62,217 bases of DNA, taken from NCBI GenBank assembly GCA_020161505.1, contig JAIUNY010000018.1, positions 1 to 62,217 of the forward strand, read 5' to 3'. Both the position numbers and the translations under genes were made by a program. The stretch comes from Armatimonadota bacterium (GTDB lineage: Bacteria; Armatimonadota; Fimbriimonadia; Fimbriimonadales; Fimbriimonadaceae). Positions 1-62,217 of the stretch are shown in pieces. Under the pieces are notes generated by a model. That model worked only from the letters and a program-made list of their open reading frames with translations, searched no databases and was not told where the DNA came from. How positions within the stretch are numbered: position 1 is the stretch's first letter; every line of letters begins with the position of its first letter.

Positions 1-628
1 CCAACAACTCGCTCAGAATGTGGCTGATCAGGATGACCGTGGTTCCCTGCGCCTTCAGATCATGCACAACACGGAACAGAGCGGTCGTTTCGCGCTCGCT
101 GAGAACCGCGGTGGGTTCATCCATGATGATGACTTCGGCATGGGTGCCGAGAGCCTTGGCGATCTCCACCATCTGCTTTTGCGCCACCGTGAGTCCTCGA
201 AGGGGATCGGTGGGTTTGAGATCGCTGGCTACTCGGGTCAGGAGTTCTTGTGCGGCCTGGTTCATCGCGGAGCGGTTGAGCTTGCCGGCCTGGGTCAGCT
301 CACGGCCCAGAAAAATGTTCTCCGCGACGGTGAGGTCATCAATGAGATTCAGCTCTTGATGGATCATCGCGATCCCCACTTTCAGCGCGTCGGGGACGCC
401 GTGGAAGGTTCTTGGCTCGCCATGCACTCTCACAACACCTGCGGAGGGAGCCTCAACCCCCGCCAGGATTTTCATGAGCGTGCTCTTCCCCGCCCCGTTC
501 TCGCCGATGACGCCATGAACCTCGCCGACGGCGAAATCGAGGCTCACCCCCTGCAGGGCGTTCACCCCGGGATACACCTTGGAGATAGATTCCACCGAGA
601 GTCTCGGTTGTTTCACGTCGCTCGACAC
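1..628 (-). CDS. Sugar-type ABC transporter ATP-binding protein, partial (RbsA/MglA-like)
   Basis: This is the N-terminal ~209 residues of a cytoplasmic ATPase that powers a CUT2-type sugar importer; the rest lies beyond the window edge. Reading the minus strand gives a Walker A GENGAGKST near residue 42, a Q-loop in AMIHQEL, a degenerate signature region LTVAQKQMVEIAKALG and Walker B VIIMDEPTAVLS followed by an H-loop in ISH. This order and the 'EPTAVLS' wording are typical of the first half of double-NBD proteins such as RbsA. I chose the GTG at 628 because a TACTCT hexamer sits 6 bases upstream; a second in-frame GTG at 616 is possible. It is distinct from the nucleoside-type ATPase at 39592-41031. 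Partner permeases are not visible. Confidence 0.85.
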   Translation of the reverse strand, partial: MSSDVKQPRLSVESISKVYPGVNALQGVSLDFAVGEVHGVIGENGAGKSTLMKILAGVEAPSAGVVRVHGEPRTFHGVPDALKVGIAMIHQELNLIDDLTVAENIFLGRELTQAGKLNRSAMNQAAQELLTRVASDLKPTDPLRGLTVAQKQMVEIAKALGTHAEVIIMDEPTAVLSERETTALFRVVHDLKAQGTTVILISHILSELL

Positions 629-905
629 CGAACGAGAGTATGCCCCAACGACTGAAAGTCATTGCCGAATATGACGCAGAATTCCGATGCGGCACCTCAG
701 CTCAAAATGAAGTGGAGAGAGCGTTCGCTGAGGCGAAACTCTCGCCTGCTGAGCCGGAACATGCGTTATGGTCAGGCGGTGCGATAATGCGATGAGACTC
801 CCCGCCTCTCTGCGTATGCCGCTTGCACGGCCGTAATCCGCGTGGCCCCGAAACAGCCCTAGGTTACGTCGAGGTGATTCAATACGTCAGGCTTAACGGA
901 GTCCC

Positions 906-1844
906 ATGCTAGCCGCCATACTCATCGCCACGCACTCGGGTACGGAACCGATTCCTCGCCCCCTTCTGAGCAGAGTCTGGCGGCGCGAAGGAGTTTCGAA
1001 GGTCTCAGTTGAAGGGCGCAACTTGCTCGTCGATGGTGAACCCATTGATCCAGACACTGGCAAGATAGGCAAGCAGCTTCCATATGATGTCGACTTCACA
1101 TTCCAAAGCACGGCCATTGATTGCCAGCGAACTGAGGGCACCACGGGCTTCTTTGCAGCCGACCTCGGCTCTCAAGCGTCCATCGAACTGAGTGGACCCG
1201 TGGCGGACTCGAATCGTCCGACACCGTTCTTTCAGCTTAAGACGATCTCGCTCGTTGATTCCCAGGGTCGTTTCCGTGGATCGGCAAAGCTTGAGGCCGA
1301 AACCTTTCCAGCCTTTCATCTCCCGCCATACCGGGTGACCGGAAACTGGGCAGATGGATTTCTTCGTCTCATCAGCGAGCCATTTGCCTACGAGCGTCAC
1401 ACAGAGTACAACACGGTTCTCACGCTCGATCCTTTTCGGCTCTCGCCACTCAAGATGGTACGGTACTCAGACCTCTCGGATCCCGCGTACGCTTTAGGTC
1501 GATATCATCCCAACTTTAACCGTTTCCTTGACAGCACAAGTACCGATCTAAGGTCGGTGAGTGGATCCGCCCTCGGTTGCGGCAATGTCTTCACCGGTGA
1601 AATCTACTGGTCCAATGAGTCGCTCAGCTGGGTTGGGCGCGTAGGCGCGTACGTGCTTGCGATCCATAACGACAAGGGGTGGCTTCTGCTCAATAAAACT
1701 AACGGAAAGCCCATCCCGGTTCCATTGCATAGTCTTAAGAATTGCCGAACTGTCTTCACCCACGAAGGCCGTCTATTTGCAACGTACCAGAAGCCGGAAA
1801 GTGAATCGAAAACGCTCGTCCATTTCACGTTTGTTGAGCAGTAG
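906..1844 (+). CDS. Hypothetical protein, 312 aa
   Basis: I do not recognise this protein. It begins at an ATG preceded by a GGAG 5 bases away and runs 312 codons. It has no clear membrane segments; the first ten residues (MLAAILIATH) are hydrophobic but too short for a confident signal peptide. The middle and end are rich in aromatic and Thr/Ser residues and alternate like beta strands, with phrases such as LLVDGEPIDPDTGK and GWLLLNKTNGKPIPV that resemble beta-propeller or WD-like blades, but no defined repeat could be established. It stands alone between the ABC ATPase (divergent) and the TSUP permease (same strand, 122 bp downstream). It is probably a real gene from its length and ribosome-binding site. 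Confidence 0.6.
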   Translation: MLAAILIATHSGTEPIPRPLLSRVWRREGVSKVSVEGRNLLVDGEPIDPDTGKIGKQLPYDVDFTFQSTAIDCQRTEGTTGFFAADLGSQASIELSGPVADSNRPTPFFQLKTISLVDSQGRFRGSAKLEAETFPAFHLPPYRVTGNWADGFLRLISEPFAYERHTEYNTVLTLDPFRLSPLKMVRYSDLSDPAYALGRYHPNFNRFLDSTSTDLRSVSGSALGCGNVFTGEIYWSNESLSWVGRVGAYVLAIHNDKGWLLLNKTNGKPIPVPLHSLKNCRTVFTHEGRLFATYQKPESESKTLVHFTFVEQ

Positions 1845-1954
1845 AAACTCTTCTGTTTGAGTCAGCTCTCGTTGATCTGATCGAAACGGCCTCCAGATCT
1901 GTTGGTTGCGCATCATGGTCGGAACCCGATGCAAGCACGTCTTCCAACGACTGG

Positions 1955-1960
1955 TAACCT
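1955..1960 (+). promoter_or_regulatory. Putative -10 element for a leaderless TSUP gene
   Basis: The hexamer TAACCT lies exactly 6 bases before the ATG at 1967, which would put the transcription start at or next to the start codon. No Shine-Dalgarno is present and no convincing -35 was seen. Confidence 0.4.
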
Positions 1961-1966
1961 GGGCGC

Positions 1967-2329
1967 ATGACTTTGGTGATCACGAGCATTCTTCTTGGAC
2001 TGGGCGCGGGGGTTCTCAGCGGGCTCTTTGGCATTGGGGGAGGAATTGTCATTGTCCCTGCCCTGATCCTTCTCCTCGGATTCACCCAACAAAAGGCTCA
2101 AGGAACCTCACTCGCCGCCCTCCTTCTGCCCGTCGGAGCCCTCGGGGCCTACACCTACTACAAGGAGGAGCAGATCGACATCCAGGCCGCGCTCCTGCTC
2201 GCGGTCGGCCTGCTCTTCGGCGCGCTGATCGGGGCGAAGATTGCCGTGTCGCTCGACCCGGTCACGATGAGGAAGGTGTTCTCCGTCTTCCTCCTCGTGA
2301 TTGCGGTCTATCTGTGGTTCAAAAAATGA
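1967..2329 (+). CDS. TauE/SafE (TSUP) family permease, single-repeat size
   Basis: This is a 120-residue membrane protein with the TSUP half-repeat pattern: a first helix with GLGAGVLSGLFGIGGGIVIVP, which is the family's glycine-rich signature, then a second helix after QGTSLAALLLPVGALGAY, a third at ALLLAVGLLFGALIGA and a last at VFSVFLLVIAVYLWFKK. Full TSUP proteins have two such halves and about 250 residues, so this copy is a half-size version that would need to pair with itself or another protein; half-size members are known. The family exports or imports small sulfur or organic anions, but the substrate cannot be told. It ends 4 bases from the stop of the convergent prepilin gene. Confidence 0.85.
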   Translation: MTLVITSILLGLGAGVLSGLFGIGGGIVIVPALILLLGFTQQKAQGTSLAALLLPVGALGAYTYYKEEQIDIQAALLLAVGLLFGALIGAKIAVSLDPVTMRKVFSVFLLVIAVYLWFKK

Positions 2330-2333
2330 GCGA

Positions 2334-3017
2334 CTACTCTCGGTCGAAGAACTTGTCGTCGCCTGCGGCATAGAACGATCCGAGCTTGAGCCGCTTGCTG
2401 TGTCCGTCCGCCCAAAAGATGGTTGCTCCTCCCGCGAAAGTCGGGTCAGGGCGACCCCAGCAATCGGTATCCGGAACGCTGGGGGGTAGGAGATGCTTGC
2501 CATCATCGCCACACCAGCTATTCGCGACGCTCGACTTCGCGCTTGCCAGAAGCACGGTTTCCGAGGGCGATCCCAGGGCGGTCAAGCTCACCGCCGTGTG
2601 CCCCACGACGTTGCTGAAGTCCGGCTGGATCGTGGTGAGATAGACCTCGTTGTAGCCAAAGTGGCTTGTCTCGTTCCCCGCAGCCTCGGTAGTTTGAACG
2701 CTCGATCCCGGGCAAAGCCAGATCTGTTTGTTCTTCACATAGGGATCCACCAAGTCGAGCCACAGCGAGAACCCGGTGTCCGTCGGGTAGGCGGCGAGCG
2801 GCAAGGTGTCGTCGTAATCTCCGCTGTAGAGCACCATTGCCAGGCCAAGATTGCGCTGGTTGCTCAGGCACTGGGTCGCCTTGGCCGAGCCCTTGGCTTG
2901 GGCAAAAACGGGGAAAAGAATCGCGGCAAGAATCGCGATGATGGCAATGACAACCAGGAGCTCAATGAGCGTAAAGGCACGACGCATGGAAGGCTTGGTT
3001 GTACCGCCTTCGTTCAC
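2334..3017 (-). CDS. Prepilin-type N-terminal cleavage/methylation domain protein
   Basis: A secreted type IV pilin-like or pseudopilin-like protein of 227 residues. After a short basic leader (MRRA at residue 11) comes the processing motif FTLIELLVV followed by a single hydrophobic helix ending in LFPVFAQAK. The C-terminal part has a [10 protein letters not shown] segment and ends near WADGHSKRL, the 'DGH' motif common to this family in Armatimonadota and Planctomycetota. Translation may begin at a GTG (3017) that overlaps the TGA of waaA, or at the ATG of MRRA (2987). The GTGA overlap suggests translational coupling to waaA. Function of the globular part is unknown; three other copies are in this window (16644, 33474, 54485). 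Confidence 0.85.
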
Positions 3018-4273
3018 GATTGTGCGCGGAGGAGGGCCACGATTTCGGCGGCGTAGCGTTTGCTCGCTCCCAGGTTGCTCTGGATCATGGCGGCGGCGTT
3101 GGAACCCATCGTACGGCGCTTCGCTTCATCATCGCGCAAGGTGACGAGGGCATCGGCGAGTTCACTCGCGGTTAATGCGACGATACTTGCGCCGGCACGC
3201 GAAGCCATATCCGCAGCATCGCGGAAGTTCATCATGTAAGGACCGTGGATCACGGGTTTGCCGTGAGCAAGAGGTTGGATCAGGTTTTGCCCTCCAAGTT
3301 TCTCAAATCCGCCGCCGATGACGGCGACATCGCAGGCCGAATAGACTTGGCTGAGTTCGCCGTACGTGTCGAGAATGAGATACCGGCCGGTTTCTTGCTT
3401 GGATCGTCGAGCGACGGTGCCGAGCTTACTTTGGGCTCGCGCCGCCAGTTCTTCCACCGTTTCCATGTGCCGTGGAGCGTGGATCACCTTGATCTCGCTC
3501 AGCCGAGGATCGGACAGAGCCTCGAGCACCAGATCTTCTTCCTCTCTGCCCCGAGTCGAGCCGATGACGACGACGAAATCGTTGCTTCCAAGTCCCAGAT
3601 TGTCTCGCCACTCGGCGGGATTTGCTTCCAGCCCATCGACCGCTTGATTGAACTTACAATTCCCCAGAACCTCGGTCTCTTTGGCTCCCAGAGCCAGGAA
3701 ACGCTCGGCATCTGTCTCAGTTTGAGCAAAAACTTTGTGCACCATCCGAAAAAGCGCCCGGTAGAAGAAGCCGAACTTCTGGCTCCTCGGGAAAGACCGA
3801 TCACTGATCCGCCCGTTCACCACGACCGATTTCGCCCCCACCGTCTCGGCTGCCCAGAGGAAGTTGAGCCACAGCTCCGTCTCCATGATCGCGACCACTC
3901 TCGGCTTCGTGGTGACCAGAGCGTTCAAGGTGAATCGAGGGACATCAATGGGGAAATAGACAAGGTGATCGAAAAGACCTTCCGCTTTCTCCCGCGCGGT
4001 CTGGTGACCGCTCGAAGTCGTCACGCTCAGAATGATCTCGACCTTCGGGTTCATCTCGCGGATCTCCCGAAGAATCGGAAGGCACGCGACGACTTCCCCC
4101 ACGCTCACGGCATGGAACCACAGGCGATCAGCGCCCTTACACAACGGGAGGTGGTACTCCCCGCTTCGCTGCTTCCAGTTCACCTTCTCCGCTCGCTTAT
4201 TGGCGCGAAGCAACATCCAGGGCACCCAAATCGGGCTCAAAAGTGTGAGGAGGATGTTGTAGATCCAGATCAT
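3014..4273 (-). CDS. waaA: 3-deoxy-D-manno-octulosonic acid transferase (Kdo transferase)
   Basis: WaaA (KdtA) transfers Kdo from CMP-Kdo to lipid A precursor at the inner membrane, so it implies an outer membrane with lipopolysaccharide. The 419 residues match the family length. An N-terminal membrane anchor ([18 protein letters not shown]) is followed by [17 protein letters not shown], the family's conserved nucleophile region, then [14 protein letters not shown] and [11 protein letters not shown], all typical of GT30. The C-terminal Rossmann half has [43 protein letters not shown]. It starts with ATG inside ATGA with the purC stop and its own stop overlaps the prepilin start. Confidence 0.95.
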
Positions 4274-5169
4274 GCGCCGGCCACAAAGGTTCGCCCGGTG
4301 ATCCGCTCGTAAGCTTCGATGTACTTCGCCCGGGTCTGCTCGACCACATCATCCGGCAGAGTCGGGCCGGGCGGGGTTTTGTCCCAACCGCTCGATTCCA
4401 GATAGTCACGCACAAACTGCTTGTCAAAGCTCGGCTGAGCCCCGCCAGGATGCCACCGATCAGCCTCCCAGAATCGGGAACTATCCGGCGAAAGAGCCTC
4501 GTCGATCCAGATGATTCCTTCTTCCGCCATGCCGAATTCAAACTTGGTGTCGGCGAGAATCAGCCCCTTGGTCGCGGCGTGAGTGTTGGCGGCTTCGTAA
4601 AGTTCCACTGTCCAGTCGCGCACGAGCATCGCGGTTTGGAGCCCGACTCGATTCGCCGCCTGACCAAAGCTGATGTTCTCATCGTGCCCTTCCACCGCCT
4701 TCGTGGCTGGGGTGAAAATCGGTTCGGGGAGCTTGCTCCCATCCTCCAGCCCTTCCGGAAGTTTCAGGCCGAGAATCTTGCCGCCTTCCGCTTGATATTG
4801 CTTGAAGAGCGACCCCGCGATGTATCCCCGAGCCACGCACTCGATCGTCAGCGGCTGGGCTTTCTTGGCAAGGGTGCATCGACCATGGAGCGCGGGATCA
4901 TCAATGCCGATCCGCTCCGCGATCACCTGATCATCGGTCGAAATCACATGGTTCGGGCCGAGATGGGCCAGCTTTTCGAACCAAAACGCGCTGATCTGGT
5001 TCAGGATTCGTCCCTTGTCGGGGACGCCGTTTGCCATCACGACGTCGAACGCGCTGATCCGGTCGGTCGAGACAATCAAAAGCTCTTTGCCGAGGTCGTA
5101 GACTTCGCGCACTTTGCCCACTCGAGGCTCAGGCAAGCCAGGAAGCGAAGTCGTCAGGAGCGCGGACAT
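4270..5169 (-). CDS. purC: Phosphoribosylaminoimidazole-succinocarboxamide synthase
   Basis: PurC joins CAIR and aspartate using ATP in purine biosynthesis, in the cytoplasm. The protein (299 aa) has the family's N-terminal GKVREVYDLG nucleotide-binding hairpin, STDRISAFDVVM, the LTIECVARGYIAGS motif and the IWIDEALSPDSSRFW motif; the C-terminal extension after this matches the longer, yeast-like and actinobacterial-like class. An upstream in-frame ATG exists 10 codons earlier (MARETRHNAS) but I chose MSALLTTSLP because CATAAT lies 6 bases upstream of it. It is the first gene of a coupled run with waaA and a prepilin. Confidence 0.95.
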   Translation of the reverse strand: MSALLTTSLPGLPEPRVGKVREVYDLGKELLIVSTDRISAFDVVMANGVPDKGRILNQISAFWFEKLAHLGPNHVISTDDQVIAERIGIDDPALHGRCTLAKKAQPLTIECVARGYIAGSLFKQYQAEGGKILGLKLPEGLEDGSKLPEPIFTPATKAVEGHDENISFGQAANRVGLQTAMLVRDWTVELYEAANTHAATKGLILADTKFEFGMAEEGIIWIDEALSPDSSRFWEADRWHPGGAQPSFDKQFVRDYLESSGWDKTPPGPTLPDDVVEQTRAKYIEAYERITGRTFVAGA

Positions 5170-5175
5170 GCTCGC

Positions 5176-5181
5176 ATTATG
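5176..5181 (-). promoter_or_regulatory. Putative -10 element of purC
   Basis: On the minus strand CATAAT lies 6 bases before the chosen purC ATG, a spacing that predicts a leaderless transcript. It is one base off the TANNNT form seen at other genes. Confidence 0.3.
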
Positions 5182-5226
5182 GCGGGTCTCCCGCGCCAAT
5201 TCCCGACTTCGGACTATCGCCGATTC

Positions 5227-5721
5227 TCAGACGCTCGCGGGCTTCACAAACCGCTCTTCGTAAGCCCGAATCTTCGATTCGATCTCATCCTCGTGCCGAG
5301 AGGCATAGGACAGGGCTGCCCGAAGCTCGCTTTTCGTGAGCGACGTATAAGTCTCCTGCAAGGCCTCCAGCGAGCCGAACTTGCGATGCTCCCGCACGAT
5401 CTCCCAAACCGTCACCCGGGCGACGGCGAGACGAGCGACATTCTGCTCGTCCACTTCGATCATCACGGGGTCGCCGCTTTCGCTGGAGTCCTGGCGATAA
5501 ATCTCCAGGCGGACAGCGAGAGACGAAACGTCCGTGGCCAGGCATACGGCGCAGTTGTCGGCAGAGAGCTCTCCGTGCTCCACCGCCATCAGGCACAGCT
5601 CTTCGTATAGCGCAGGTTGGAACTCGCGGAGATGGGCGAGAACCTGGTCGAAAGCTTCCGGCTTTGCTTTGGCAAGACGCCGCATCTGCGGCAACATCCA
5701 ATGTTCTACGGATTCACTCAT
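5227..5721 (-). CDS. DUF433-like (VapB-type antitoxin fold) domain protein
   Basis: A 164-residue protein. The last ~75 residues read like a DUF433 domain: VARLAVARVTVWEIVREHRKFGSLEALQETYTSLT and then ELRAALSYASRHEDEI, matching the usual pattern of a strand, a DNA-binding-like helix, a 'yp.lt..di.aALaYa' segment and a terminal helix. The N-terminal 90 residues (MSESVEHWML onward) contain a Cys pair in ADNCAVCLATD and are not recognised. DUF433 proteins are often linked to toxin-antitoxin pairs, but no PIN-domain partner is adjacent. The alternative upstream TTG start at 5772 is less likely. Confidence 0.6.
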   Translation of the reverse strand: MSESVEHWMLPQMRRLAKAKPEAFDQVLAHLREFQPALYEELCLMAVEHGELSADNCAVCLATDVSSLAVRLEIYRQDSSESGDPVMIEVDEQNVARLAVARVTVWEIVREHRKFGSLEALQETYTSLTKSELRAALSYASRHEDEIESKIRAYEERFVKPASV

Positions 5722-5846
5722 TGATTCAATCCGGATGAGAATCGTCCTTGATCCTCGCTGAAACCCCAACAACGTTGTCGAGCGTTTTGCACACTACCAC
5801 GAGATATACGGAATGTTCGTCGAGAACGACTCAAATTCACTGAATC

Positions 5847-6779
5847 TTAAGAGTCCAGCGCGGCGGGTTCTTGTTCCGCCATCCGGGTCTCTTTGCCGCC
5901 GGTGAATCCGTTTTCGGTAAGAAAACTGAGGATTTCCTGTCGAAATCGGTCAGCTTCGTACATTCTTCCTGCCCCGTGAGTCGCACCCTCGAACCAAATG
6001 ATCTTGGTCGGACCGGGATTGGCGTCGGCAATGGCTTGGGCCGAAGCCACCGGGACAATCGGATCTTTGGTGCCAAAGCTCAGGAGCACGGGTTTACCTC
6101 CGGTTTTCGCCATCGCTTCATCAACGCGCACGGTCCCGGGGTCGAACCCCATCACGCGCGGGCCGATGAACCGAGTGGGGCGCATCCATTTATCCGCCGC
6201 TTCTCCGCCGAGGAAAAGCCACCAGGCCTCGCTCGCCTCTTTCATCGACCGAAACGGGGCATCCAAGATCATGCCGTCGATGAGTTCTGGTCGTTCCGCC
6301 GCGGCCAGAACCGAGGCCACCGCACCCATGGAACTCCCGAGGAGCACGACCTTGCGATCAGGGAATCGTGCCTTGATTTTCTCCAGAACCGCGATGACAT
6401 CCAATTTTTCGTCTCGTCCCAAGGTGACTTGGGCGGAGCCGCTGCGACCATGTCCTCGGTGATCGAAGAACACACACGCGCAGCCCGCTTCGGCCAGAAA
6501 AACCCCGCTCGGCACCCATTCGCATCGGTTGACCAGATACCCGTGGCAGGCGACGATCACCGTCTCGCCCGGGACATCGACGAGCCAACCGTCGAGGAGT
6601 ACGCCGTCTTCGGTTTTGGCCTGGAAGATCTCCTGAGGCAATCCGAGGGCCCCGGGGGATACAAACTGATGAATCCTCGGCGGTCGAATGCTCAGCTTGA
6701 CCGCTGCAAATTGCGCTCCCGCGTAGGCCGCGACCAGAGTCAAAACGACCCCTAACAGAATCCCGAGTGCCAGTCCCAT
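5847..6779 (-). CDS. Alpha/beta hydrolase with N-terminal membrane anchor
   Basis: A 310-residue serine hydrolase of the BAAT/YfhR-like kind. Residues 1-22 form one membrane helix, so the catalytic domain is probably outside the cytoplasm. The fold is marked by VIVACHGYLVNR (oxyanion region), FFDHRGHGRSG, the nucleophile elbow LLGSSMGAV, the acid region SFGTKDPIVP and the histidine in EGATHGAGRMY. The substrate is unknown. It is transcribed alone; TAGCAT lies 7 bases before the ATG, with no Shine-Dalgarno at the usual distance. Confidence 0.9.
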   Translation of the reverse strand: MGLALGILLGVVLTLVAAYAGAQFAAVKLSIRPPRIHQFVSPGALGLPQEIFQAKTEDGVLLDGWLVDVPGETVIVACHGYLVNRCEWVPSGVFLAEAGCACVFFDHRGHGRSGSAQVTLGRDEKLDVIAVLEKIKARFPDRKVVLLGSSMGAVASVLAAAERPELIDGMILDAPFRSMKEASEAWWLFLGGEAADKWMRPTRFIGPRVMGFDPGTVRVDEAMAKTGGKPVLLSFGTKDPIVPVASAQAIADANPGPTKIIWFEGATHGAGRMYEADRFRQEILSFLTENGFTGGKETRMAEQEPAALDS

Positions 6780-6786
6780 CTAACAG

Positions 6787-6792
6787 ATGCTA
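6787..6792 (-). promoter_or_regulatory. Putative -10 element of the alpha/beta hydrolase gene
   Basis: Minus-strand TAGCAT ends 7 bases before the ATG at 6779, a leaderless arrangement. Confidence 0.4.
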
Positions 6793-6842
6793 CTCCTTGC
6801 GGCACAGCGAGGTTACGAATCGGTACAATGATGGGGCTCGGT

Positions 6843-7190
6843 ATGTACGCTTTGAACTTCTACTCTGAACTGTACGACGAACTCCTGCGAAGCAACCGCA
6901 AAACCGCAACCATCCGACTCGGCGACAAAAGCCGAAAGTACGATGCCGGGCAAGTGGTGTGGGTCACCGTCGGCCCGCGCTTTGGTCGACGCCAAAAGCT
7001 GTTCTCCGCGATCATCGACCGAGTGGAAGTCAAGCAGATTCAGGAGCTCTCACCGCGCGATATTGAGCGAGAAAATCCCGAGCTCCGCTCCCACGATGAC
7101 GTGATCGGTTTCCTCAGCCGGGTCTACGGCGAATTCATCACGCCGGCCCACGTCTGCACCGTCATCTACTTCTCGCGCATCGACGAGTAG
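6843..7190 (+). CDS. ASCH-like (PUA-fold) domain protein
   Basis: A 115-residue protein that begins MYALNFYSELYDELLRSNRKTATIR with the pattern 'F...y...l..g.KT.TiR.g' typical of ASCH domains, followed by GQVVWVTVGPRFG and FSAIIDRVEVKQIQEL, which fit the PUA-like beta barrel. ASCH proteins bind RNA or modified nucleosides; no specific role can be given. ATGs at 6828 and 6831 are upstream and in frame, but a TACAAT hexamer overlaps them (6824-6829), so transcription would begin near 6836 and the ATG at 6843 is the better start. The gene is monocistronic and faces the repeat region at 7.2-7.5 kb. Confidence 0.65.
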   Translation: MYALNFYSELYDELLRSNRKTATIRLGDKSRKYDAGQVVWVTVGPRFGRRQKLFSAIIDRVEVKQIQELSPRDIERENPELRSHDDVIGFLSRVYGEFITPAHVCTVIYFSRIDE

Positions 7191-7195
7191 CGTGG

Positions 7196-7500
7196 GGTGC
7201 GCCGATCCTGTTTGGGGTCAGGAAGTCCGGAGTTTCCGGGTGCCCCGGTTCTTTAGGGTAAGGAACTTCACAGAATGTGGGTGCCCCGATCCTTCAGGGT
7301 CGGGATAGCACCAACTCTCAATCGACGTCCTCCCCCAAATCTCCCGATTTGGGGGAGGACGGGCAAAGCCCAGGAGGGGGAATCCGTACTCGGTTGGGCG
7401 TTAGCCCAATCGAGCCCGAGCTCTGCTTGTTTTGAATCGGGCCTGCGGCAAACATCCACATCCCCGTTCACGTAGAGCACGTCGGGACACCCGTTCCGGA
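7196..7500. repeat. Intergenic repeat region A (palindrome-bearing)
   Basis: This 305-bp gap carries no credible gene. It contains a near-perfect palindrome around 7330-7363 whose arms read TCCTCCCCCAAAT and ATTTGGGGGAGGA, a segment GGGCAAAGCCCAGGAGGG, and CTCGGTTGGGCG/CCCAATCGAGC. The block 7300-7430 is matched in reverse orientation by 36020-36165. It also holds short repeated units GTGCCCCGATCCTTCAGGGT that reappear inverted near 13550. The preceding gene's and following gene's promoters may also lie here. Confidence 0.75.
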
Positions 7501-7509
7501 CTAACTACT

Positions 7510-9039
7510 GTGTGGATTTCTACCGCTGAGCACGCGAAAAGCCTTGACCGACGCGCAACCGAAGACTTCGGGATGCCGAGCATGGTGCTGATGGAGCGAG
7601 CGGGGCTGGCGGTTTTCCAAGCTGTCCAGGAGATGCTCCCCGAAAGCGGACATATCATTTGCGTCTGCGGCAAAGGCAACAACGGAGGCGACGGATTTGT
7701 CGTGGCACGGCTGGCCCTCGAAAAGGGCTACCACGTTGAAGCAATCGTGACGGCACCGGAGAGTGAACTCCGCCCGGAATGCCATGCCCAGATGCTCCAG
7801 GCGCGCGCACTCGGTCTGAAACCCATCTTCTCCAACGACGACCGCTGGCTGCGGCGCATGGAGTGCCTCTGCAAGGCTGACCTGATTATCGACGCGGTGC
7901 TTGGGGTTGGCATTGATGGCCAGGTCATCGGAGACCCCCTCACGGCGATTCAGGCCATGAACAGGAGCGGCGTCCCGATCCTCAGCATTGATCTTCCCAG
8001 CGGGGTTCAAACCGACACAGGCCAGGAGCTCGGCGAGAGCGTGTGGGCCCTGCGCACGGTGACTTTGGGCAATCCCAAGCCGTTCCTTTTCCAAGGAATG
8101 GGGCTGGAGCACGCAGGCTATTGGTCGGTTGAAAAGATCGGCTTCCCTCCCATCCTCCTCGGCGAACCGACTCATGCCCGACTCCTCGACAAAGAGTGGG
8201 CAGCGAGCCTCGTCCCCGAGCGATTCCGGGATAGCCACAAGGGTTCGAATGGGCACATCTTGATTGTCGCGGGCAGTCGCCAGATGCGCGGTGCCGCCGT
8301 GCTCGCGGCTAAGGCAGCTCTCCGGTCAGGCGCAGGTTTGGTGACGGTGGCGGGCATCGAGCCGGTGTGCCAAGCCGTGATGCAGCACTGCCCTGAGGCC
8401 ACTCTGCTTCCATTAGCCGAAGTCGACGGAGTGATCGCTCCCCACGCGGCAGACACCGTGCTGAACCATCAATCCCGGTTTAGCGCCACGCTCTTCGGCC
8501 CTGGAATGACTCACTCCGATCCTGCCGTCGATTTCTTCAATCGCCTGTGGCCGCGCTGGGAAATCGCGAGCGTCGTCGACGCCGATGCCCTGAACGCGGT
8601 CAGCCTCGGAGCCATGCTTCCGGCTGCCCCTTGCGTTCTGACTCCTCACCCCGGCGAGCTCTCGCGGCTCCTCAACCAGAGCGTCGAGTCGATCCAAGCG
8701 GATCGCTTCGCAAGCACGATGCGCGCGGTGAGTCACTATCAGCAGGCCATCCTGCTTAAAGGGCCCTACAGCTTAATCGGGGCACCTCACCATCCGCTCA
8801 ACGTCAACAGCACGGGCAATCCGGGAATGGCATCAGCAGGAATGGGAGATGTTCTCAGCGGTGTGATCGCCACGATGTTGGCTCAGGAACTTCCCCCATA
8901 CGAAGCGGCCTCCGTCGGAGCCTACTGGCATGGCCTTGCCGGAGACATCTGCGGCAAGGAAATGGGAACGATTGGATTCACCGCCGGTGATGTCGCGCAA
9001 CACTTACCCGCTGCTCGTGCCAAACTAACGGCACAATGA
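7510..9039 (+). CDS. nnr: Bifunctional NAD(P)H-hydrate epimerase / ADP-dependent dehydratase
   Basis: This cytoplasmic repair enzyme restores damaged NADH and NADPH hydrates. The 509-residue protein has both halves: the epimerase (residues ~1-215) with MVLMERAGLAVF, CGKGNNGGDGFVVARLAL and LSIDLPSGV, and the ribokinase-like dehydratase (~235-505) with HKGSNGHILIVAGS, LTPHPGELSRLL and the NPGMASAGMGDVLSGVIATML nucleotide-binding stretch (one Gly of the usual GTGDVL is Met here). I chose the GTG at 7510 because the longer reading runs into repeat DNA and its extra residues look non-coding. Its stop overlaps the next ATG (ATGA), so it leads the FHA/VWA operon. Confidence 0.93.
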   Translation: MWISTAEHAKSLDRRATEDFGMPSMVLMERAGLAVFQAVQEMLPESGHIICVCGKGNNGGDGFVVARLALEKGYHVEAIVTAPESELRPECHAQMLQARALGLKPIFSNDDRWLRRMECLCKADLIIDAVLGVGIDGQVIGDPLTAIQAMNRSGVPILSIDLPSGVQTDTGQELGESVWALRTVTLGNPKPFLFQGMGLEHAGYWSVEKIGFPPILLGEPTHARLLDKEWAASLVPERFRDSHKGSNGHILIVAGSRQMRGAAVLAAKAALRSGAGLVTVAGIEPVCQAVMQHCPEATLLPLAEVDGVIAPHAADTVLNHQSRFSATLFGPGMTHSDPAVDFFNRLWPRWEIASVVDADALNAVSLGAMLPAAPCVLTPHPGELSRLLNQSVESIQADRFASTMRAVSHYQQAILLKGPYSLIGAPHHPLNVNSTGNPGMASAGMGDVLSGVIATMLAQELPPYEAASVGAYWHGLAGDICGKEMGTIGFTAGDVAQHLPAARAKLTAQ

Positions 9040-10265
9040 CGCGCCTTCTCCTGGTCGCCCTCCTCCTCTGCGCGTGCCTCATCGCCTGGGGACAGAACCT
9101 CGTGACCTTTACGCTGGAGTCGCCAGCCGAGACGGGCTACAGCTACGCGGTGATGCCAGTCGGAACATCCGTTCCCACCTGGATCGATACGAAAGCCACC
9201 AAGACGGAAGTCGCGGCTCCGAGCGATGTGAATGGAGCCTATCTGTGGGTACGCAATACGGCTCGGAACACAATGGCGAAGAAGTCGATCATCGAGCTCG
9301 TCAAGACGAAGTCCTGGAAGCCCGATGCCAAAGAGTTCAACCGCCGAGCGGAAGTGGTCGTCCATCTCCAACCAGAGTCCGGCATCGTGGACGCCGGCAT
9401 GCTGAAGGTGCAAGGCAAAGGGGTGGACATCGACATCTTTGTCACGGCCTCCGAGAAGAACAAGATCACCCTGTTCGACACCCCGGTCTCGACGAACTTG
9501 AATATCTCCTTCGAGTTTGAATCCAACGGAGCCAAGGAAACGGTGAAGACAGGCGTCGCCGAGGATAGCGATGCGAAGGATCCTGTGGTCCTGGCGATCC
9601 CGGCGAAGTTCGAGGCGGAAACCGCTGAGCCCGCTCCCGGTACGAGCGGAGCAACCCCGGCCAAGGAAGGAGCGGATGAGGAAAAGCCTGCTCCGGCACC
9701 TAAGAATCCACTGGCGAGCTTCTTCCAAATGCTCGTTGGTCTAGTCATCGTGGGTGGGCTGGGATATGCCGGATATTGGTACTACAAAAACAACACCAAA
9801 GTCGTCGAGACGGTTCTGAACCAAGCGGGAGTGAACACGAGCAGCAACCCCGATCCCACCGGTGCCATGCCCGGTCAGGAACCGGTGAAGCGTGATCTCC
9901 AGAAGATTCAGTTGCCCGATGGCGACGCCGGAATCACGACCCCTGTCGCGGGAGCAGCCGCAGGATCGCTCAGCGCAGCTTTGGTGCGGAATCCGCGACT
10001 CGTCACCGCCTCTGGAGTCGTGGTGATGCTGAACCCCGGCGTCAAAACCGTCGGACGAGAAGGGGCCGATCTCACTCTTCCCGGAGAATCGAGCGTTTCG
10101 CGGCAACACGCCAGCCTTACTCGCGACGGTGACACGATCACGCTGACTGACCTGGGAAGCACAAACGGAACGTATCTCAACGGAACCAAGATCACGACTC
10201 CATCCGTCTTGAAGCCAGGAGACACGATTCAGTTCGGCGCGGTCGCGTACCGATACGAAGAATAG
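9036..10265 (+). CDS. Membrane protein with C-terminal FHA domain
   Basis: A 409-residue protein with a signal peptide (MTRLLLVALLLCACLIAWGQ), an extracytoplasmic beta-rich part to ~180, an Ala/Pro/Glu linker, a membrane helix near 230-250 (MLVGLVIVGGLGYAGYWYY) and a cytoplasmic FHA domain at ~320-409. The FHA domain has all hallmarks: VGREGADLTLP, SSVSRQHASL and GSTNGTYLNG. FHA domains bind phosphothreonine peptides, so this protein likely links an envelope signal to phosphorylated partners inside. ATGA overlap with nnr and a 21-bp gap to the next FHA gene place it in one operon. Confidence 0.85.
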   Translation: MTRLLLVALLLCACLIAWGQNLVTFTLESPAETGYSYAVMPVGTSVPTWIDTKATKTEVAAPSDVNGAYLWVRNTARNTMAKKSIIELVKTKSWKPDAKEFNRRAEVVVHLQPESGIVDAGMLKVQGKGVDIDIFVTASEKNKITLFDTPVSTNLNISFEFESNGAKETVKTGVAEDSDAKDPVVLAIPAKFEAETAEPAPGTSGATPAKEGADEEKPAPAPKNPLASFFQMLVGLVIVGGLGYAGYWYYKNNTKVVETVLNQAGVNTSSNPDPTGAMPGQEPVKRDLQKIQLPDGDAGITTPVAGAAAGSLSAALVRNPRLVTASGVVVMLNPGVKTVGREGADLTLPGESSVSRQHASLTRDGDTITLTDLGSTNGTYLNGTKITTPSVLKPGDTIQFGAVAYRYEE

Positions 10266-10286
10266 CGGGTCTCCGCACACACGGTT

Positions 10287-11690
10287 ATGGGTCGGATTCT
10301 CCTTCGCGGCATTCTCTGCGCCATCGGCGGTCTCGTCGGGTGGATCATCACCGAGCCCATGCTCCCGAACAATCCGCTTGATCCAGCGTGGAATCGGGCG
10401 GAGTTCATGATGGTCGTCGCCTGCATGCTCGGAATCGGGCTTCTCGGCGGGCTGCATCAAGGACTGATTCGCGGAGGTTCGAGGAATATCGGGCTGGGAA
10501 TCGCCCTCGGAGCCGTCTTCGCCCTGACCTGCGGCCTGGTTGCCTACAACATTGCGGGCGTCATCGCCTCGGCGGTTTGGGGATCAAATTGGGCCACGAG
10601 CGGAAACCTCTCGGCGGTTCTGCCTCGCACGTTTGTTTTTGCCTTCCTCGGACTCGGAGCGGGAGCAGGGGTCGGGATCGCCCAGCGATCGTTGCGGGGC
10701 GTGATGTCTGGAGCATTTGGCGGGCTCATCGGAGGCGGGGCCTCCGGGATGATTTTCGATGTCATCGGAATGAGCCTCGGCTCCGTCGCGGCGGCCGCGA
10801 CCGGAGGAGCAGAAGCCGGATCCATCGGCCGGGCAATCTTCTGGCCGATGATGGGACTGTGCATCGGCATCTTTACGGCTCTGATCGAGCAAGCGACCCG
10901 GCAAGCTTGGGTACGACTCGTGCTCGGTCGAAATGAAGGCAAGGAGTGGGCGATTGACCACGCTCAGACCAACATTGGCCGCGACGAACGCGCCCACGTT
11001 CCCCTCTTCGGCGATACCAACGTCGCCCCTCTCCATGCGACGATCGTGAAGAACGGTTCGCAATACATCCTCCACGATGCCGGCACTCCGCTCGGTGTGG
11101 GATATCAAGGCGTTCGGATTTCTGCGCCCGTCATTCTGAACCCCGGCGACACCTTCCAGATCGGTCAGCATCAGCTTCAGTTTTTGATGAAAGGCGCGGC
11201 GGCCGCCCGTGCGCGCGAAGGCCGTCAGCAAGCCGTGATGACGGGGGCTCCGATGATGCCGCAAGGCCAGCCCCAATCGGCCCCGATGCAACCGATCGCC
11301 ATTCCCGGAGCCGGGGTGAACCCTGGAGTCTCCCCCGCGACCGTCGCGATGCCTGCCGCCCAAAACCAGAATCCCACCGTCGCGATGGCCCAGCCTCAAG
11401 CGTCCGGATTTGCCCTCGTCGCCACCACCGGCCCGCTCAGTGGACAACGATTTGCCGTCGCTTCCTCGCTCGATGTCGGACGCGACGCTCCCGGGCTCCC
11501 GCTGGGGTTCGATAGCCAGGCGTCCAGAAGACACGCCAATGTCGCGCCGATGCCAAGTGGACTGCAAATTCAGGATCTCGGGAGCACCAACGGCACCTTC
11601 GTGAACGGTCAGCGCGTCCAAACAGTGGTCGCGCAACCCGGCGACACCGTCACGATTGGATCCACCACCTTCCGAGTCGAACGAACCTAA
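10287..11690 (+). CDS. Polytopic membrane protein with two FHA domains
   Basis: A 467-residue protein. Residues 1-205 contain about five to six Gly/Ala-rich membrane helices (for example ILLRGILCAIGGLVGWII and the GAFGGLIGGGASGMIF stretch). A first FHA-like domain (~215-300) keeps IGRDERAHVPLFGD and PLHATIV but lacks the STNG turn, so it may not bind phosphothreonine. A Pro/Gln/Met-rich linker follows, then a complete FHA domain (~375-467) with VGRDAPGLPLG, ASRRHANV and GSTNGTFVNGQ. It sits between another FHA protein and a VWA protein whose N-terminus could be its ligand. Confidence 0.85.
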   Translation: MGRILLRGILCAIGGLVGWIITEPMLPNNPLDPAWNRAEFMMVVACMLGIGLLGGLHQGLIRGGSRNIGLGIALGAVFALTCGLVAYNIAGVIASAVWGSNWATSGNLSAVLPRTFVFAFLGLGAGAGVGIAQRSLRGVMSGAFGGLIGGGASGMIFDVIGMSLGSVAAAATGGAEAGSIGRAIFWPMMGLCIGIFTALIEQATRQAWVRLVLGRNEGKEWAIDHAQTNIGRDERAHVPLFGDTNVAPLHATIVKNGSQYILHDAGTPLGVGYQGVRISAPVILNPGDTFQIGQHQLQFLMKGAAAARAREGRQQAVMTGAPMMPQGQPQSAPMQPIAIPGAGVNPGVSPATVAMPAAQNQNPTVAMAQPQASGFALVATTGPLSGQRFAVASSLDVGRDAPGLPLGFDSQASRRHANVAPMPSGLQIQDLGSTNGTFVNGQRVQTVVAQPGDTVTIGSTTFRVERT

Positions 11691-11739
11691 CCTAAGCGGA
11701 GTCATTCAAACCAAGCCGAACCAGCACAGCATCAAGACC

Positions 11740-13119
11740 ATGAGCATCCACGATCCCAACAAGACAGTCCTCGGTGGCCCCGGGGCAGACCCGAATCGCA
11801 CGGTGCTCGGTGCTCCCATGCCGGGTGGCGATCCGAACCGCACGACGGCGTGGGCTCCCCCTTCGACCGGCCTGAGTTTTGTTCTCACTCCGAGCCGCGC
11901 TGCTGCGATGGCCAACGGCCCGGCTCGCGAGCAGTTTTTGCTGGAAATCACCGCGCCTCAAGAGCCAGGATTGCCAGGTCTGAGCATGGGTTCAGCTAGT
12001 CGGGCTCCGCTCAACCTCTGCCTCGTCATCGACCGTAGCGGCAGCATGGAAGGCCAGCCGATTGAGTATGCCAAGCAAGCTTGTGCGCAGTTGGTGGATC
12101 TTCTCTCCCCGACCGATGTCCTCTCTATCGTGGTGTTTGATGAAGTCGTCGAGGTGCTCATGCCTCCCCAACGTGTGACGGATAAGAATCTGGTGAAGGC
12201 GGGGATCAATCAGATTACGCCGGGCTACACGACCAACCTTTACGACGGAATGACCCTGGGTTCGCAGCAACTGGCCCTCGCGATTGAATCCGGCCGTGTC
12301 ACGCGCATGGTGGTTCTCAGCGATGGCGACCCGACGGCGGGCATCAAGGACTTCTCTTCCCTGGTCTCCCACGCGGGCGATATCAAGGCCAAGGGAATCA
12401 CTGTCACGTATCTCGGATTTGGCCCGGAATACAACGAAGAGCTCCTCGCCGCCATGGCAAAGAAGGCGGGAGGAAACTACTACTACATCCCGCAGCCGCA
12501 GCTGATCCCGGAGATCTTCCGCACCGAGTTTGACAAGATGGTCTCGACCACGGGCGTCAACCTGAAGCTCGATCTGAAGTTGGCCCGATGGGTGAGCCTC
12601 AAGGGGTGCACGGGCTACACCGGCTCGCTGAGCGAACGTGAGCTTTCCTTGAACCTGGCGGATATCGAAAAGGGCTCCACGATCCAGATCGTACTGGATC
12701 TGGAATACGAAAACCACCCCCTCGGACACTACCGAGTGGCGGCCGGCAAGCTCTCCTTTGAATCCGTCTCGTCGGGATCCCAGGTGGTGGATGTCGATTT
12801 TGTCCAGGAGTTCACGGCGGATGCGTCACGATACGGCGCTCCGCAAGATCCTCGGGTGGCAGCGGCGGCGCAGGTCAGCGCAGCTTCCCGGGTCGTCGAA
12901 AAGACGATTCTTGGGCTCAAGACGCAGGCGATCACCACAGCCGCAGCCATGGCCGATCTCCAGAAAACCCAGGCTCTGTTCCTCAACCAAGGTCGCACCC
13001 AGGATGCGCGCGAGGTCACTCTGGCCATGCAAGCAATTCAAGCGGGCGACGTCGGCGGAGCCGAGAAAACTCTCATGGGCACCATGGTCAACCTAGATCA
13101 GGGGAAATCGAAGGGTTAG
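11740..13119 (+). CDS. VWA domain protein with N-terminal DPNxT repeats
   Basis: A 459-residue soluble protein. The first 40 residues hold three copies of a DPN-K/R-T unit (DPNKTVLGG, DPNRTVLGA, DPNRTTAWA), which look like tandem phosphothreonine sites. A VIT-like/VWA module follows, with an intact metal-ion site DRSGSMEG from residue ~98, the Thr in TNLYDGM and LSDGDPTAG. The C-terminal part is Ala-rich and helical (QVSAASRVVEKTILGLKTQA). I chose ATG 11740 since the longer reading overlaps the FHA gene. Next to two FHA proteins, this protein is a candidate phosphorylated partner; no kinase gene is in the operon as seen. Confidence 0.85.
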   Translation: MSIHDPNKTVLGGPGADPNRTVLGAPMPGGDPNRTTAWAPPSTGLSFVLTPSRAAAMANGPAREQFLLEITAPQEPGLPGLSMGSASRAPLNLCLVIDRSGSMEGQPIEYAKQACAQLVDLLSPTDVLSIVVFDEVVEVLMPPQRVTDKNLVKAGINQITPGYTTNLYDGMTLGSQQLALAIESGRVTRMVVLSDGDPTAGIKDFSSLVSHAGDIKAKGITVTYLGFGPEYNEELLAAMAKKAGGNYYYIPQPQLIPEIFRTEFDKMVSTTGVNLKLDLKLARWVSLKGCTGYTGSLSERELSLNLADIEKGSTIQIVLDLEYENHPLGHYRVAAGKLSFESVSSGSQVVDVDFVQEFTADASRYGAPQDPRVAAAAQVSAASRVVEKTILGLKTQAITTAAAMADLQKTQALFLNQGRTQDAREVTLAMQAIQAGDVGGAEKTLMGTMVNLDQGKSKG

Positions 13120-13129
13120 TGACCTCGGC

Positions 13130-13605
13130 TTGAGGCTTTCTCAAAAGAAGTCGTGATCGGGCTCGATTGGGCAAACGCCCAACGGAGTTTGTCCCCTCCT
13201 TGCCCTCCGCACGTGATTGAAAGTCCTCCGTGGGCGGGCCCCACCCCGGCTATCGCCGACCCTCCCCGAGGCAAGCTCGGCGAGGGCTCTCATGACTCAT
13301 GTTCAACTCGGTAGAACATCCGGGATGGCTTGGTGATTACCAGGGGGCCGATTTTGGGACTCGCCCTCTCCAAACTCCGTTTGGGGAGGGTGGCCAAAGG
13401 TCGGGAGGCGCTGACGCTCCACTTGGTTTGGATGTGGAGGCTCGGCCCACGGAAGGAGTGATCGGGCTGACGTCCGTCCGAGCATCTCCCCCGCCCTAAC
13501 CTCCGCCAAATCGGAGATTGGGAGGGAAAAGATCCAAAACTCGTGGTTCCCGACCCTAAAGGGTTCGGGGCACCGTGATTCAATCACACCCACAAATCCA
13601 AGCCA
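13130..13605. repeat. Intergenic repeat region B
   Basis: This 476-bp space between convergent genes shows no credible coding sequence. It carries inverted units such as CTCGATTGGGCAAACGCCCA (compare region A), CCCTCCCCGAGGCAAGCTCGG, and a block near 13358-13400 (ACTCGCCCTCTCCAAACTCC then GGAGGGTGGCCAAAGG) closely matched in region C at ~23940-23990. The end (13545-13572) has CCCGACCCTAAAGGGTTCGG, an imperfect hairpin related to region A. Confidence 0.7.
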
Positions 13606-13610
13606 ACCAC

Positions 13611-14936
13611 TCAGCGGCGCTTGATCTTCTTCATCTTCTTCTCGAGCTTTGAGAACTCTTTCATTCCTCGTCGCATCGAGTACAGCTGCTCGATCAGGCG
13701 GTTGACTTCTTCCTGAGTCGTGCCGCTGCCCTTGGCGATTCGCTTCCGGCGGGAGCCGTTCAAAACATCCGGATTCGAGCGCTCCTTTGGAGTCATGGAG
13801 AGAACGATGGCCTGCAAGCGATCCACCTGCTTGTCGTTCACCATGTCCAGCGCTTCCTCGGGCAGATTCGCGCTCAGGCCGGGGATCATTTTCATCACGT
13901 TCTTCAGCGGACCCATTTTGCGAATCATGCGCATCTGGTTCAAAAAGTCGTTGAAGTCCAGCTTGCCCGAACGCATCTTGCTCTCCAGGCTCGCGACGTC
14001 CTCACCGGCAAAGGCTTCCTCTGCCTTTTCGATGATCCCAAACACGTCGCCCATGCCGATGATCCGCTCCGCCATCCGGCTTGCGTGGAACGGGTCGAGG
14101 GCCTCGGTCTGCTCGCCAACACCCAGGAATCGAACCGGGACGCTCGTCGCCTCCCGCACCGAGAGAACCGCGCCGCCGCGCGCGTCGCCATCCATCTTGG
14201 TGAAAATCGCCCCGGTCAGACCGAGGGTTTTGTGGAAGGCGTCCGCAACGTTCACCGCTTCTTGACCTGTCGTCGCATCGACCACCAGGAAGACTTCATC
14301 CGGGTTCACCGCGCCGCGGACCTCGGCGATCTCCTTCATCAACTCTTCGTCGATACTCAGGCGACCGGCGGTATCCACAATCAAAACATCGCAGAAGAGG
14401 TGCTTGCAGCGGGCCAAGGCGTCCTTCGCCACCTGCACAGGGTTGGATCCGAGTTGGGCATAGACCGGAACCCCGACTTGCTCACCGAGAATCTCCAGCT
14501 GCTTCACCGCAGCTGGACGCTGCAAGTCACAGGCCGCGAGCATCGGTTTCTTCCCTTGCTTTAGAAACCAGCGGGCCAGCTTGGCCGTGGTTGTGGTTTT
14601 TCCCGATCCTTGAAGGCCGCACATCAGGATGACCGTCGGAGGGGCCGGATTCCAGCGAATCGGAGTCTCATCGGGGCCAAGAAGGGCGACGAGCTCATCG
14701 CGGACAATCTTGAGAATCGTTTGATCCGGTGTCAGGCTGCCAAAGATCTCCTCGCCAACCGCCTTTTCTTTGACCGTCTGAACAAAGTTCTTGGCAATCT
14801 GGAAGTTGACGTCAGCTTCGAGCAGAGCCACGCGGATCTCGCGCATCACCGCCGTGACGTCGTCCTCGGAAAGACGACCCTTCTTGCGGATTCCGGCAAA
14901 GATGCCCGAGAGGCGGCGCGTCAAATTGTCCAGCAT
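13611..14936 (-). CDS. ffh: Signal recognition particle protein
   Basis: Ffh binds 4.5S RNA and signal sequences and brings ribosomes to the membrane. The 441-residue protein starts MLDNLTRRLSGIFAGIRKKG, the typical N domain, followed by the GTPase G domain with GLQGSGKTTTTAKLA, DLQRPAAVKQL, LIVDTAGRLSIDEELM and FTKMDGDARGG, and a C-terminal M domain rich in Met (MRMIRKMGPLKNVMKMIPG). A longer reading exists to 15134 but those residues do not resemble Ffh; TATCCT lies 9 bases before the chosen ATG. The 4.5S RNA gene was not found in the window. Confidence 0.96.
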   Translation of the reverse strand: MLDNLTRRLSGIFAGIRKKGRLSEDDVTAVMREIRVALLEADVNFQIAKNFVQTVKEKAVGEEIFGSLTPDQTILKIVRDELVALLGPDETPIRWNPAPPTVILMCGLQGSGKTTTTAKLARWFLKQGKKPMLAACDLQRPAAVKQLEILGEQVGVPVYAQLGSNPVQVAKDALARCKHLFCDVLIVDTAGRLSIDEELMKEIAEVRGAVNPDEVFLVVDATTGQEAVNVADAFHKTLGLTGAIFTKMDGDARGGAVLSVREATSVPVRFLGVGEQTEALDPFHASRMAERIIGMGDVFGIIEKAEEAFAGEDVASLESKMRSGKLDFNDFLNQMRMIRKMGPLKNVMKMIPGLSANLPEEALDMVNDKQVDRLQAIVLSMTPKERSNPDVLNGSRRKRIAKGSGTTQEEVNRLIEQLYSMRRGMKEFSKLEKKMKKIKRR

Positions 14937-15170
14937 GAATAGCAAAGGATACCGTTCTGATGTCACCCAGGTTCGGCGAGCCCCGACCCGCTGCCCCCAA
15001 GTCCCGCCTCGCGAACCACCAAGCACCGCGTCGCGTTGAAAGAACCAGACGCCCGGATCAAACTTGGTCTTTTTCTTGCATGAGAGCCTCTCAGGATCGA
15101 AGCGGGAACATCCGATAGGAGAAATGGCGTCCACCTATTCAGAACTTCGGTCGCGGCACAGGAGCACGAC

Positions 15171-15383
15171 ATGAGCAAACACGAAACGGAAATCAAGAAG
15201 ACCTCGCACGGAGCGACATGGATCATCCTCGGTGCGGCCCTCGGTGTGGCCGCCGTCACCTTGTTTGCCAAACGAAAGCACACGGAGAAGTTCGACGTGA
15301 CTCACGTGCTGGATGCGTGTGACCGAGCCGCCGCGAAACTCGACGAAATCCTGACCGGCGAACAGATGGCTCAAGCGGGCTAA
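15171..15383 (+). CDS. Small single-helix membrane protein
   Basis: A 70-residue protein with AGGAG upstream of its ATG. Residues 14-33 (ATWIILGAALGVAAVTLFA) form one membrane helix, flanked by polar ends; the C-terminal half (DVTHVLDACDRAAAKLDEIL) is an amphipathic helix. The layout resembles YtxH-like stress-linked small proteins, though no clear homology was recognised. A strong terminator follows at 15410, so it is probably transcribed alone. Confidence 0.65.
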   Translation: MSKHETEIKKTSHGATWIILGAALGVAAVTLFAKRKHTEKFDVTHVLDACDRAAAKLDEILTGEQMAQAG

Positions 15384-15409
15384 CCCCTCGATTCCCCCCA
15401 AATTTCAAA

Positions 15410-15438
15410 CCCCCGATCGCTCCGATCGGGGGTTTTTT
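15410..15438 (+). terminator. Rho-independent terminator
   Basis: A perfect stem with arms CCCCCGATCG and CGATCGGGGG around a two-to-three-base loop is followed directly by TTTTTT. It ends the transcript of the small membrane protein gene. Confidence 0.9.
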
Positions 15439-15458
15439 CGTTGCTCGTTGAACCTGAA

Positions 15459-15524
15459 TCGTATTATTTTCACTACATACACACATATTATCTACACAAT
15501 ACAGATATGTTGCGTATAATACGA
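15459..15524 (+). promoter_or_regulatory. Promoter and putative operator of the GntR/LacI regulator
   Basis: A consensus TATAAT (15515-15520) ends 6 bases before the GTG start, predicting a leaderless mRNA. It is embedded in the palindrome CGTATAATACG (15513-15523), and its 9-base outer arm ATAATACGA is inverted as TCGTATTAT at 15459-15467. An autoregulatory operator overlapping the promoter, with a second site ~50 bp upstream, is a reasonable inference. The region is unusually AT-rich for this window. Confidence 0.55.
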
Positions 15525-15526
15525 CC

Positions 15527-16633
15527 GTGGCTGTTTGGCAGGACATCGTCAATACGCTGATCGCGGAGATCCGGAACGGAGGCATGAAGGAAGGAGAGCG
15601 CCTCCCGTCCGAAGAATTGATCGCCCAGCGGTTCGGTGTCTCACGGCAGACCGCCCACCGCGCCCTCCAAGAGCTCAGCCGCACCGGATTGATCATTCGC
15701 AAGCGACGCTGGGGGAGTTTTGTGGCTGCACAGAACACCAGCGAAACGCCGCTGATTGCGGTTGTCTTCGACTATGCCTCCGACTTCCCGCAAGGCGAAA
15801 TGCTGCGCGGCATCCAAGCGGGCATTGCGAACGAGTTTCATGTGCTCCTCATCGACGCAGCCGGCGATCCGACCTCGGGACTCGATCGGCTCAAAGAAAT
15901 CCGCTCCTCGGTCGGCGGAATTCTCGCCTACCCGTTCTGCGACGGAACGGATGATTCGGCTTACGACGAGCTGATCCAGTCCTACCAAGATGGAACGGGG
16001 GTTCCCATCGTCTTCATCGACCGACGCCCGATCGGGGTTCAAGGGGACCTTGTGTCGAGCAACAACTACGCCGCGACCCGTCAGGCACTTGAGCATCTTG
16101 TCGCTCAGGGCCATCGGCGGATCGCCTTTTTCAGCGGTGACAACACCAACACCTCCACCATCCAGGAGCGACACCAGGCGCATCTGGATATCTGCGAAGA
16201 GCTTGGTGTGGATCCCGAGCCTCTCACACGATGGTTCCCGAAGATTCTGGAGAACCACCCGGATCGCCTGACGGTGACAGTGCGCGACACCCTGTTCGGT
16301 CTGGCGCACATGCCGGATGCCCCAACCGCACTGTTTTGCACCCAAGACATCTACTCGGCCACGGTCATGGATGTCCATGACCAAATTCCGAGCCTGCCGA
16401 ACCTCGCGATCAGTTCGTTCAACGACTGGCCCGCGAACGTGTTCCGCCAAGCCGTTCGGATCGATCGCATCATCCAGCCGACCTTTGAAATCGGCCGCCA
16501 AGCCAGCGAACTCCTGGTTCAGCGCATGACCGAACGCACCTCCGCTTTTGTCGAAGTCCGCCCCGGGTGCCGGTTTGAACCGGCCTCGACGGTCAGTCTC
16601 AAGCCGACGGCATTGTCGCCGGAATCTCTCTGA
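15527..16633 (+). CDS. GntR-family regulator with LacI-type effector domain (AraR-like)
   Basis: A 368-residue transcription factor. Residues ~1-70 form a GntR winged helix (VWQDIVNTLIAEIRNG, GERLPSEELIAQRFGVSRQTAHRALQEL, GLIIRKRRWGSFVA). Residues ~75-360 form a periplasmic-binding-protein-like domain (IAVVFDYASDFPQGEMLRGI, SNNYAATRQALEHLVAQGHRRIAFFSG), the architecture of AraR-type sugar-responsive repressors. It precedes a prepilin gene by only 10 bp and a lipoprotein and GH76 gene further on, so it may control that set in response to a sugar. GTG start, directly behind a TATAAT. Confidence 0.9.
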   Translation: MAVWQDIVNTLIAEIRNGGMKEGERLPSEELIAQRFGVSRQTAHRALQELSRTGLIIRKRRWGSFVAAQNTSETPLIAVVFDYASDFPQGEMLRGIQAGIANEFHVLLIDAAGDPTSGLDRLKEIRSSVGGILAYPFCDGTDDSAYDELIQSYQDGTGVPIVFIDRRPIGVQGDLVSSNNYAATRQALEHLVAQGHRRIAFFSGDNTNTSTIQERHQAHLDICEELGVDPEPLTRWFPKILENHPDRLTVTVRDTLFGLAHMPDAPTALFCTQDIYSATVMDVHDQIPSLPNLAISSFNDWPANVFRQAVRIDRIIQPTFEIGRQASELLVQRMTERTSAFVEVRPGCRFEPASTVSLKPTALSPESL

Positions 16634-16643
16634 AGGAAATGCA

Positions 16644-17591
16644 ATGAAGCGCCCTCATATCCACTCTGCAAATCGAGCGTTTACGCTCATTGAACTGCTC
16701 GTCGTCATCGCGATTATCGCGATCCTTGCCGCGATTCTCTTCCCCGTCTTTGCTCAAGCCAAGACGGCGGCCAAGCGAACGCAAGAACTCTCGAACGTCA
16801 AGAACATCGTCACCGGCATGATCATTTACACGTCGGATTACGATGACCGCGTTCCTCCCAGCCGCGTCGTGGTCAACCCCGGCGACTGGTGGGGACCGCG
16901 AACCACCACCTGGAAGGACTCCATCCAACCCTACATCAAGAACGGTGGACGAGCCCAAGGAACAACCTTCTACACCACGCCAGGCAGTGGCGGCGTCTTC
17001 CAATCGCCGCTAAGCACCGCTGCTTGGTCGAACGCAGGACGTTGGTTCGGCAGCGAGCCAGGCGATGAAACCACTCGCTACCCGCGATCCTTCGCCGTCA
17101 ACAAGGACGCTGGTCGAAACGAGTTCGGCGGCCCGCAAGGCGGCCGATGCGCCGACACCATTTGGCCTGAGATCTATCCCAATGGATCCGGTGGTCAAGA
17201 CGTGTACAACCAAGGTGGTAACCTCAGCATCCTGCAGAACGTCGCTGGCACCGCGATGATCGTCCCGACCCGTAAGCTCTTCCCGGATGCGGAAGTCAGC
17301 GATATGGCCGTCAACTACACCTCATCGGGTCAAGAGTTGAACACGGGTGCAGGAACCCACTCCGGCATCAACGGAAGCCAAAACCGAGGCCTCACCATGG
17401 GCTTCTTCGACGGCCACGCCAAGAACCTCAACGGGATGCAGTCGGTCGCCAACGATGCCTGGGGATCCCTCGGCCCTGGCGGAATCCCCGCTTGCGGTTG
17501 GACTGGCTGGTGGCAAGGACCGGGCAACGGTCTGCCGTGGAAGGAAGCCATTCTTGCGAACATGCGAGTCAACAAGGAGTGGAGCAACTAA
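16644..17591 (+). CDS. Prepilin-type protein with DGH motif
   Basis: A 315-residue pilin-like protein with good Shine-Dalgarno (AAGGAA) before ATG. After a basic leader (MKRPHIHSANRA) comes FTLIELLVV and a single hydrophobic helix ending LFPVFAQAK. The globular part begins with IYTSDYDDRVPPSR and contains GLTMGFFDGHAKNLNG near the end, the family's C-terminal signature. It is the second gene after the GntR/LacI regulator and is followed by a terminator and a small lipoprotein. The role of these many single pilin-like proteins is not known. Confidence 0.88.
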   Translation: MKRPHIHSANRAFTLIELLVVIAIIAILAAILFPVFAQAKTAAKRTQELSNVKNIVTGMIIYTSDYDDRVPPSRVVVNPGDWWGPRTTTWKDSIQPYIKNGGRAQGTTFYTTPGSGGVFQSPLSTAAWSNAGRWFGSEPGDETTRYPRSFAVNKDAGRNEFGGPQGGRCADTIWPEIYPNGSGGQDVYNQGGNLSILQNVAGTAMIVPTRKLFPDAEVSDMAVNYTSSGQELNTGAGTHSGINGSQNRGLTMGFFDGHAKNLNGMQSVANDAWGSLGPGGIPACGWTGWWQGPGNGLPWKEAILANMRVNKEWSN

Positions 17592-17625
17592 GACTCATTC
17601 CTTGCTTGATAAGAGTGAATGCCAA

Positions 17626-17656
17626 CCCCCGGTGCCTTGTGCATCGGGGGCCTTTT
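17626..17656 (+). terminator. Rho-independent terminator after the prepilin gene
   Basis: Arms CCCCCGGTGC and GCATCGGGGG (one G-T pair) enclose a five-base loop, followed by CCTTTT. It may be partial, tuning expression of the lipoprotein and GH76 genes downstream. Confidence 0.8.
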
Positions 17657-17680
17657 CCCCCTCACGATCTCCACAAATCC

Positions 17681-17908
17681 ATGAAACACAAACTGACTCT
17701 TCTGATCCTGGTCGCCGGTCTTCTGTCGACCCTCGTTGCGTGCAATCAAGCCGAAGCGGTTCAAGATGTTCCGAACCCCGATCGCGTGGAGCGCAAGGAG
17801 TGGGCAGATATGACCCCCGAAGAGAAAATCGACTTCGTCAACAAAACTCCCATGCCCGAGGAAGCCAAGCAACGGCAGATCGAGTCGATCAAGGCTGGAA
17901 AGAGCTAA
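17681..17908 (+). CDS. Small lipoprotein
   Basis: A 75-residue protein beginning MKHKLTLLILVAGLLSTLVAC, a lipoprotein signal peptide with cleavage before Cys21. The mature part is polar (ERKEWADMTPEEKIDFVNKTPMPEEAKQRQIESIK) and ends with a short helix. A similar short lipoprotein follows another prepilin gene at 55426-55611, so the pairing of prepilin plus lipoprotein recurs. It is 5 bp upstream of the GH76 gene. Confidence 0.8.
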   Translation: MKHKLTLLILVAGLLSTLVACNQAEAVQDVPNPDRVERKEWADMTPEEKIDFVNKTPMPEEAKQRQIESIKAGKS

Positions 17909-17913
17909 GCGCC

Positions 17914-18993
17914 GTGACCGCCTGGCTTGCATTCATCGCTATGACCTCAGCCGATGCTTCCCCGGTCGCGCATTCTGCTGCCTCGGAAGCCAAAGAACTC
18001 ATTCCCCACGTCTACGCGCAGATTGAGGCCGACTACTGGCACGCCGAAAGCAAACTCTATCGGGACGCCTGGAAGGACGGCGAGAACCTCAGCCAACCCG
18101 CCTTTAACTGGGGCGTCGGTGTGATGCTCTCTGCCCTCAATGGATCCGCCCGATTCTCCCCGGAGATCGCGGCGCGACTTCCCGTCTACCTCCAGAGCAA
18201 TCGACTCTATTGGAATCAGCGATCTCCTGTCGCTGGCTTCGACGTTCTCCCGAACCCAGGAGGAATTGATCGATACTACGATGACAACGCCTGGATGGTC
18301 ATTGCCCTCGTTGAGAGCTATGAGATCACCCAGGATGTCCAGTGGCTGGATCTCGCCGAACAAGCCCTGCTCTATGTGGCGAGCGGTGAGGACGAAAAGC
18401 TCGGCGGCGGAATCTACTGGCGAGAAAGCGACAAGGCAAGCAAGAATACTTGCAGCAACACACCGAGTGCGGTGGCCGCACTCGTGGTCTACAAACATCG
18501 CAAGAAGCCCGAGTATCGCGCCATGGCCGAACGGTGGCTGCGCTGGACGCTCACGCATCTCCAAGACCCCACCGATGGCCTGATGTGGGACAACATGTCG
18601 CTGGATGGCAAGATCGAAAAGACGAAGTGGAGTTACAACTCCGCCCTGACCATCCGCGCACAAGCCGCCCTTGAGAAGGAAGGGGAAACCTTCCCGATCT
18701 CGGCCAAAAAGCAATGGGAATCCGCCTGGGAGTACTGGTTCCTCGGCAAAAAAGGCATGCTGAGCCACGGACGATTTGCCCACCTCCTTCTTGAGACGGG
18801 ACTGGAACTCGGCTGGGTTTCGTCCGAAGACCAGCTCACTTTGGTGCGCGCATTGCGAAAGTACGGCGAACCCCACGCCTGGCGGTTCGGCCCCGATTGG
18901 GACAAGCCGTTTGTTCCTGGCTCCCGCGCCGAACTCATTGACCAAGCCAGCGTTCTGCGCGGCCTGGCCCTGATCGCCCAGCAAGGCGACTAA
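17914..18993 (+). CDS. Glycoside hydrolase family 76-like (alpha-1,6-mannanase-type) protein
   Basis: A 359-residue secreted or periplasmic alpha/alpha barrel enzyme. It starts at GTG with a short hydrophobic leader (VTAWLAFIAMTSADASPV). The motif RYYDDNAWMVIALVESYEIT contains the paired aspartates that catalyse in GH76, followed by WLDLAEQALLYVASGED, GGGIYWRES, KNTCSNTPSAVAALVVY and TKWSYNSALTIRAQAAL, all typical of the family. GH76 enzymes attack alpha-1,6-mannan; a broader glycan target is possible. Its place behind the sugar-type repressor supports a role in carbohydrate use. Confidence 0.85.
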   Translation: MTAWLAFIAMTSADASPVAHSAASEAKELIPHVYAQIEADYWHAESKLYRDAWKDGENLSQPAFNWGVGVMLSALNGSARFSPEIAARLPVYLQSNRLYWNQRSPVAGFDVLPNPGGIDRYYDDNAWMVIALVESYEITQDVQWLDLAEQALLYVASGEDEKLGGGIYWRESDKASKNTCSNTPSAVAALVVYKHRKKPEYRAMAERWLRWTLTHLQDPTDGLMWDNMSLDGKIEKTKWSYNSALTIRAQAALEKEGETFPISAKKQWESAWEYWFLGKKGMLSHGRFAHLLLETGLELGWVSSEDQLTLVRALRKYGEPHAWRFGPDWDKPFVPGSRAELIDQASVLRGLALIAQQGD

Positions 18994-19036
18994 TCGCTCA
19001 CGCCTCCCGACCCGATGCCGTAGAATCTCGGGAGGC

Positions 19037-19435
19037 ATGAGCTGGATCCCCACTCCCGAAGAACAAGCCACGCGCGACACGGTGATCGCGACAATCCTTG
19101 ATGACATCCGGGCGGGGCGTACGATTTTCTTGCCCGATTTCGACAAGGAGATCAGTCGGCCGAGCGACGAGTTCGCCCTCGTAAGCGTGGGGATTGAGCC
19201 GAATGCGTACGGAGGCACGGTTCAGGGTCTGCGGTATCAGTTTGAAGGGGAGGAAGATCTTCTCCACCTTATCATCACCCGCGAGAACTCTGAACCTCTC
19301 ACGCCGGAAGAAGCGCAGCCGGTGGTCAGCTTTCTGTATCCCGGCGTGCCCGTGGCCCTGATGTGGTTCAAAGGAGGCACCGTGTCCCAGCATTTTTACC
19401 TGGGACACGATGTCTTGCTCGAATTCCTCGCCTGA
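19037..19435 (+). CDS. Hypothetical protein, 132 aa
   Basis: I do not recognise this protein. It starts with ATG behind GGGAGG and a TAGAAT hexamer at 19021, so a short leader is likely. It is acidic and soluble, with an N-terminal helix (TPEEQATRDTVIATILDDIRAG) and a mixed strand-rich remainder (GTVQGLRYQFEGEEDLLHLIITR, PVALMWFKGGTVSQHFYLGHD). It converges with pepA, whose stop lies 8 bp away. Confidence 0.65.
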   Translation: MSWIPTPEEQATRDTVIATILDDIRAGRTIFLPDFDKEISRPSDEFALVSVGIEPNAYGGTVQGLRYQFEGEEDLLHLIITRENSEPLTPEEAQPVVSFLYPGVPVALMWFKGGTVSQHFYLGHDVLLEFLA

Positions 19436-19443
19436 GCTGCCGT

Positions 19444-20892
19444 TCAGCCTTTCAAGAACTCCGCGAAGAGCCTGACCCCGTAGCCACTCGGGCCATCGGC
19501 GACGGCTTCGTTGCCCTTCGACTCGCTCATCCCCGCCATATCTACGTGAGCAAACGGCACCCCCGGCTTGACGAAGTACGAAAGGAACGCCGCGCCCTGG
19601 CAAGGATGCGCGCGCCCGCCTTTCTTGGAGTTGATGATGTCGCTGCATTCGCCCCTCATCATCGCGCGGTAGTCATCATTGAGGGGCAATCGCCACAGCG
19701 TCTCCCCGCTTGCCTTGCCCGCTTGGAGGAGTTGATCAGCAAGCGCATCGGTCTCGCTGAAGAGCCCGCCATTCATACTGCCCAGCGCGGTGACCACGCC
19801 TCCGGTGAGAGTGGCGATATCAATGATCGCCGCCGGATGCTCGACATCGCAGGCATAGCAGAGGCCATCGGCCAGCACCAATCGCCCTTCCGCGTCGGTG
19901 TTGGTGACTTCGACCGTGACGCCGTTGCGATAGGTGATCACATCATCCGGACGATAGGCGTTGCCCGCGATCGAGTTCTCCGCCGCCATGATGAGAGCCA
20001 CAACGCGCTTGTTTGGCTTCAGAACAGTCGCCACCGCGTGCATCAGGCCGAGAACCGCGCATCCGCCGCTCTTGTCGTACTTCATCCCCGGCATGCCGTC
20101 CTTGCTCTTGATGCTGAGGCCGCCTGTGTCGTAGGTGATCGCCTTACCGACGAATACGACAGGATCTTGCGCCTCCGTGCCCGCCGGAGCCCACTCCAGC
20201 CGAATCATGCAGGGCGGGTTCTCGCTCGCTTTGCCCACATTGATCAGGCCGGTCATCTGTTCTGTGATGAGCGCATCGCCTTCGAAAACGCGCAGACTCA
20301 GCCCTGTCGTGCTCGCAGCAACTGCCCGCGCCTGATCGGCCATCCAGAGAGGAGTCGCGATGTTGGGCGGCGTGTTGACGAGGCTCCGGGCGAAGTTGAC
20401 CGATGCTGCGAGCTTCAGGCCGTCGGCCAGACCCGAGTCGGCTTCTCCTTGAAGAACGGCGACATTCAGCGTTCCCTCTTCCGACTTCCCTGCCGAGCCC
20501 ACAAACATCATCGGGTCGAAGACGTGGAGCCCCAGCGCCAGACCCAACGACTCTCCCGCCTCGCGCAACGCATCGCCCTCCAGGCGAACCCAGGAGAGGT
20601 CGAGGTGAACATTCTCGAACTTTCGCGTTCTCAGGTGGTTGGCCAGCTCGAATCCAGCCGAACGGAAGTCGGATCGCGGGTCATCACCCTTGCCCAGGCC
20701 GACAATGATGAGCATCGGGCCGTTTGCGGGGGTCGCCTCCACGATCTCGCCGGTCTCGCCCTGAAAATGCCTTCGAGTCACCGCCGCCTTCGCCTCGTCC
20801 GGGGCGAATACCGGAAGATCCTTCGTGGAGGTGACAAAGGCAACAAGAGCCTCTGGATGAGGCGCGTGGACATGGCTCACGGTCAGGGACAT
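19444..20892 (-). CDS. pepA: Leucyl aminopeptidase (M17)
   Basis: A cytoplasmic two-zinc aminopeptidase of 482 residues. The C-terminal catalytic domain has VGKAITYDTGGLSIKSKDGM (metal-binding Lys and Asp), MKYDKSGGCAVLG, and the family signature NTDAEGRLVLADGL with metal-binding Asp and Glu. The end, AHVDMAGMS, is also typical. The N-terminal domain is less conserved. The gene heads no obvious operon; the next minus-strand gene upstream ends 44 bp away. Confidence 0.94.
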   Translation of the reverse strand: MSLTVSHVHAPHPEALVAFVTSTKDLPVFAPDEAKAAVTRRHFQGETGEIVEATPANGPMLIIVGLGKGDDPRSDFRSAGFELANHLRTRKFENVHLDLSWVRLEGDALREAGESLGLALGLHVFDPMMFVGSAGKSEEGTLNVAVLQGEADSGLADGLKLAASVNFARSLVNTPPNIATPLWMADQARAVAASTTGLSLRVFEGDALITEQMTGLINVGKASENPPCMIRLEWAPAGTEAQDPVVFVGKAITYDTGGLSIKSKDGMPGMKYDKSGGCAVLGLMHAVATVLKPNKRVVALIMAAENSIAGNAYRPDDVITYRNGVTVEVTNTDAEGRLVLADGLCYACDVEHPAAIIDIATLTGGVVTALGSMNGGLFSETDALADQLLQAGKASGETLWRLPLNDDYRAMMRGECSDIINSKKGGRAHPCQGAAFLSYFVKPGVPFAHVDMAGMSESKGNEAVADGPSGYGVRLFAEFLKG

Positions 20893-20936
20893 GCCCGAGG
20901 TTTACCCGAAATACAACGTCGACGTATCCCCGTGAA

Positions 20937-21674
20937 TCAGGGCGCCGGTACCATCAGACCGAGGCATTCCTCGAACCCGGCCATCACGTTCATGGCGTGA
21001 ATCAGTTGCGCCGCGCCGGCTTTGCCGTCGCGATCCGCCATGACCTGGATCGTCAGGAGAGCGTTCTCATCCCCCGGGCTGAGCCGCAGACGATACGCGG
21101 CGTGATGCTTCCCTGCCACGAGCTGGGTATCCCACGCCCCTTGCTCGACCCGGCGAACAAAGAACGAACGCCCGTAGGCTTCTTCAAAAAGCTCATCCAA
21201 GGCATCCCAATCGGCCATCGGAGGAACCTCGGCCATCACGTTGGCCGCGAGCACTGAGCCCAGGTCAACTTCGTCCAGAACGGAGATCACGTCTCCTTCC
21301 CACCCCATGCGCTCGGCGTGGAGGATCACATCTGCCGCATTGACTGCAAAGGTGAAGGTCACCACGGGATCAGCGGCCAGCAAACCCGCCCGGATCAGCG
21401 GCCCCAGACCGATTATCGCCAAGGTTGCGCCAGGCGAGGGCACGCCGACCTGATCGGCGCAGACCATCGGATTGTTGTCCATCAACTCAACGAGGCCAAT
21501 CACCGTGTCGGGATTGGCCTCGCCGTTGGTCTGGAAAACCACTCGATCCCATCTCTGACCCTGCGTGAAGGCGAGCTTCGCCGATGCTTCCCCATCGACG
21601 AGAGACACCGCGGGGTGCCCCGCCAAGAAAGCTTCCAAGGCTGGATCAGAGACGTGACCGGCGGTCAAGCTCAT
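20937..21674 (-). CDS. ArgC-like protein lacking catalytic residues
   Basis: A 245-residue protein whose C-terminal half aligns closely by eye with N-acetyl-gamma-glutamyl-phosphate reductase: ELFEEAYGRSFFVRRVEQGA, TQLVAGKHHAAYRLRL, LTIQVMADRDGKAGAAQL, AMNVMAGFEECLGL. The segment VGVPSPGATLAIIGLGPLIRAGLL matches the ArgC active-site region, but the catalytic Cys of 'NPGCxPT' is absent (PSPGAT, residues 79-84), and the catalytic His region (usually SAHLVPM) reads LAANVMA. The N-terminal NAD-binding domain is largely reduced (245 versus ~345 residues). So it looks like a non-catalytic relative. ATGA overlap couples it to the secreted protein gene upstream. Confidence 0.7.
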   Translation of the reverse strand: MSLTAGHVSDPALEAFLAGHPAVSLVDGEASAKLAFTQGQRWDRVVFQTNGEANPDTVIGLVELMDNNPMVCADQVGVPSPGATLAIIGLGPLIRAGLLAADPVVTFTFAVNAADVILHAERMGWEGDVISVLDEVDLGSVLAANVMAEVPPMADWDALDELFEEAYGRSFFVRRVEQGAWDTQLVAGKHHAAYRLRLSPGDENALLTIQVMADRDGKAGAAQLIHAMNVMAGFEECLGLMVPAP

Positions 21675-22354
21675 CGTCGGTTGATGTCAACCTTGAAGCT
21701 CATTTTTTGAGCCTTCTGGTTGCCTTGAGCCTTCATCGTGAAAGTCATGCCCATGGTCGAACGGAACATCATGCCGTCCTTCATGTCGATCAGCGAGTCA
21801 GTCTTGCCGGTGCCATCGCCGAAGCCACCCTTGGTTGCCAAGGTGGTTTGGACGTGGGCGTATTCCTTGCCGTTGATCTTCTTGAAGCCCATCAGCTTGT
21901 TAGTGGCGCTTCCATCCAGGCTCCCCATCGGGGTTGGGACTTGACCACTTGTCTTCCAGGTATCGCCAATGGCGACGGCCTTCTCCGGAAGTTCAACGAT
22001 GGTGCCTGTGCCTCCCCGTCCGGCGGCCTCTCCGACCATGCGACCGCGTGCATCCACCTTCGAGGTGCTGGTCATCGGCTCGCTGCCCGGCATGCTGATG
22101 CGGGAGTCAATGGTGGCGACTCCCGACTTGACATCCTTTACGGTGTAGGCCAGACCCATCTTCATCGGCTCGCCCCCTGGGGTGCCCTGAGCGGACATCG
22201 TCACGCTGTAGTTCAGCTTCATGCCCTTGCTCCACTTCATCCGCAGCATGTACTTGCTGCCAGATTTCGTGACTTGGGCGTCCGAGGTCATCGGGAGAGC
22301 AGCGAAAGTGGCAACGAGCATCCCCGCCGCGCTGAGTGCAATGAGCTTTTTCAT
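21671..22354 (-). CDS. Secreted protein of unknown function
   Basis: A 227-residue protein with a clear signal peptide (MKKLIALSAAGMLVATFAALPMTSDA). The mature part is basic and strand-rich (YMLRMKWSKGMKLNYSVTMS, GVATIDSRISMPGSEP, IVELPEKAVAIGDTW), and resembles other secreted beta-structured proteins that begin with a 'Y.L...f..G....Y' strand, such as DUF6263-like lipoproteins. AGAGGAAG lies just upstream of the ATG at 22354; a longer reading to 22411 overlaps the FKBP gene and is unlikely. Its stop overlaps the start of the ArgC-like gene. Confidence 0.75.
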   Translation of the reverse strand: MKKLIALSAAGMLVATFAALPMTSDAQVTKSGSKYMLRMKWSKGMKLNYSVTMSAQGTPGGEPMKMGLAYTVKDVKSGVATIDSRISMPGSEPMTSTSKVDARGRMVGEAAGRGGTGTIVELPEKAVAIGDTWKTSGQVPTPMGSLDGSATNKLMGFKKINGKEYAHVQTTLATKGGFGDGTGKTDSLIDMKDGMMFRSTMGMTFTMKAQGNQKAQKMSFKVDINRR

Positions 22355-22376
22355 CGTTCTTCCTCTAATTAACGGT

Positions 22377-23177
22377 TCAACCCTTCTGACCGTTGACGGC
22401 AAGAAGCTCAACTTCGATCTTTACCGGCTGTCCAGCTTCAATGGCCTGTGAGCCAATTTGCCCATAGACCAGGGTGTGAGGCAGAACGAGCGTGCGTTTG
22501 CCGCCCGCGCGCATGCCAATCACTCCGCCGATCATGCCCGGAATCGCATTGCTCGACTTATCGAGCTTGTACTTCACGGTGGCTCCGCGCTCCTTGGTGT
22601 CGTCCCACACCTTGCCTGTGAGATACATGCCCTTGTAGTGGAGCTCCACCATATCCCCGGCCTTGGCTTCCGGACCCTTTCCGACCACCGTGTCATCGTA
22701 GTCGAAGATCGCCTTTTCTGCCTCGCGGTAGACGTAGAGCAACTTGATATCGAAGTTCAGGTCGGCCTTGGGAGGAATCGTATCCCCTCGGCCTTCCAAA
22801 CCGTAGCCTAAATGCGTGGGAACTTCCAGCTTGCGCTCGCCGCCGGCCTTCATGCCGATAAGCCCTTCATCCCAGCCCTTGATGACCATGCTTCTGCCGA
22901 CCTCGAAGGCATACGGCGTCTTCGTGACCGAGTCATCCATATTGCCGTCGAACTGCTTGCCATTGGAGGCGAGGGTGCCACGATAAAGCACGAACACCAC
23001 GTCGCCCTTCTTCACCGGCTCGCCCTTGCCCTCCACCACATCGGTGATCCCGAGCTTCCGGCTCGTGTCGAGCTTCTCTTCCTTCGGGGCGCAGCCTCCC
23101 AGAAGCAGGGCTAGGCTCATCACGGCGAGCAACGTCATCGGTCGGGGCCGAGGATTCACCACGGTCTCACGCATCAT
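22377..23177 (-). CDS. Double-FKBP peptidyl-prolyl isomerase lipoprotein
   Basis: A 266-residue envelope protein with a lipobox LLGGC. Two FKBP domains follow: the first (~35-140) has YRGTLASNGKQFDGN, VIKGWDEGLIGMKAGGERKLEVP and YGLEGRGDTIPPKADL, the complete active-site pattern; the second (~155-266) has LHYKGMYLTGKVWDDT, IPGMIGGVIGMRAGGKRTLVLP and ends VKIEVELLAV, and is less complete (no Y-G-x-x-G...IP run of the same kind). It likely helps fold exported proteins. TACCAT lies 6 bases before the first ATG at 23177, supporting this start over MRPQRY at 23204. Confidence 0.88.
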   Translation of the reverse strand: MMRETVVNPRPRPMTLLAVMSLALLLGGCAPKEEKLDTSRKLGITDVVEGKGEPVKKGDVVFVLYRGTLASNGKQFDGNMDDSVTKTPYAFEVGRSMVIKGWDEGLIGMKAGGERKLEVPTHLGYGLEGRGDTIPPKADLNFDIKLLYVYREAEKAIFDYDDTVVGKGPEAKAGDMVELHYKGMYLTGKVWDDTKERGATVKYKLDKSSNAIPGMIGGVIGMRAGGKRTLVLPHTLVYGQIGSQAIEAGQPVKIEVELLAVNGQKG

Positions 23178-23183
23178 TCGGTA

Positions 23184-23212
23184 ATGGTACCTTTGCGGCC
23201 TCACGGTACACT
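23184..23212. promoter_or_regulatory. Divergent -10 elements for FKBP and smpB
   Basis: On the minus strand TACCAT (23184-23189) ends 6 bases before the FKBP ATG; on the plus strand TACACT (23207-23212) ends 9 bases before the smpB ATG. The 44-bp gap therefore holds two back-to-back promoters with almost no untranslated leader. Confidence 0.45.
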
Positions 23213-23221
23213 CAACGGCCT

Positions 23222-23692
23222 ATGGCTGGAAAGAATTCCAAGGATTCTGGCAAAAAAGGACCAGCCACAATCCAAAACAGAAAGGCGGGGTTTGACTACC
23301 ACTTCGAGGAAGTCCACGAAGCGGGCATTGCCCTTGTCGGTTCCGAAGTGAAGAGCCTCTTCCTTGGTCGAGCGAACCTCACCGACGCCTACTGCCAGGT
23401 GAGTTCTGGAGAGCTTTGGCTCTTTAACCTCGACATTGAGCCATACGAATTCGCGAACGCCTTTGGCCACGAACGTCGACGCAAACGCAAGCTCCTGATG
23501 CACAAAAAGGAGATCGAGCAACTCCGTCGTAAGACCGAGGAGAAAGGATTCTCCCTCATCCCCGCCAAGATCTACTTCAAAGAGGGCAAGTGCAAGGTCA
23601 GTGTCGCCGTTGCTCGAGGCAAGAAGCAGTACGACAAACGCGAGTCGATCAAAGAGCGCGACGAGAAACGCGCCATGGATCGCGATCTCTGA
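23222..23692 (+). CDS. smpB: SsrA-binding protein
   Basis: SmpB binds tmRNA and takes it to stalled ribosomes. The 156-residue protein shows the full family pattern: NRKAGFDYHFEEVHEAGI, LVGSEVKSLFLGRANLTDAY, FNLDIEPYEFAN, RKRKLLMHKKEIEQL, GFSLIPAKIYFKEGKCKV and the basic C-terminal tail GKKQYDKRESIKERDEKR, which enters the ribosome. The tmRNA gene itself was not found in the window. Confidence 0.97.
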   Translation: MAGKNSKDSGKKGPATIQNRKAGFDYHFEEVHEAGIALVGSEVKSLFLGRANLTDAYCQVSSGELWLFNLDIEPYEFANAFGHERRRKRKLLMHKKEIEQLRRKTEEKGFSLIPAKIYFKEGKCKVSVAVARGKKQYDKRESIKERDEKRAMDRDL

Positions 23693-23694
23693 GA

Positions 23695-24080
23695 TGGGGC
23701 CGAGAGTCCTGAAACGGGGATATATCAGAACTCTGGGTGCCTGGTTCCCTTCAGGATCCTGGCCCCCTCTCGACGCCCGCTCCGAGCTTGCATCGGGGTG
23801 CCTCAAGTCCGGGAGAGGCCGAATTCGAAACCAACTCCCGCGCGGGCGACCCCTCCCTGCCCTCCCCCAGGAATGGGGGAGGAGTCGTAATTGAAAGCTT
23901 GCAGTCTGATCCAAATGTTGACGTTTGTGACCAATTCTTGGACTCGCCCTCTCCGAGCTTGCCTCGGGGAGGGTGGCCAAAGGCCGGGAGGGGCAAATCA
24001 GCACCAAGTTGAATCATACAGACAAGGCACTCCCGCCCCTGACGGGCACGCGGCACCCCAGCCCTCAATGTCAGAGGAAA
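23695..24080. repeat. Intergenic repeat region C
   Basis: This 386-bp space between the convergent smpB and dapF genes has no credible gene. It includes hairpins such as CCTCCCCCAGGAATGGGGGAGG-like arms near 23866-23884, GGGTGCCTGGTTCCCTTCAG/GATCCTGGCCCC near 23737, and the block GACTCGCCCTCTCCGAGC followed by GGAGGGTGGCCAAAGGCC (23940-23985) closely matching region B. The translations through it in every frame are repetitive and Pro/Arg/Ser-rich, as expected for non-coding repeats. Confidence 0.7.
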
Positions 24081-24086
24081 GAAACC

Positions 24087-24953
24087 TCAGATCTCGCCGG
24101 GGTCTTCGTCCGGCCAGGCACCCCGACGACCGATCCACGAACCCTCAAAGACCCGGACAGCTAGGCCGATGAGATCCACCTCGCCATCCTCGTGATACGT
24201 CACCGTCACATCGCCGCCCGGAAGTGACATCCTCGCCGTCCGATCCGCGCGCCCATTGATCACCGCCGCCACCAAACTGGCACAAGCTCCGGTTCCGCAC
24301 GCCAAAGTGGCCCCGGCGCCGCGCTCCCAGGTCTTCATCTGCAAATGATTCCTGGAGAGAACCTGTACAAAATGGACGTTCGTTCGTTGCGGGAACAACC
24401 GATGCGACTCCAGCACTGGGCCGACCTTCGGCAAGTCCACTGCAGCAAGATCCTCCACCAGAATCACCAAATGGGGATTCCCCATGCTGACAGCGGTGCC
24501 CGAAAAAGTCTGCCCGAGAGCCTCGATAGGCTGCGAAACGAAGGTCTCCCCCGTGACGGGCATCCCGATCTCGGCAGGTGAAAGCCGCGCCCGGCCCATT
24601 CCTACCCGAACTTCGCTGCCCAAGAACTGGACATGGAGCAGCCCCGCGCCGGTCTCGACATCAAACGAACCGGAGGTCTCGCTGGTGGATTCCCGCACAA
24701 AGTGAGCGAAACACCGCAGACCATTCCCGCACATCTCGCTTTCGCTGCCATCGGGATTCCACATCCTCATTCGATGAAGCGTCTCGGTGCCGAGCTCATA
24801 CGCAATCAGGCCATCCGCGCCGACCCCTTTGGTTCGGTCGCAGATGGCCCGGGCGAGCTCGCTGAGCTCGTCTTCATCGACCGCATCAGCAACGCGATTG
24901 ATGAGCACGAAATCGTTGCCGATTCCGTGCATTTTCACAAACGGCAGGCTCAA
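24087..24953 (-). CDS. dapF: Diaminopimelate epimerase
   Basis: DapF converts LL- to meso-diaminopimelate for lysine and peptidoglycan. The 288 residues carry both catalytic cysteines in the expected settings, [12 protein letters not shown] and [13 protein letters not shown], plus the N-terminal [15 protein letters not shown] and [12 protein letters not shown]. It starts with ATG overlapping the hfq stop (ATGA) and is the last gene in a coupled operon. Confidence 0.96.
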
Positions 24954-25234
24954 TCGTCGTCTCGATCGTCACGCTCGCGTCGGGGAGCCCCCGCTCCCTC
25001 ATCTTCCTTGCCGCCAATCTGCTTGGCCGGAACCACGCTCGTGATTGCATGCTTGTAAACGAGCTGAGTCGGCTTTCCGGGCTGATCCAACAGCACCGTG
25101 AAGGCATCGAACCCGCGAACGTTCCCGCGAAGCTGTACACCACCCATGAGGTAAATCGTCACCGAGATCCCTTCCTTGCGGACCTGGTTCAAAAACATAT
25201 CTTGCAAATTAATAGCTTTGCCCATCGCACTCAC
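24950..25234 (-). CDS. hfq: RNA chaperone Hfq
   Basis: A 94-residue Sm-fold RNA-binding protein. Sm1 reads [30 protein letters not shown] with GFDAFTVLL, and Sm2 contains [13 protein letters not shown], including the Y-KH-A-I motif. The short C-terminal tail ([19 protein letters not shown]) is strongly charged and acidic at its end, as in E. coli-type tails. The GTG at 25234 overlaps the miaA stop; the ATG three codons later (25225) may be the true start. The miaA-hfq order is as in many proteobacteria. Confidence 0.95.
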
Positions 25235-26163
25235 TCAATCAATCGGGACACGTGTCCCTGGATTTCGCTCCACGCCCCCTCGACCTCAGCCTCGCTGAAC
25301 CCCGAAAGGTTCACGATCTCCAAGTTTGGCTCCGAGCGAAGCCATGTCCGTTGACGCTTTGCATATTGACGCGTCAGCAGAATGATCTGCTTCCGCGCCT
25401 CGTCGAGTTCAATTCTGCCCTCGATCAACTCGACCAGAGTGTAATACCCTATCGCACGCCATGCGGGTGCCCCCATTGACAACCCAGTGGCGAGGATTGC
25501 TCGTACTTCCTCGATCCAGCCCTCAGCGATCATTGTATCGCAACGGACGGCAAGAATGCGGTCTAACTCCGAAACAGTTGGGGAAATTCCGACTTTGAGC
25601 GAACGAAATGTCGGATATTTCACGTCCAATTTCTCCGCTGGTGTCGCGAGTTTTTCAAGGGCACGACGCACCCGTACAGGGTTCCTGAGATCAATCTGGC
25701 TCGCAATCTGAGGTGCTTTCTGCCTTAGTTCCTCCACCAAAGCTGCCAGACCATCCGACTTCTCCCGCTCCATCAGACCCTGCCGCACCGACTCTTCCGG
25801 TTCAGGGCTCATCTCTTCGTACCTCTCGAACAGAGCCCGGATGTAGAATCCAGTTCCCCCCACAAATACAGCAGAACGGTTTTCCGCATGAAGGCGCCGA
25901 AGGACCTCGCTGGACCGCCTCACCCAATCGCCGACGCCGAACGATTCGCTGGGGTCGAGAATGTCAATCAGCTCGTACTCCCTGACCCGACGCGGCTTGG
26001 CAGTGCCAATGGTGAACCCTCGATACACCTGGAAGGCATCCGCGTTGATGAGCTGAGCTCCTATTTCGTCGGCGAGCCGCTCGGCGAACGCCGTCTTCCC
26101 GCTGCCCGTCGGCCCCAAAATCGCGATCAACAGGGGATCGCGCCCCGGCGTCTCCGCCTGCAT
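25231..26163 (-). CDS. miaA: tRNA dimethylallyltransferase
   Basis: MiaA adds dimethylallyl to A37 of tRNAs that read U-starting codons. The 310-residue protein has the P-loop [68 protein letters not shown], and [12 protein letters not shown], the conserved basic stretch. Its ATG overlaps the Gfo/Idh/MocA stop, and its stop overlaps the hfq start. Confidence 0.96.
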
Positions 26164-27152
26164 CAGATGTCCGCGCAGTCCACCGGAACGTTGCCGCCGT
26201 AGCCGCTCTGCCAGGCCGCTTCGGTGAGAGAGATCGTTGCCAGCCCGGATTCAAACGGAGCGATGACCTCGTCGCCTTGCTCAATCGCCCGCACAAAGTT
26301 CACGCAGGGATGCACCGATTGCTCCCACTGCTCCACCGTCCAGCGTCGACCATTGCGCTCGAATACCCGAACTTTCTCACCTTCAATTTCGATCATTGCT
26401 TCTTCAAACCAGACCGCGTGCCGCTCGTGCCACAGAGCAGCGTCTCCGACAATCGTGAGCGAAGCCATCGCACCTCCATGAAACTGCACACTGACCACGC
26501 TGTTGATGTCCACTTCGGTATCGAGGTCATCCATAAACGCGGTGACACGCTGAGGTTTCAGCATAGTGGCCCACAGGAGGATATCAATCATGTGGCTGCC
26601 CGAGTCGTTGATCTGACCGCCTCCGCTCAGAGCCTTTTCTTGACGCCAGCTCCCTCGAGTGAACTGATACCACTGCTGACCTAAGTGCGAATCGACGGCC
26701 CGGACTTTGCCGAACTGACCGCTCTGCACGGTGCCCCGGAGCCACTTGAACACTCCCTGGCCATGACGCTGATAGCTGATTCCCCCGATCTTTCCGCTCC
26801 GATCCCGCGCAGCGATGGCCGCTCGGGCATCGTCCACACTTGTCGCCAAAGGCTTTTCTGCCAGGACATGGCACCCAGCGTCGAAGCATTGCTCAATCTG
26901 AGCGCGGTGCAACGTGTGGGGCGTCGCGATGATCACCGCATCGGGCTTTGTCTCCGCGAGCAGGGGAGCAATCTCGGTGAACCGGGGCACCTGGGCCAGG
27001 TGCGGATGCTCCGTTCCCAGCTTCTCCATCTGCTCGGGAACGATGTCGCAAAGGGCGACGATCTCCGCCTGGGTGTGCTGTTTGAGTTCCGAGACATGCC
27101 ATCGAATGATGCCGCCGCATCCGATGAGAGCGATTCGCGTGCCCGTAGCCAT
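26163..27152 (-). CDS. Gfo/Idh/MocA family oxidoreductase
   Basis: A 329-residue NAD(P)-dependent sugar or polyol dehydrogenase. The N-terminal Rossmann domain has RIALIGCGGIIRWHVSEL and, further on, AVIIATPHTLHRAQIEQCF and HVLAEKPLATSVDDA with the conserved EKP. The C-terminal domain has SGSHMIDILLWATML, with the catalytic-type H-x-x-D pattern. The substrate is unknown. It heads the operon with miaA, hfq and dapF and diverges from the matrixin genes. Confidence 0.92.
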   Translation of the reverse strand: MATGTRIALIGCGGIIRWHVSELKQHTQAEIVALCDIVPEQMEKLGTEHPHLAQVPRFTEIAPLLAETKPDAVIIATPHTLHRAQIEQCFDAGCHVLAEKPLATSVDDARAAIAARDRSGKIGGISYQRHGQGVFKWLRGTVQSGQFGKVRAVDSHLGQQWYQFTRGSWRQEKALSGGGQINDSGSHMIDILLWATMLKPQRVTAFMDDLDTEVDINSVVSVQFHGGAMASLTIVGDAALWHERHAVWFEEAMIEIEGEKVRVFERNGRRWTVEQWEQSVHPCVNFVRAIEQGDEVIAPFESGLATISLTEAAWQSGYGGNVPVDCADI

Positions 27153-27303
27153 GACCCGGTTTTACCCCCGGAATTGCTGGCTTTCGACCCGTCTTTGTCA
27201 AGGATCGCGATTCTGGTAGCCCTACCTAAGCATGAGCGGCCCCGGCACGGAAAGAAGGAAGTGTGCTGGGTTTGTCCGGCCATCGGCTCCGAGGTTGTTC
27301 GTC

Positions 27304-28020
27304 ATGACGCATCGTCGATTCCTTCGTCTCGCTGTATCCCTCTCCATTCTCGCCGCGACGCTTCTCTCGCAGGCCGCGCATGGAGGGGCGAATCGACTGA
27401 TCCAACCGAAACTCTTTGATCTGCTCGATACCGCCGAAGTCGCGATGAATCAGGGCAATGTCAACAAGGCCCTCGCCTACAGTGATCTCCTGCTGCTAAA
27501 CAACACGATCACCTATAGCATCGACACGGGGGCCGTCGCTCCTGATCAGCGCGATGAAGCCGCTCATGCCGTTCGCGAGTCGGTCGCCACATGGGAAGAG
27601 GCACTTGGCTACGAAGTGCAGTTTGAAGAAGTGAGCAAGGGTGGCAACGTGCGCATCGCCTTCGCCGATTCGGTGCGGCTGATGGGCAAGGACATTGCCG
27701 GGCATGCCGTGTGGTCTCGACAGGTGTTTGACTGGGGCTATGGCAACTACACCCCTCGTGTCTCGGGTGAGATCAAGGTACGCACCCTGACCCCGGAAGG
27801 ATCGCCGATGAGCGAAGCAGCCTGGCAACACACGATCGGTCACGAGATCGGTCACATGCTCGGTTTGTGGGATAGCCCGCGCGTCGGCGACATGATGGGC
27901 CCGATCAACTTAAAGAATCCGGTCACCCGCCCGACGGAATCGGAAGTCGCCGCACTCCAAGATATCCGGGCCGAAGCTCTGCAAATCACGCAGGCTTGCC
28001 TGGCACTCCCGCGGCGATAA
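27304..28020 (+). CDS. Matrixin-like zinc metalloprotease, secreted
   Basis: A 238-residue protein with a signal peptide (MTHRRFLRLAVSLSILAATLLSQAAHG). The zinc site HTIGHEIGHMLGLWD matches HExxHxxGxxD of matrixins, with the Met-turn-like GDMMGP ten residues later. The N-terminal half is probably a pro-region or unrelated domain (LLDTAEVAMNQGNVNKALAYSD). An upstream in-frame ATG at 27232 is possible but would hide the signal peptide. A paralog follows 69 bp downstream. Confidence 0.85.
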   Translation: MTHRRFLRLAVSLSILAATLLSQAAHGGANRLIQPKLFDLLDTAEVAMNQGNVNKALAYSDLLLLNNTITYSIDTGAVAPDQRDEAAHAVRESVATWEEALGYEVQFEEVSKGGNVRIAFADSVRLMGKDIAGHAVWSRQVFDWGYGNYTPRVSGEIKVRTLTPEGSPMSEAAWQHTIGHEIGHMLGLWDSPRVGDMMGPINLKNPVTRPTESEVAALQDIRAEALQITQACLALPRR

Positions 28021-28089
28021 TCGTGTACTCTAGAGCCGTTTGATGAGTGGAATCGCGCGTGCGATTCCCTTTCAGGATGGTTCTAGGAG

Positions 28090-28788
28090 ATGAACAACGC
28101 TCGGCGGAGCATTTGGCTTCGCTCTCTGTGCTTCTGCATGGCGGTCACCGGATTGGCGGTGAGTGCCTCCCCTGCTTCCGTGCGCGACTATGCCGTTCTG
28201 CGCCCGGGGGTTGCGGCATGGATTCAGGCGCTTGAGAACGATCCAGGCCTGGCGCAGTCGGCGCGTGGGCAAATCGCGCTCGATCAACTGCTGTGGGCGG
28301 GCGAAGTCTCCCTCTTCATCGACTCGACTTCTATCCCTGGCGACGCTTCGTCGGCACGTTTGGTGATTGACCGAGCCTGGCAGACCTGGAACGCTCTGCT
28401 GGGCGAGGACACCCAGTTCTCCCGCGCCTCAAAGCGCGAAGAAGCCACGGTCGTGATCCACCTGCGACCGCGGGTCTATCACAAAGGCGTCCAGAGCGCA
28501 GGACTGGCGAGTTGGGAACGGCGCGACGGCGATCCCCCGAGTCAAGTCGCGACGATTTGGGTCGGCACGCTTGATCAGGAAGGCCAACCTCTGACTCCCG
28601 CCGCCATTCAGCACATTGCGATGCACGAAATCGGTCACCTCATCGGCCTGGACGATGCGCCACAATCCCCGGGAGTGATGGGATGGATTCACCTCGATAA
28701 GCCAGCGGCGGGGCCGTCGCTGGAAGAAGTTCGGCTCGTGCAATCGACGCGCGCCCGAATCCTGGCTCTGCGCGAGAAAGCCCGGTGA
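28090..28788 (+). CDS. Matrixin-like zinc metalloprotease, secreted (paralog)
   Basis: A 232-residue paralog of the preceding gene. A signal peptide (IWLRSLCFCMAVTGLAVSASPA) precedes a domain with MHEIGHLIGLDDAPQSPGVMG, containing HExxHxxGxxD and the Met-turn Met. Both share the pattern 'ar..id.A..tWna.LG.d.qF....' before the strand that leads to the zinc site. ATG behind AGGAG. GTGA overlap links it to the metallophosphoesterase gene. Confidence 0.85.
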   Translation: MNNARRSIWLRSLCFCMAVTGLAVSASPASVRDYAVLRPGVAAWIQALENDPGLAQSARGQIALDQLLWAGEVSLFIDSTSIPGDASSARLVIDRAWQTWNALLGEDTQFSRASKREEATVVIHLRPRVYHKGVQSAGLASWERRDGDPPSQVATIWVGTLDQEGQPLTPAAIQHIAMHEIGHLIGLDDAPQSPGVMGWIHLDKPAAGPSLEEVRLVQSTRARILALREKAR

Positions 28789-29582
28789 AGCTCTGGCCTT
28801 GGATGCTTGCGGGAGCGGGCACGCTTCTGTATGGAGCGATGTTCGAAACCGGCAAGTTGCGCGCCGAAAAGGTGACCTTACGGTTGCCAGGCTGGCCCGA
28901 ATCGTTGCGCGGCTACCGGCTGGGATTCTTCGCCGACCTGCATATCCGGGATCGAGAAACAATCGTTCTCACGCGCGCGGCCCTGAGTTGGCTGAAGGAT
29001 CAAAACCCCGATTCCCTCGCGATCGCCGGCGACTTTTTGCAGTACTACCATCCTGATCGAGAAGAGATGCTTCGCTTCGCCCTGGAGGAAGCGCTTTTCT
29101 TCCGTGGACGAGCGTTTGCGGTTCCTGGGAATCACGATCACTTTGTCGGGTCGCCTGAGCTTTTTCGGTCGATTGTGGAGGAATCAGGCATCAAACTTCT
29201 CCAAAACGAGCGGTGCTTCTACGACGGAATCGAGTGGATCGGGATTGATTCGTTCAATGCCAATCGCCACGATGTCGAGAAGTCGCTTGCCGGATTTCAG
29301 CCCGCGAATGCGGCCATCACGCTCTGGCACGAGCCAGATATGGTGGATTTGCTCCCGAAAGGCAGCGATTTGATGCTCAGCGGGCACAGTCATGGCGGCC
29401 AGTTCTGCGCGCCGTGGGGATGGGCACCGATGAAAACTCGGAATGGAGCCAAGTACGTGCGCGGGTTTTATCCCCTTGCCCCGACCCCTCTCTATGTGAC
29501 CCGAGGTCTGGCAACGACTGGGCCTCCGGCCAGGCTCTTTTGCCCTCCGGAAGTAGCAGTTTTGACGATCATCCCTGGATAA
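28785..29582 (+). CDS. Membrane-anchored metallophosphoesterase (YkuE-like)
   Basis: A 265-residue protein with an N-terminal helix (LWPWMLAGAGTLLYGAMF) and the calcineurin-type metal motifs in order: FFADLHI, AIAGDFLQ, VPGNHDHF, ITLWHEPD and SGHSHGGQ. YkuE-type enzymes cleave phosphodiesters or phospholipids outside the cytoplasm, but the substrate is unknown. Starts with GTG overlapping the stop of the second matrixin gene. A terminator follows directly. Confidence 0.9.
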   Translation: MKLWPWMLAGAGTLLYGAMFETGKLRAEKVTLRLPGWPESLRGYRLGFFADLHIRDRETIVLTRAALSWLKDQNPDSLAIAGDFLQYYHPDREEMLRFALEEALFFRGRAFAVPGNHDHFVGSPELFRSIVEESGIKLLQNERCFYDGIEWIGIDSFNANRHDVEKSLAGFQPANAAITLWHEPDMVDLLPKGSDLMLSGHSHGGQFCAPWGWAPMKTRNGAKYVRGFYPLAPTPLYVTRGLATTGPPARLFCPPEVAVLTIIPG

Positions 29583-29586
29583 ATCA

Positions 29587-29618
29587 AAGCGCCCCGGCGA
29601 AAATCCGCTGGGGCGCTT
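29587..29618. terminator. Bidirectional terminator
   Basis: Arms AAGCGCCCC and GGGGCGCTT with a ~14-base loop. It lies between convergent genes (metallophosphoesterase and clpX) and lacks a long T-run, so it may act in both directions weakly. Confidence 0.7.
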
Positions 29619-29641
29619 GAGTCTGTGAGATCAGAGAAGGT

Positions 29642-30952
29642 TTAGCTCGCTTCTTTGATCATTTCCGCTGTCATCAGCACCGGAGTGACCTTATCTCGAA
29701 GGACTCCCGGTGGGATGACGACGCGCTTGATGTCCGTCTTGCTCGGCACCTCGTACATCACTTCAAGCATGATCTGCTCGATGATGGCGCGGAGGGCGCG
29801 GGCACCGGTCTTGCGCTTCAGGGCCTCTTCGGCGATCTCGTGGAGAGCCTCGCTCGCCACTTGGAGCTCGACGCCATCCAGTTCGAAGAACCGGGCGTAT
29901 TGCTTCATGATCGCGTTCTTCGGGCCGGTCAGGATCTGAACAAGCGCTTCCTCGTCCAGCTGATCCAGCGCGGTGATGACCGGGAGACGACCGATGAACT
30001 CCGGAATCAAGCCGAACTTCATCAGGTCTTCTGGGGTCACGCCTTGCAACGTGTCCTTCTTGCGCTCCTGCTTGCTTTGTGGATCGCTTCGGAAGCCCAT
30101 CACGTTCTCCTTTTGGCGGCGCATGATGATCTCTTCGAGACCTTCAAAGGCTCCACCGCAGATGAACAGAATGTTCCGCGTATCGATCTGCAAATACTCT
30201 TGCTGAGGATGCTTGCGTCCACCTTGCGGGGGAACGTTCGCCGTTGTGCCTTCCAGGATCTTGAGGAGCGCTTGCTGAACGCCTTCCCCACTCACGTCTC
30301 GCGTGATGGAGGGGTTGTCGCTCTTGCGGCTCACCTTGTCGATTTCGTCGACATAAATGATGCCTCGCTCGCAGAGATCCTTGGCATTGCGCGGATCCAT
30401 TGTTTCCGCCGTTTGCCACAGCTTCAGCAGGATGTTCTCGACGTCTTCACCCACATATCCAGCCTCCGTGAGGGCGGTGGCGTCGGCGATCGCAAACGGC
30501 ACCTCCAGCATCCGGGCAAGGGTCTGGGCGAGGAGAGTCTTCCCGGAACCGGTCGGACCCACCATCAAGATGTTGCTCTTTTGGAGCTCAACATCCCCAT
30601 TTTGCGGATTGTCGTGGATTCGTTTGTAGTGGTTGTAAACCGCCACCGCCAGAGACCGCTTAGCGCTCTCTTGGCCGATCACATAGTTGTCGAGGAATCC
30701 AACAATTTCCTTAGGCTTGGGCACATCCCGCTGACGGGTCTCGGTCGAGAAGCCGCTCACGCGCTCCAGAGGAGCCGTTGCTGCCATCTCGCCACCCGCC
30801 TTGCGTGTGCCGTCGTTCTGCAGGATATCGTTGCAGAGATCCACGCAGTCCGAACAAACCGCACCGTGGAGACCCACGATGAGCTTAGGAACCTGCTCCT
30901 TCTTTTTGCCACAAAGGCAACACCGATCGCGACGCTCGTCTGACTTCGCCAT
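29642..30952 (-). CDS. clpX: ClpX, ATP-dependent unfoldase of ClpXP
   Basis: A 436-residue AAA+ protein. The N-terminal zinc-binding domain has [11 protein letters not shown] and [12 protein letters not shown]. The AAA+ core has the P-loop [16 protein letters not shown], the pore loop region [12 protein letters not shown], Walker [11 protein letters not shown], the IGF-like loop region, and sensor 2 in [15 protein letters not shown]. It lies 17 bp behind clpP in the tig-clpP-clpX cluster. Confidence 0.98.
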
Positions 30953-30969
30953 GACTTAACCTAAGTTAA

Positions 30970-31572
30970 TTATCGCTCACCTGGCTTCAAAACTTTATCC
31001 ACCAATCCATATTCTTGGGCTTCTTCGGCGGACATAAAGTAGTCGCGGTCGCAATCCTTGGTCACCTGCTCAACCGATTTGCCAGTTGCTTCGGCAAGGA
31101 TTCCCATCAAAATCTGCATATATCGGTCTGCTTCTTGGATCGCAATCTTCATGTCCGTCAGCTGACCGCGGGCACCGCCCGAGACCTGGTGGATCATCAC
31201 GCGGGCGTTTTTCAAGCAATATCGCTTGCCTTGTGCGCCAGCTGCGAGCAGCACCGCACCCATCGAAGCGGCTTGACCCACGCAGATCGTGGCCACATCT
31301 GGCTTGATCATGCGCATGGTGTCGAGAATCGCCAAACCAGCACTCACCGACCCTCCGGGACTATGGATATAGAAGTCAATATCCTTGTCCGGGTCTTCCT
31401 TCTCCAAAAAGAGAAGTTGAGCAATGATGAGGTTCGCGACATAGTCGTCCACGGGAGTTCCGAGGAAGACAATCCGATCCTTCAGCAGCCTCGACCAGAT
31501 GTCATAGCTGCGCTCGCCACGAGCCGTTTGTTCAATGACAAACGGCACTCCTACATTCGTAATCTCATTCAT
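30970..31572 (-). CDS. clpP: ClpP, proteolytic subunit
   Basis: A 200-residue serine protease that forms the ClpXP chamber. Catalytic Ser is in [11 protein letters not shown], His in [11 protein letters not shown] and Asp in [12 protein letters not shown], all with the usual spacing. AAGGA lies upstream of ATG. It is the middle gene of the tig-clpP-clpX set. Confidence 0.98.
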
Positions 31573-31644
31573 CGCTCGATCCTTCTTGCGTTCTGTTTTT
31601 ATCGGGCCATAACTGGCGTCCTTTCAGGCCCGGGACTGTTCTTT

Positions 31645-33099
31645 TTACTTCACTTCGGACTTCTTCGTTCCCTTAGAGGACTTCTTGGCCGGAGCCTCTT
31701 CGCCCTCTTCCTTTTTGGCCTTGGTCGCCTTGGCTGGCTTGGCCGCCTTCGGGGCTTCACCTGCCTTGAGGGTGGTGATCTTGGCGTGCTCGAGAAGGAG
31801 AGCCGTCACCTTGGTGGCCATCGCGCGGAAGATGATTTCCTCGCGGATTTGGCCGCCGAACTGGCGGGAGAAGTCTTCGACCTGATTCGCAGGAACGTTG
31901 TTCTCGGCGAGGATCTGCCGGAAGTGAACCGCCACATCCTCATCCGTGATCTTCATGTCGTTCTCGTTGAAAATCTTTTGGATAACCACGGCACGCTTGA
32001 CGTTGACCAGAGCCTCGCCTTCCAGGTTCTTTTGGAACTCTTCGAGGGTCATGCCGTTGGCCTTGACGTAATCCTCAAGGGTAGCGCCGCGCTGAGCCAG
32101 CTCTTGCTGCATCTCTTCGGCTCGTCGCATCACCACGCTTTGCCAGGTGTTGTCGGCCACGTGGACGGTGCTCGCACCGAGGAGGTTATCGAGGAGTTGG
32201 TCGCGCACCATCTCGCTTGCCATGTTGTCCTTGGCCGTCGTGATGCCTTCCTTAACGCGCTCGCGAAGTTCGGCGACGTTGTCGATATCAAAGCCCTTGG
32301 CAAACGCATCGTCCAGATCCGGCATTTGGATCGCCGTCACCGACTTGACGAGGATGCGCACCGATTGCTTGGTGCCTTTCCAGGCATCGTGCTGGAAATT
32401 CTCGGGGAAATCGAGCTTGGCCGACTTCACTTCGTCGGTGTTCATGCCGACCAGAGCCTTGTCCAGACCTTCGAAGGTTTGGCCTGCGATCACCATGAAG
32501 GTGCGACCGTCGCCCTCTTCGCCATCAGCCTTGAGGTTGATGACAGCAGCATCGCCTTCTTGCACGCCGCGATCGGTGACTTCTTGCTTCTTGCCTTGTC
32601 GGCGTCGGAGTTCTTCGATCTGAGCGTCGATTTCTTCGTCGCTCACCGCGATTTCGGGTCGCTGGGCTTCGAGGCCCTTGTAGTCGGCAAGCTCAACCAC
32701 CGGAGCCAGGGGAACCGTCATGGTGAACTCCAGGGTCGGCTCGGCGGTGCCGCCTTCTTCCAGCGGCTCACCACCGCGATAAAACTTGCTGATCTCGACA
32801 TTCGGCTGGCCTTCCGGCTTCAGTTCCGATTGCTCAAGAGCTTTGTCAAACGCCTTGCGGACAATGTTCTCCGCCGCCGTTTCGTACACCGCTTGAGGAT
32901 TCAGGGCATCCTCGACCATTTTGCGGGGAGCCATGCCCTTGCGGAATCCGGGAACGCTGATGCGCTTGCCCAGGTCGCGGATGGCTTTGTCGAATCCTGC
33001 CGTCACCGCATCGGTCGGGCAGCTGACAAGCAGCTTCACCGTGCAGGGGTTCAGGTCTTCGCGTTTAATCGTCAGGTCAGAGGTCACAGCAGTGCTCAT
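31645..33099 (-). CDS. tig: Trigger factor
   Basis: Ribosome-bound chaperone of 484 residues. The ribosome-docking domain contains RISVPGFRKGMAPRKMVEDAL (the FRKG-type signature), followed by a PPIase-like domain (QEGDAAVINLKADGEEGDGR, AGQTFEGLDKALVGMNTDEV) and a helical C-terminal domain. The last ~35 residues are a Lys/Ala-rich tail (AKPAKATKAKKEEGEEAPAKK). The longer upstream reading crosses the cobalamin riboswitch; the ATG at 33099 fits the family N-terminus. Confidence 0.95.
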   Translation of the reverse strand: MSTAVTSDLTIKREDLNPCTVKLLVSCPTDAVTAGFDKAIRDLGKRISVPGFRKGMAPRKMVEDALNPQAVYETAAENIVRKAFDKALEQSELKPEGQPNVEISKFYRGGEPLEEGGTAEPTLEFTMTVPLAPVVELADYKGLEAQRPEIAVSDEEIDAQIEELRRRQGKKQEVTDRGVQEGDAAVINLKADGEEGDGRTFMVIAGQTFEGLDKALVGMNTDEVKSAKLDFPENFQHDAWKGTKQSVRILVKSVTAIQMPDLDDAFAKGFDIDNVAELRERVKEGITTAKDNMASEMVRDQLLDNLLGASTVHVADNTWQSVVMRRAEEMQQELAQRGATLEDYVKANGMTLEEFQKNLEGEALVNVKRAVVIQKIFNENDMKITDEDVAVHFRQILAENNVPANQVEDFSRQFGGQIREEIIFRAMATKVTALLLEHAKITTLKAGEAPKAAKPAKATKAKKEEGEEAPAKKSSKGTKKSEVK

Positions 33100-33211
33100 G
33101 ATTGAATCCGTACAGGGTACCCGGCGAGAATCGGGCCAAGTCGGGCCCGACCGAATCTTCCCGCTTTCCTCCGCATCAGGCCTGGTTTTGGTGCATTTGC
33201 GTGTAAGATGA

Positions 33212-33356
33212 ACGTGAAGTGCTTCCTCTGTCGTGGAGGAAGGGTCGGGAATCGCAAGAGACCCGGCTGCGGGGGAAACCGGTGAGAATCCGGTGCTGTG
33301 CCGCAACGGTAACGAGGTCAAGCGACCCCGAAGCCCGAATGCCTGCTTCTTCACTT
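33212..33356 (+). ncRNA. Cobalamin riboswitch
   Basis: The conserved core reads GGTGAGAATCCGGTGCTGT then GCCGCAACGGT, with the downstream box AAGCCCGAATGCCTGC, the hallmark of adenosyl- or other cobalamin aptamers. Outer arms GTGAAG (33214-33219) and CTTCAC (33349-33354) close the P1 helix. Hairpins CTTCCTC/GAGGAAG and GGTC/GACC lie in the 5' part. It points at the prepilin gene (start 33474) and the PEP-CTERM gene behind it. Confidence 0.9.
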
Positions 33357-33473
33357 GAAAACTCAACTTGATCGGACGTTTGCGAAGCACAGGCGAATCC
33401 ACTCCCGTTTTCCCTTCTGCCCCGCTCCCGTGCGATTGCGTTGCCGACAAGGCCCGAGCAGGCCGTGGCATCC

Positions 33474-34208
33474 ATGCAGAAGAAAAACGACTCAACCGGC
33501 TTCACTCTCATCGAACTCCTGGTCGTGATTGCGATCATCGCGATTCTCGCCGCGATCCTCTTCCCCGTCTTCGCCCGCGCGAAATCTGCGGCTCAAGGCA
33601 CCACTAATCTCAGCAATTTGCGCCAGATCGGACTCGCCTGGACGATGTACGCCGGCGACTACGATGACGTCCTCATGCCTCCCCGCTCATTTGTGAGCGG
33701 GAGCAAGTTCGCCTATTGGTGGGCGTCGTATGACTCTACTTCGCAGGTCTTGAGGGAAGAAGAAGGACTTCTCTTCCCCTATACAAAGGGGAAAGGAATC
33801 CAGAGCGATCCGAGTTGGCCGAATCGACTCCGCGCCGTTATCGGGTTCACGGGGTACGGCTACAACTATGCGTATCTCGGCACGGGACGGGTGTCCTCGA
33901 CCTCGGTCGGCTCGCCCAGCGAGACCGTCGCCTTTGCGACCTCGGCGCGGCTCGATTTTCTGCCCCCCAATGCTTTGCAGGGCAACACCTATCTGGAGGC
34001 TCCGAGCGCGAACTATCCCACCTTCCATGCCCGGGCCAACGAGGTTGGGCATATCGTGTGGGCGGACACTCATTCGCGCGGGCGTAAGCCTTTGCTGAGG
34101 AGCACTCCCTTCGCCTCCTGGCAACCCCAACCGTTCCGGCAGGCGCGGCTGGGTGAGATCGACCGCGACGGCGACCTCACCACCAACGAGCTTTTTGACC
34201 TCGATTGA
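33474..34208 (+). CDS. Prepilin-type protein under a cobalamin riboswitch
   Basis: A 244-residue pilin-like protein with leader [18 protein letters not shown], and a hydrophobic helix ending LFPVFARAK. The globular part has [16 protein letters not shown] and [12 protein letters not shown], and near its end [12 protein letters not shown], a variant of the family's DGH motif with the Gly changed. No good Shine-Dalgarno is seen. It lies 117 bp behind a cobalamin riboswitch, and the PEP-CTERM protein follows 67 bp later. A role near vitamin B12 handling at the cell surface is inference from the riboswitch alone. Confidence 0.85.
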
Positions 34209-34275
34209 CCCCTTGCGCCGACTCTGCCTTGCGACAGAGCAATGCCCTTTCTTTTCCTTTTCTGGAGACAAATCA

Positions 34276-34953
34276 ATGAACAAGACCATCATCATCCTTG
34301 CTTTTGCCGCTCTTGGCGCGACGAGCGCCCATGCTTTCTCTCTGGGTGATATCCAGGTGTTCGCCGGAACCGGGAGCCAGACCTCGGCGATCGTGATTCA
34401 GTGGGAAACGGGGGCAACTTCGCAGGCCTTGGTTTGGGGATTCCGTCACAACGGAACCGGCACGGTCGAAACGGCTCTGCGCGGGCTGGCTCGACACGCG
34501 GCGGGGGCTTCACTGATAGATGGCGCCGATTCTCGGCTGTATATGTACACGGGCGAGGTCGGAGCGTTTGGACTGCCGCTTTACGGTCTCGGATATGATG
34601 CGAACGGCTCGGGCGTCACGGGGGCAGGCTACACCCTTGGGGCAAGCATTGATGAAGCCACCGCAAACGATTCAGCCGATTCGTGGAAGGTCGGCTGGGC
34701 GGTGAATGGGTTCTGGAGCCTTCATCAAACGGTGGCCGGCTCCACTCCCGGATCCTGGTCGAGCGCGCAAACCGGCGTGAGCGGCGCGAACCTTTCTGCA
34801 AACTCCTGGCACGCCCTGGTCTTTGCCCCGGCGCCGAATTGGTCGGCGGAGGTTTCGAGCACTCTCAGCGCGGCTCCGGTGCCCGAACCGGGACTTCTTG
34901 GACTCCTCGGATTGGGAGCCTTGGCGGCTCGTCGCAGGTTCAAAAAGGTGTGA
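34276..34953 (+). CDS. PEP-CTERM protein in the cobalamin riboswitch operon
   Basis: A 225-residue exported protein. Signal peptide (MNKTIIILAFAALGATSAHA) then a strand-rich domain with QTSAIVIQWETGATSQALVWG and GFRHNGTGTVETAL, LYGLGYDANGSGVTG and GFWSLHQTVAG, then a C-terminal sorting tail VPEPGLLGLLGLGALAARRR, the PEP-CTERM signal for exosortase. The 'W.FR.nG' wording is reminiscent of secreted proteins found next to B12 uptake genes in other phyla, from memory only. GGAG lies upstream of ATG. No exosortase or TonB receptor is in the window. Confidence 0.8.
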   Translation: MNKTIIILAFAALGATSAHAFSLGDIQVFAGTGSQTSAIVIQWETGATSQALVWGFRHNGTGTVETALRGLARHAAGASLIDGADSRLYMYTGEVGAFGLPLYGLGYDANGSGVTGAGYTLGASIDEATANDSADSWKVGWAVNGFWSLHQTVAGSTPGSWSSAQTGVSGANLSANSWHALVFAPAPNWSAEVSSTLSAAPVPEPGLLGLLGLGALAARRRFKKV

Positions 34954-35100
34954 TCCTGGCAAGGTCTCTGGCTGGCAAAGGCGCGGGATTCCCGCGACCC
35001 TGAGTTCCTTACTAGGCTCCCAACGGGGGTGATCGTGAATAAGAGAGGTGTGCCTGCTTGCACTGGCAAGCGGCCAACTTGACCCAGGATTACCCCCTCT

Positions 35101-35448
35101 ATGTATGTTTTAACGTGGAACTCACAGCAAGGCCAAATCGAGGCGAATTTCGGCGGATATGTATCCAAGAAGGAGGCCACGGCGTTCACCGACGAACTCC
35201 GCACCCATCTTCTGGACCGAGGCGAAGCTCCTTTTAGTGTGCTGGTTGATTACTCCACCGCAAGCAAGCTGGATAAGGAAGTCCAGCGGATGCTGGAAGA
35301 AGCCAGAGAGACATGCCTCTTCTCTGGCGCGGCCAAGATCACCTTCATCACGCGAGATGAGCACGAAGCTTCTGCCCTGACGACGCATCGTCTGCAGAGC
35401 GTGTTGGAAGGCCGAGAGCGGTACACCGCGAACCGATCCGCCGCCTAG
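35101..35448 (+). CDS. Hypothetical protein, 115 aa (possible STAS/SpoIIAA-like fold)
   Basis: The start MYVLTWNSQQGQIEANFGGYVSKKEATAFTDEL and the following FSVLVDYSTASKLDKEVQRML show alternating strands and helices like SpoIIAA/STAS-type domains, but without a recognised signature. It is soluble, monocistronic and followed by a terminator. No function can be stated. Confidence 0.6.
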   Translation: MYVLTWNSQQGQIEANFGGYVSKKEATAFTDELRTHLLDRGEAPFSVLVDYSTASKLDKEVQRMLEEARETCLFSGAAKITFITRDEHEASALTTHRLQSVLEGRERYTANRSAA

Positions 35449-35482
35449 GGTGCTCCCTGGCACCCCCTGCCCATACCCTCAC

Positions 35483-35516
35483 CCCGCCCGCCGAGCATTC
35501 CCCTCGCGCGGGCGGG
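35483..35516 (+). terminator. Rho-independent terminator
   Basis: Arms CCCGCCCG and CGGGCGGG with an ~18-base loop (extra C/G pairs possible) followed by ATTTATCTTTT. It ends the gene for the 115-aa protein. Confidence 0.75.
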
Positions 35517-35571
35517 ATTTATCTTTTCTGAGGCAGCCTTTGGCTCGGCGCGCTTGGCGTAGACTCATCGG

Positions 35572-35943
35572 TCAGGATGAATCATCGTCCGCAGGTTTCC
35601 TCAAGTGGGCCTGGCGCGCGACGCAGGCATCGTAAATCCAGCATACAACGCGATCCAAATCGTCATCAACCTCCGTGACAGGGATGCGAACCACCTCCCA
35701 GCCTTGCTCCTTCAGGAACGAGTCCCGGCGGGAATCACGCTCAACGTCATGCCGATCGCCATCAATCTCGACGACGAGCTTGAGTCGTCGCAAGGCGAAG
35801 TCGGCGAAGTAGGGGCCGATGGGGAGTTGGCGTGTGAAATGGAAGCTTGTCTGTTTTGCCCTCAACCGTTGCCAAACGCGGGCCTCCGTTCTGCTCATCG
35901 TCCGACGAAGCTCTTTGGCCCGATCTCGAGTTGAGTCAGACAT
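35572..35943 (-). CDS. DUF559 endonuclease-like protein
   Basis: A 123-residue protein of the DUF559 (Vsr-like PD-(D/E)xK) family. It shows RRTMSRTEARVWQRLRAKQTSFHFTRQLPIGPYFADFALRR-type wording in pieces, then LKLVVEIDGDRHD (catalytic E-x-D), RDSFLKEQGWEVVRIP and a C-terminal helix. Function in vivo is unknown; such proteins are widespread, often single. Terminates near the TTT-rich DNA at 35521. Confidence 0.85.
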   Translation of the reverse strand: MSDSTRDRAKELRRTMSRTEARVWQRLRAKQTSFHFTRQLPIGPYFADFALRRLKLVVEIDGDRHDVERDSRRDSFLKEQGWEVVRIPVTEVDDDLDRVVCWIYDACVARQAHLRKPADDDSS

Positions 35944-36019
35944 TCCAGTTGGAGGATACGCGAGAGGCAGGATTGAGCAATGACTTTTCTGCTGTACGAG
36001 TCCTCAACCGACTCCCTTA

Positions 36020-36165
36020 AGGGCACAAAAAGCAAGCAGGCTCGATGGGGCTCCCGCCCAACCGAGTACGGATCCCCCCTCCTGGGCTTTGCCCATCCTC
36101 CCCCAAATCGGGAGATTTGGGGGAGGACGTCGATTGAGAGTTGGTGGATTCGACTCAAGGAGAGC
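36020..36165. repeat. Intergenic repeat region D (inverted copy of A)
   Basis: Reverse complement of this block reads like 7300-7430: CAATCGACGTCCTCCCCCAA, a palindrome with arms CCTCCCCCAAATC and GATTTGGGGGAGG (36102-36135), then GGGCAAAGCCCAGGAGGG, ATCCGTACTCGGTTGGGCG and CATCGAGCC. The match to region A is strong over ~110 bp. It lies between the SDR gene and the DUF559 gene on the minus strand. Confidence 0.8.
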
Positions 36166-36175
36166 GCCTGTGGCC

Positions 36176-36883
36176 TTACAAAACCCCGAGCGGCGGGGTG
36201 ATGGTGACTTCGTCGATCACCTGATCCGGGGCGAGGCTGATGAGGTAGGCGAGCCCCCGCGCGACGTTGGAGGCACTGAGCATTTTCTCACGAGGCGGGC
36301 TCCCGCCTTGGGCGTCCCAGAGAGGAGTATCGGTGGCCCCGGGAAGCAGCTGCGTGACGCGAATCCCCTTCCCCCGAACCTCGGCGGACAGACACTTCCC
36401 AAACTGCCGCAGACCCGCCTTGGTCGCGGAATACGTCGCGGCACCCGAGAAAACTTGATCCGCCGCGATACTGAGGACATTTACAATCTGCCCCGAGCCG
36501 TGTTCCTGCATGACGGGCAAGACGGAGTGAGTCAGGCACATCGTACCGACGAGATTCACCTGGATCAGACGCTGGTGATGCTCCCATTCCGTCGCGGCGA
36601 AATCGCCAAACTCCGCCATTCCAGCATTGTTGATCAGCACTGGTTCGCCTGGGAGACTGCGAAGAGTGCGCACGGCCTCCGTCATGGTTTGCTCGGAGCA
36701 GAGGTCGCCACAAACCACCGCAGCGATGGGAGCCCCTTGATCGCGGCACTGGGCGGCGAGTTCGCGCAGCATCGCTTCCCGACGAGCCAGGAGCACGAGA
36801 CTGTGGCCCATCTCTGAGGCCATCAGGGCGAACTCCGCCCCAATTCCACTACTCGCGCCGGTGATCAGAATCCGTTTGCTCAT
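36176..36883 (-). CDS. Short-chain dehydrogenase/reductase, possibly sepiapterin reductase-like
   Basis: A 235-residue classical SDR: cofactor motif ITGASSGIGAEF, then VLINNAGMAEFG, catalytic Ser and YxxxK in NVLSIAADQVFSGAATYSATKAG, and RVTQLLPGATDTPLWD. SDRs act on many substrates. Its ATG overlaps the stop of the tandem PTPS gene (ATGA), and sepiapterin reductase is an SDR that acts right after PTPS in tetrahydrobiopterin synthesis, so that role is suggested by context only. Confidence 0.9.
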   Translation of the reverse strand: MSKRILITGASSGIGAEFALMASEMGHSLVLLARREAMLRELAAQCRDQGAPIAAVVCGDLCSEQTMTEAVRTLRSLPGEPVLINNAGMAEFGDFAATEWEHHQRLIQVNLVGTMCLTHSVLPVMQEHGSGQIVNVLSIAADQVFSGAATYSATKAGLRQFGKCLSAEVRGKGIRVTQLLPGATDTPLWDAQGGSPPREKMLSASNVARGLAYLISLAPDQVIDEVTITPPLGVL

Positions 36884-37695
36884 GCCGTAACCTCAAACAC
36901 GTTTCGAGCTGTTTCGAACAGTCGAACGCGCTTGAGACTACCAGGAACCTGTCCGAGAAGCCGATCAAAAATCGCCTGGGCCACGATCTCGCTCGTCGTG
37001 TTTTTGCCCGAGAGTTCCTCGATGTCCAGATCAAGATTGCGGTGATCGTATCGCTCCAGAATCTCTCGATCCACCACGGAGTCAAGGTCGTCGATGGACA
37101 CCGACATCCCGGTTTCCGGATCGATCGGGGCATGAACCGTGACCTCCAAAACATAGTTGTGCCCGTGCCCGTGGACGTGGTTGCACTTGCCGAACAGTCG
37201 GACATTCTCATCAAGCCCAAGCGCCTCGACATGGAGGCGGTGGGAGGCGGCGAATTCGTACACGCGAGTGAGAGTGATCATGTCGGTTGTGTGCTCCCAT
37301 TCGGCATAGAGGAGCGGGGTTTCTTCGAGCTTGAGCTCGGTGAGACTGACCTCACCAGGGAGGTCGGCGAGGGTCTTTTTGAGGTGAATCAAGAGGTTTT
37401 CGAGGCTCGGAACGACGCCCTGGAGCGCAGGGACTTCGTCGTTGAGACTCTTTTGGTCGAAGGGCCGGATGACGCGTTCTTTGAGCACGTCGTCAATCCA
37501 CTTGATGTTGACCACCATCCCGTTGGAGTGGTCAACTTCCCCCTTCGCCGACACCCAGAGAACGTAGTTGTGACCATGGTTGAACGGTGATGCCCAGTGA
37601 CCAAACTGGGCGCGATTGGTGGCTTCGTCCCAGTCATTGCGCCAGTAGCGGTGACCACTGCTGAAGCCGATTTTGCGTGTGAGGGTGACCGCCAT
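36880..37695 (-). CDS. Tandem 6-pyruvoyltetrahydropterin synthase / QueD-like protein
   Basis: A 271-residue protein with two PTPS/QueD domains. The first (~1-130) has FSSGHRYW and SPFNHGHNYVL, giving zinc His ligands, but Ser replaces the Cys that QueD and PTPS use four residues before HGH. The second (~140-271) has FAASHRLH and CNHVHGHGHNYVLEV with Cys in place, and later RYDHRNLDLDIEEL-type Asp-His residues. Single-domain QueD is ~120 residues, so this is a fusion of two. It is coupled to an SDR downstream and lies 2 bp behind an ABC permease gene. Pterin or 7-deazaguanine synthesis are both possible. Confidence 0.88.
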   Translation of the reverse strand: MAVTLTRKIGFSSGHRYWRNDWDEATNRAQFGHWASPFNHGHNYVLWVSAKGEVDHSNGMVVNIKWIDDVLKERVIRPFDQKSLNDEVPALQGVVPSLENLLIHLKKTLADLPGEVSLTELKLEETPLLYAEWEHTTDMITLTRVYEFAASHRLHVEALGLDENVRLFGKCNHVHGHGHNYVLEVTVHAPIDPETGMSVSIDDLDSVVDREILERYDHRNLDLDIEELSGKNTTSEIVAQAIFDRLLGQVPGSLKRVRLFETARNVFEVTA

Positions 37696-37697
37696 GC

Positions 37698-38561
37698 TTA
37701 CTTCTCTCTACGATAGGCGAGCCCGAGGGCTCCGGGTGCCATAGTCCCTTTGCCCGCGATGACGAGCACGATCAGCGCGACCAAATACGGTAGCGCGGTG
37801 AAGAATTGGATGGGAAGAGGAGACTTCCCCTGCATCGCGACCTGCGCCCACTCCAGGGCTCCAATGAGGAGACTCGCTCCTAGTGCCCACCACGGTTTCC
37901 ATCGACCAAACGTGACAAGCGCGATAGCCACAAACCCGCGCCCTGACGTCATGTTCTCGGCGAAAGCCTGCACTAAACCCAGGGCCAGATAGCCTCCGCC
38001 CAGCCCCGCGAAGAGTCCGTTGAGTCCCTGGGCGATCAGGCGGAGCTTGGTCACAGAGAATCCTGCGGATTCGACGGCGGCGGGATACTCCCCCGCCGCG
38101 CGCAAGGCGAGGCCAAACGCGGTTTTTGTCAAACCCCATGCCGCACAACCTACCAAGATCGGGAGCAGAAGGAGCACCGGATCGACACCGGGAAGCATCT
38201 CGGGAAGTCGGGGGGCTCCGCTGAGCGACTCGCCTTTCGCGGCTCCGAGGGCAAAGAGGGTGCCGGTTAGCCCAAGGGCAAAGAGATTAACCGCGGTTCC
38301 CGCAACCACCTGATCGGTCGCGAGGATGATGGTGAAGAAACCTTGAATCAGGCTGAGAGCAATCGCGCACGCAATCGCCGCAAGCATCCCCATCCAAGGC
38401 GAGCCCGTCGCCAACCCGACCGAGACCGAAGCATAGGCAGCGAGGAGCATGATTCCTTCGAGGCCGATGTTGAGAACGCCCGACTTCTGCCCGATCGTCT
38501 CCCCTGTGGCGGCGAAGGCGAGAGGTGCCGAATATTGGGCGATGAGGAGGAGCGGGATCAT
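37698..38561 (-). CDS. ABC transporter permease (nucleoside-type, second permease)
   Basis: A 287-residue polytopic protein: LLLIAQYSAPLAFAATGETIGQKSGVLNIGLEGIMLLA at the start is typical of the second permease of BMP-type nucleoside importers (RnsD/NupC/YufQ class). About eight to nine membrane helices follow. ATG in ATGA overlap with the first permease gene. Confidence 0.9.
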   Translation of the reverse strand: MIPLLLIAQYSAPLAFAATGETIGQKSGVLNIGLEGIMLLAAYASVSVGLATGSPWMGMLAAIACAIALSLIQGFFTIILATDQVVAGTAVNLFALGLTGTLFALGAAKGESLSGAPRLPEMLPGVDPVLLLLPILVGCAAWGLTKTAFGLALRAAGEYPAAVESAGFSVTKLRLIAQGLNGLFAGLGGGYLALGLVQAFAENMTSGRGFVAIALVTFGRWKPWWALGASLLIGALEWAQVAMQGKSPLPIQFFTALPYLVALIVLVIAGKGTMAPGALGLAYRREK

Positions 38562-39595
38562 TCTTCGGCTCCGACCACCGGCTTGCGGCGGCTCATCCAG
38601 GTCACAAATCCGATGTAGGCGAGAACGACCACGCCTTGCACCAGCGGCACCACCGTGTTGCCGATCGGGAGGGTGCGCTTGAGCTCTTCCGACCCCGCAA
38701 AGAGGGCACCGAAATAGGTGGCACTGAAGATCGTCGCAATCGGGTTCAGGGCTCCCATCAGGGCCACCGGGATCGCGATGAAGCCCCAATTCTGGCTGAA
38801 TCCATCGGCGAGCCGACCGGTCAGTCCGGCGTAGTCCACCGCTCCAGCGAGTCCACAGAGACCTCCTGATATCGCCATCGCGCGGATCTGCACGGCATCG
38901 GCGGGAATCTTGTTCGCCCGCGCCGCGCTGGGGTTATCGCCAACGATACGGAGTTGGAGTCCGGCCTTCGTGAGATAAAGATAGATCGCGACCCCAATCG
39001 CGGAAATCAGGGCAATGACAATCCCGAAATGGAGATCGGTTTGCGCCCCGAACCGCATCAGCATCGCCTCGTTGGGCAAGGTGTCGGTGACAAAGAGCTG
39101 CTTTTTGCGCTCCTGCAGCGGGCCACGGAGCAGGTACTCCATGAGTTCCAGGGCGAGAAAGTTCATCAGGATCGTGGAGACCACCACCTGGACGCCGCGT
39201 TTCACCTGAAGCCAGGCTGCCAGCGCAGCAACGCTCGCCCCGAAAAGGACGCCGCAGATCAGGATCATCGGGCCGAGTGCGGCGGGGGCGGCTCCGCCAA
39301 GGAGCTTGGCGATCATCGCTCCGCCGATTCCTCCGAGAACGTACTGGCCTTCGCCGCCGATGTTGTACATTCCCGCCCGCCAGGCAACGACGACTCCAAG
39401 TCCGGCGAGCAACAAGGGGGTCGCGCGAACCAAGGTTCGGCTGATTCCTTGCGCATCCCCGAACGCCCCGAGGAAGATCGTTCGAACCCCAAAGACGGGA
39501 TCTTGGCCAAATGCGGCAAAGGTCAGAAACAACACCGCGACCAACCCCGCCATGATCGCCAGACCCTGGAGCCCGAGGCGAACCGCCTGCTTCAC
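38558..39595 (-). CDS. ABC transporter permease (nucleoside-type, first permease)
   Basis: A 345-residue polytopic protein with RATPLLLAGLGVVVAWRAGMYNIGGEGQ, the signature of BMP-linked permeases (YufP/RnsC class), and ~9 helices. ATGA overlap with the ATPase gene upstream and with the next permease downstream. Confidence 0.92.
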   Translation of the reverse strand: MKQAVRLGLQGLAIMAGLVAVLFLTFAAFGQDPVFGVRTIFLGAFGDAQGISRTLVRATPLLLAGLGVVVAWRAGMYNIGGEGQYVLGGIGGAMIAKLLGGAAPAALGPMILICGVLFGASVAALAAWLQVKRGVQVVVSTILMNFLALELMEYLLRGPLQERKKQLFVTDTLPNEAMLMRFGAQTDLHFGIVIALISAIGVAIYLYLTKAGLQLRIVGDNPSAARANKIPADAVQIRAMAISGGLCGLAGAVDYAGLTGRLADGFSQNWGFIAIPVALMGALNPIATIFSATYFGALFAGSEELKRTLPIGNTVVPLVQGVVVLAYIGFVTWMSRRKPVVGAEE

Positions 39596-41031
39596 GCGGG
39601 GGCCTCGATGGATCCGAAGTAGTCGGTGCCGAGTTCGCCCCGGCTGATCGCGAGTTGACGTGTGGAAAGCAGGGCCAACTCATCGAGATCGGCGCTGAAC
39701 AAGACTACGGCAGCTCCAGCCTTGGCGGCGTCTCGGAGGCGTTCGTGGACATCGTTGGCGGCGCGAATATCGAGCCCGCGCGTGGGGTTCACCGCCACGA
39801 TGAGCTTCGGATTCTGCGAAAGCACTCGCCCGACGATGACTTTCTGCTGGTTTCCCCCGCTCAAACTCGCCACCGGGTCGGTGATCTCGCCGATCTTGAC
39901 GCGGAAGCGATCCACGATGTCGCTCGCCCATCGCCGCACCTTGCTTCGCATCAGCATCGGGCCGTTTTCGGCATCCTGAGGAACATGGGAAAGGAGCGTG
40001 TTCTCCTCAATCGAGAGTCCAAGAGCGAGGCCGTCCTGGTGACGATCTTGGGGGATGTAGCCTGTCGCATCCGGTCGCTGGATGTCGCCTTGCGCCACTT
40101 CCCTCACTCCGACCAAGGCTTCGGCAAGCTCGATCTGACCATTTCCATCCACGCCCCCGATCCCAAGAATTTCGCCGGAGGCGACTTGGAATTGGGCTTG
40201 CTTCACGGCAAGATTGCCCCGGTCGCCCAGCACATCAATCGACTGGACGTCGAGGAGCGTTTCGCCGCTGGAGGTGGAGACGGCGGCTTCTCGGTGCGGA
40301 ACTTCGCCGACCATCCAGTGCTCCAGTTGCTCGGCGTTGGTCTCCTCGATCCGGCAGGAGGCCACCCATTTGCCTCGTCGCAGAACGGTCACCCGGTCCG
40401 CGATCGCCATGACTTCACTGAGCTTATGGGCAATCAGGATGATCGCGATGTTCTGCTCTTTGAGTTCGCGCAGCACGCGGAAGAGGTCATTTACCTCGCT
40501 CGGACTCAGAACCGCAGTGGGTTCGTCGAGGATCAGGACGAGGGCGCGGTCGGCGACACCTTTGAGGATCTCCAGCCGTTGCTGAACACCCACCGGGAGA
40601 CTGCCCGTGCGTTCGTCGGCATCGACCTTCCAGCCCAGATCAATCGCCCGAGAGAGCGCGTTTTTCGAGAGCGCTTTGGTATCGAGAGTCTGCCACAAGC
40701 CGCGCATTCCGCTGAGAGCCAGATTTTCCTCGACGGTGAAGTTCGGCACGAGCATGAAGTGCTGGTGCACCATCTGGATGCCATCGTCGCGGGCCTGAAA
40801 GGGGCGGCCAATCGGCGCAGGGCCGCCGTTCAGTGTGACGGTACCGGAGTCAGGCACGACAAACCCGGCGAGGATCCCCATGAGAGTGGACTTCCCTGCT
40901 CCGTTCTCACCCAGAACGGCGTGGACTTCGCCCGGATAGAAATCGGCAGACACATCCTGCAAAGCCGCGACGGAGCGATACCGCTTCGTCACGGACTTCA
41001 CAGACAGAATCGGCTCCGGAGGCACCGTCAT
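39592..41031 (-). CDS. ABC transporter ATP-binding protein, double NBD (nucleoside-type)
   Basis: A 479-residue protein with two ATPase halves. The first has GENGAGKSTLMGILAG, MVHQHFMLVPNFTVEENL (the HQHFML wording is typical of the YufO/RnsB nucleoside class), and LILDEPTAVLSPSE. The second has GGVDGNGQIELAEAL in place of Walker A, YIPQDRHQDGL, SGGNQQKVIVGR and PTRGLDI. It follows the BMP gene by 32 bp and overlaps the first permease. Confidence 0.94.
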   Translation of the reverse strand: MTVPPEPILSVKSVTKRYRSVAALQDVSADFYPGEVHAVLGENGAGKSTLMGILAGFVVPDSGTVTLNGGPAPIGRPFQARDDGIQMVHQHFMLVPNFTVEENLALSGMRGLWQTLDTKALSKNALSRAIDLGWKVDADERTGSLPVGVQQRLEILKGVADRALVLILDEPTAVLSPSEVNDLFRVLRELKEQNIAIILIAHKLSEVMAIADRVTVLRRGKWVASCRIEETNAEQLEHWMVGEVPHREAAVSTSSGETLLDVQSIDVLGDRGNLAVKQAQFQVASGEILGIGGVDGNGQIELAEALVGVREVAQGDIQRPDATGYIPQDRHQDGLALGLSIEENTLLSHVPQDAENGPMLMRSKVRRWASDIVDRFRVKIGEITDPVASLSGGNQQKVIVGRVLSQNPKLIVAVNPTRGLDIRAANDVHERLRDAAKAGAAVVLFSADLDELALLSTRQLAISRGELGTDYFGSIEAPA

Positions 41032-41063
41032 CTTGGGATCCTCTCGGGCGGGTGCAGGACGGG

Positions 41064-42080
41064 TTAGAACTCGTCCTTCGGGACGACAAGCTCACCCGCG
41101 AGGATGCGATCCGCCGCGCCATCGACAAATGCCTGGGCTTCCGCCGTCACCGCGGCTCCGGCCTTGGGATTCTTCACGAACTCGACCGCGCCCTCCACCA
41201 TGCCGACCAGCCGGATTCCACCAACATACTTGCCTTCCTTGATCTCCTTGGCGAGAGAGACAAAGGGGGCTTCCGCGTTGATCACCGCACTCGCGATGAC
41301 CTGCGGGCTCATGTCGTTTTGGTTCTCGTTCGCACCGAAGCAGTAGACCTTCTTCTCTTCGCAAGCCCCGAAGAACCCCGGAGCGGCATTGTTGGTTTGG
41401 TGGATGAGGAAGTCTGCGCCTTCGGCAATGGCTTGGAGCGTGGCTTGCTTCGCGGCGGCGACATCATCGTTCTTACCGGTGAACTTTTCGATCACCACGA
41501 CATCGGGCTTGGCCGCCTTAGCCCCGGCGGCGAAAGCCTTGAAGGTTGATCGAATTGACGGGACATCCGGGCCGCCAATCATGGCGACCTTTCCGGTGGT
41601 GGTGAGGCGCCCCGCCATCATTCCCGCGAGATAGAACGCCTGCTCCATGTAGAAGCGGAAGGCACCTGCGTTCGGGCCGAACTCTCCGCCAGAGCTTGTG
41701 ACGAATGTGGTGTTGGGGAACTCTTTCGCCATGGCAACAGCGGGAGCGTTGTATTCAAAACCGTGTCCGAGAACCAGGTGGAAGCCGTCCTGGGCGTAGC
41801 TGCGAAGGTCATCGTTGGTGCTCGCATCGGTGGCCACCTTGTTGGCCACTTCGGCGCCCAATTCCTTCTCAATCGCTTTGAGTCCTCGGTAGGCGATGGC
41901 ACTCCAGCCGCTATCGTTCACGTTGCCCGGCGTCAACAGGGCGACCTTCAAGGTGCCCTCAATCGGCTTGCCTCCACCCACATTGGGTTCGACCTTGACT
42001 TCTTTGCCCTCGGGGGCTCCGCCAGTGCATCCAACGAGCACCATCAGACAGAGAATTGCCCACATCCACACACGCATCAT
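41064..42080 (-). CDS. BMP-family (BmpA/TmpC) nucleoside-binding lipoprotein
   Basis: A 338-residue substrate-binding protein with a lipobox (LMVLVGC). The mature part has VALLTPGNVNDSGWSAIAYRGL, GHGFEYNAPAVAMAKEFP, GGPDVPSIRSTFKAFAAG, ADFLIHQTNNAAPG and NQNDMSPQVIASA, all typical of the BMP fold that binds purine nucleosides or related ligands. First gene of the ABC-PTPS-SDR operon. TAGAAT lies 6 bases before the first ATG. Confidence 0.93.
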   Translation of the reverse strand: MMRVWMWAILCLMVLVGCTGGAPEGKEVKVEPNVGGGKPIEGTLKVALLTPGNVNDSGWSAIAYRGLKAIEKELGAEVANKVATDASTNDDLRSYAQDGFHLVLGHGFEYNAPAVAMAKEFPNTTFVTSSGGEFGPNAGAFRFYMEQAFYLAGMMAGRLTTTGKVAMIGGPDVPSIRSTFKAFAAGAKAAKPDVVVIEKFTGKNDDVAAAKQATLQAIAEGADFLIHQTNNAAPGFFGACEEKKVYCFGANENQNDMSPQVIASAVINAEAPFVSLAKEIKEGKYVGGIRLVGMVEGAVEFVKNPKAGAAVTAEAQAFVDGAADRILAGELVVPKDEF

Positions 42081-42086
42081 GAGTGC

Positions 42087-42092
42087 ATTCTA
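42087..42092 (-). promoter_or_regulatory. Putative -10 element of the BMP transporter operon
   Basis: Minus-strand TAGAAT ends 6 bases before the ATG at 42080, a leaderless arrangement for the six-gene operon. Confidence 0.45.
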
Positions 42093-42210
42093 CGCGCGGA
42101 TCGGGGGTTGATCGGCAAGGGGCGGGCCGCGTTCGCGAAAAATATGCCTTAGATCAGTGAGGGAGCCGCTGTCCCGAGCGCGCCGGGCCCCCAGCGGTAG
42201 GATGATCGAA

Positions 42211-43539
42211 ATGTCATCGCATGTCGGATCAGAGCAGGAGGCTGCCCTCCCCCTCGTTCCGCGCGATGTCACCAAGGTCTACTGGCCGCTCGCCCTTAGC
42301 TGGGTGTTCATGGCGCTGGAAGGCCAGATTGCGATGTGGCTCGTCGGGATCATGCCCGGCACCAAGATCAGCCAGGCCGGGCTCCTGATTGTGATGAGCC
42401 TGGCGATCTTCATCGAGAGCCCGGTCATCGACCTGCTCTCGACCAGCACCACCCTGGGGACGAATCAGAAGTCGTATCGCTCCCTGCGCAAGTTCGCCCT
42501 GATCCTGATGGCGTGGGTTACGTTCGCCCATTGCGCGGTGATGTTCACGCCGATGTATCCCTTGGTGTCTCAACAGATCTTAGGGGCTTCTCCCGAAGTC
42601 GCTGGATCGGCTTGGTATGCACTGGCTTTGATGCCCTTCTGGAGCGCGTGCGTGGGATGGCGCAGGTTCCTGCAAGGGATCATGATCCGGGCGGGGGTCA
42701 CGAGACCAATCAGCTGGGGGACACTGGTGCGGATCATCGCGATGATCGGGGTGGGATATCCCCTGGTTTTTGCCAAAATGCACCCTCTGGCGGTGATCGG
42801 GATTGCCATGTCGGCGGCGGTGTTTGCGGAGGCGGTCTATGTCCATATCGTCTCAAGACCTGTGGTTCGGGGCCTGCCCGAAGGCCATGAAAGTGCCGAG
42901 CCGCCCCTCTCTGGGTTGTTTAAGTTTCACCTTCCTCTCACTGCGGCAACGATGCTGATGCTCACGGCTCCGCTTTTTGTCAGCCGAGGATTGACGAGTT
43001 CCTCGACGCCCGTGCTGGATATGGCGGCCTGGCAAACGGCTTCCACCGTCATCTGGCTGTTCCGAACCATCACTTTTGCCCTCCCGGAGGCACTCATCTC
43101 GGTTCATCGCCGGGGCAGCGAGCCGGTGTTGTTCCGCTATTGTCTGCTCGTCGGCGGAAGTCTGACGGTGCTGATGCTTGCGTTCCACTTCACCAAGCTC
43201 GACCTGGCCACATTCCTTGGGCTCTTTCGGTCGGATGCCGATGTTGCGGAGCGCGCGGCTCTGGCTCTGTTGGTTTGTGCTGCCTTGCCGGCGCTGAACT
43301 CGGCGATGTCTTACTACCGCGCGATGCTCACCAAAGAACATGTGACCTCGGCCCGATTGCTCGCGATTGGCACGTCGCTGATCTCGCTGCTGGGCGCGCT
43401 TGCGCTGGGTTCCGCGCTAAGAATGCCGGGAGTTGTCGTGGCGGCCTTCGCCCTCACAGTGGCCCATGTCGTCGAGATGTTCACCCTCGCTCTCGCGTGG
43501 AAATCCGTTCGGGCAAATCGCCCAGTTCTGGGGTCCTGA
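42211..43539 (+). CDS. Polytopic membrane protein, MATE/MOP flippase-like
   Basis: A 442-residue protein with about 12 membrane helices (for example WPLALSWVFMALEGQIAMWLVG, FHLPLTAATMLMLTAPLFVS, LLAIGTSLISLLGALALG). The two-half layout, with a polar residue at the start of helices 1 and 7 and a long family-typical spacing, fits the MOP superfamily (MATE or lipid-linked flippase), but no defining motif is strong. A TAGGAT hexamer at 42197 ends 8 bases before ATG 42211, which favours MSSHVGSEQEA as the start over upstream ATGs at 42157 and 42202. Confidence 0.65.
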   Translation: MSSHVGSEQEAALPLVPRDVTKVYWPLALSWVFMALEGQIAMWLVGIMPGTKISQAGLLIVMSLAIFIESPVIDLLSTSTTLGTNQKSYRSLRKFALILMAWVTFAHCAVMFTPMYPLVSQQILGASPEVAGSAWYALALMPFWSACVGWRRFLQGIMIRAGVTRPISWGTLVRIIAMIGVGYPLVFAKMHPLAVIGIAMSAAVFAEAVYVHIVSRPVVRGLPEGHESAEPPLSGLFKFHLPLTAATMLMLTAPLFVSRGLTSSSTPVLDMAAWQTASTVIWLFRTITFALPEALISVHRRGSEPVLFRYCLLVGGSLTVLMLAFHFTKLDLATFLGLFRSDADVAERAALALLVCAALPALNSAMSYYRAMLTKEHVTSARLLAIGTSLISLLGALALGSALRMPGVVVAAFALTVAHVVEMFTLALAWKSVRANRPVLGS

Positions 43540-43572
43540 CCAGGGCTTGGTCCAGGTATACACGGCACTCCG

Positions 43573-44964
43573 ATGCTTCGTGCTTTTGGTGTTTTTCTCG
43601 TAGGTGGTGTTCTCGCTTCAGGCGTCTTGGCTCAGTCAGGACGGAGCGACGGCTTTGCCCTCTTTGCCGATCGACACCCGACCGAAGCCGAAGCCGCGAA
43701 GAACTACACCGCCGCCAAGCACGAGCCCCGTGTCGGGTGCTACGTCGGAGCATTTTTGGATCTGGATAGCTCTCTCAAGGAGACCTTCCGAGATTCGACG
43801 GGCAAGGTGCGCCGCCTCCCTCTGCCGTTCGAGCAGATCGTGGGCAAGCAGCACGCGACTTACTTTTATTACATGGGTTATGGCAGTCGATTGGCGACCG
43901 ACTGGATCACCCAACTCGGCAACGAAGGCCGGATTGTCCATGTCGCTCTCGAGCCGAACAACGGGCTCGACAAGGTCAAAGATGACGAGTATCTGACGAA
44001 CATGGCCAAGGGCATGGGCGAGACGCGCGTGCCGATTTTCCTGCGGTTCGCCAGCGAGATGAACGGCCCTTGGGTGAAGTACCACGGGGATCCGAAGCTC
44101 TATATCGAGAAGTTCCGACTCGTGGCGAACAAGATGCGCGAGTACGCGCCGAACGTCGCCATGGTCTGGTGCCCCTATGCCACCCCGACCCGGCTCATCC
44201 CGAGCTACTATCCCGGCGATGCTTATGTCGATTGGGTTGGCGTGAACATCTACTCGGTGACTTACTACGATCAAGATTGGAAGAAGCCGGCTAAGCAGGT
44301 TCATCCCACCGAGAAACTGGACTACGTGTACGACCGATACTCGGCGAAGAAGCCGATCATGATCGGAGAATATGGCGCGGCCCACTGGAGCGCTTTGGAG
44401 AGCAAATCGACCACCGATTTCGCCATGCGCGCGATCCAGGCGATGTATCAGGCTTTGCCCCGGGCTTACCCCCGGGTGAAGTGCATCAATTACTTCAACA
44501 CCAACAACATGGAGCTGGAGCATCGCAAGAACAACAACTACGCGGTGACTCAGAATCCCCAGGTGCTGGATCTCTACCGCTCGATCATCCGGCAGAACTA
44601 CTTCCTGAGCCAAGCGGTGGATCGTCGGGGCTTTGCTGTGGATCAAGTGGCGGCTCAACCCGTTTCGGGCGCGAATTTGACCTTCCAAGACTTGGTTCCG
44701 GTCACTCCGCTTCCGGTTCGGCAGAAGCAGGCTATGTCGGGTACGACGAGGCTCTCTGGCTGGATTCGCGACCACAGCGGCGCGACTTCGATGCGGTTCA
44801 TCCTCAACGGGCGCACGATCCATCTGGGCAAGACGAAACAGGCGTGGGAGTTCAACTGGGACACCACGAGTGTTGCGAACGGCGTGCATAAGCTGGAACT
44901 CTGGGCGGAGCGGAATGGTCGCGCTATCGCGAAGTATCCGATCACCGTCACGGTTCAGAACTGA
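43573..44964 (+). CDS. Glycoside hydrolase family 26-like secreted enzyme
   Basis: A 463-residue protein with signal peptide (MLRAFGVFLVGGVLASGVLAQ). The (beta/alpha)8 barrel has IFLRFASEMNGPW, with the likely acid/base Glu, WVGVNIYSVTYYDQDW, and PIMIGEYGAAHW, with the likely nucleophile Glu, in GH26 order. A C-terminal ~80-residue Ig-like module (RLSGWIRDHSGATSMRFILNG onward) may bind glycan. GH26 enzymes cleave beta-mannan or beta-1,3-xylan; the exact substrate is open. Confidence 0.82.
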   Translation: MLRAFGVFLVGGVLASGVLAQSGRSDGFALFADRHPTEAEAAKNYTAAKHEPRVGCYVGAFLDLDSSLKETFRDSTGKVRRLPLPFEQIVGKQHATYFYYMGYGSRLATDWITQLGNEGRIVHVALEPNNGLDKVKDDEYLTNMAKGMGETRVPIFLRFASEMNGPWVKYHGDPKLYIEKFRLVANKMREYAPNVAMVWCPYATPTRLIPSYYPGDAYVDWVGVNIYSVTYYDQDWKKPAKQVHPTEKLDYVYDRYSAKKPIMIGEYGAAHWSALESKSTTDFAMRAIQAMYQALPRAYPRVKCINYFNTNNMELEHRKNNNYAVTQNPQVLDLYRSIIRQNYFLSQAVDRRGFAVDQVAAQPVSGANLTFQDLVPVTPLPVRQKQAMSGTTRLSGWIRDHSGATSMRFILNGRTIHLGKTKQAWEFNWDTTSVANGVHKLELWAERNGRAIAKYPITVTVQN

Positions 44965-45035
44965 GGTTGTCGCCAAATTTCCGGTTCCCCGGAGGCCCGC
45001 GTGGGGGTGACCGGCATCTGCCAAACTCCTAGCCT

Positions 45036-46547
45036 ATGGCGAAGGGACTAGGCGTCACCAGCAGAGACGAAAACTACGCAGAGTGGTACAACGATCTCGT
45101 TAAAAAGGCCGACCTCGCGGACAACTCGGTTGTCCGCGGGTGCATGGTGATAAAGCCGCACGGCTATGCAATTTGGGAGAACATGCGCGATGCACTCGAC
45201 GGCATGTTCAAGGCCACGGGGCACGTGAATGCCTACTTCCCACTGCTGATCCCAAAGTCATTTTTGAGCAAAGAAGCCGAGCACGTTGATGGCTTTGCCA
45301 AGGAGTGCGCGATTGTCACGCACCACCGATTGATGAACGATCCCAACGGGACGGGCGTCGTCGTGGATCCCTCGGCGAAGCTGGAAGAAGAGCTGATCAT
45401 CCGCCCGACCAGCGAGACGATTATTTGGCATAGTTACAAGAATTGGATTCAAAGCTACCGTGATCTGCCGCTGCTCATCAACCAATGGGCAAACGTGATG
45501 CGCTGGGAACTGCGCCCGCGACTCTTCCTGCGAACCGCAGAGTTTCTGTGGCAAGAAGGCCACACGGCTCACGCGACGTTTGACGAAGCCGAGGTCGAGG
45601 CGCGCACGATTTTGAACGTCTACAAAACATTCTGCGAGGACTTCATGGCGGTTCCGGTGGTCGACGGCGTCAAGAGCGAGGGCGAGAAGTTCCCCGGCGC
45701 GGAGCACACTTACACCATCGAGGCGATGACGCAGGATTATCGCGCGATTCAGGCAGGTACAAGCCACCATCTTGGACAAAACTTTGCCAAGGCGTTTGAT
45801 GTCACCTTCACCAACGCGGAGGGCAAGCTGGAGCACGTGTACGCGACCTCCTGGGGCGTGAGCACGCGCTTGGTCGGTGCGCTGATCATGGTGCACAGCG
45901 ATGACAATGGACTGGTTTGCCCGCCCCGACTTGCACCGATTCAGGTAGTCATCGTGCCGATCGGCCGAGGAGAGGATCGGGAGGCGGTTCTGAAGGCGGC
46001 GGACAAGCTCGGCGACGAGATCAAAGCCTTGAGCTACGGGGATCGTCCGATCCGCGTGAAAATTGACGACCGCGAGAAGGAGTCGCCCGGGTTCAAGTTC
46101 AACCACTGGGAGATGCGCGGGGTCAATCTTCGCATCGAGCTCGGCCCGCGCGATCTGGCCGAGGGCAAGGCCGTGCTGGCTCAGCGCCACATTGGCGAAA
46201 AGGAGACCGTGGATCTCGGGGGATTGGCCCTCAAGATTCCTGGTCTTCTCGCCCAGCAGCATAGCGATCTGCTTGCCCGAGCGAAGGCGATGCGCGAGGC
46301 TCAGACTCGCCGCGTGGACACCTGGGATGAGTTCAAGGCTCTGTGCGAAAAGGATGGCGGAGTTGGGTTTATCGTCGCCCACTGGGATGGCACTCAGGAG
46401 ACGGAGGATGCGATCAACGAGGCCACGAAGTGCACGATTCGCTGCATTCCTCTCGAAGCGCTGGATCCCGGCGATCTGGAGCCGGGCGTCTGCGTTTACT
46501 CAGGTAAGCCGAGTTCACGCCGCGTGATCTTCGCCCGGGCTTATTGA
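45036..46547 (+). CDS. proS: Prolyl-tRNA synthetase, archaeal/eukaryotic type
   Basis: A class II aminoacyl-tRNA synthetase of 503 residues. It starts [26 protein letters not shown], followed by the class II motifs [41 protein letters not shown] and [17 protein letters not shown]. The C-terminus ends in a Tyr (IFARAY) after a Cys-poor zinc-domain-like region, as in ProRS type 3. The bacterial-type editing insertion is absent, so this is the archaeal-like form. Confidence 0.96.
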
Positions 46548-46611
46548 CCTCGGGAACAGTTCCTGCGCTCGTGCAGTTGATCCGAGCAGAGGCTTCCTCG
46601 CCATCAAGGCG

Positions 46612-47166
46612 ATGGTGAGGGAGCTTCTCGGAGAGCCGATTTTGCGTAAATCAAAGTCCGAACCCCTCACGCCTTGGTATCACGAGGACGACCTGTCCCC
46701 GGTTCCCTTCAACACCGCGCCATTCCGATGGGCGGCGGTTGCTCTCTATCTGATGGTTTTCGCGGTGATGGCGGCGGTTTCGCCCATGTTTGCTGGCGCG
46801 CCATTGATCGGATACGGGGTCTTCACGCTCTTTGCCGTTGCCCTCTATTGGAGTACGGAGAAGGGGTACCGCGATGTGACCCTGCTTTGGGCATGCGGAA
46901 TCTGGGTATTCGCCATCATGATGTTCTTGCCCATGTGGCTGGACTGGACGCGAAGGATCACAGCGGGACGGGGTTCTCTCTTCCAAGAGACTCTGATCCC
47001 GCATACCCACGCCATGATGCTCCTCGCTCTCGCCTATGCCGTGGTCGGAGTGGGCATCGTGCGATGCAACCGCTGGTATCACGCCCTGGCTCATCTGTGT
47101 GCGCTTTTCTGCCTCTTTTGTCTCTGGGCACTCGCTCAGATGGTCATCAGAAACACCTGGCTCTGA
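46612..47166 (+). CDS. Membrane protein of unknown function
   Basis: A 184-residue protein with ~5 membrane helices (ALYLMVFAVMAAVSPMFAGA, GYGVFTLFAVALYWST, LLWACGIWVFAIMMFLPMWL, AMMLLALAYAVVGVGIV, HLCALFCLFCLWALAQM). I do not recognise a family. The start at 46612 has no Shine-Dalgarno and is uncertain. It lies between proS and a PEP-CTERM gene on the same strand. Confidence 0.6.
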   Translation: MVRELLGEPILRKSKSEPLTPWYHEDDLSPVPFNTAPFRWAAVALYLMVFAVMAAVSPMFAGAPLIGYGVFTLFAVALYWSTEKGYRDVTLLWACGIWVFAIMMFLPMWLDWTRRITAGRGSLFQETLIPHTHAMMLLALAYAVVGVGIVRCNRWYHALAHLCALFCLFCLWALAQMVIRNTWL

Positions 47167-47236
47167 GAGAAAGTGACAATTTTGCCGGTTTCGGTTGCAG
47201 CGGAAATCAGCCGGCGCATTTGTTCCGGAAATCCGC

Positions 47237-47275
47237 TATAGTAGAGGCGTCCACCTCCGTTGGGAGGTGATTTTT
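47237..47275 (+). promoter_or_regulatory. Promoter and leader hairpin of the PEP-CTERM gene
   Basis: TATAGT (47237-47242) is a good -10. About ten bases after it comes a hairpin with arms CACCTCC and GGAGGTG and a four-base loop (47252-47269), then ATTTTT. This stem with a T-run, between promoter and ATG (47290), looks like an attenuator-type terminator or an mRNA-stabilising leader; it could also be the end of the upstream gene's transcript. Confidence 0.4.
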
Positions 47276-47289
47276 CGAGTGGAGCAAAA

Positions 47290-48165
47290 ATGAATAAATC
47301 ACTGATCATCGCTTTGGCGATCTGTGCCGCCTCCGTGGCACAAGCCCAGTTCATCGCCTCAACCGACAATTCTCGGTATGCCCTCACCGTGACTCGCTAC
47401 GGCTCGCTTGCGGATGCCCAAGCACAGACCAACGCGATTGGCGGCCCGGCAACGGTCGTTGATGCCGCGACCAACGATCTTCGGGATCTCTCCGTGTACT
47501 TCACCGATGGGGTCGGCGGGCAAGACTACTCCGTCTTCCTGACCGCTTGGTACTACACCACCGAGGCGAACACCAACGCGCTCCCCAAGGATGATCCCTC
47601 GGGAGACCGCTACTACAGCGGCTGGGGCAACCCGAACAACAACTTCAACGGATTCGTGCAAATGTACGATGACGTCTCCGCGACGCGGAGCTCCGCGTCG
47701 GGCACCTGGTCGGTGCTCAACGCAGGTGTCGCTGACGGGAGCACGTTCAGCCTCTCCGCCTCGGGAGCCAATGCAACCTACGCCAACGCCTTCTCTCGCC
47801 TGTGGCCGCAGAATGCTCTCGGCGGGGACGACGGAACGTTCCACACGTGGAACCTCAACCTGACCGCCACCGGTCTGACCGCCAACTGGAACGGAACGCT
47901 CGGCATGTACGAATCGCTTGACGAAGCGACCACCGTCACGGGATCCTTCACCGGGATCTTTGAGAACCAGGGCAACGTTCCCGGCAACAACGGATTCTAC
48001 GTTTACTCGGGTGTCATCCAAGGTGGAAGCTGGGCGGGTGCTCAGGGGAATGCTGCGCTCAATGGCGACTTTGTGAACTCACAGTTCGCTGCGGTTCCCG
48101 AGCCAGCCACGATGACCCTTCTCGCTCTTGCCGCGCTTAAGCGACGAAAGCGAAAGAACGCGTAA
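47290..48165 (+). CDS. PEP-CTERM sorting domain protein
   Basis: A 291-residue exported protein with signal peptide (MNKSLIIALAICAASVAQAQ) and a C-terminal VPEPATMTLLALAALKRRKR, a PEP-CTERM tail with a Lys/Arg-rich end. The middle is Asn/Gly/Thr/Ser-rich and strand-like (WNLNLTATGLTANWNGTLG), with no recognised domain. GGAG precedes the ATG. A hairpin terminator follows at 48191. Confidence 0.82.
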   Translation: MNKSLIIALAICAASVAQAQFIASTDNSRYALTVTRYGSLADAQAQTNAIGGPATVVDAATNDLRDLSVYFTDGVGGQDYSVFLTAWYYTTEANTNALPKDDPSGDRYYSGWGNPNNNFNGFVQMYDDVSATRSSASGTWSVLNAGVADGSTFSLSASGANATYANAFSRLWPQNALGGDDGTFHTWNLNLTATGLTANWNGTLGMYESLDEATTVTGSFTGIFENQGNVPGNNGFYVYSGVIQGGSWAGAQGNAALNGDFVNSQFAAVPEPATMTLLALAALKRRKRKNA

Positions 48166-48190
48166 GAAACGCTAAGGTTCAAACACAGCA

Positions 48191-48222
48191 ACGGCCTGGA
48201 GTTCTGCCGCACTCCAGGCCGT
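48191..48222. terminator. Bidirectional hairpin terminator
   Basis: Perfect 11-bp arms ACGGCCTGGAG and CTCCAGGCCGT with a ~10-base loop between convergent genes. No long T-run, but strong stem. Confidence 0.7.
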
Positions 48223-48249
48223 ATAGCTGAATCTCGCCCCCTGAGGAGT

Positions 48250-48525
48250 TTACGATTCGCCTTGCGTGTGCCCAAAGAAGGGCTCGAAGGGGATCAGACC
48301 CAGACGCGTTGCCGCGCGCAGAGCTTGAACCCGGTTGTTCACTTGCAACTTCTGATAGATGTTTGCAAGATGAAAGTCTACAGTTCGCTTCGAGACCACC
48401 ATCCGGTCTGCAGCCTCTTGACTGCTATGACCTTGAGCGATCAGACTCAGCACTTTGACCTCCGTCGGAGTCAGTCGGACTCCTCGTGGAGATTCACTCG
48501 ATCTAGATGTTCCAGGCATTGCCAT
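48250..48525 (-). CDS. Single-domain LuxR/GerE-type regulator
   Basis: A 91-residue protein that is almost entirely one LuxR-type helix-turn-helix: RLTPTEVKVLSLIAQGHSSQEAADRMVVSKRTVDFHLANIYQKLQVNNRVQAL (in pieces), with a short acidic C-tail. No receiver or sensor domain. Such stand-alone GerE proteins act as DNA-binding regulators controlled by other means. Its start overlaps the stop of a doubtful upstream reading frame. Confidence 0.88.
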   Translation of the reverse strand: MAMPGTSRSSESPRGVRLTPTEVKVLSLIAQGHSSQEAADRMVVSKRTVDFHLANIYQKLQVNNRVQALRAATRLGLIPFEPFFGHTQGES

Positions 48526-48924
48526 TAACCCATTCCTCGCGTTTCTTGATTTGCCGCCTGTGTTTCTTCTTCCACACCGACGTGGGTTTTTGAGATGCCC
48601 AGTGAATTTTTCTGTTCAGTCCCAAAAATCACGGCTTTCACCACCTGAATCTCGGGATCTGATGGCCTTAACAATGGCGACCGGCCCGATGAGTGTTTGA
48701 CGCCATCCGCGCCAAAAGGTTCGCTCCCCACAGTAAGTTTACGGGGGAATTGCCGTGCGGTGGGGCACGACCTATGCCGAATCTCTCGTGGAGTTACCAG
48801 GGTCAAGCGAAGATCAAGGCGGAATACTCCCCTTGGCACGCCTTGGATCCCCGCTGCCGCCCGGATCCAGCGTGCCTTTTCCTTTTCCCGGCACCTTCGC
48901 TGAGCTTTGAGTTATGCTTAAACC
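48526..48924. other. 399-bp gap with no supported gene
   Basis: A 104-codon minus-strand open frame ends here in TAATG overlap with the LuxR start, but its residue make-up looks unlike a real protein and no motif is seen, so I do not call it. The right end holds the M20 gene's -10 element (48913). No RNA gene or repeat was recognised. Confidence 0.5.
48913..48918 (+). promoter_or_regulatory. Putative -10 element of the M20 peptidase gene
   Basis: TATGCT ends 6 bases before the ATG at 48925; no Shine-Dalgarno. Leaderless arrangement. Confidence 0.45.
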
Positions 48925-50337
48925 ATGTCTCACGACGCCGAAGTCGCTGCCGTCCAAGCCTGGATTGAAGAGCACCACGACGACCTGCTTCGCGACACCC
49001 GCGCGATGCTGCAAATCCCCTCTCTCGAGGAAGATGCCCTGCCGAATGCTCCGTTTGGGCAAGCCAATCGCGATGCGCTTGACTTGATGCTCAAGTGGGC
49101 GGATGAGTCGGGGATGACCACGACAGATCTGGAAGGCTTCTGCGGATTTGCCGAGTTCGGCTCCGGCCCGGCGATGGTGATGAGCCTCGGACACCTCGAC
49201 GTCGTGCCGGTTGGTCCGGGTTGGAAGCACGAACCCTTTGGCGCGGAAGTCGATGGCGGCTACATCTACGCCCGAGGCGCAAGCGATGACAAAGGCCCGA
49301 CCATGGCGTTCTTCTACGCCGCCCGCGCGGTGCAAGCCGTTTTGGGTGATCCGGGCGTGAGGGTTCGAAGCGTGTTTGGCTGCAACGAGGAGAGCGGATT
49401 CAAGTGCGTCGAGCGGTACATGCAAACCGAGGAATCGCCGACGATTGGCGTGGCTCCCGATGCCGGCTGGCCGTGTATCCACGGTGAGAAAGGCATTGCC
49501 GACTTCGTGATCGAACGTCCGATGCCCCACGGAGCAATCACTTTGCTCAGCATGGAGGGCGGTCAGAGACCGAACATCGTGATTGACTCCTGCCGAGCCG
49601 TCTGCGCGATTGACCCCGCCTACCGCGCGACCATGGAGGGCTTCATTGCCGACTCATGGGATCGCAATCTGAGCTTTAGCTGGGAAGGCGATCATCTCAC
49701 CATCGAAGCGGTGGGCAAGGCCGCGCATGGCAGCTACCCGTTCGGCGGCGACAACGCGGCGATTCGCATCTTCCGCTTCCTCAAGGAAGCAGCTCCGCTG
49801 GAGCAGGAGCATGATCTGGATTCGCTCCACGAGGTGACTCACATCGGCGGGAACGGCATTGGTATCGCGGGGAGCGACGAGGCGAGCGGGGCTCTGACCT
49901 GCAACCTGGGTATTGTCCGCACGACCGAGGATGATCGACTCCAGCTCACCCTGAATGTTCGCTATCCCGTGACTTGGGATGGCGATGAGCTCAAGGCGAA
50001 GGTTGAAGCGAAGCTCCTGACCCTGCCAGATCGGTACTGGCTGGAGCATTTCCGCGACAGCAAACCTCTCTACTTCCCTCTCGATCACCCCTTGGTGAAG
50101 ACGATCTGCGAAGTCCACCATGCCGAAACCGGGGAGACGAAGGCTCCCGGAACGATGGGCGGAGGCACTTATGCTCGCGCCGTGCCGAACTGTGTCGCTA
50201 TAGGAACCGGATGGGCGGGCGACGGCCCGGCTCACGAAACCGATGAGCGGATGAAGATCGACCACCTCTTCAAGATGGCGCGGATCTACGGGCATCTGCT
50301 CGTCAAGATGTGCCGCGTCGCGAAGACGATGGTGTGA
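48925..50337 (+). CDS. M20 family metallopeptidase (PepV/Sapep-like dipeptidase)
   Basis: A 470-residue two-metal peptidase. Metal ligands and catalytic residues appear as GHLDVVPVGPGWKHEPFGAE, RGASDDKGPTMAFF, GCNEESGFKC (catalytic Glu with metal Glu), APDAGWP and a C-terminal AHETDERMKIDHL with a metal His. The wording GASDDKGP and FPVIHGEKG-like GWPCIHGEKGI places it with PepV-type dipeptidases. Confidence 0.92.
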   Translation: MSHDAEVAAVQAWIEEHHDDLLRDTRAMLQIPSLEEDALPNAPFGQANRDALDLMLKWADESGMTTTDLEGFCGFAEFGSGPAMVMSLGHLDVVPVGPGWKHEPFGAEVDGGYIYARGASDDKGPTMAFFYAARAVQAVLGDPGVRVRSVFGCNEESGFKCVERYMQTEESPTIGVAPDAGWPCIHGEKGIADFVIERPMPHGAITLLSMEGGQRPNIVIDSCRAVCAIDPAYRATMEGFIADSWDRNLSFSWEGDHLTIEAVGKAAHGSYPFGGDNAAIRIFRFLKEAAPLEQEHDLDSLHEVTHIGGNGIGIAGSDEASGALTCNLGIVRTTEDDRLQLTLNVRYPVTWDGDELKAKVEAKLLTLPDRYWLEHFRDSKPLYFPLDHPLVKTICEVHHAETGETKAPGTMGGGTYARAVPNCVAIGTGWAGDGPAHETDERMKIDHLFKMARIYGHLLVKMCRVAKTMV

Positions 50338-50434
50338 GTGGCGAAACCATAAGAGAATTCTGACGGCGGCGGGGTGAACTCTCCGCCCGGGAATCAGTTA
50401 TGATCCTTAACGTTTCGTTCTGCGGTCACTGACG

Positions 50435-50962
50435 ATGTATCACAAGCTCCGGTCGGTTCACAAATGGGTGGGGTTGTTTGCCTGCCTGTTCCTGATGGTC
50501 ATTTCGGCTTCGGGGTTCTTTTTGGCGATCAAGGGCAAGGTCGATTGGATGCGCCCCAAAACCCAGACCGGGGGCGAGCTCTCTTCGCCGGATGAGATCG
50601 TGAGCATTGCGAGCGTCTATTCCTCTGCGTTCGGAGCGGGGATTCCTGACCTGAAAGAGCCGGGCGACATTGATCGCCTGGAATATCACGCGGAAGACAA
50701 CATTTTTAAGGTGCTGAGCAAAGACGGCTACCACGAGGTGCAGGTCGATGGCAAAACCGGCGAAGTTCTCAGCACCGGCATCCGCAACGACCAGCTGACG
50801 GAAGATATCCACGACCTCTCCTTCTTCGCGAAGTTCTGGCACGAGTGGGGGTTGCCGCTTGTCGGAGTGGGGCTCTTCCTGCTCAGCGTCAGCGGCGTCA
50901 TCATGTTCTTCGTCCCGGTCTTTCGGCGGTGGAAGCATAAGCGGAAGACGGCTCGAACCTAG
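50435..50962 (+). CDS. PepSY-associated membrane protein
   Basis: A 175-residue protein with an N-terminal helix preceded by HKWVG (LRSVHKWVGLFACLFLMVISASGFFLAI, the typical PepSY-TM start), a central PepSY-like domain (DRLEYHAEDNIFKVLSKDGYHEVQVDGKTGEVL in pieces) and a C-terminal helix (GLPLVGVGLFLLSVSGVIMFFVP). Such proteins inhibit or assist exported enzymes or iron reductases. Two membrane helices only; no haem ligands are evident. Confidence 0.8.
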   Translation: MYHKLRSVHKWVGLFACLFLMVISASGFFLAIKGKVDWMRPKTQTGGELSSPDEIVSIASVYSSAFGAGIPDLKEPGDIDRLEYHAEDNIFKVLSKDGYHEVQVDGKTGEVLSTGIRNDQLTEDIHDLSFFAKFWHEWGLPLVGVGLFLLSVSGVIMFFVPVFRRWKHKRKTART

Positions 50963-50982
50963 TCCCTCAGGTTCAAGCCCGG

Positions 50983-50988
50983 TACCAT
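50983..50988 (+). promoter_or_regulatory. Putative -10 element of ppa
   Basis: TACCAT ends 7 bases before the ATG at 50996; leaderless arrangement, no Shine-Dalgarno. Confidence 0.4.
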
Positions 50989-50995
50989 CTGCCGC

Positions 50996-51511
50996 ATGGC
51001 CCTGAAGGACGTACCCGTCGGCAAAAATGCGCCGGAAGAAGTGAATGTGATCATTGAGATCCCAAAATATTCTTCCAACAAGTACGAGTACGACCCCGAA
51101 ACCGACACGATCATGCTCGATCGTGTGCTCTATTCCCCGCTGTTTTATCCCTGGGATTACGGGTTCATCCCCAACACCACCTACCTCGATGGAGACCCGG
51201 TCGACGTGCTGGTTCTGATTGCCCACCCCACCTATCCGGGCATTGTGGTGGAAGCCAAGCCGATTGGTGTCCTGGAGATGGTCGATGGCGGGCTCCCCGA
51301 TGAGAAGCTCCTCTGCGTGGCGAGCAAGGATCCTCGGTTCGGCAACCGCGATTCGCTCGCCGCGATTCACCAGCACACTCTGGATGAAATTGTCCACTTC
51401 TTTGAGGTGTACAAGCAGCTGGAGCACAAGAACGTCGAGATCAAAGGCTGGCAACCTCGCGAAGCCGCCTACGAAATCATCCGCAAGTTCCGCAACGATC
51501 AACCGGCGTAA
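50996..51511 (+). CDS. ppa: Inorganic pyrophosphatase, family I
   Basis: A 171-residue soluble enzyme that hydrolyses PPi. The signature DGDPVDVLVLI and flanking YPWDYGFIPNTTY match family I exactly; N-terminal VNVIIEIPKYSSNKYEYD and KDPRFGNRDSL are also typical. Confidence 0.97.
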   Translation: MALKDVPVGKNAPEEVNVIIEIPKYSSNKYEYDPETDTIMLDRVLYSPLFYPWDYGFIPNTTYLDGDPVDVLVLIAHPTYPGIVVEAKPIGVLEMVDGGLPDEKLLCVASKDPRFGNRDSLAAIHQHTLDEIVHFFEVYKQLEHKNVEIKGWQPREAAYEIIRKFRNDQPA

Positions 51512-51570
51512 CCGCGTGGGTCTGACATAAACTCAGGAACGTCTGGCCAGGCCCAGACGTCCAGAGTCTG

Positions 51571-51576
51571 TATGAT
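51571..51576 (+). promoter_or_regulatory. Putative -10 element of the GHL10-like gene
   Basis: TATGAT ends 7 bases before ATG 51584, and it overlaps the alternative ATG at 51572, so 51584 is the better start. Confidence 0.45.
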
Positions 51577-51583
51577 TGGTGCG

Positions 51584-52924
51584 ATGCTCGTAGCCTCTGC
51601 TTTGTCCGCTGGTATCCATGCCCCTGTGGCATCGCCCGAAGTTCGGGGGACGTGGATGACAACCACGGCAAACAACGCGATTTCCTCCCCCAAGCGCACG
51701 GCCGCGAGCATGAAGCGGCTGCGGGAGATGGGCCTCAACACTGTGTATGTTGAGGTGTGGAAAGATGGCTATACCGAGTTCCCTTCTCAGGTGATGGAGA
51801 AAGCGATTGGGGTACCTTTCCGTGTCAATCCTTCGCCAGGCGAGGTGGTTCAGCGTGATCTGCTCGAAGAAACGATGATCGAGGCGCATCGGAACCAATT
51901 AGTCTATGTTGCGTGGTTTGAATATGGATTTATGGCGGCCAGTGCGGGGACTCAGAACAAGCTCCGGGCGCGAAAAGATTGGCTGAGTCTGGACAAAGAT
52001 GGCAACGAAGTGGCGAAGAACGGCTTCGTCTGGCTGAATCCTCTGCACCCGGATGCGCAGGATCTCCTGATCGGTATTGTGAAAGAAGCGATCCAGAAGT
52101 ATGACTTAGACGGCATCCAACTCGACGACCGGATCGTGTGGCCGTATATCGACATGGGGTACGACGACTACACCCGCAAGCTCTACGCCAAGGAGAACAA
52201 CGGGGCGCAGGTGCCGGATGACCCGCGGGAGCCGCACTGGGTGGCGTGGCGACAGAAGAAGGTGGAGGAGTTCAGCAAGCGGTTTGTGCGCGAAATGAGA
52301 GAGGCAGGCGGCAAAGACCTGATCATATCCGTCTCGCCGGGGCCGCATCCGTGGGCACTGCAGAACTATCTCATCGACTGGCCGGCGTGGAGTCGCTGGA
52401 CGGATAATCCGACGTGGGATGAGTATATTCCGCAGGTTTATCGGATGAACTATGCGGCATTCGACCGCGATTTCCGGCAGCAAGTTGGCCACATGGGGGA
52501 TCGAAACAAGGATTTAATTGCCGGGATTCGGCTGGTGGGCGATGGCCCGGATTCGCCGCGTGAGGATGTGGCGAAGCACGCCGCTCTGACCCGAGAAACC
52601 AAGAGCATGGGTCACTGTTGGTGGTTCAGTCGGGGGGTTTTGGACGTGTTTTCGCAGGAAATCGCTGACTTTTACAACGTTCCCAAGTACGGCCAAGCCC
52701 CGCATCCTCGGTTCGGCCCCGGCTGGCGTCCGGCTCCGATTGTGCTCGAAAAGGCACAAGGCGGAGAGTGGTCCGCGCATGTTCCGGCAGGTTCGTATCG
52801 GCTGATTGCGAAGTTTGGTCAGTCGTGGCGGACGATGACGACAGTGAAGCAAGCCAAGTCAGGAACGCTTTCCGTGCGCATGCCGGACGCTACTCAAGTT
52901 GAGTTGCTCGTGAAGCGGCGATAG
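51584..52924 (+). CDS. GHL10-like (family 10-like, YngK-type) glycosyl hydrolase
   Basis: A 446-residue exported protein with a short hydrophobic start (MLVASALSAGIHAPVAS). The barrel has EVRGTWMTT, MKRLREMGLNTVYVEVWKDGYTEFPS, WFEYGFMA, GFVWLNPLHPDAQDLL, DLDGIQLDDRIVWP and ISVSPGPHPWALQNYLIDW, the usual order of the glycosyl hydrolase-like 10 domain. A short Ig-like end (EWSAHVPAGSYRLIAKFGQ) follows. It is likely to act on peptidoglycan or another glycan; the substrate is not known. Confidence 0.88.
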   Translation: MLVASALSAGIHAPVASPEVRGTWMTTTANNAISSPKRTAASMKRLREMGLNTVYVEVWKDGYTEFPSQVMEKAIGVPFRVNPSPGEVVQRDLLEETMIEAHRNQLVYVAWFEYGFMAASAGTQNKLRARKDWLSLDKDGNEVAKNGFVWLNPLHPDAQDLLIGIVKEAIQKYDLDGIQLDDRIVWPYIDMGYDDYTRKLYAKENNGAQVPDDPREPHWVAWRQKKVEEFSKRFVREMREAGGKDLIISVSPGPHPWALQNYLIDWPAWSRWTDNPTWDEYIPQVYRMNYAAFDRDFRQQVGHMGDRNKDLIAGIRLVGDGPDSPREDVAKHAALTRETKSMGHCWWFSRGVLDVFSQEIADFYNVPKYGQAPHPRFGPGWRPAPIVLEKAQGGEWSAHVPAGSYRLIAKFGQSWRTMTTVKQAKSGTLSVRMPDATQVELLVKRR

Positions 52925-53627
52925 CGCCATCAAGAGTCTGAAGCGTCACATTGCTCGCCCGGAGATAGGTGGTTGACCGGAGAGCGGGATTCGATGAGAC
53001 GGCCCGGGCGCTGACGATGGAGCCAAGCTGAGGCACGAACCAGCTCTCGTAAGTCACCTCTTGCGGCGTCATGCCAAAGACAAGAGCCTCGATCTGCGCT
53101 GCAGTCGTGTCCAAGGTCTCTTTCCGGAGATACTTGGTGGGGATGCGGCTCTGCGGCGACGCGACGAAATTGGGTGATCCGCCGCCCCAGAGCTCGGTCA
53201 CGCGATCCCACCTCCCGGGGAAAATGAGCGCGGGTTCTTTATGCGTGGTCCAGCTTTCCCATTCGCCGAAGGGCCGCATAAGGTCTCCCGTTTCGACCCG
53301 CCCCCGGTGCCGAATCGCGTATACATCGCCTGTTTGGGCGGACTGAAAGAACTCAGCTTCGACGACTGGCTCTAGTCTCAGGAGTCCTGAAGGGGTTGGC
53401 CAATCAATCCGTTGCGAGGCCAGAAAGGTGAGTGACTCACTGGTTCTTCGGATGAGCCGGAGGGTTACTTTTTCGTTCAGTTTTTGGCCCGTCGAATCTG
53501 TTGTCTGGAACTCCCATTCATCTCCATCTTGATATCGCCGATGAAGGATTTCTTTCTGAGGGATCGACACGCGCGGAGGATTCGTCGCGAGCGTTGCCGC
53601 CTGGATCACAATCGCCGACCAGAACAT
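52890..53627 (-). CDS. Secreted protein of unknown function
   Basis: A 245-residue protein with a short signal-like start (MFWSAIVIQAATLATNPP). The mature part is strand-rich (HRRYQDGDEWEFQTTD, LIRRTSESLTFLASQRIDW, AEFFQSAQTGDVYAIRH). I do not recognise it. Its 3' end overlaps the end of the GHL10-like gene by 35 bp on the other strand. TAGATT lies 6 bases before the ATG. Confidence 0.65.
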   Translation of the reverse strand: MFWSAIVIQAATLATNPPRVSIPQKEILHRRYQDGDEWEFQTTDSTGQKLNEKVTLRLIRRTSESLTFLASQRIDWPTPSGLLRLEPVVEAEFFQSAQTGDVYAIRHRGRVETGDLMRPFGEWESWTTHKEPALIFPGRWDRVTELWGGGSPNFVASPQSRIPTKYLRKETLDTTAAQIEALVFGMTPQEVTYESWFVPQLGSIVSARAVSSNPALRSTTYLRASNVTLQTLDGAIAASRATQLE

Positions 53628-53633
53628 GAGTTG

Positions 53634-53639
53634 AATCTA
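53634..53639 (-). promoter_or_regulatory. Putative -10 element of the secreted-protein gene
   Basis: Minus-strand TAGATT ends 6 bases before the ATG at 53627. Confidence 0.4.
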
Positions 53640-53670
53640 CCAGCTTAGGGATTCAACAATCACTCTGTCT

Positions 53671-54348
53671 CTAGACGGCATCAATAGAGAGAAACTCCGC
53701 TGGGAAGCCGTTGACTCCGACCGGAGTGGCGGGTTCGAAGCAGTTGGGGACGCTGTCGTTCCAGACGCCCGCGCTGCCCTCGGTGATGACAAAGGACTCG
53801 TCCCCGACAATCACGCGCACCGAGCCGCGGAGGGTGTAGATCATCACTTCCCCCGGGGTCTGGTTGACTTCGGTGCGGCGATAAAGCTCGACCAGCCCGG
53901 CGCTGAGCATGCCTTCGGGCATCCGGAGCTGGAACGATCGGTAGAACCGTGAGACCAAGCCGCTCCGACCCAGCCGCAGGCGTTCTTTGGGATCCTGGAT
54001 TGCGGGGGTGGTCTCGGCGGTTTGGCTTTCGATGTTAGGCTTCACCATGTACCAGAGCGAGGTCGCGGGGGTGTGGAGAGCGTAGTTCTTCCCGTACTCC
54101 ACCGCGAGGGGTCGATTCAACGGATTGATCGGGGTCATGCCGAAGTAGCTGAAGACCTTTTCGCGTACCGACTGGCGCACATCTTCCCCTTTCTCCATTT
54201 TCAGCAGGGTGTTTTTGTCGATCCCGATGGCCGCGCTTGCATCGCGCAGCGAGAGCCCCCGGCGCTCTCGGAGCGTGCGGATTCGGAGACCAAAAATCAC
54301 GAGTCGGACATCGAGTCCGTGGGCCAGCGCGTACTCAGTGAGATTCAT
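53671..54348 (-). CDS. XRE-type regulator with cupin domain
   Basis: A 225-residue protein. Residues ~20-75 form an XRE helix-turn-helix (IRTLRERRGLSLRDASAAIGIDKNTLLKMEKGE). The C-terminal half (~125-225) is a cupin barrel (GEVMIYTLRGSVRVIVGDESFVITEGSAGVWNDSVPN). This architecture is common in small-molecule-responsive regulators. It diverges from the prepilin gene at 54485 with 136 bp between, so it may control that gene. Confidence 0.85.
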   Translation of the reverse strand: MNLTEYALAHGLDVRLVIFGLRIRTLRERRGLSLRDASAAIGIDKNTLLKMEKGEDVRQSVREKVFSYFGMTPINPLNRPLAVEYGKNYALHTPATSLWYMVKPNIESQTAETTPAIQDPKERLRLGRSGLVSRFYRSFQLRMPEGMLSAGLVELYRRTEVNQTPGEVMIYTLRGSVRVIVGDESFVITEGSAGVWNDSVPNCFEPATPVGVNGFPAEFLSIDAV

Positions 54349-54471
54349 TTTCAGACAATTTTGAACTTATGTATGGTCGTATCTGCACGGTAGAAATGTC
54401 ATTTTCACACAAACGAATCTCTCTGTCTGATTTAGGGCATTTTTGGGCAGACGATTCGGGGATTGATTCCA

Positions 54472-54477
54472 TACAAT
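54472..54477 (+). promoter_or_regulatory. Putative -10 element of the prepilin gene
   Basis: TACAAT ends 7 bases before the ATG at 54485. No Shine-Dalgarno. The XRE-cupin regulator's promoter lies in the same 136-bp divergent gap. Confidence 0.45.
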
Positions 54478-54484
54478 CAGCGAC

Positions 54485-55423
54485 ATGAATCCGAGAGCAT
54501 CTTCCCGCCATGGGTTTACGTTGATCGAACTCCTTGTCGTGATCGCCATCATTGCGATCCTTGCCGCCATCCTCTTCCCTGTTTTTGCCCAAGCGAAAGC
54601 TGCGGCCAAGAGCACGCAGAGTCTGAGCAACATCAAAAATCTGACGACGGCGACCTTGATCTATTCGACCGACTACGACGACATGTTCATGGTCGGAGCG
54701 ACGTGGGGGCTTGGTGCAGGTGACGGAGTGATCTACGACGGTACCGGCCCGCAACGGTACAAGACATGGTCCTACCTTCTCCAACCCTATATCAAGAACG
54801 CAGACATCTTCTTTGATCCTCAAGCACCCGCAAAGGGACGTATCCAGGGCCTCAACGCGATTGAGTACGCGAGCATGCGCACCCACTACGGATACAACCA
54901 GATCAATCTGGCCTACTACAGTGGATCGGCTACGCCTCGGCATCAGGCGAACACCTGGTATCCCGTTTCCGCCACAGCTCCGGCAAACTCAAGCGAGACC
55001 GTGCTCTTTGCTCCGGTCGCTGATATCAGGGAGAGGCTCGCCTTTGATTACTTCAATGGCGATACGATTCAGGCTTTCTCGGTCTGGGGTATTGCGAACC
55101 AGAATCAATACGTCGGGCCTGTTCTTGAGACCAGTGCATTTCCTCCCTTCTGCGACTACGATATTGAGATGTGGAACTGCTTCGATTGGAACTATTGGGG
55201 ACCAATCAATATGAACACCGAGCGAGAGGAGGCAGGATTCTACACCGGCGCGGTCACCCTTCGGCGTAATCGACAAGCAATCACCGCATTTACCGATGGA
55301 CACGTGAAGTCGCTGAACTACGCGCGTCTTGCTGGTGGCACCGACTTCGTCATTAAGGAAAACATCTTTGAGGATTACGTTGTGGTTACGGATAAGTCGA
55401 AGTACCTTTGGGATATCGAATAA
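54485..55423 (+). CDS. Prepilin-type protein with DGH motif
   Basis: A 312-residue pilin-like protein: leader MNPRASSRHG, then FTLIELLVV and a hydrophobic helix ending LFPVFAQAK. The globular part has IYSTDYDDMFMVGATWG and near its end AITAFTDGHVKSLNYARL, the family's DGH motif. A small lipoprotein gene follows 2 bp later, the same pairing as at 16644-17908. Confidence 0.88.
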   Translation: MNPRASSRHGFTLIELLVVIAIIAILAAILFPVFAQAKAAAKSTQSLSNIKNLTTATLIYSTDYDDMFMVGATWGLGAGDGVIYDGTGPQRYKTWSYLLQPYIKNADIFFDPQAPAKGRIQGLNAIEYASMRTHYGYNQINLAYYSGSATPRHQANTWYPVSATAPANSSETVLFAPVADIRERLAFDYFNGDTIQAFSVWGIANQNQYVGPVLETSAFPPFCDYDIEMWNCFDWNYWGPINMNTEREEAGFYTGAVTLRRNRQAITAFTDGHVKSLNYARLAGGTDFVIKENIFEDYVVVTDKSKYLWDIE

Positions 55424-55425
55424 GC

Positions 55426-55611
55426 ATGCGACACACCCTCCTCTTCCTTATGATGTTCATTGCAGCAACCTCATGCATCATGGGAGGTTGCAATGAGCAT
55501 GAGAAAGTGCCAGTGAGCAAAGAGATCATGGAAAAGCGGCAACGGTTGATGCCCGACGGCAAGATTCCCGATCCTCGAACCGCACGCCAAAAACTGAAGG
55601 GAGACCAATAG
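55426..55611 (+). CDS. Small lipoprotein
   Basis: A 61-residue protein with a lipoprotein signal (MRHTLLFLMMFIAATSCIMGGC). The mature part is short and basic/polar (KVPVSKEIMEKRQRLMPDGK). It is immediately downstream of the prepilin gene and parallels the lipoprotein at 17681, also behind a prepilin. Confidence 0.8.
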   Translation: MRHTLLFLMMFIAATSCIMGGCNEHEKVPVSKEIMEKRQRLMPDGKIPDPRTARQKLKGDQ

Positions 55612-55667
55612 ACTTCTCTCTCACAAAGGGTCTCCGACACTCAGGTACGCACACCTACGGAGGCCCT

Positions 55668-57113
55668 TCACTCCCCTCGCCGACCGACGGCGGGGGGTTT
55701 TTTGCTTCCGTCGAACCAGTAGAGAGGGCCATCGAACTCCAGTGTGAGCGACTCGTCGAATCCGGAAAGAGTGAGGGTCGGGGCGAAAGGCGTTTGAATG
55801 TAGGCAAGACGCACGGCAAGGCGATCTTCCCCCGTCCAGGTGGCAAAGATTCGGGCGGGAGAATGACGCCCGGTTCGGCGATCCTCGAAATCGAGCGACC
55901 AGAACACGATGCTCTGGGATTCTGACCAGACGTCGAGCGGCGCGGTGAATCGGTGAGAAGCGTCGGTGTCGTCGATGCTGAAGTGGATTGTGTTGCCCTC
56001 GCGCCAGAGCTTCACTCGGGTGATTTCGAGCGCGTTCTTGCCGTCAAAGATGTAAGTTTGAGGCTCAGAGCTGATCTTTCCGGGCGTATTCGGTCGAGCG
56101 AGAGGGACGGGGAGCTCCAGGGTGGCGAGTTGCTTCGTGAGAGCCTTGTGGGCTTCGGGATCCTCGGGCAGGGGTTCGGGGTGGAGTTCCGCGAGAAGGT
56201 GCTCCCAGAGGAGCACCAGCACCTTTTGCATGTCGCCGCAATCGCTGGTGATGGAGACCACGAGCTGGCTCACAGGATGGATGACGAGGAATTGGCCGTA
56301 GGCTCCGTCGCCGCGATAGGCGCCGTGGCGACACATCCAGAACTGGAATCCGTAGCCTTGCGCCCATTCGCTGACAAGATCGTCGCCATTGCTGACTTGC
56401 TTGCTCGTGGCTTGGTCGATGAGGTCGGCGCGGAGGAGTTGCTCGTCGTTCCATTTGCCGCGTTGGAGCAAGAACTGCCCGAAGGTGTTGATCTCGCGTG
56501 TGGTGATGCGAAGCCCGAATCCACCAACGGTCACGCCTTCCTTCGACTTGCTCCATCGGGAGCCATTGATGCCCAACGGCGTGAAGAGTCGGGGCTGGAG
56601 GAAGGGGACGAGGTCGAGTCCGCTGACCTGCTTGACGACCAGCGAGAGCATGTAAGTGGCGGAAGTATTGTAAAGAAAGTGGGTTCCTGGCTCGAACTCG
56701 ATCGGGTGGCCGAAGAAGACCTCGGCGTAGTCTTTGTCCAGGCTCCAGATGTCGGGTTCGGTTTTGTGTCCGGTCGCCATAGCCAGGAGATCGCGGACTC
56801 GGAGCTTTTTGAGATTCTCCGAGGGGTTTTCCGGCGCGCGGGATTTGAGGACTTCGATGACGCGGCTCTCCAGGCTCACGAGACCTTCTTGCACGGCAAA
56901 CAGCACAGCCACCGAGGTGAAGCTCTTGCTGAGGGAGAAGAGCATGTGGGGCTCCTCGGCGGAATAGGGGTCGTAGTAGCCTTCGGCGATGGTGACGCCG
57001 CGCCGGGCAATGAGGAGACTGTGGATGTTCGGAGTGTGCTTGGCAAAGGCCTCGATGAGGTCGATCACCGCCTGGCTCGGCAGTCCCTGTGATTCCGGCG
57101 TTCCGTGTTGCAT
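55668..57113 (-). CDS. Beta-lactamase-related serine hydrolase
   Basis: A 481-residue protein of the class C-like family. The SxxK motif is FSLSKSFTSVAVL, a YxN-like motif appears as LYNTSATYMLSL, and HxG-like wording is less clear (WMCRHGAYRGDGAYGQ). A C-terminal ~110-residue strand-rich domain follows (NALEITRVKLWREGNTIHFS), of unknown role. No signal peptide is evident. TATACT lies 8 bases before the chosen ATG at 57113; the longer reading from 57167 overlaps the divergent gene's start. Confidence 0.85.
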   Translation of the reverse strand: MQHGTPESQGLPSQAVIDLIEAFAKHTPNIHSLLIARRGVTIAEGYYDPYSAEEPHMLFSLSKSFTSVAVLFAVQEGLVSLESRVIEVLKSRAPENPSENLKKLRVRDLLAMATGHKTEPDIWSLDKDYAEVFFGHPIEFEPGTHFLYNTSATYMLSLVVKQVSGLDLVPFLQPRLFTPLGINGSRWSKSKEGVTVGGFGLRITTREINTFGQFLLQRGKWNDEQLLRADLIDQATSKQVSNGDDLVSEWAQGYGFQFWMCRHGAYRGDGAYGQFLVIHPVSQLVVSITSDCGDMQKVLVLLWEHLLAELHPEPLPEDPEAHKALTKQLATLELPVPLARPNTPGKISSEPQTYIFDGKNALEITRVKLWREGNTIHFSIDDTDASHRFTAPLDVWSESQSIVFWSLDFEDRRTGRHSPARIFATWTGEDRLAVRLAYIQTPFAPTLTLSGFDESLTLEFDGPLYWFDGSKKPPAVGRRGE

Positions 57114-57165
57114 GTGATTCAAGTATAGAAGGTTGCGCCGAATGGCTTCTCGGTTAGAATCAGGC
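57114..57165. promoter_or_regulatory. Compact divergent promoter
   Basis: Only 52 bp separate the two ATGs. Minus-strand TATACT (57122-57127) ends 8 bases before the serine hydrolase ATG; plus-strand TAGAAT (57155-57160) ends 5 bases before the DinB-like ATG, with TTGCGC at 57133 at a 16-bp spacing. Both transcripts would be nearly leaderless. Confidence 0.5.
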
Positions 57166-57651
57166 ATGGCTCACACACTCCGCGAACTCTTGACGGGACG
57201 TCTCGCGACCGTTCGACTGGATCTGGACGAGGCACTGGATCACGCGGAAGGGATTGATCTCGAGTGGGCTCCTGCGGAGGGGATGAGGACTCTGGGGGGA
57301 CAGATTTTGGAGATCGCGGCGACGGAGGATCAGTTCCTGCAGAACCTCCGCACGGGATCCACCGAACCCTATGCAGAGACAGAAGCGCGGTTGCAACGGG
57401 CGAATTTGGCAGAGTATCGCCAGGTGCTGCGCGAGGTTCGAGAGGCGACGCTGGAGTACCTAAACAGCAGTTCGGAAGAGGATCTGGAAGCGGAGATGGC
57501 GATCCCCGAGGGCTGGTGGGAAGGGCTGGGGTTGCCGAGCGTGCCGCGGGCGGAAATCGTGCGATCGCTCGCCGCGCACGAGTGGTATCACACTGGGCAG
57601 ATTGTGAGCTACTTGTGGTTTGCCGGGCGGAATCCTTACGAGTGGGATTGA
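57166..57651 (+). CDS. DinB-like (DUF664/DinB superfamily) protein
   Basis: A 161-residue four-helix-bundle protein: residues 1-30 form a helix (TLRELLTGRLATVRLDLDEALDHAE), then MRTLGGQILEIAATEDQFLQNL, a central helix and the C-terminal motif LAAHEWYHTGQIVSYLWFAG, with the H-x-x-x-H pattern of DinB-type metal-binding proteins. These are often thiol-dependent (bacillithiol or mycothiol) transferases or stress proteins; the role here is unknown. Confidence 0.85.
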   Translation: MAHTLRELLTGRLATVRLDLDEALDHAEGIDLEWAPAEGMRTLGGQILEIAATEDQFLQNLRTGSTEPYAETEARLQRANLAEYRQVLREVREATLEYLNSSSEEDLEAEMAIPEGWWEGLGLPSVPRAEIVRSLAAHEWYHTGQIVSYLWFAGRNPYEWD

Positions 57652-57672
57652 TTCCGCCCGGGCGGGCAGCGG

Positions 57673-58182
57673 TTATTTCTTCTCGCTGGTGTTGCCGTAC
57701 GCCATGTTGATTTCCACGGGTTCGCCGGCTTTCTTTTGCATCAATGTGATGGCAACCTTGGAGCCATCTTCGTTTTCCTGGACGCCGAGGATGGTGACCT
57801 GGCCTTCGAATTCGATCTTGTCGAACTTCATGCCCTTCATCTTTTCCTTGTAGAAGCCCTCGATTTTGTCGATCGGGTCGGTGGACATCAGCACGGCCAT
57901 GGCGTTGCTCTCGGTGTCGCTCGACATCTTGAACGAGCGCTCGCTCTTGTAGTCCGCTCCGGGATAGAAGGGGGCGTGGATATCGGCTTCGGTGACGGTG
58001 ATGTTGCCGCCGGCCTCCATCTTGGCATCGCCGGATTCGATCTTGACCGAGCCATCGCTCTGGGTCTCCACCGAGCCCTTGGTGCCATCTTCCAGGGTGA
58101 CGGTTTGCTTGTTAGAGGCGGGGTTCCCGCACCCGACGAGGAGCAGCGTGAGAATCAATGCAAGTGAAGTGAGTGACTTCAT
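57673..58182 (-). CDS. Lipoprotein of unknown function
   Basis: A 169-residue protein with a lipoprotein signal (MKSLTSLALILTLLLVGC). The mature part begins with a hydrophilic, Asp/Lys/Thr-rich, strand-like run (QTVTLEDGTKGSVETQSDGSVKIESGDAKMEAGGNITV in pieces), then AFYPGADYK-like HAPFYPGADYKSERSFKMSS and a domain ending in VAITLMQKK. I do not recognise it. TATCCT lies 6 bases before its ATG. It abuts the RHS fragment region. Confidence 0.7.
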   Translation of the reverse strand: MKSLTSLALILTLLLVGCGNPASNKQTVTLEDGTKGSVETQSDGSVKIESGDAKMEAGGNITVTEADIHAPFYPGADYKSERSFKMSSDTESNAMAVLMSTDPIDKIEGFYKEKMKGMKFDKIEFEGQVTILGVQENEDGSKVAITLMQKKAGEPVEINMAYGNTSEKK

Positions 58183-58188
58183 GGGGAT

Positions 58189-58194
58189 AGGATA
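58189..58194 (-). promoter_or_regulatory. Putative -10 element of the lipoprotein gene
   Basis: Minus-strand TATCCT ends 6 bases before the ATG at 58182, directly beside the stop codon of the RHS fragment. Confidence 0.4.
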
Positions 58195-59587
58195 TCAGGA
58201 AAAGCGGCTCAGAATTCGCGGAGGATTCACGGCGCTCTGCGCCGAGTTTGTTTGGGTATCGAAGCTCTTGAGGCCGCCGTGGTACGCCGTCTTCACCCCC
58301 GCCCGGTTCTCACCCGAAGGAGTAAAGCTCGCCGAACCATCGCTCAGAGCCGGCGAAGTCACCCCGATCCCCACCCGCTTAAACGTCCGAGACCCCGTCG
58401 AATCCGTCATCCCCACACGGGTATCCAGACCATTGTAAGTCATCGAATTCGTCGTCATGCCAGGCTTTGTGATACTCGTCACCCGAGACTCATAGTCATA
58501 GGTGAAACTCGTCGTGCCGCTGCTCCGAACAATCCCCGTCGTGCGACCCGCACCATCATAGGTAAACGTTCGAGGATCCGCGCCACCAACAATCGCCGTG
58601 AGCTTGTCACCCGCATCATAGGAGTAGTTCTCCGTTACACCATTCACAGTGCGGGTCAGTCGGTTCCCATTTCCATCATAGCTGTAGGCAGCCGAATATC
58701 CCGTAGACTTGACTTCCGTTTCCAGCTGACCAGCATTGTCGTAAGTGTAGTCCGTGGTCACGGTGCCTTCGACAATCTGCGTCACTTCGCTTGCGAGATT
58801 GAACGTATAGGTGCGTGAGTGAAGCGTCGCATTGCTGCTGTTCTTCGTCACGATGCTCTTCACTCGGTTACGGTTATCGTAGTTGAACTGATCGAACGTT
58901 CCGTTCTGGAGCCATCGATGCGAAATCCGACCCGCAGAATCGTAGGAAAACCCAGGCAGATCGCCGAAGGCATCTTGAATCTGCGTCAGCCGCCCGGTGG
59001 AGGGCTGGTAGGTATTGGTCGTTGTCCCCACACCCACTTCGGTCATCGTCAGCGGTTGCCCTGCCAGATTGTAAGTGTAGTTGATTGTTCCTTGTGGCGT
59101 GACCTGTTGCAGCACCTCGTCCGCTGCGTTGTAGGTGAACGAAGAGGTTCCCGGTCGAATCGACCATCGAAGTCAGCCGGTCGTTATCATCATAGTTGAA
59201 GCTCGTATCGACGCCAGCGGAGTAATCAACTTTGGTATGTCGGCCTGCATCATCGTATTCGTACCCGATGGTCTGTCCAACGCCATTTTGGTAGCTCTTC
59301 ACCTGACCGTTTTTGTCGTACATCCAGAACTCCATCGTTCCATCCGCATGAGTCAGACGGAACACCTCACCGCGAGGTGTGCGGATAAAGGATCGCGTAA
59401 GCCCACGACCATTGGTGATGCTATTCAGGAAGCCCACGTCGCTATAGGCATATGTGTGGGACTCGCCTTTGGCATTGGTCGCGGTCGTCACACGCCCGAG
59501 GGCGTCGATCGACCGGAGGCCAGTGCGGAGTTCTGGATCAGTCGCGCTGGTGATGTTTCCTTCAAGATCGTAACTGATCGTACTCAC
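58195..59587 (-). pseudogene. Frameshifted and truncated RHS core fragment
   Basis: Two overlapping minus-strand frames (58874-59587 and 58195-59115) together give a continuous run of YD/RHS repeats: YAYSDVGFLNSITNG, FRLTHADGTMEFWMYDKNGQ, IGYEYDDAGRHTKVDYS, then in the second frame FTYNAADEVLQQVTPQGTIN, YTYNLAGQPLTMTEV, DQFNYDNRNRVKSIV, SYDGNGNRLTRTVNG. The frames join at about 59148, where reading one A fewer in GGGAACC restores the frame; a sequencing error or true frameshift cannot be told apart. The 5' end starts abruptly after a stop, and the 3' end stops soon after TNSAQ (SAVNPPRILSRFS), before the usual DPxGL tip boundary. Confidence 0.8.
58255..58395. repeat. RHS homology block 1, copy 1
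   Basis: The first 66 bases (58255-58320) are identical to 60840-60905, and similarity continues to about 58395 with scattered changes. Both encode SFTPSGENRAGVKTAYHGG and SFDTQTNSAQ. Such blocks let RHS units recombine. Confidence 0.85.
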
Positions 59588-59619
59588 TTCAGGGGTTTAT
59601 GCGAGGTTTGGGGAAATAT

Positions 59620-60036
59620 TCACTCAGGAGGTGTAGCTTGTCCTTCTACAATAGTCGCTTCCAAATCAGACTTTCGAAGCAATATCTGTTCCTTGCCATC
59701 GCTTCCCTGCAAGACGGCAATTACACTTGAGCCTGCTAAAGTTCTTATATCTTTTCCCAGATAACTGACATCGGTTTTAAGTGCATAGCCACTAGGGATG
59801 ACCGAATGAATGAACGAATCAAAGGATGTTCCGCTCTCAAGGGTGCCCAACCAGATTCCCCTCCTGGATCCTAAATCAACAACTTCGAACTTACCCATCG
59901 CAAAGTTCCCAGCATACCCCATCATAACACGTCGCTTGATTTCACCCACAGGCCTTGCTTTCATTTCCGGGCTCCCGCTCTGGCATCCTCCGAAGAAGAC
60001 AACTGTGGCAACCGTAACAACTTGGTATATCTTCAT
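59620..60036 (-). CDS. Lipoprotein behind a toxin-like RHS tip; candidate immunity protein
   Basis: A 138-residue protein with a lipoprotein signal (MKIYQVVTVATVVFFGGC). The mature part is mixed strand and coil (SRRGIWLGTLESGTSFDSF, DVSYLGKDIRTLAGSSVI). It follows the RHS unit at 60055-61026 by 18 bp on the same strand, the position expected for an immunity gene. An outer-membrane or periplasmic location would suit protection against an envelope- or outside-acting toxin. The role is inferred from context only. Confidence 0.6.
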   Translation of the reverse strand: MKIYQVVTVATVVFFGGCQSGSPEMKARPVGEIKRRVMMGYAGNFAMGKFEVVDLGSRRGIWLGTLESGTSFDSFIHSVIPSGYALKTDVSYLGKDIRTLAGSSVIAVLQGSDGKEQILLRKSDLEATIVEGQATPPE

Positions 60037-60054
60037 ACTCTTCTCACTTTCCCA

Positions 60055-61026
60055 CTACTTTCTGCGAGCCCCTCCGCCTATTGTTGGCTTGGGCTTCCAT
60101 CCGTGGCTTTGCGCATTCGGTATAACAATGTCGCGAAGGAAGTTTTCTACGAGATCGCTCGTTAATTTAGTACCCATTCCAGGATACACACTTTCGAGAT
60201 ATTCAATCTGCTTCTGATATGCTGCGCGCTCGGCCTTATCCTCTGTCCACTTGAACACATTGCCCCAGTTGATGTGTACGAGCTCGTGAAGCAGGACTGA
60301 AGCTGCCATAACTATGCCTGATCTTAGGTGCTGATTACGATAACGCCAGTCACTCGGTGCGTCGAATAATTCAAAGAATATTTTACCTAGCCAAATCTTG
60401 CCGAAGCGAGTCTTCGCGTACCCATAGTATTCGTCATCAAATACAATTTTTCCTTCGTTTAGCAATTTCTCCAACTCTGCTGCATCAGAGGCGTATCCGT
60501 CTTCCGCCAACCTTGTTATAGCATCGCGAACCTGTTCCTTCTCCTTTTCAGTAAGTGGTCGCTCCTTGAGTCCGTCAGCATCTATGTATCCCACCGTATT
60601 ATTAGCACAATACACGTACCAATTGTTGCCATTGCTGATCGGATCCCTCGTCAGGAATCGACCCGTACTCGAATCGTAGTATCGATGCCCCAACAGCCGC
60701 AGCCCCGTATCGGGATCCTCTTGGTAGCCGTACGGGCCGCCGTAGGCGAATCTGCCTTTCCAAACGCCAGAACTCGAGATTTGGTTCCCGAAGGCATCGG
60801 TGAGCCGCTGACCCACCACCGCCTGAGCTGAGTTCGTCTGGGTATCGAAGCTCTTGAGGCCGCCGTGGTACGCCGTCTTCACCCCCGCCCGGTTCTCACC
60901 CGAAGGTGTAAAGCTCGCCGAACCATCGCTCAAAACCGGAGAAGTCACCCCAATCCCCGCCCGCCTAAACGTCCTAGACCGCACGACTTCCATGGGTTCA
61001 AAGCATTCGCCACTAACCCATTTCAT
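60055..61026 (-). CDS. Detached RHS unit with HExxH metallopeptidase-like tip
   Basis: A 323-residue product. Residues ~20-150 are RHS core and its conserved end: TFRRAGIGVTSPVLSDG, SFDTQTNSAQAVVGQRL, GRFAYGGPYGYQEDPDTG, YYDSSTGRFLTRDPI and the NNTVGYIDADGLK boundary. The remainder is a unique tip with a zinc-type motif in SVLLHELVHINWG and a later Glu-rich helix (TEDKAERAAYQKQIEYLE) that could supply the third ligand. DNA of the tip is visibly AT-richer than the core. Most of the RHS shell is missing, so this is an 'orphan' tip cassette, perhaps only active after recombination into a full rhs gene. Confidence 0.75.
   Translation of the reverse strand: MKWVSGECFEPMEVVRSRTFRRAGIGVTSPVLSDGSASFTPSGENRAGVKTAYHGGLKSFDTQTNSAQAVVGQRLTDAFGNQISSSGVWKGRFAYGGPYGYQEDPDTGLRLLGHRYYDSSTGRFLTRDPISNGNNWYVYCANNTVGYIDADGLKERPLTEKEKEQVRDAITRLAEDGYASDAAELEKLLNEGKIVFDDEYYGYAKTRFGKIWLGKIFFELFDAPSDWRYRNQHLRSGIVMAASVLLHELVHINWGNVFKWTEDKAERAAYQKQIEYLESVYPGMGTKLTSDLVENFLRDIVIPNAQSHGWKPKPTIGGGARRK
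60734..60838. repeat. RHS homology block 2, copy 1 (105 bp)
   Basis: This 105-bp block is identical to 62113-62217 as read, and similar further left to about 60650. It encodes YGG-GPYGYQ-flanking core through VVGQRL and TNSAQ. It could serve for recombination between RHS units. Confidence 0.85.
60840..60980. repeat. RHS homology block 1, copy 2
   Basis: Identical to 58255-58320 over its first 66 bases, then similar to ~60980. Adjacent to block 2, so the orphan unit bears homology to both flanking RHS units. Confidence 0.85.
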
Positions 61027-61062
61027 CTACCGCCTCGTGCCCTGACCTAACAATTTCCTGCG

Positions 61063-61410
61063 TCAGAGCAGACCCCTTTCAGAGCACCGCAGGCTCTCCA
61101 CTACTCCCTGGACAACCCGCGCTTCGCAAAGGACGCCCTTCGGCGCAAGTGGTGACTCGGAGCAGTCCTTGAAGTACAGCCATATCACGTCATTTATCTC
61201 ATCAGTGGTGATACCTAGCTTCTGCGCACGCTTCAGGAACGCAGTGGCTTGAACGCTCTCACCGCCAGCCAACTCCTCTTGAGTATGCCGAATGTACTCC
61301 AAGGCTTGAAGAGAGGAGTACCTCGGCCCAATCAGCCAAGCGACGAGGGCGAGAAGCAGGGCGATGGAGCAAACCAGTAGAATCTTTCTTCCAAGGCCGG
61401 TCTGCCTCAC
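61063..61410 (-). CDS. Small membrane protein; candidate immunity gene coupled to the RHS tip
   Basis: A 115-residue protein starting at a GTG that overlaps the TGA of the RHS tip gene (GTGA). One membrane helix (ILLVCSIALLLALVAWLIG) is followed by a helical domain (LQALEYIRHTQEELAGGESVQATAFLKRAQKLG) and a Cys-containing end. Longer readings from 61491 lie inside the RHS gene and are unlikely. Tight coupling to a variable RHS tip is the classic place for an immunity gene. Confidence 0.6.
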   Translation of the reverse strand: MRQTGLGRKILLVCSIALLLALVAWLIGPRYSSLQALEYIRHTQEELAGGESVQATAFLKRAQKLGITTDEINDVIWLYFKDCSESPLAPKGVLCEARVVQGVVESLRCSERGLL

Positions 61411-62217
61411 TTGTCCCCCCTGTATTTCGACGGATCCATGGGTACGGCAGCACCGCCGCCCCAATTCACATGACCAATGCCTGGAGACCATGGTGACCAG
61501 TGCCCCGCTTTCTTCCGCTTCCCAAGCGCCTTGTTGAACGCCCCAAGAAGGCCAAGTGCACTGAGCATCTCATAGAACACAGTATTTGAGTTGTTCGACT
61601 TAACGTCGTAAGATATGTCAAGCCAGTTGAGCCAGGCAGCGCGATCCTTCGCCTTTTCCACCCAGGGTCCCACTTCACTCTGGTCGTTGACTAAGATAAT
61701 CCCGTTAGTGTCAAGAGTGTTACCTGCCATCTCCCGCTGTCGACCGTCGTAGGCCTTGTCACGATTCGACTCCACTTCCGCAACCAGCGGGCCAGTCGTC
61801 CAATCATCCCTCGGATATCCACTTACGTACCAGACCTTTCCATATGTTGGAGATCCAACTCGATTGTCAATGATGATGAGGAACCAGTGGTAGCCTGGTT
61901 CTATGCCCCACAAGCCGACAGAATAGTAGTAAGCGATGATTTTCACCAGTCCAGTTGGATCTATTGCAGATACAGGATTGCTCTCACAATACACGTACCA
62001 GTTCCTACCATCCTTTATCGGATCACGGGTGAGGAAGCGACCGGTGCTGGAATCATAGTAACGGTGCCCGAGCAAGTGAAGCCCGGTATCGGGATCCTCC
62101 TGGTAGCCATATGGGCCGCCGTAGGCGAATCTGCCTTTCCAAACGCCAGAACTCGAGATTTGGTTCCCGAAGGCATCGGTGAGCCGCTGACCCACCACCG
62201 CCTGAGCTGAGTTCGTC
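61407..62217 (-). CDS. RHS protein C-terminus with variable tip, partial at window edge
   Basis: The last ~269 residues of an RHS protein; its start lies beyond the window. The core end reads TNSAQAVVGQRLTDAFGNQI, GRFAYGGPYGYQEDPDTG, YYDSSTGRFLTRDPIKDG and NPVSAIDPTGLV, the boundary to a unique tip. The tip has EPGYHWFLIIIDNRVGSP, and later YDVKSNNSNTVFYEMLSALGL, a layout that resembles papain-fold (NlpC/P60-like) peptidases with a His near the start and a 'N-x-N-T' element, but the usual Cys there is Ser. The tip could be a peptidase, hydrolase or unrelated toxin. It overlaps the next gene by GTGA. Confidence 0.8.
   Translation of the reverse strand, partial: TNSAQAVVGQRLTDAFGNQISSSGVWKGRFAYGGPYGYQEDPDTGLHLLGHRYYDSSTGRFLTRDPIKDGRNWYVYCESNPVSAIDPTGLVKIIAYYYSVGLWGIEPGYHWFLIIIDNRVGSPTYGKVWYVSGYPRDDWTTGPLVAEVESNRDKAYDGRQREMAGNTLDTNGIILVNDQSEVGPWVEKAKDRAAWLNWLDISYDVKSNNSNTVFYEMLSALGLLGAFNKALGKRKKAGHWSPWSPGIGHVNWGGGAAVPMDPSKYRGDK
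62113..62217. repeat. RHS homology block 2, copy 2 (105 bp)
   Basis: Identical to 60734-60838 and running to the window edge, so the true repeat may be longer. Confidence 0.85.

Follow-up and report, generated by a model that had tools for sequence, protein, structure and literature searches.

The window, meaning the whole analysed stretch of 62,217 nucleotides, is contig C4 of the genome (3.14 Mb, 99.94% complete) of a Fimbriimonadaceae bacterium of the phylum Armatimonadota, which has been little studied. G, L, C and f numbers are used below as labels for genomes, loci, contigs and families respectively, and G000 denotes the genome of the window. Positions 36176-42080 hold a six-gene operon on the minus strand, read from 42080 to 36176 (Table 1), where the spacing between consecutive genes from the BMP lipoprotein to the SDR is 32, -4, -4, 2 and -4 bp. 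An earlier note on this DNA had listed these six genes, with overlaps or small gaps between them, and all six were confirmed in that order. The sole correction concerns the start of PermB: it is the ATG at 38561, and the mechanical ORF call, which starts at 38789, is too long. The first four genes make up a complete BMP-type ABC importer, i.e. a PF02608 lipoprotein, a double-NBD ATPase and two BPD_transp_2 permeases.

Table 1. Operon genes, neighbouring features and partner genes (positions refer to the window unless a contig or locus label is given)
Feature	Location	Strand	Remarks
BMP-family (PnrA-like) substrate-binding lipoprotein of importer	41064-42080	-	PF02608, E 1.3e-39; lipobox LVGC, C18 conserved
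Double-NBD ABC ATPase	39592-41031	-	PF00005 (ABC_tran) in two stretches; 4 bp overlap with PermA
ABC permease A (PermA, BPD_transp_2)	38558-39595	-	PF02653, E 8e-35; GTG start
ABC permease B (PermB, BPD_transp_2)	37698-38561	-	PF02653, E 1e-27
Tandem PTPS	36880-37695	-	PF01242 in two stretches, E 6e-50
SDR, proposed Chlorobium-type sepiapterin reductase	36176-36883	-	PF00106, E 1.7e-44
Cobalamin riboswitch	33223-33364	+	RF00174, 41.3 bits, exceeds gathering score
Prepilin-like ORF	33441-34208
DUF559 gene	35572-35943
Palindromic element	~36095-36175		CCCCCAAATCTCCCGATTTGGGGG
Divergent multi-pass membrane protein	42157-43539	+	no Pfam/NCBIfam match
Glycosyl hydrolase family 26-like protein	43573-44964	+	Big_7 domain
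FolE2	C22:94086-94832		PF02649
Phenylalanine hydroxylase (PheH)	C25:60455-61150
Pterin-4a-carbinolamine dehydratase (PCD)	C29:26140-26406
Separate QueD	C14:22090-22488		motif CQNLHGH
Second BMP protein	C25:132553-133542
PF00962 gene, family f13	L182:4375-5388
PF00962 gene, family f13	L183:4736-5806
PF00962 gene, family f13	L176:2259-3065
PF00962 gene, family f13	L193:4623-5672
PF00962 gene, family f13	L197:11532-12599

Several neighbouring features may be recorded here. The membrane protein transcribed divergently from the operon has a homologue in the same position, divergently upstream, in L042, L044 and L122, and a glycosyl hydrolase family 26-like gene also lies beside the operon. Just downstream of the SDR is a short palindromic element, close to a DUF559 gene; it is apparently repeated near the PheH gene (L140, ~1278-1784) with the same translation, LPQISRFGGG. 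The cobalamin riboswitch lies upstream of a prepilin-like ORF, which is an odd target, and no adjacent B12 gene was seen.

PTPS subfamilies are told apart by signature, namely PTPS-II (tetrahydrobiopterin, BH4) with CxxxxxHGH, PTPS-I (QueD) with CxxxHGH and PTPS-III with ExxHGH (PMC5041015). According to the same paper, assignment of the paralogues by best hit can go wrong, and bacterial genes credited with BH4 synthesis are few (about 50). Since a best hit can mislead, the case for a BH4-type enzyme rests here on motif and context. The two halves of the operon protein share 30% identity (E 2e-16), which makes the term tandem apt. The C half carries KCNHVHGHGHNY, the PTPS-II form CxxxxxHGH, and its best match in the PDB is the rat BH4 PTPS (E 7e-31). 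The catalytic Cys-Asp-His, the three zinc histidines and the pterin-anchoring glutamate are all present in this half; C171, D217, the Zn ligands H152/H177/H179 and E261 occur in 86 of 86 sequences of the order, and H218 in 84 of 86. The N half keeps the Zn histidines and the pterin Glu, whereas neither the catalytic Cys nor CxxxxxHGH is found in it; across the order the Cys is replaced, in most sequences by Trp, and in most of them Gln stands in place of the catalytic His. Most N halves beyond the order are also without the Cys, while G208 has it in both halves. In Rokubacteriota (L049, L050, L052, L054) two adjoining PTPS ORFs, the first lacking the catalytic Cys, are followed by FolE1 and SDR genes, and the pair is an unfused version of the tandem protein. 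The loss of the catalytic cysteine from the N half is a new observation. Judged from its residues, the C half would form 6-pyruvoyl-tetrahydropterin from dihydroneopterin triphosphate, and the N half may be its partner in a structural role or in pterin binding. With one half that looks dead, this PTPS offers a test case for active-site sharing in a multimeric enzyme.

The earlier note had offered a role in 7-deazaguanine salvage as its alternative. In a fuller form of this explanation, the tandem PTPS would be a QueD-like enzyme that makes or salvages 7-deazaguanine (queuosine), with a deazapurine as the cargo of the importer. The NCBIfam QueD model does score the protein just above its cut-off (90.7 vs 89.25 bits), and a purine-like importer would suit deazapurine uptake. 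Yet CxxxHGH is present in neither half, a separate QueD with the proper motif and a QueC (contig C11) are encoded elsewhere in the genome, and in sister lineages the PTPS has folE1 and an SDR resembling sepiapterin reductase as its neighbours. We therefore consider this explanation highly improbable.

The SDR is harder to place, as a single-sequence search with it matches many SDRs. When 18 SDRs from such operons, those of Rokubacteriota among them, were combined into a profile and the PDB was searched with it, the sepiapterin reductase (SR) of Chlorobium tepidum (2bd0) came second, essentially tied with clavaldehyde dehydrogenase. The ranking by fold likewise puts clavaldehyde dehydrogenase, FabG and sepiapterin reductase close together, the first two fitting as well as 2bd0 does (VIA-align Z 33.0, rmsd 1.8, 230 aligned, 27% identity). 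Because fold comparison alone does not decide among SDRs, the argument for a sepiapterin reductase rests on residues and context. Substrate binding by the Chlorobium enzyme depends on both Trp196 and Phe99, which a review reports as indispensable (PMC7520308). These align with W189 and F92 of the operon SDR, where W189 is found in 37 of 37 sequences and F92 in the protein of the window and most of its relatives. The Ser-Tyr-Lys residues (S138, Y151, K155) are likewise present in 37 of 37, and the TPxW segment is shared with 2bd0. The other SDRs recovered from the genome of the window have no Trp at the place of W189, and clavaldehyde dehydrogenase also lacks it. We propose that the operon SDR is a sepiapterin reductase of the Chlorobium type, which would convert the PTPS product to BH4. 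The product of the Chlorobium enzyme is L-threo-tetrahydrobiopterin, going by the title of a reference in PMC7520308, and from the resemblance between the two proteins the L-threo isomer is the probable form here too. It may be noted that the SDR orthologue has been lost in many relatives and is absent from about half of the genomes having importer and PTPS, so that another reductase must serve there.

The remaining enzymes of the pathway were sought in the genome and its relatives. The search for folE and queC that had been suggested for G000 returned, besides the separate QueC, FolE2 and not FolE1. FolE2 occurs in nearly all members of the family of the window, in which no FolE1 (PF01227) was found. 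In f4 and in the sister family f2, FolE1 comes directly after PTPS; G008 of f2 is the exception and has FolE2. The two are mutually exclusive, clear copies of both being seen together in no genome of the order. Neither was found in G073 (L084, L143; 100% complete), which contains the importer, the tandem PTPS, the hydroxylase and the dehydratase; this counts against the BH4 reading. PheH and PCD are both encoded in G000 and are found in 98 and 100 of the 113 genomes respectively; in G111 the hydroxylase gene adjoins PTPS-folE1 in divergent orientation. PheH is missing from G018, G084, G085, G217, G115, G155, G161, G160, G131 and G208, where the operon or parts of it are present. Importer and PTPS are both found in L177 (G217), L181 (G115) and L173 (G208), with folE1 in G217 and G115 and the SDR in G217, which belongs to a deep lineage and is a single contig with the whole operon. 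PheH therefore is not the sole pterin consumer, and others must exist.

These genes resemble known BH4 biosynthesis in that the GTP cyclohydrolase I, PTPS-II and sepiapterin reductase families come together in one operon in sister lineages, the PTPS-II motif and catalytic residues are present, and PheH and PCD are in the genome. The differences are that the PTPS is a fusion whose first half has no catalytic Cys, that the family of the window uses a FolE2 encoded elsewhere, and that the operon contains an ABC importer. The earlier proposal that PTPS followed by an SDR mirrors the last steps of BH4 synthesis is thus borne out by the PTPS-II motif, the sepiapterin reductase residues, the folE in the operons of sister lineages and the two partner genes. 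The further claim of a new pterin or deazapurine pathway was too strong, as the enzymes spell the known route from GTP to BH4. FolE2 would turn GTP into dihydroneopterin triphosphate, the substrate of the PTPS; import of that substrate itself was also considered and dropped, given the presence of this GTP cyclohydrolase. PheH would be a user of the cofactor, and the dehydratase would aid its recycling.

We then come to the importer. A lack of linkage in relatives had been named as grounds for rejecting the original idea, and the linkage proved to be conserved. In 67 of the 85 PTPS-bearing loci in the order, the gene immediately upstream of PTPS, and on the same strand, is PermB, and in 53 of those 67 all four importer genes are in order; this is far beyond chance. 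Genomes of one order are not independent, and deeper families give more independent support. The tandem PTPS is found in 76 of the 80 genomes with an operon-type BMP. The other four comprise three fragmented or incomplete assemblies and G013, where the importer runs into the contig end. The operon order in the sister family is importer-PTPS-folE1-SDR, and the same seven genes are all found in f31 (G217, G218). In f6 and f13 the arrangement is importer-PTPS-folE1 (G115, G157, G166, G167, G155) or importer-folE1 (G158, G160, G161); G131 has PTPS-folE1-SDR about 2.7 kb downstream of the importer, and G208 has importer-PTPS. In the sister family, f31 and Rokubacteriota, folE1 and the SDR adjoin PTPS, which gives PTPS-II a genomic link to GTP cyclohydrolase I and a sepiapterin-reductase-like SDR; the Rokubacteriota loci have no importer. 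Related importers in other families, e.g. f11, have no pterin gene nearby. PTPS is also kept in genomes without an operon-type importer (e.g. G061, G072 and family f3), hence the importer is dispensable. The position of PermB next to PTPS across the order, and the linkage of the importer to PTPS and/or folE1 in several further Armatimonadota families, are new.

It could be argued that the importer is functionally unrelated, with a cargo such as vitamin B6 or some other small ring compound, and is only co-transcribed with the BH4 genes. Its nearest NCBIfam models are those of a putative B6 ABC transporter (NF047927 and partners), the importer and PTPS are each present but unlinked in G079, G073 and G040, and the importer is sometimes lost. 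But the B6 match is far below cut-off (BMP 95 vs 400 bits), as are the matches to the partner models, and several families have kept the importer linked to PTPS and/or folE1. We consider this explanation unlikely.

The binding protein gives some indication of the cargo. In BMP nucleoside receptors the base is held between two aromatics and the ribose by Asp225, Lys242 and Asp98 (BmpA numbering; PMC13325309). The operon importer shares with PnrA, BmpA and BmpD the BMP fold and the lipoprotein, double-NBD and two-permease make-up, but its BMP lacks the nucleoside receptor signature of the PnrA/BmpA type: the first aromatic is W59, the second position (Phe in these receptors) is N/G/E/D, Asp225 is replaced by N251 and Lys242 is not conserved. 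The second BMP of the same genome keeps both aromatics, Asp225 and Lys242. An AlphaFold model of the operon BMP (pLDDT 90) was compared with known structures, and the closest both by sequence and by fold is AtzT (6pi5; Z 35.9, rmsd 2.2, 293 aligned, 25% identity), a guanine/2-hydroxyatrazine binding protein with a Kd of 110 nM for guanine (PMC6834077). AtzT, Lbp and BmpD are, however, tied within one Z unit as fold matches, so this ranking does not separate nucleobase from nucleoside. In AtzT too the ribose Lys is absent, and its guanine contact Asn220 corresponds to Asn230 of the operon BMP, whereas Glu165 is replaced by Ser175 and Asn218 by Gln228, and Trp194, which is the second aromatic of the stack, has been lost in the family of the window. 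The motif around E109 (HGxE) is conserved widely across families. As Glu165 and Trp194 of AtzT are not kept and the pocket varies between families, the cargo is not fixed by sequence. RfuA, with the same fold, binds the pteridine-related riboflavin. Pterin has the same 2-amino-4-oxo face as guanine. Since the ribose contacts are lost from the operon BMP and kept in its paralogue, the likeliest cargo is a planar ring without ribose, with pterin as our first choice and a guanine-type base as the second. The earlier idea of a nucleoside-type importer supplying a precursor survives in part: supply of a precursor is possible, while the nucleoside signature is gone and a base or pterin fits better.

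The strongest competing explanation is that the enzymes make BH4 and that the imported compound is a purine nucleoside or base from which the cell makes GTP, at the start of the pathway. The BMP family usually binds nucleosides or purines, AtzT itself binds guanine (PMC6834077), and the closest folds are those of AtzT, Lbp and BmpD. In family f13 (L176, L179, L182, L183, L193, L197) the importer is directly preceded by a gene of the adenosine deaminase family (PF00962), which also favours a purine cargo. This gene is found in one family only, however, and an importer acting as a general purine feed would not need to be tied to the pterin branch across many families. Moreover, the operon BMP is without the ribose contacts for a nucleoside, and the nucleoside signature is intact in the second BMP of the genome. 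We regard the feedstock explanation as possible but on the whole somewhat unlikely.

On balance, we think it probable that the operon serves to make a tetrahydrobiopterin-type cofactor and that its importer is dedicated to the same metabolism. The importer would serve in uptake or recapture of the ribose-free ring, if the predicted inward direction holds. A more specific and more tentative suggestion, which we put forward at rather less than even chance, is that it is a dedicated bacterial ABC pterin importer co-inherited with BH4 synthesis in Armatimonadota, and that the pterin serves an unrecognised enzyme in PheH-less lineages like that of G217. In the literature that we searched, no paper was found that connects biopterin with Armatimonadota, or pterins with a BMP importer. 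The operon described here, in which BH4 genes and an importer are kept together in several families of one phylum, provides a concrete candidate system for pterin uptake in bacteria, and a dedicated pterin importer, if true, would reveal environmental pterin salvage or exchange.
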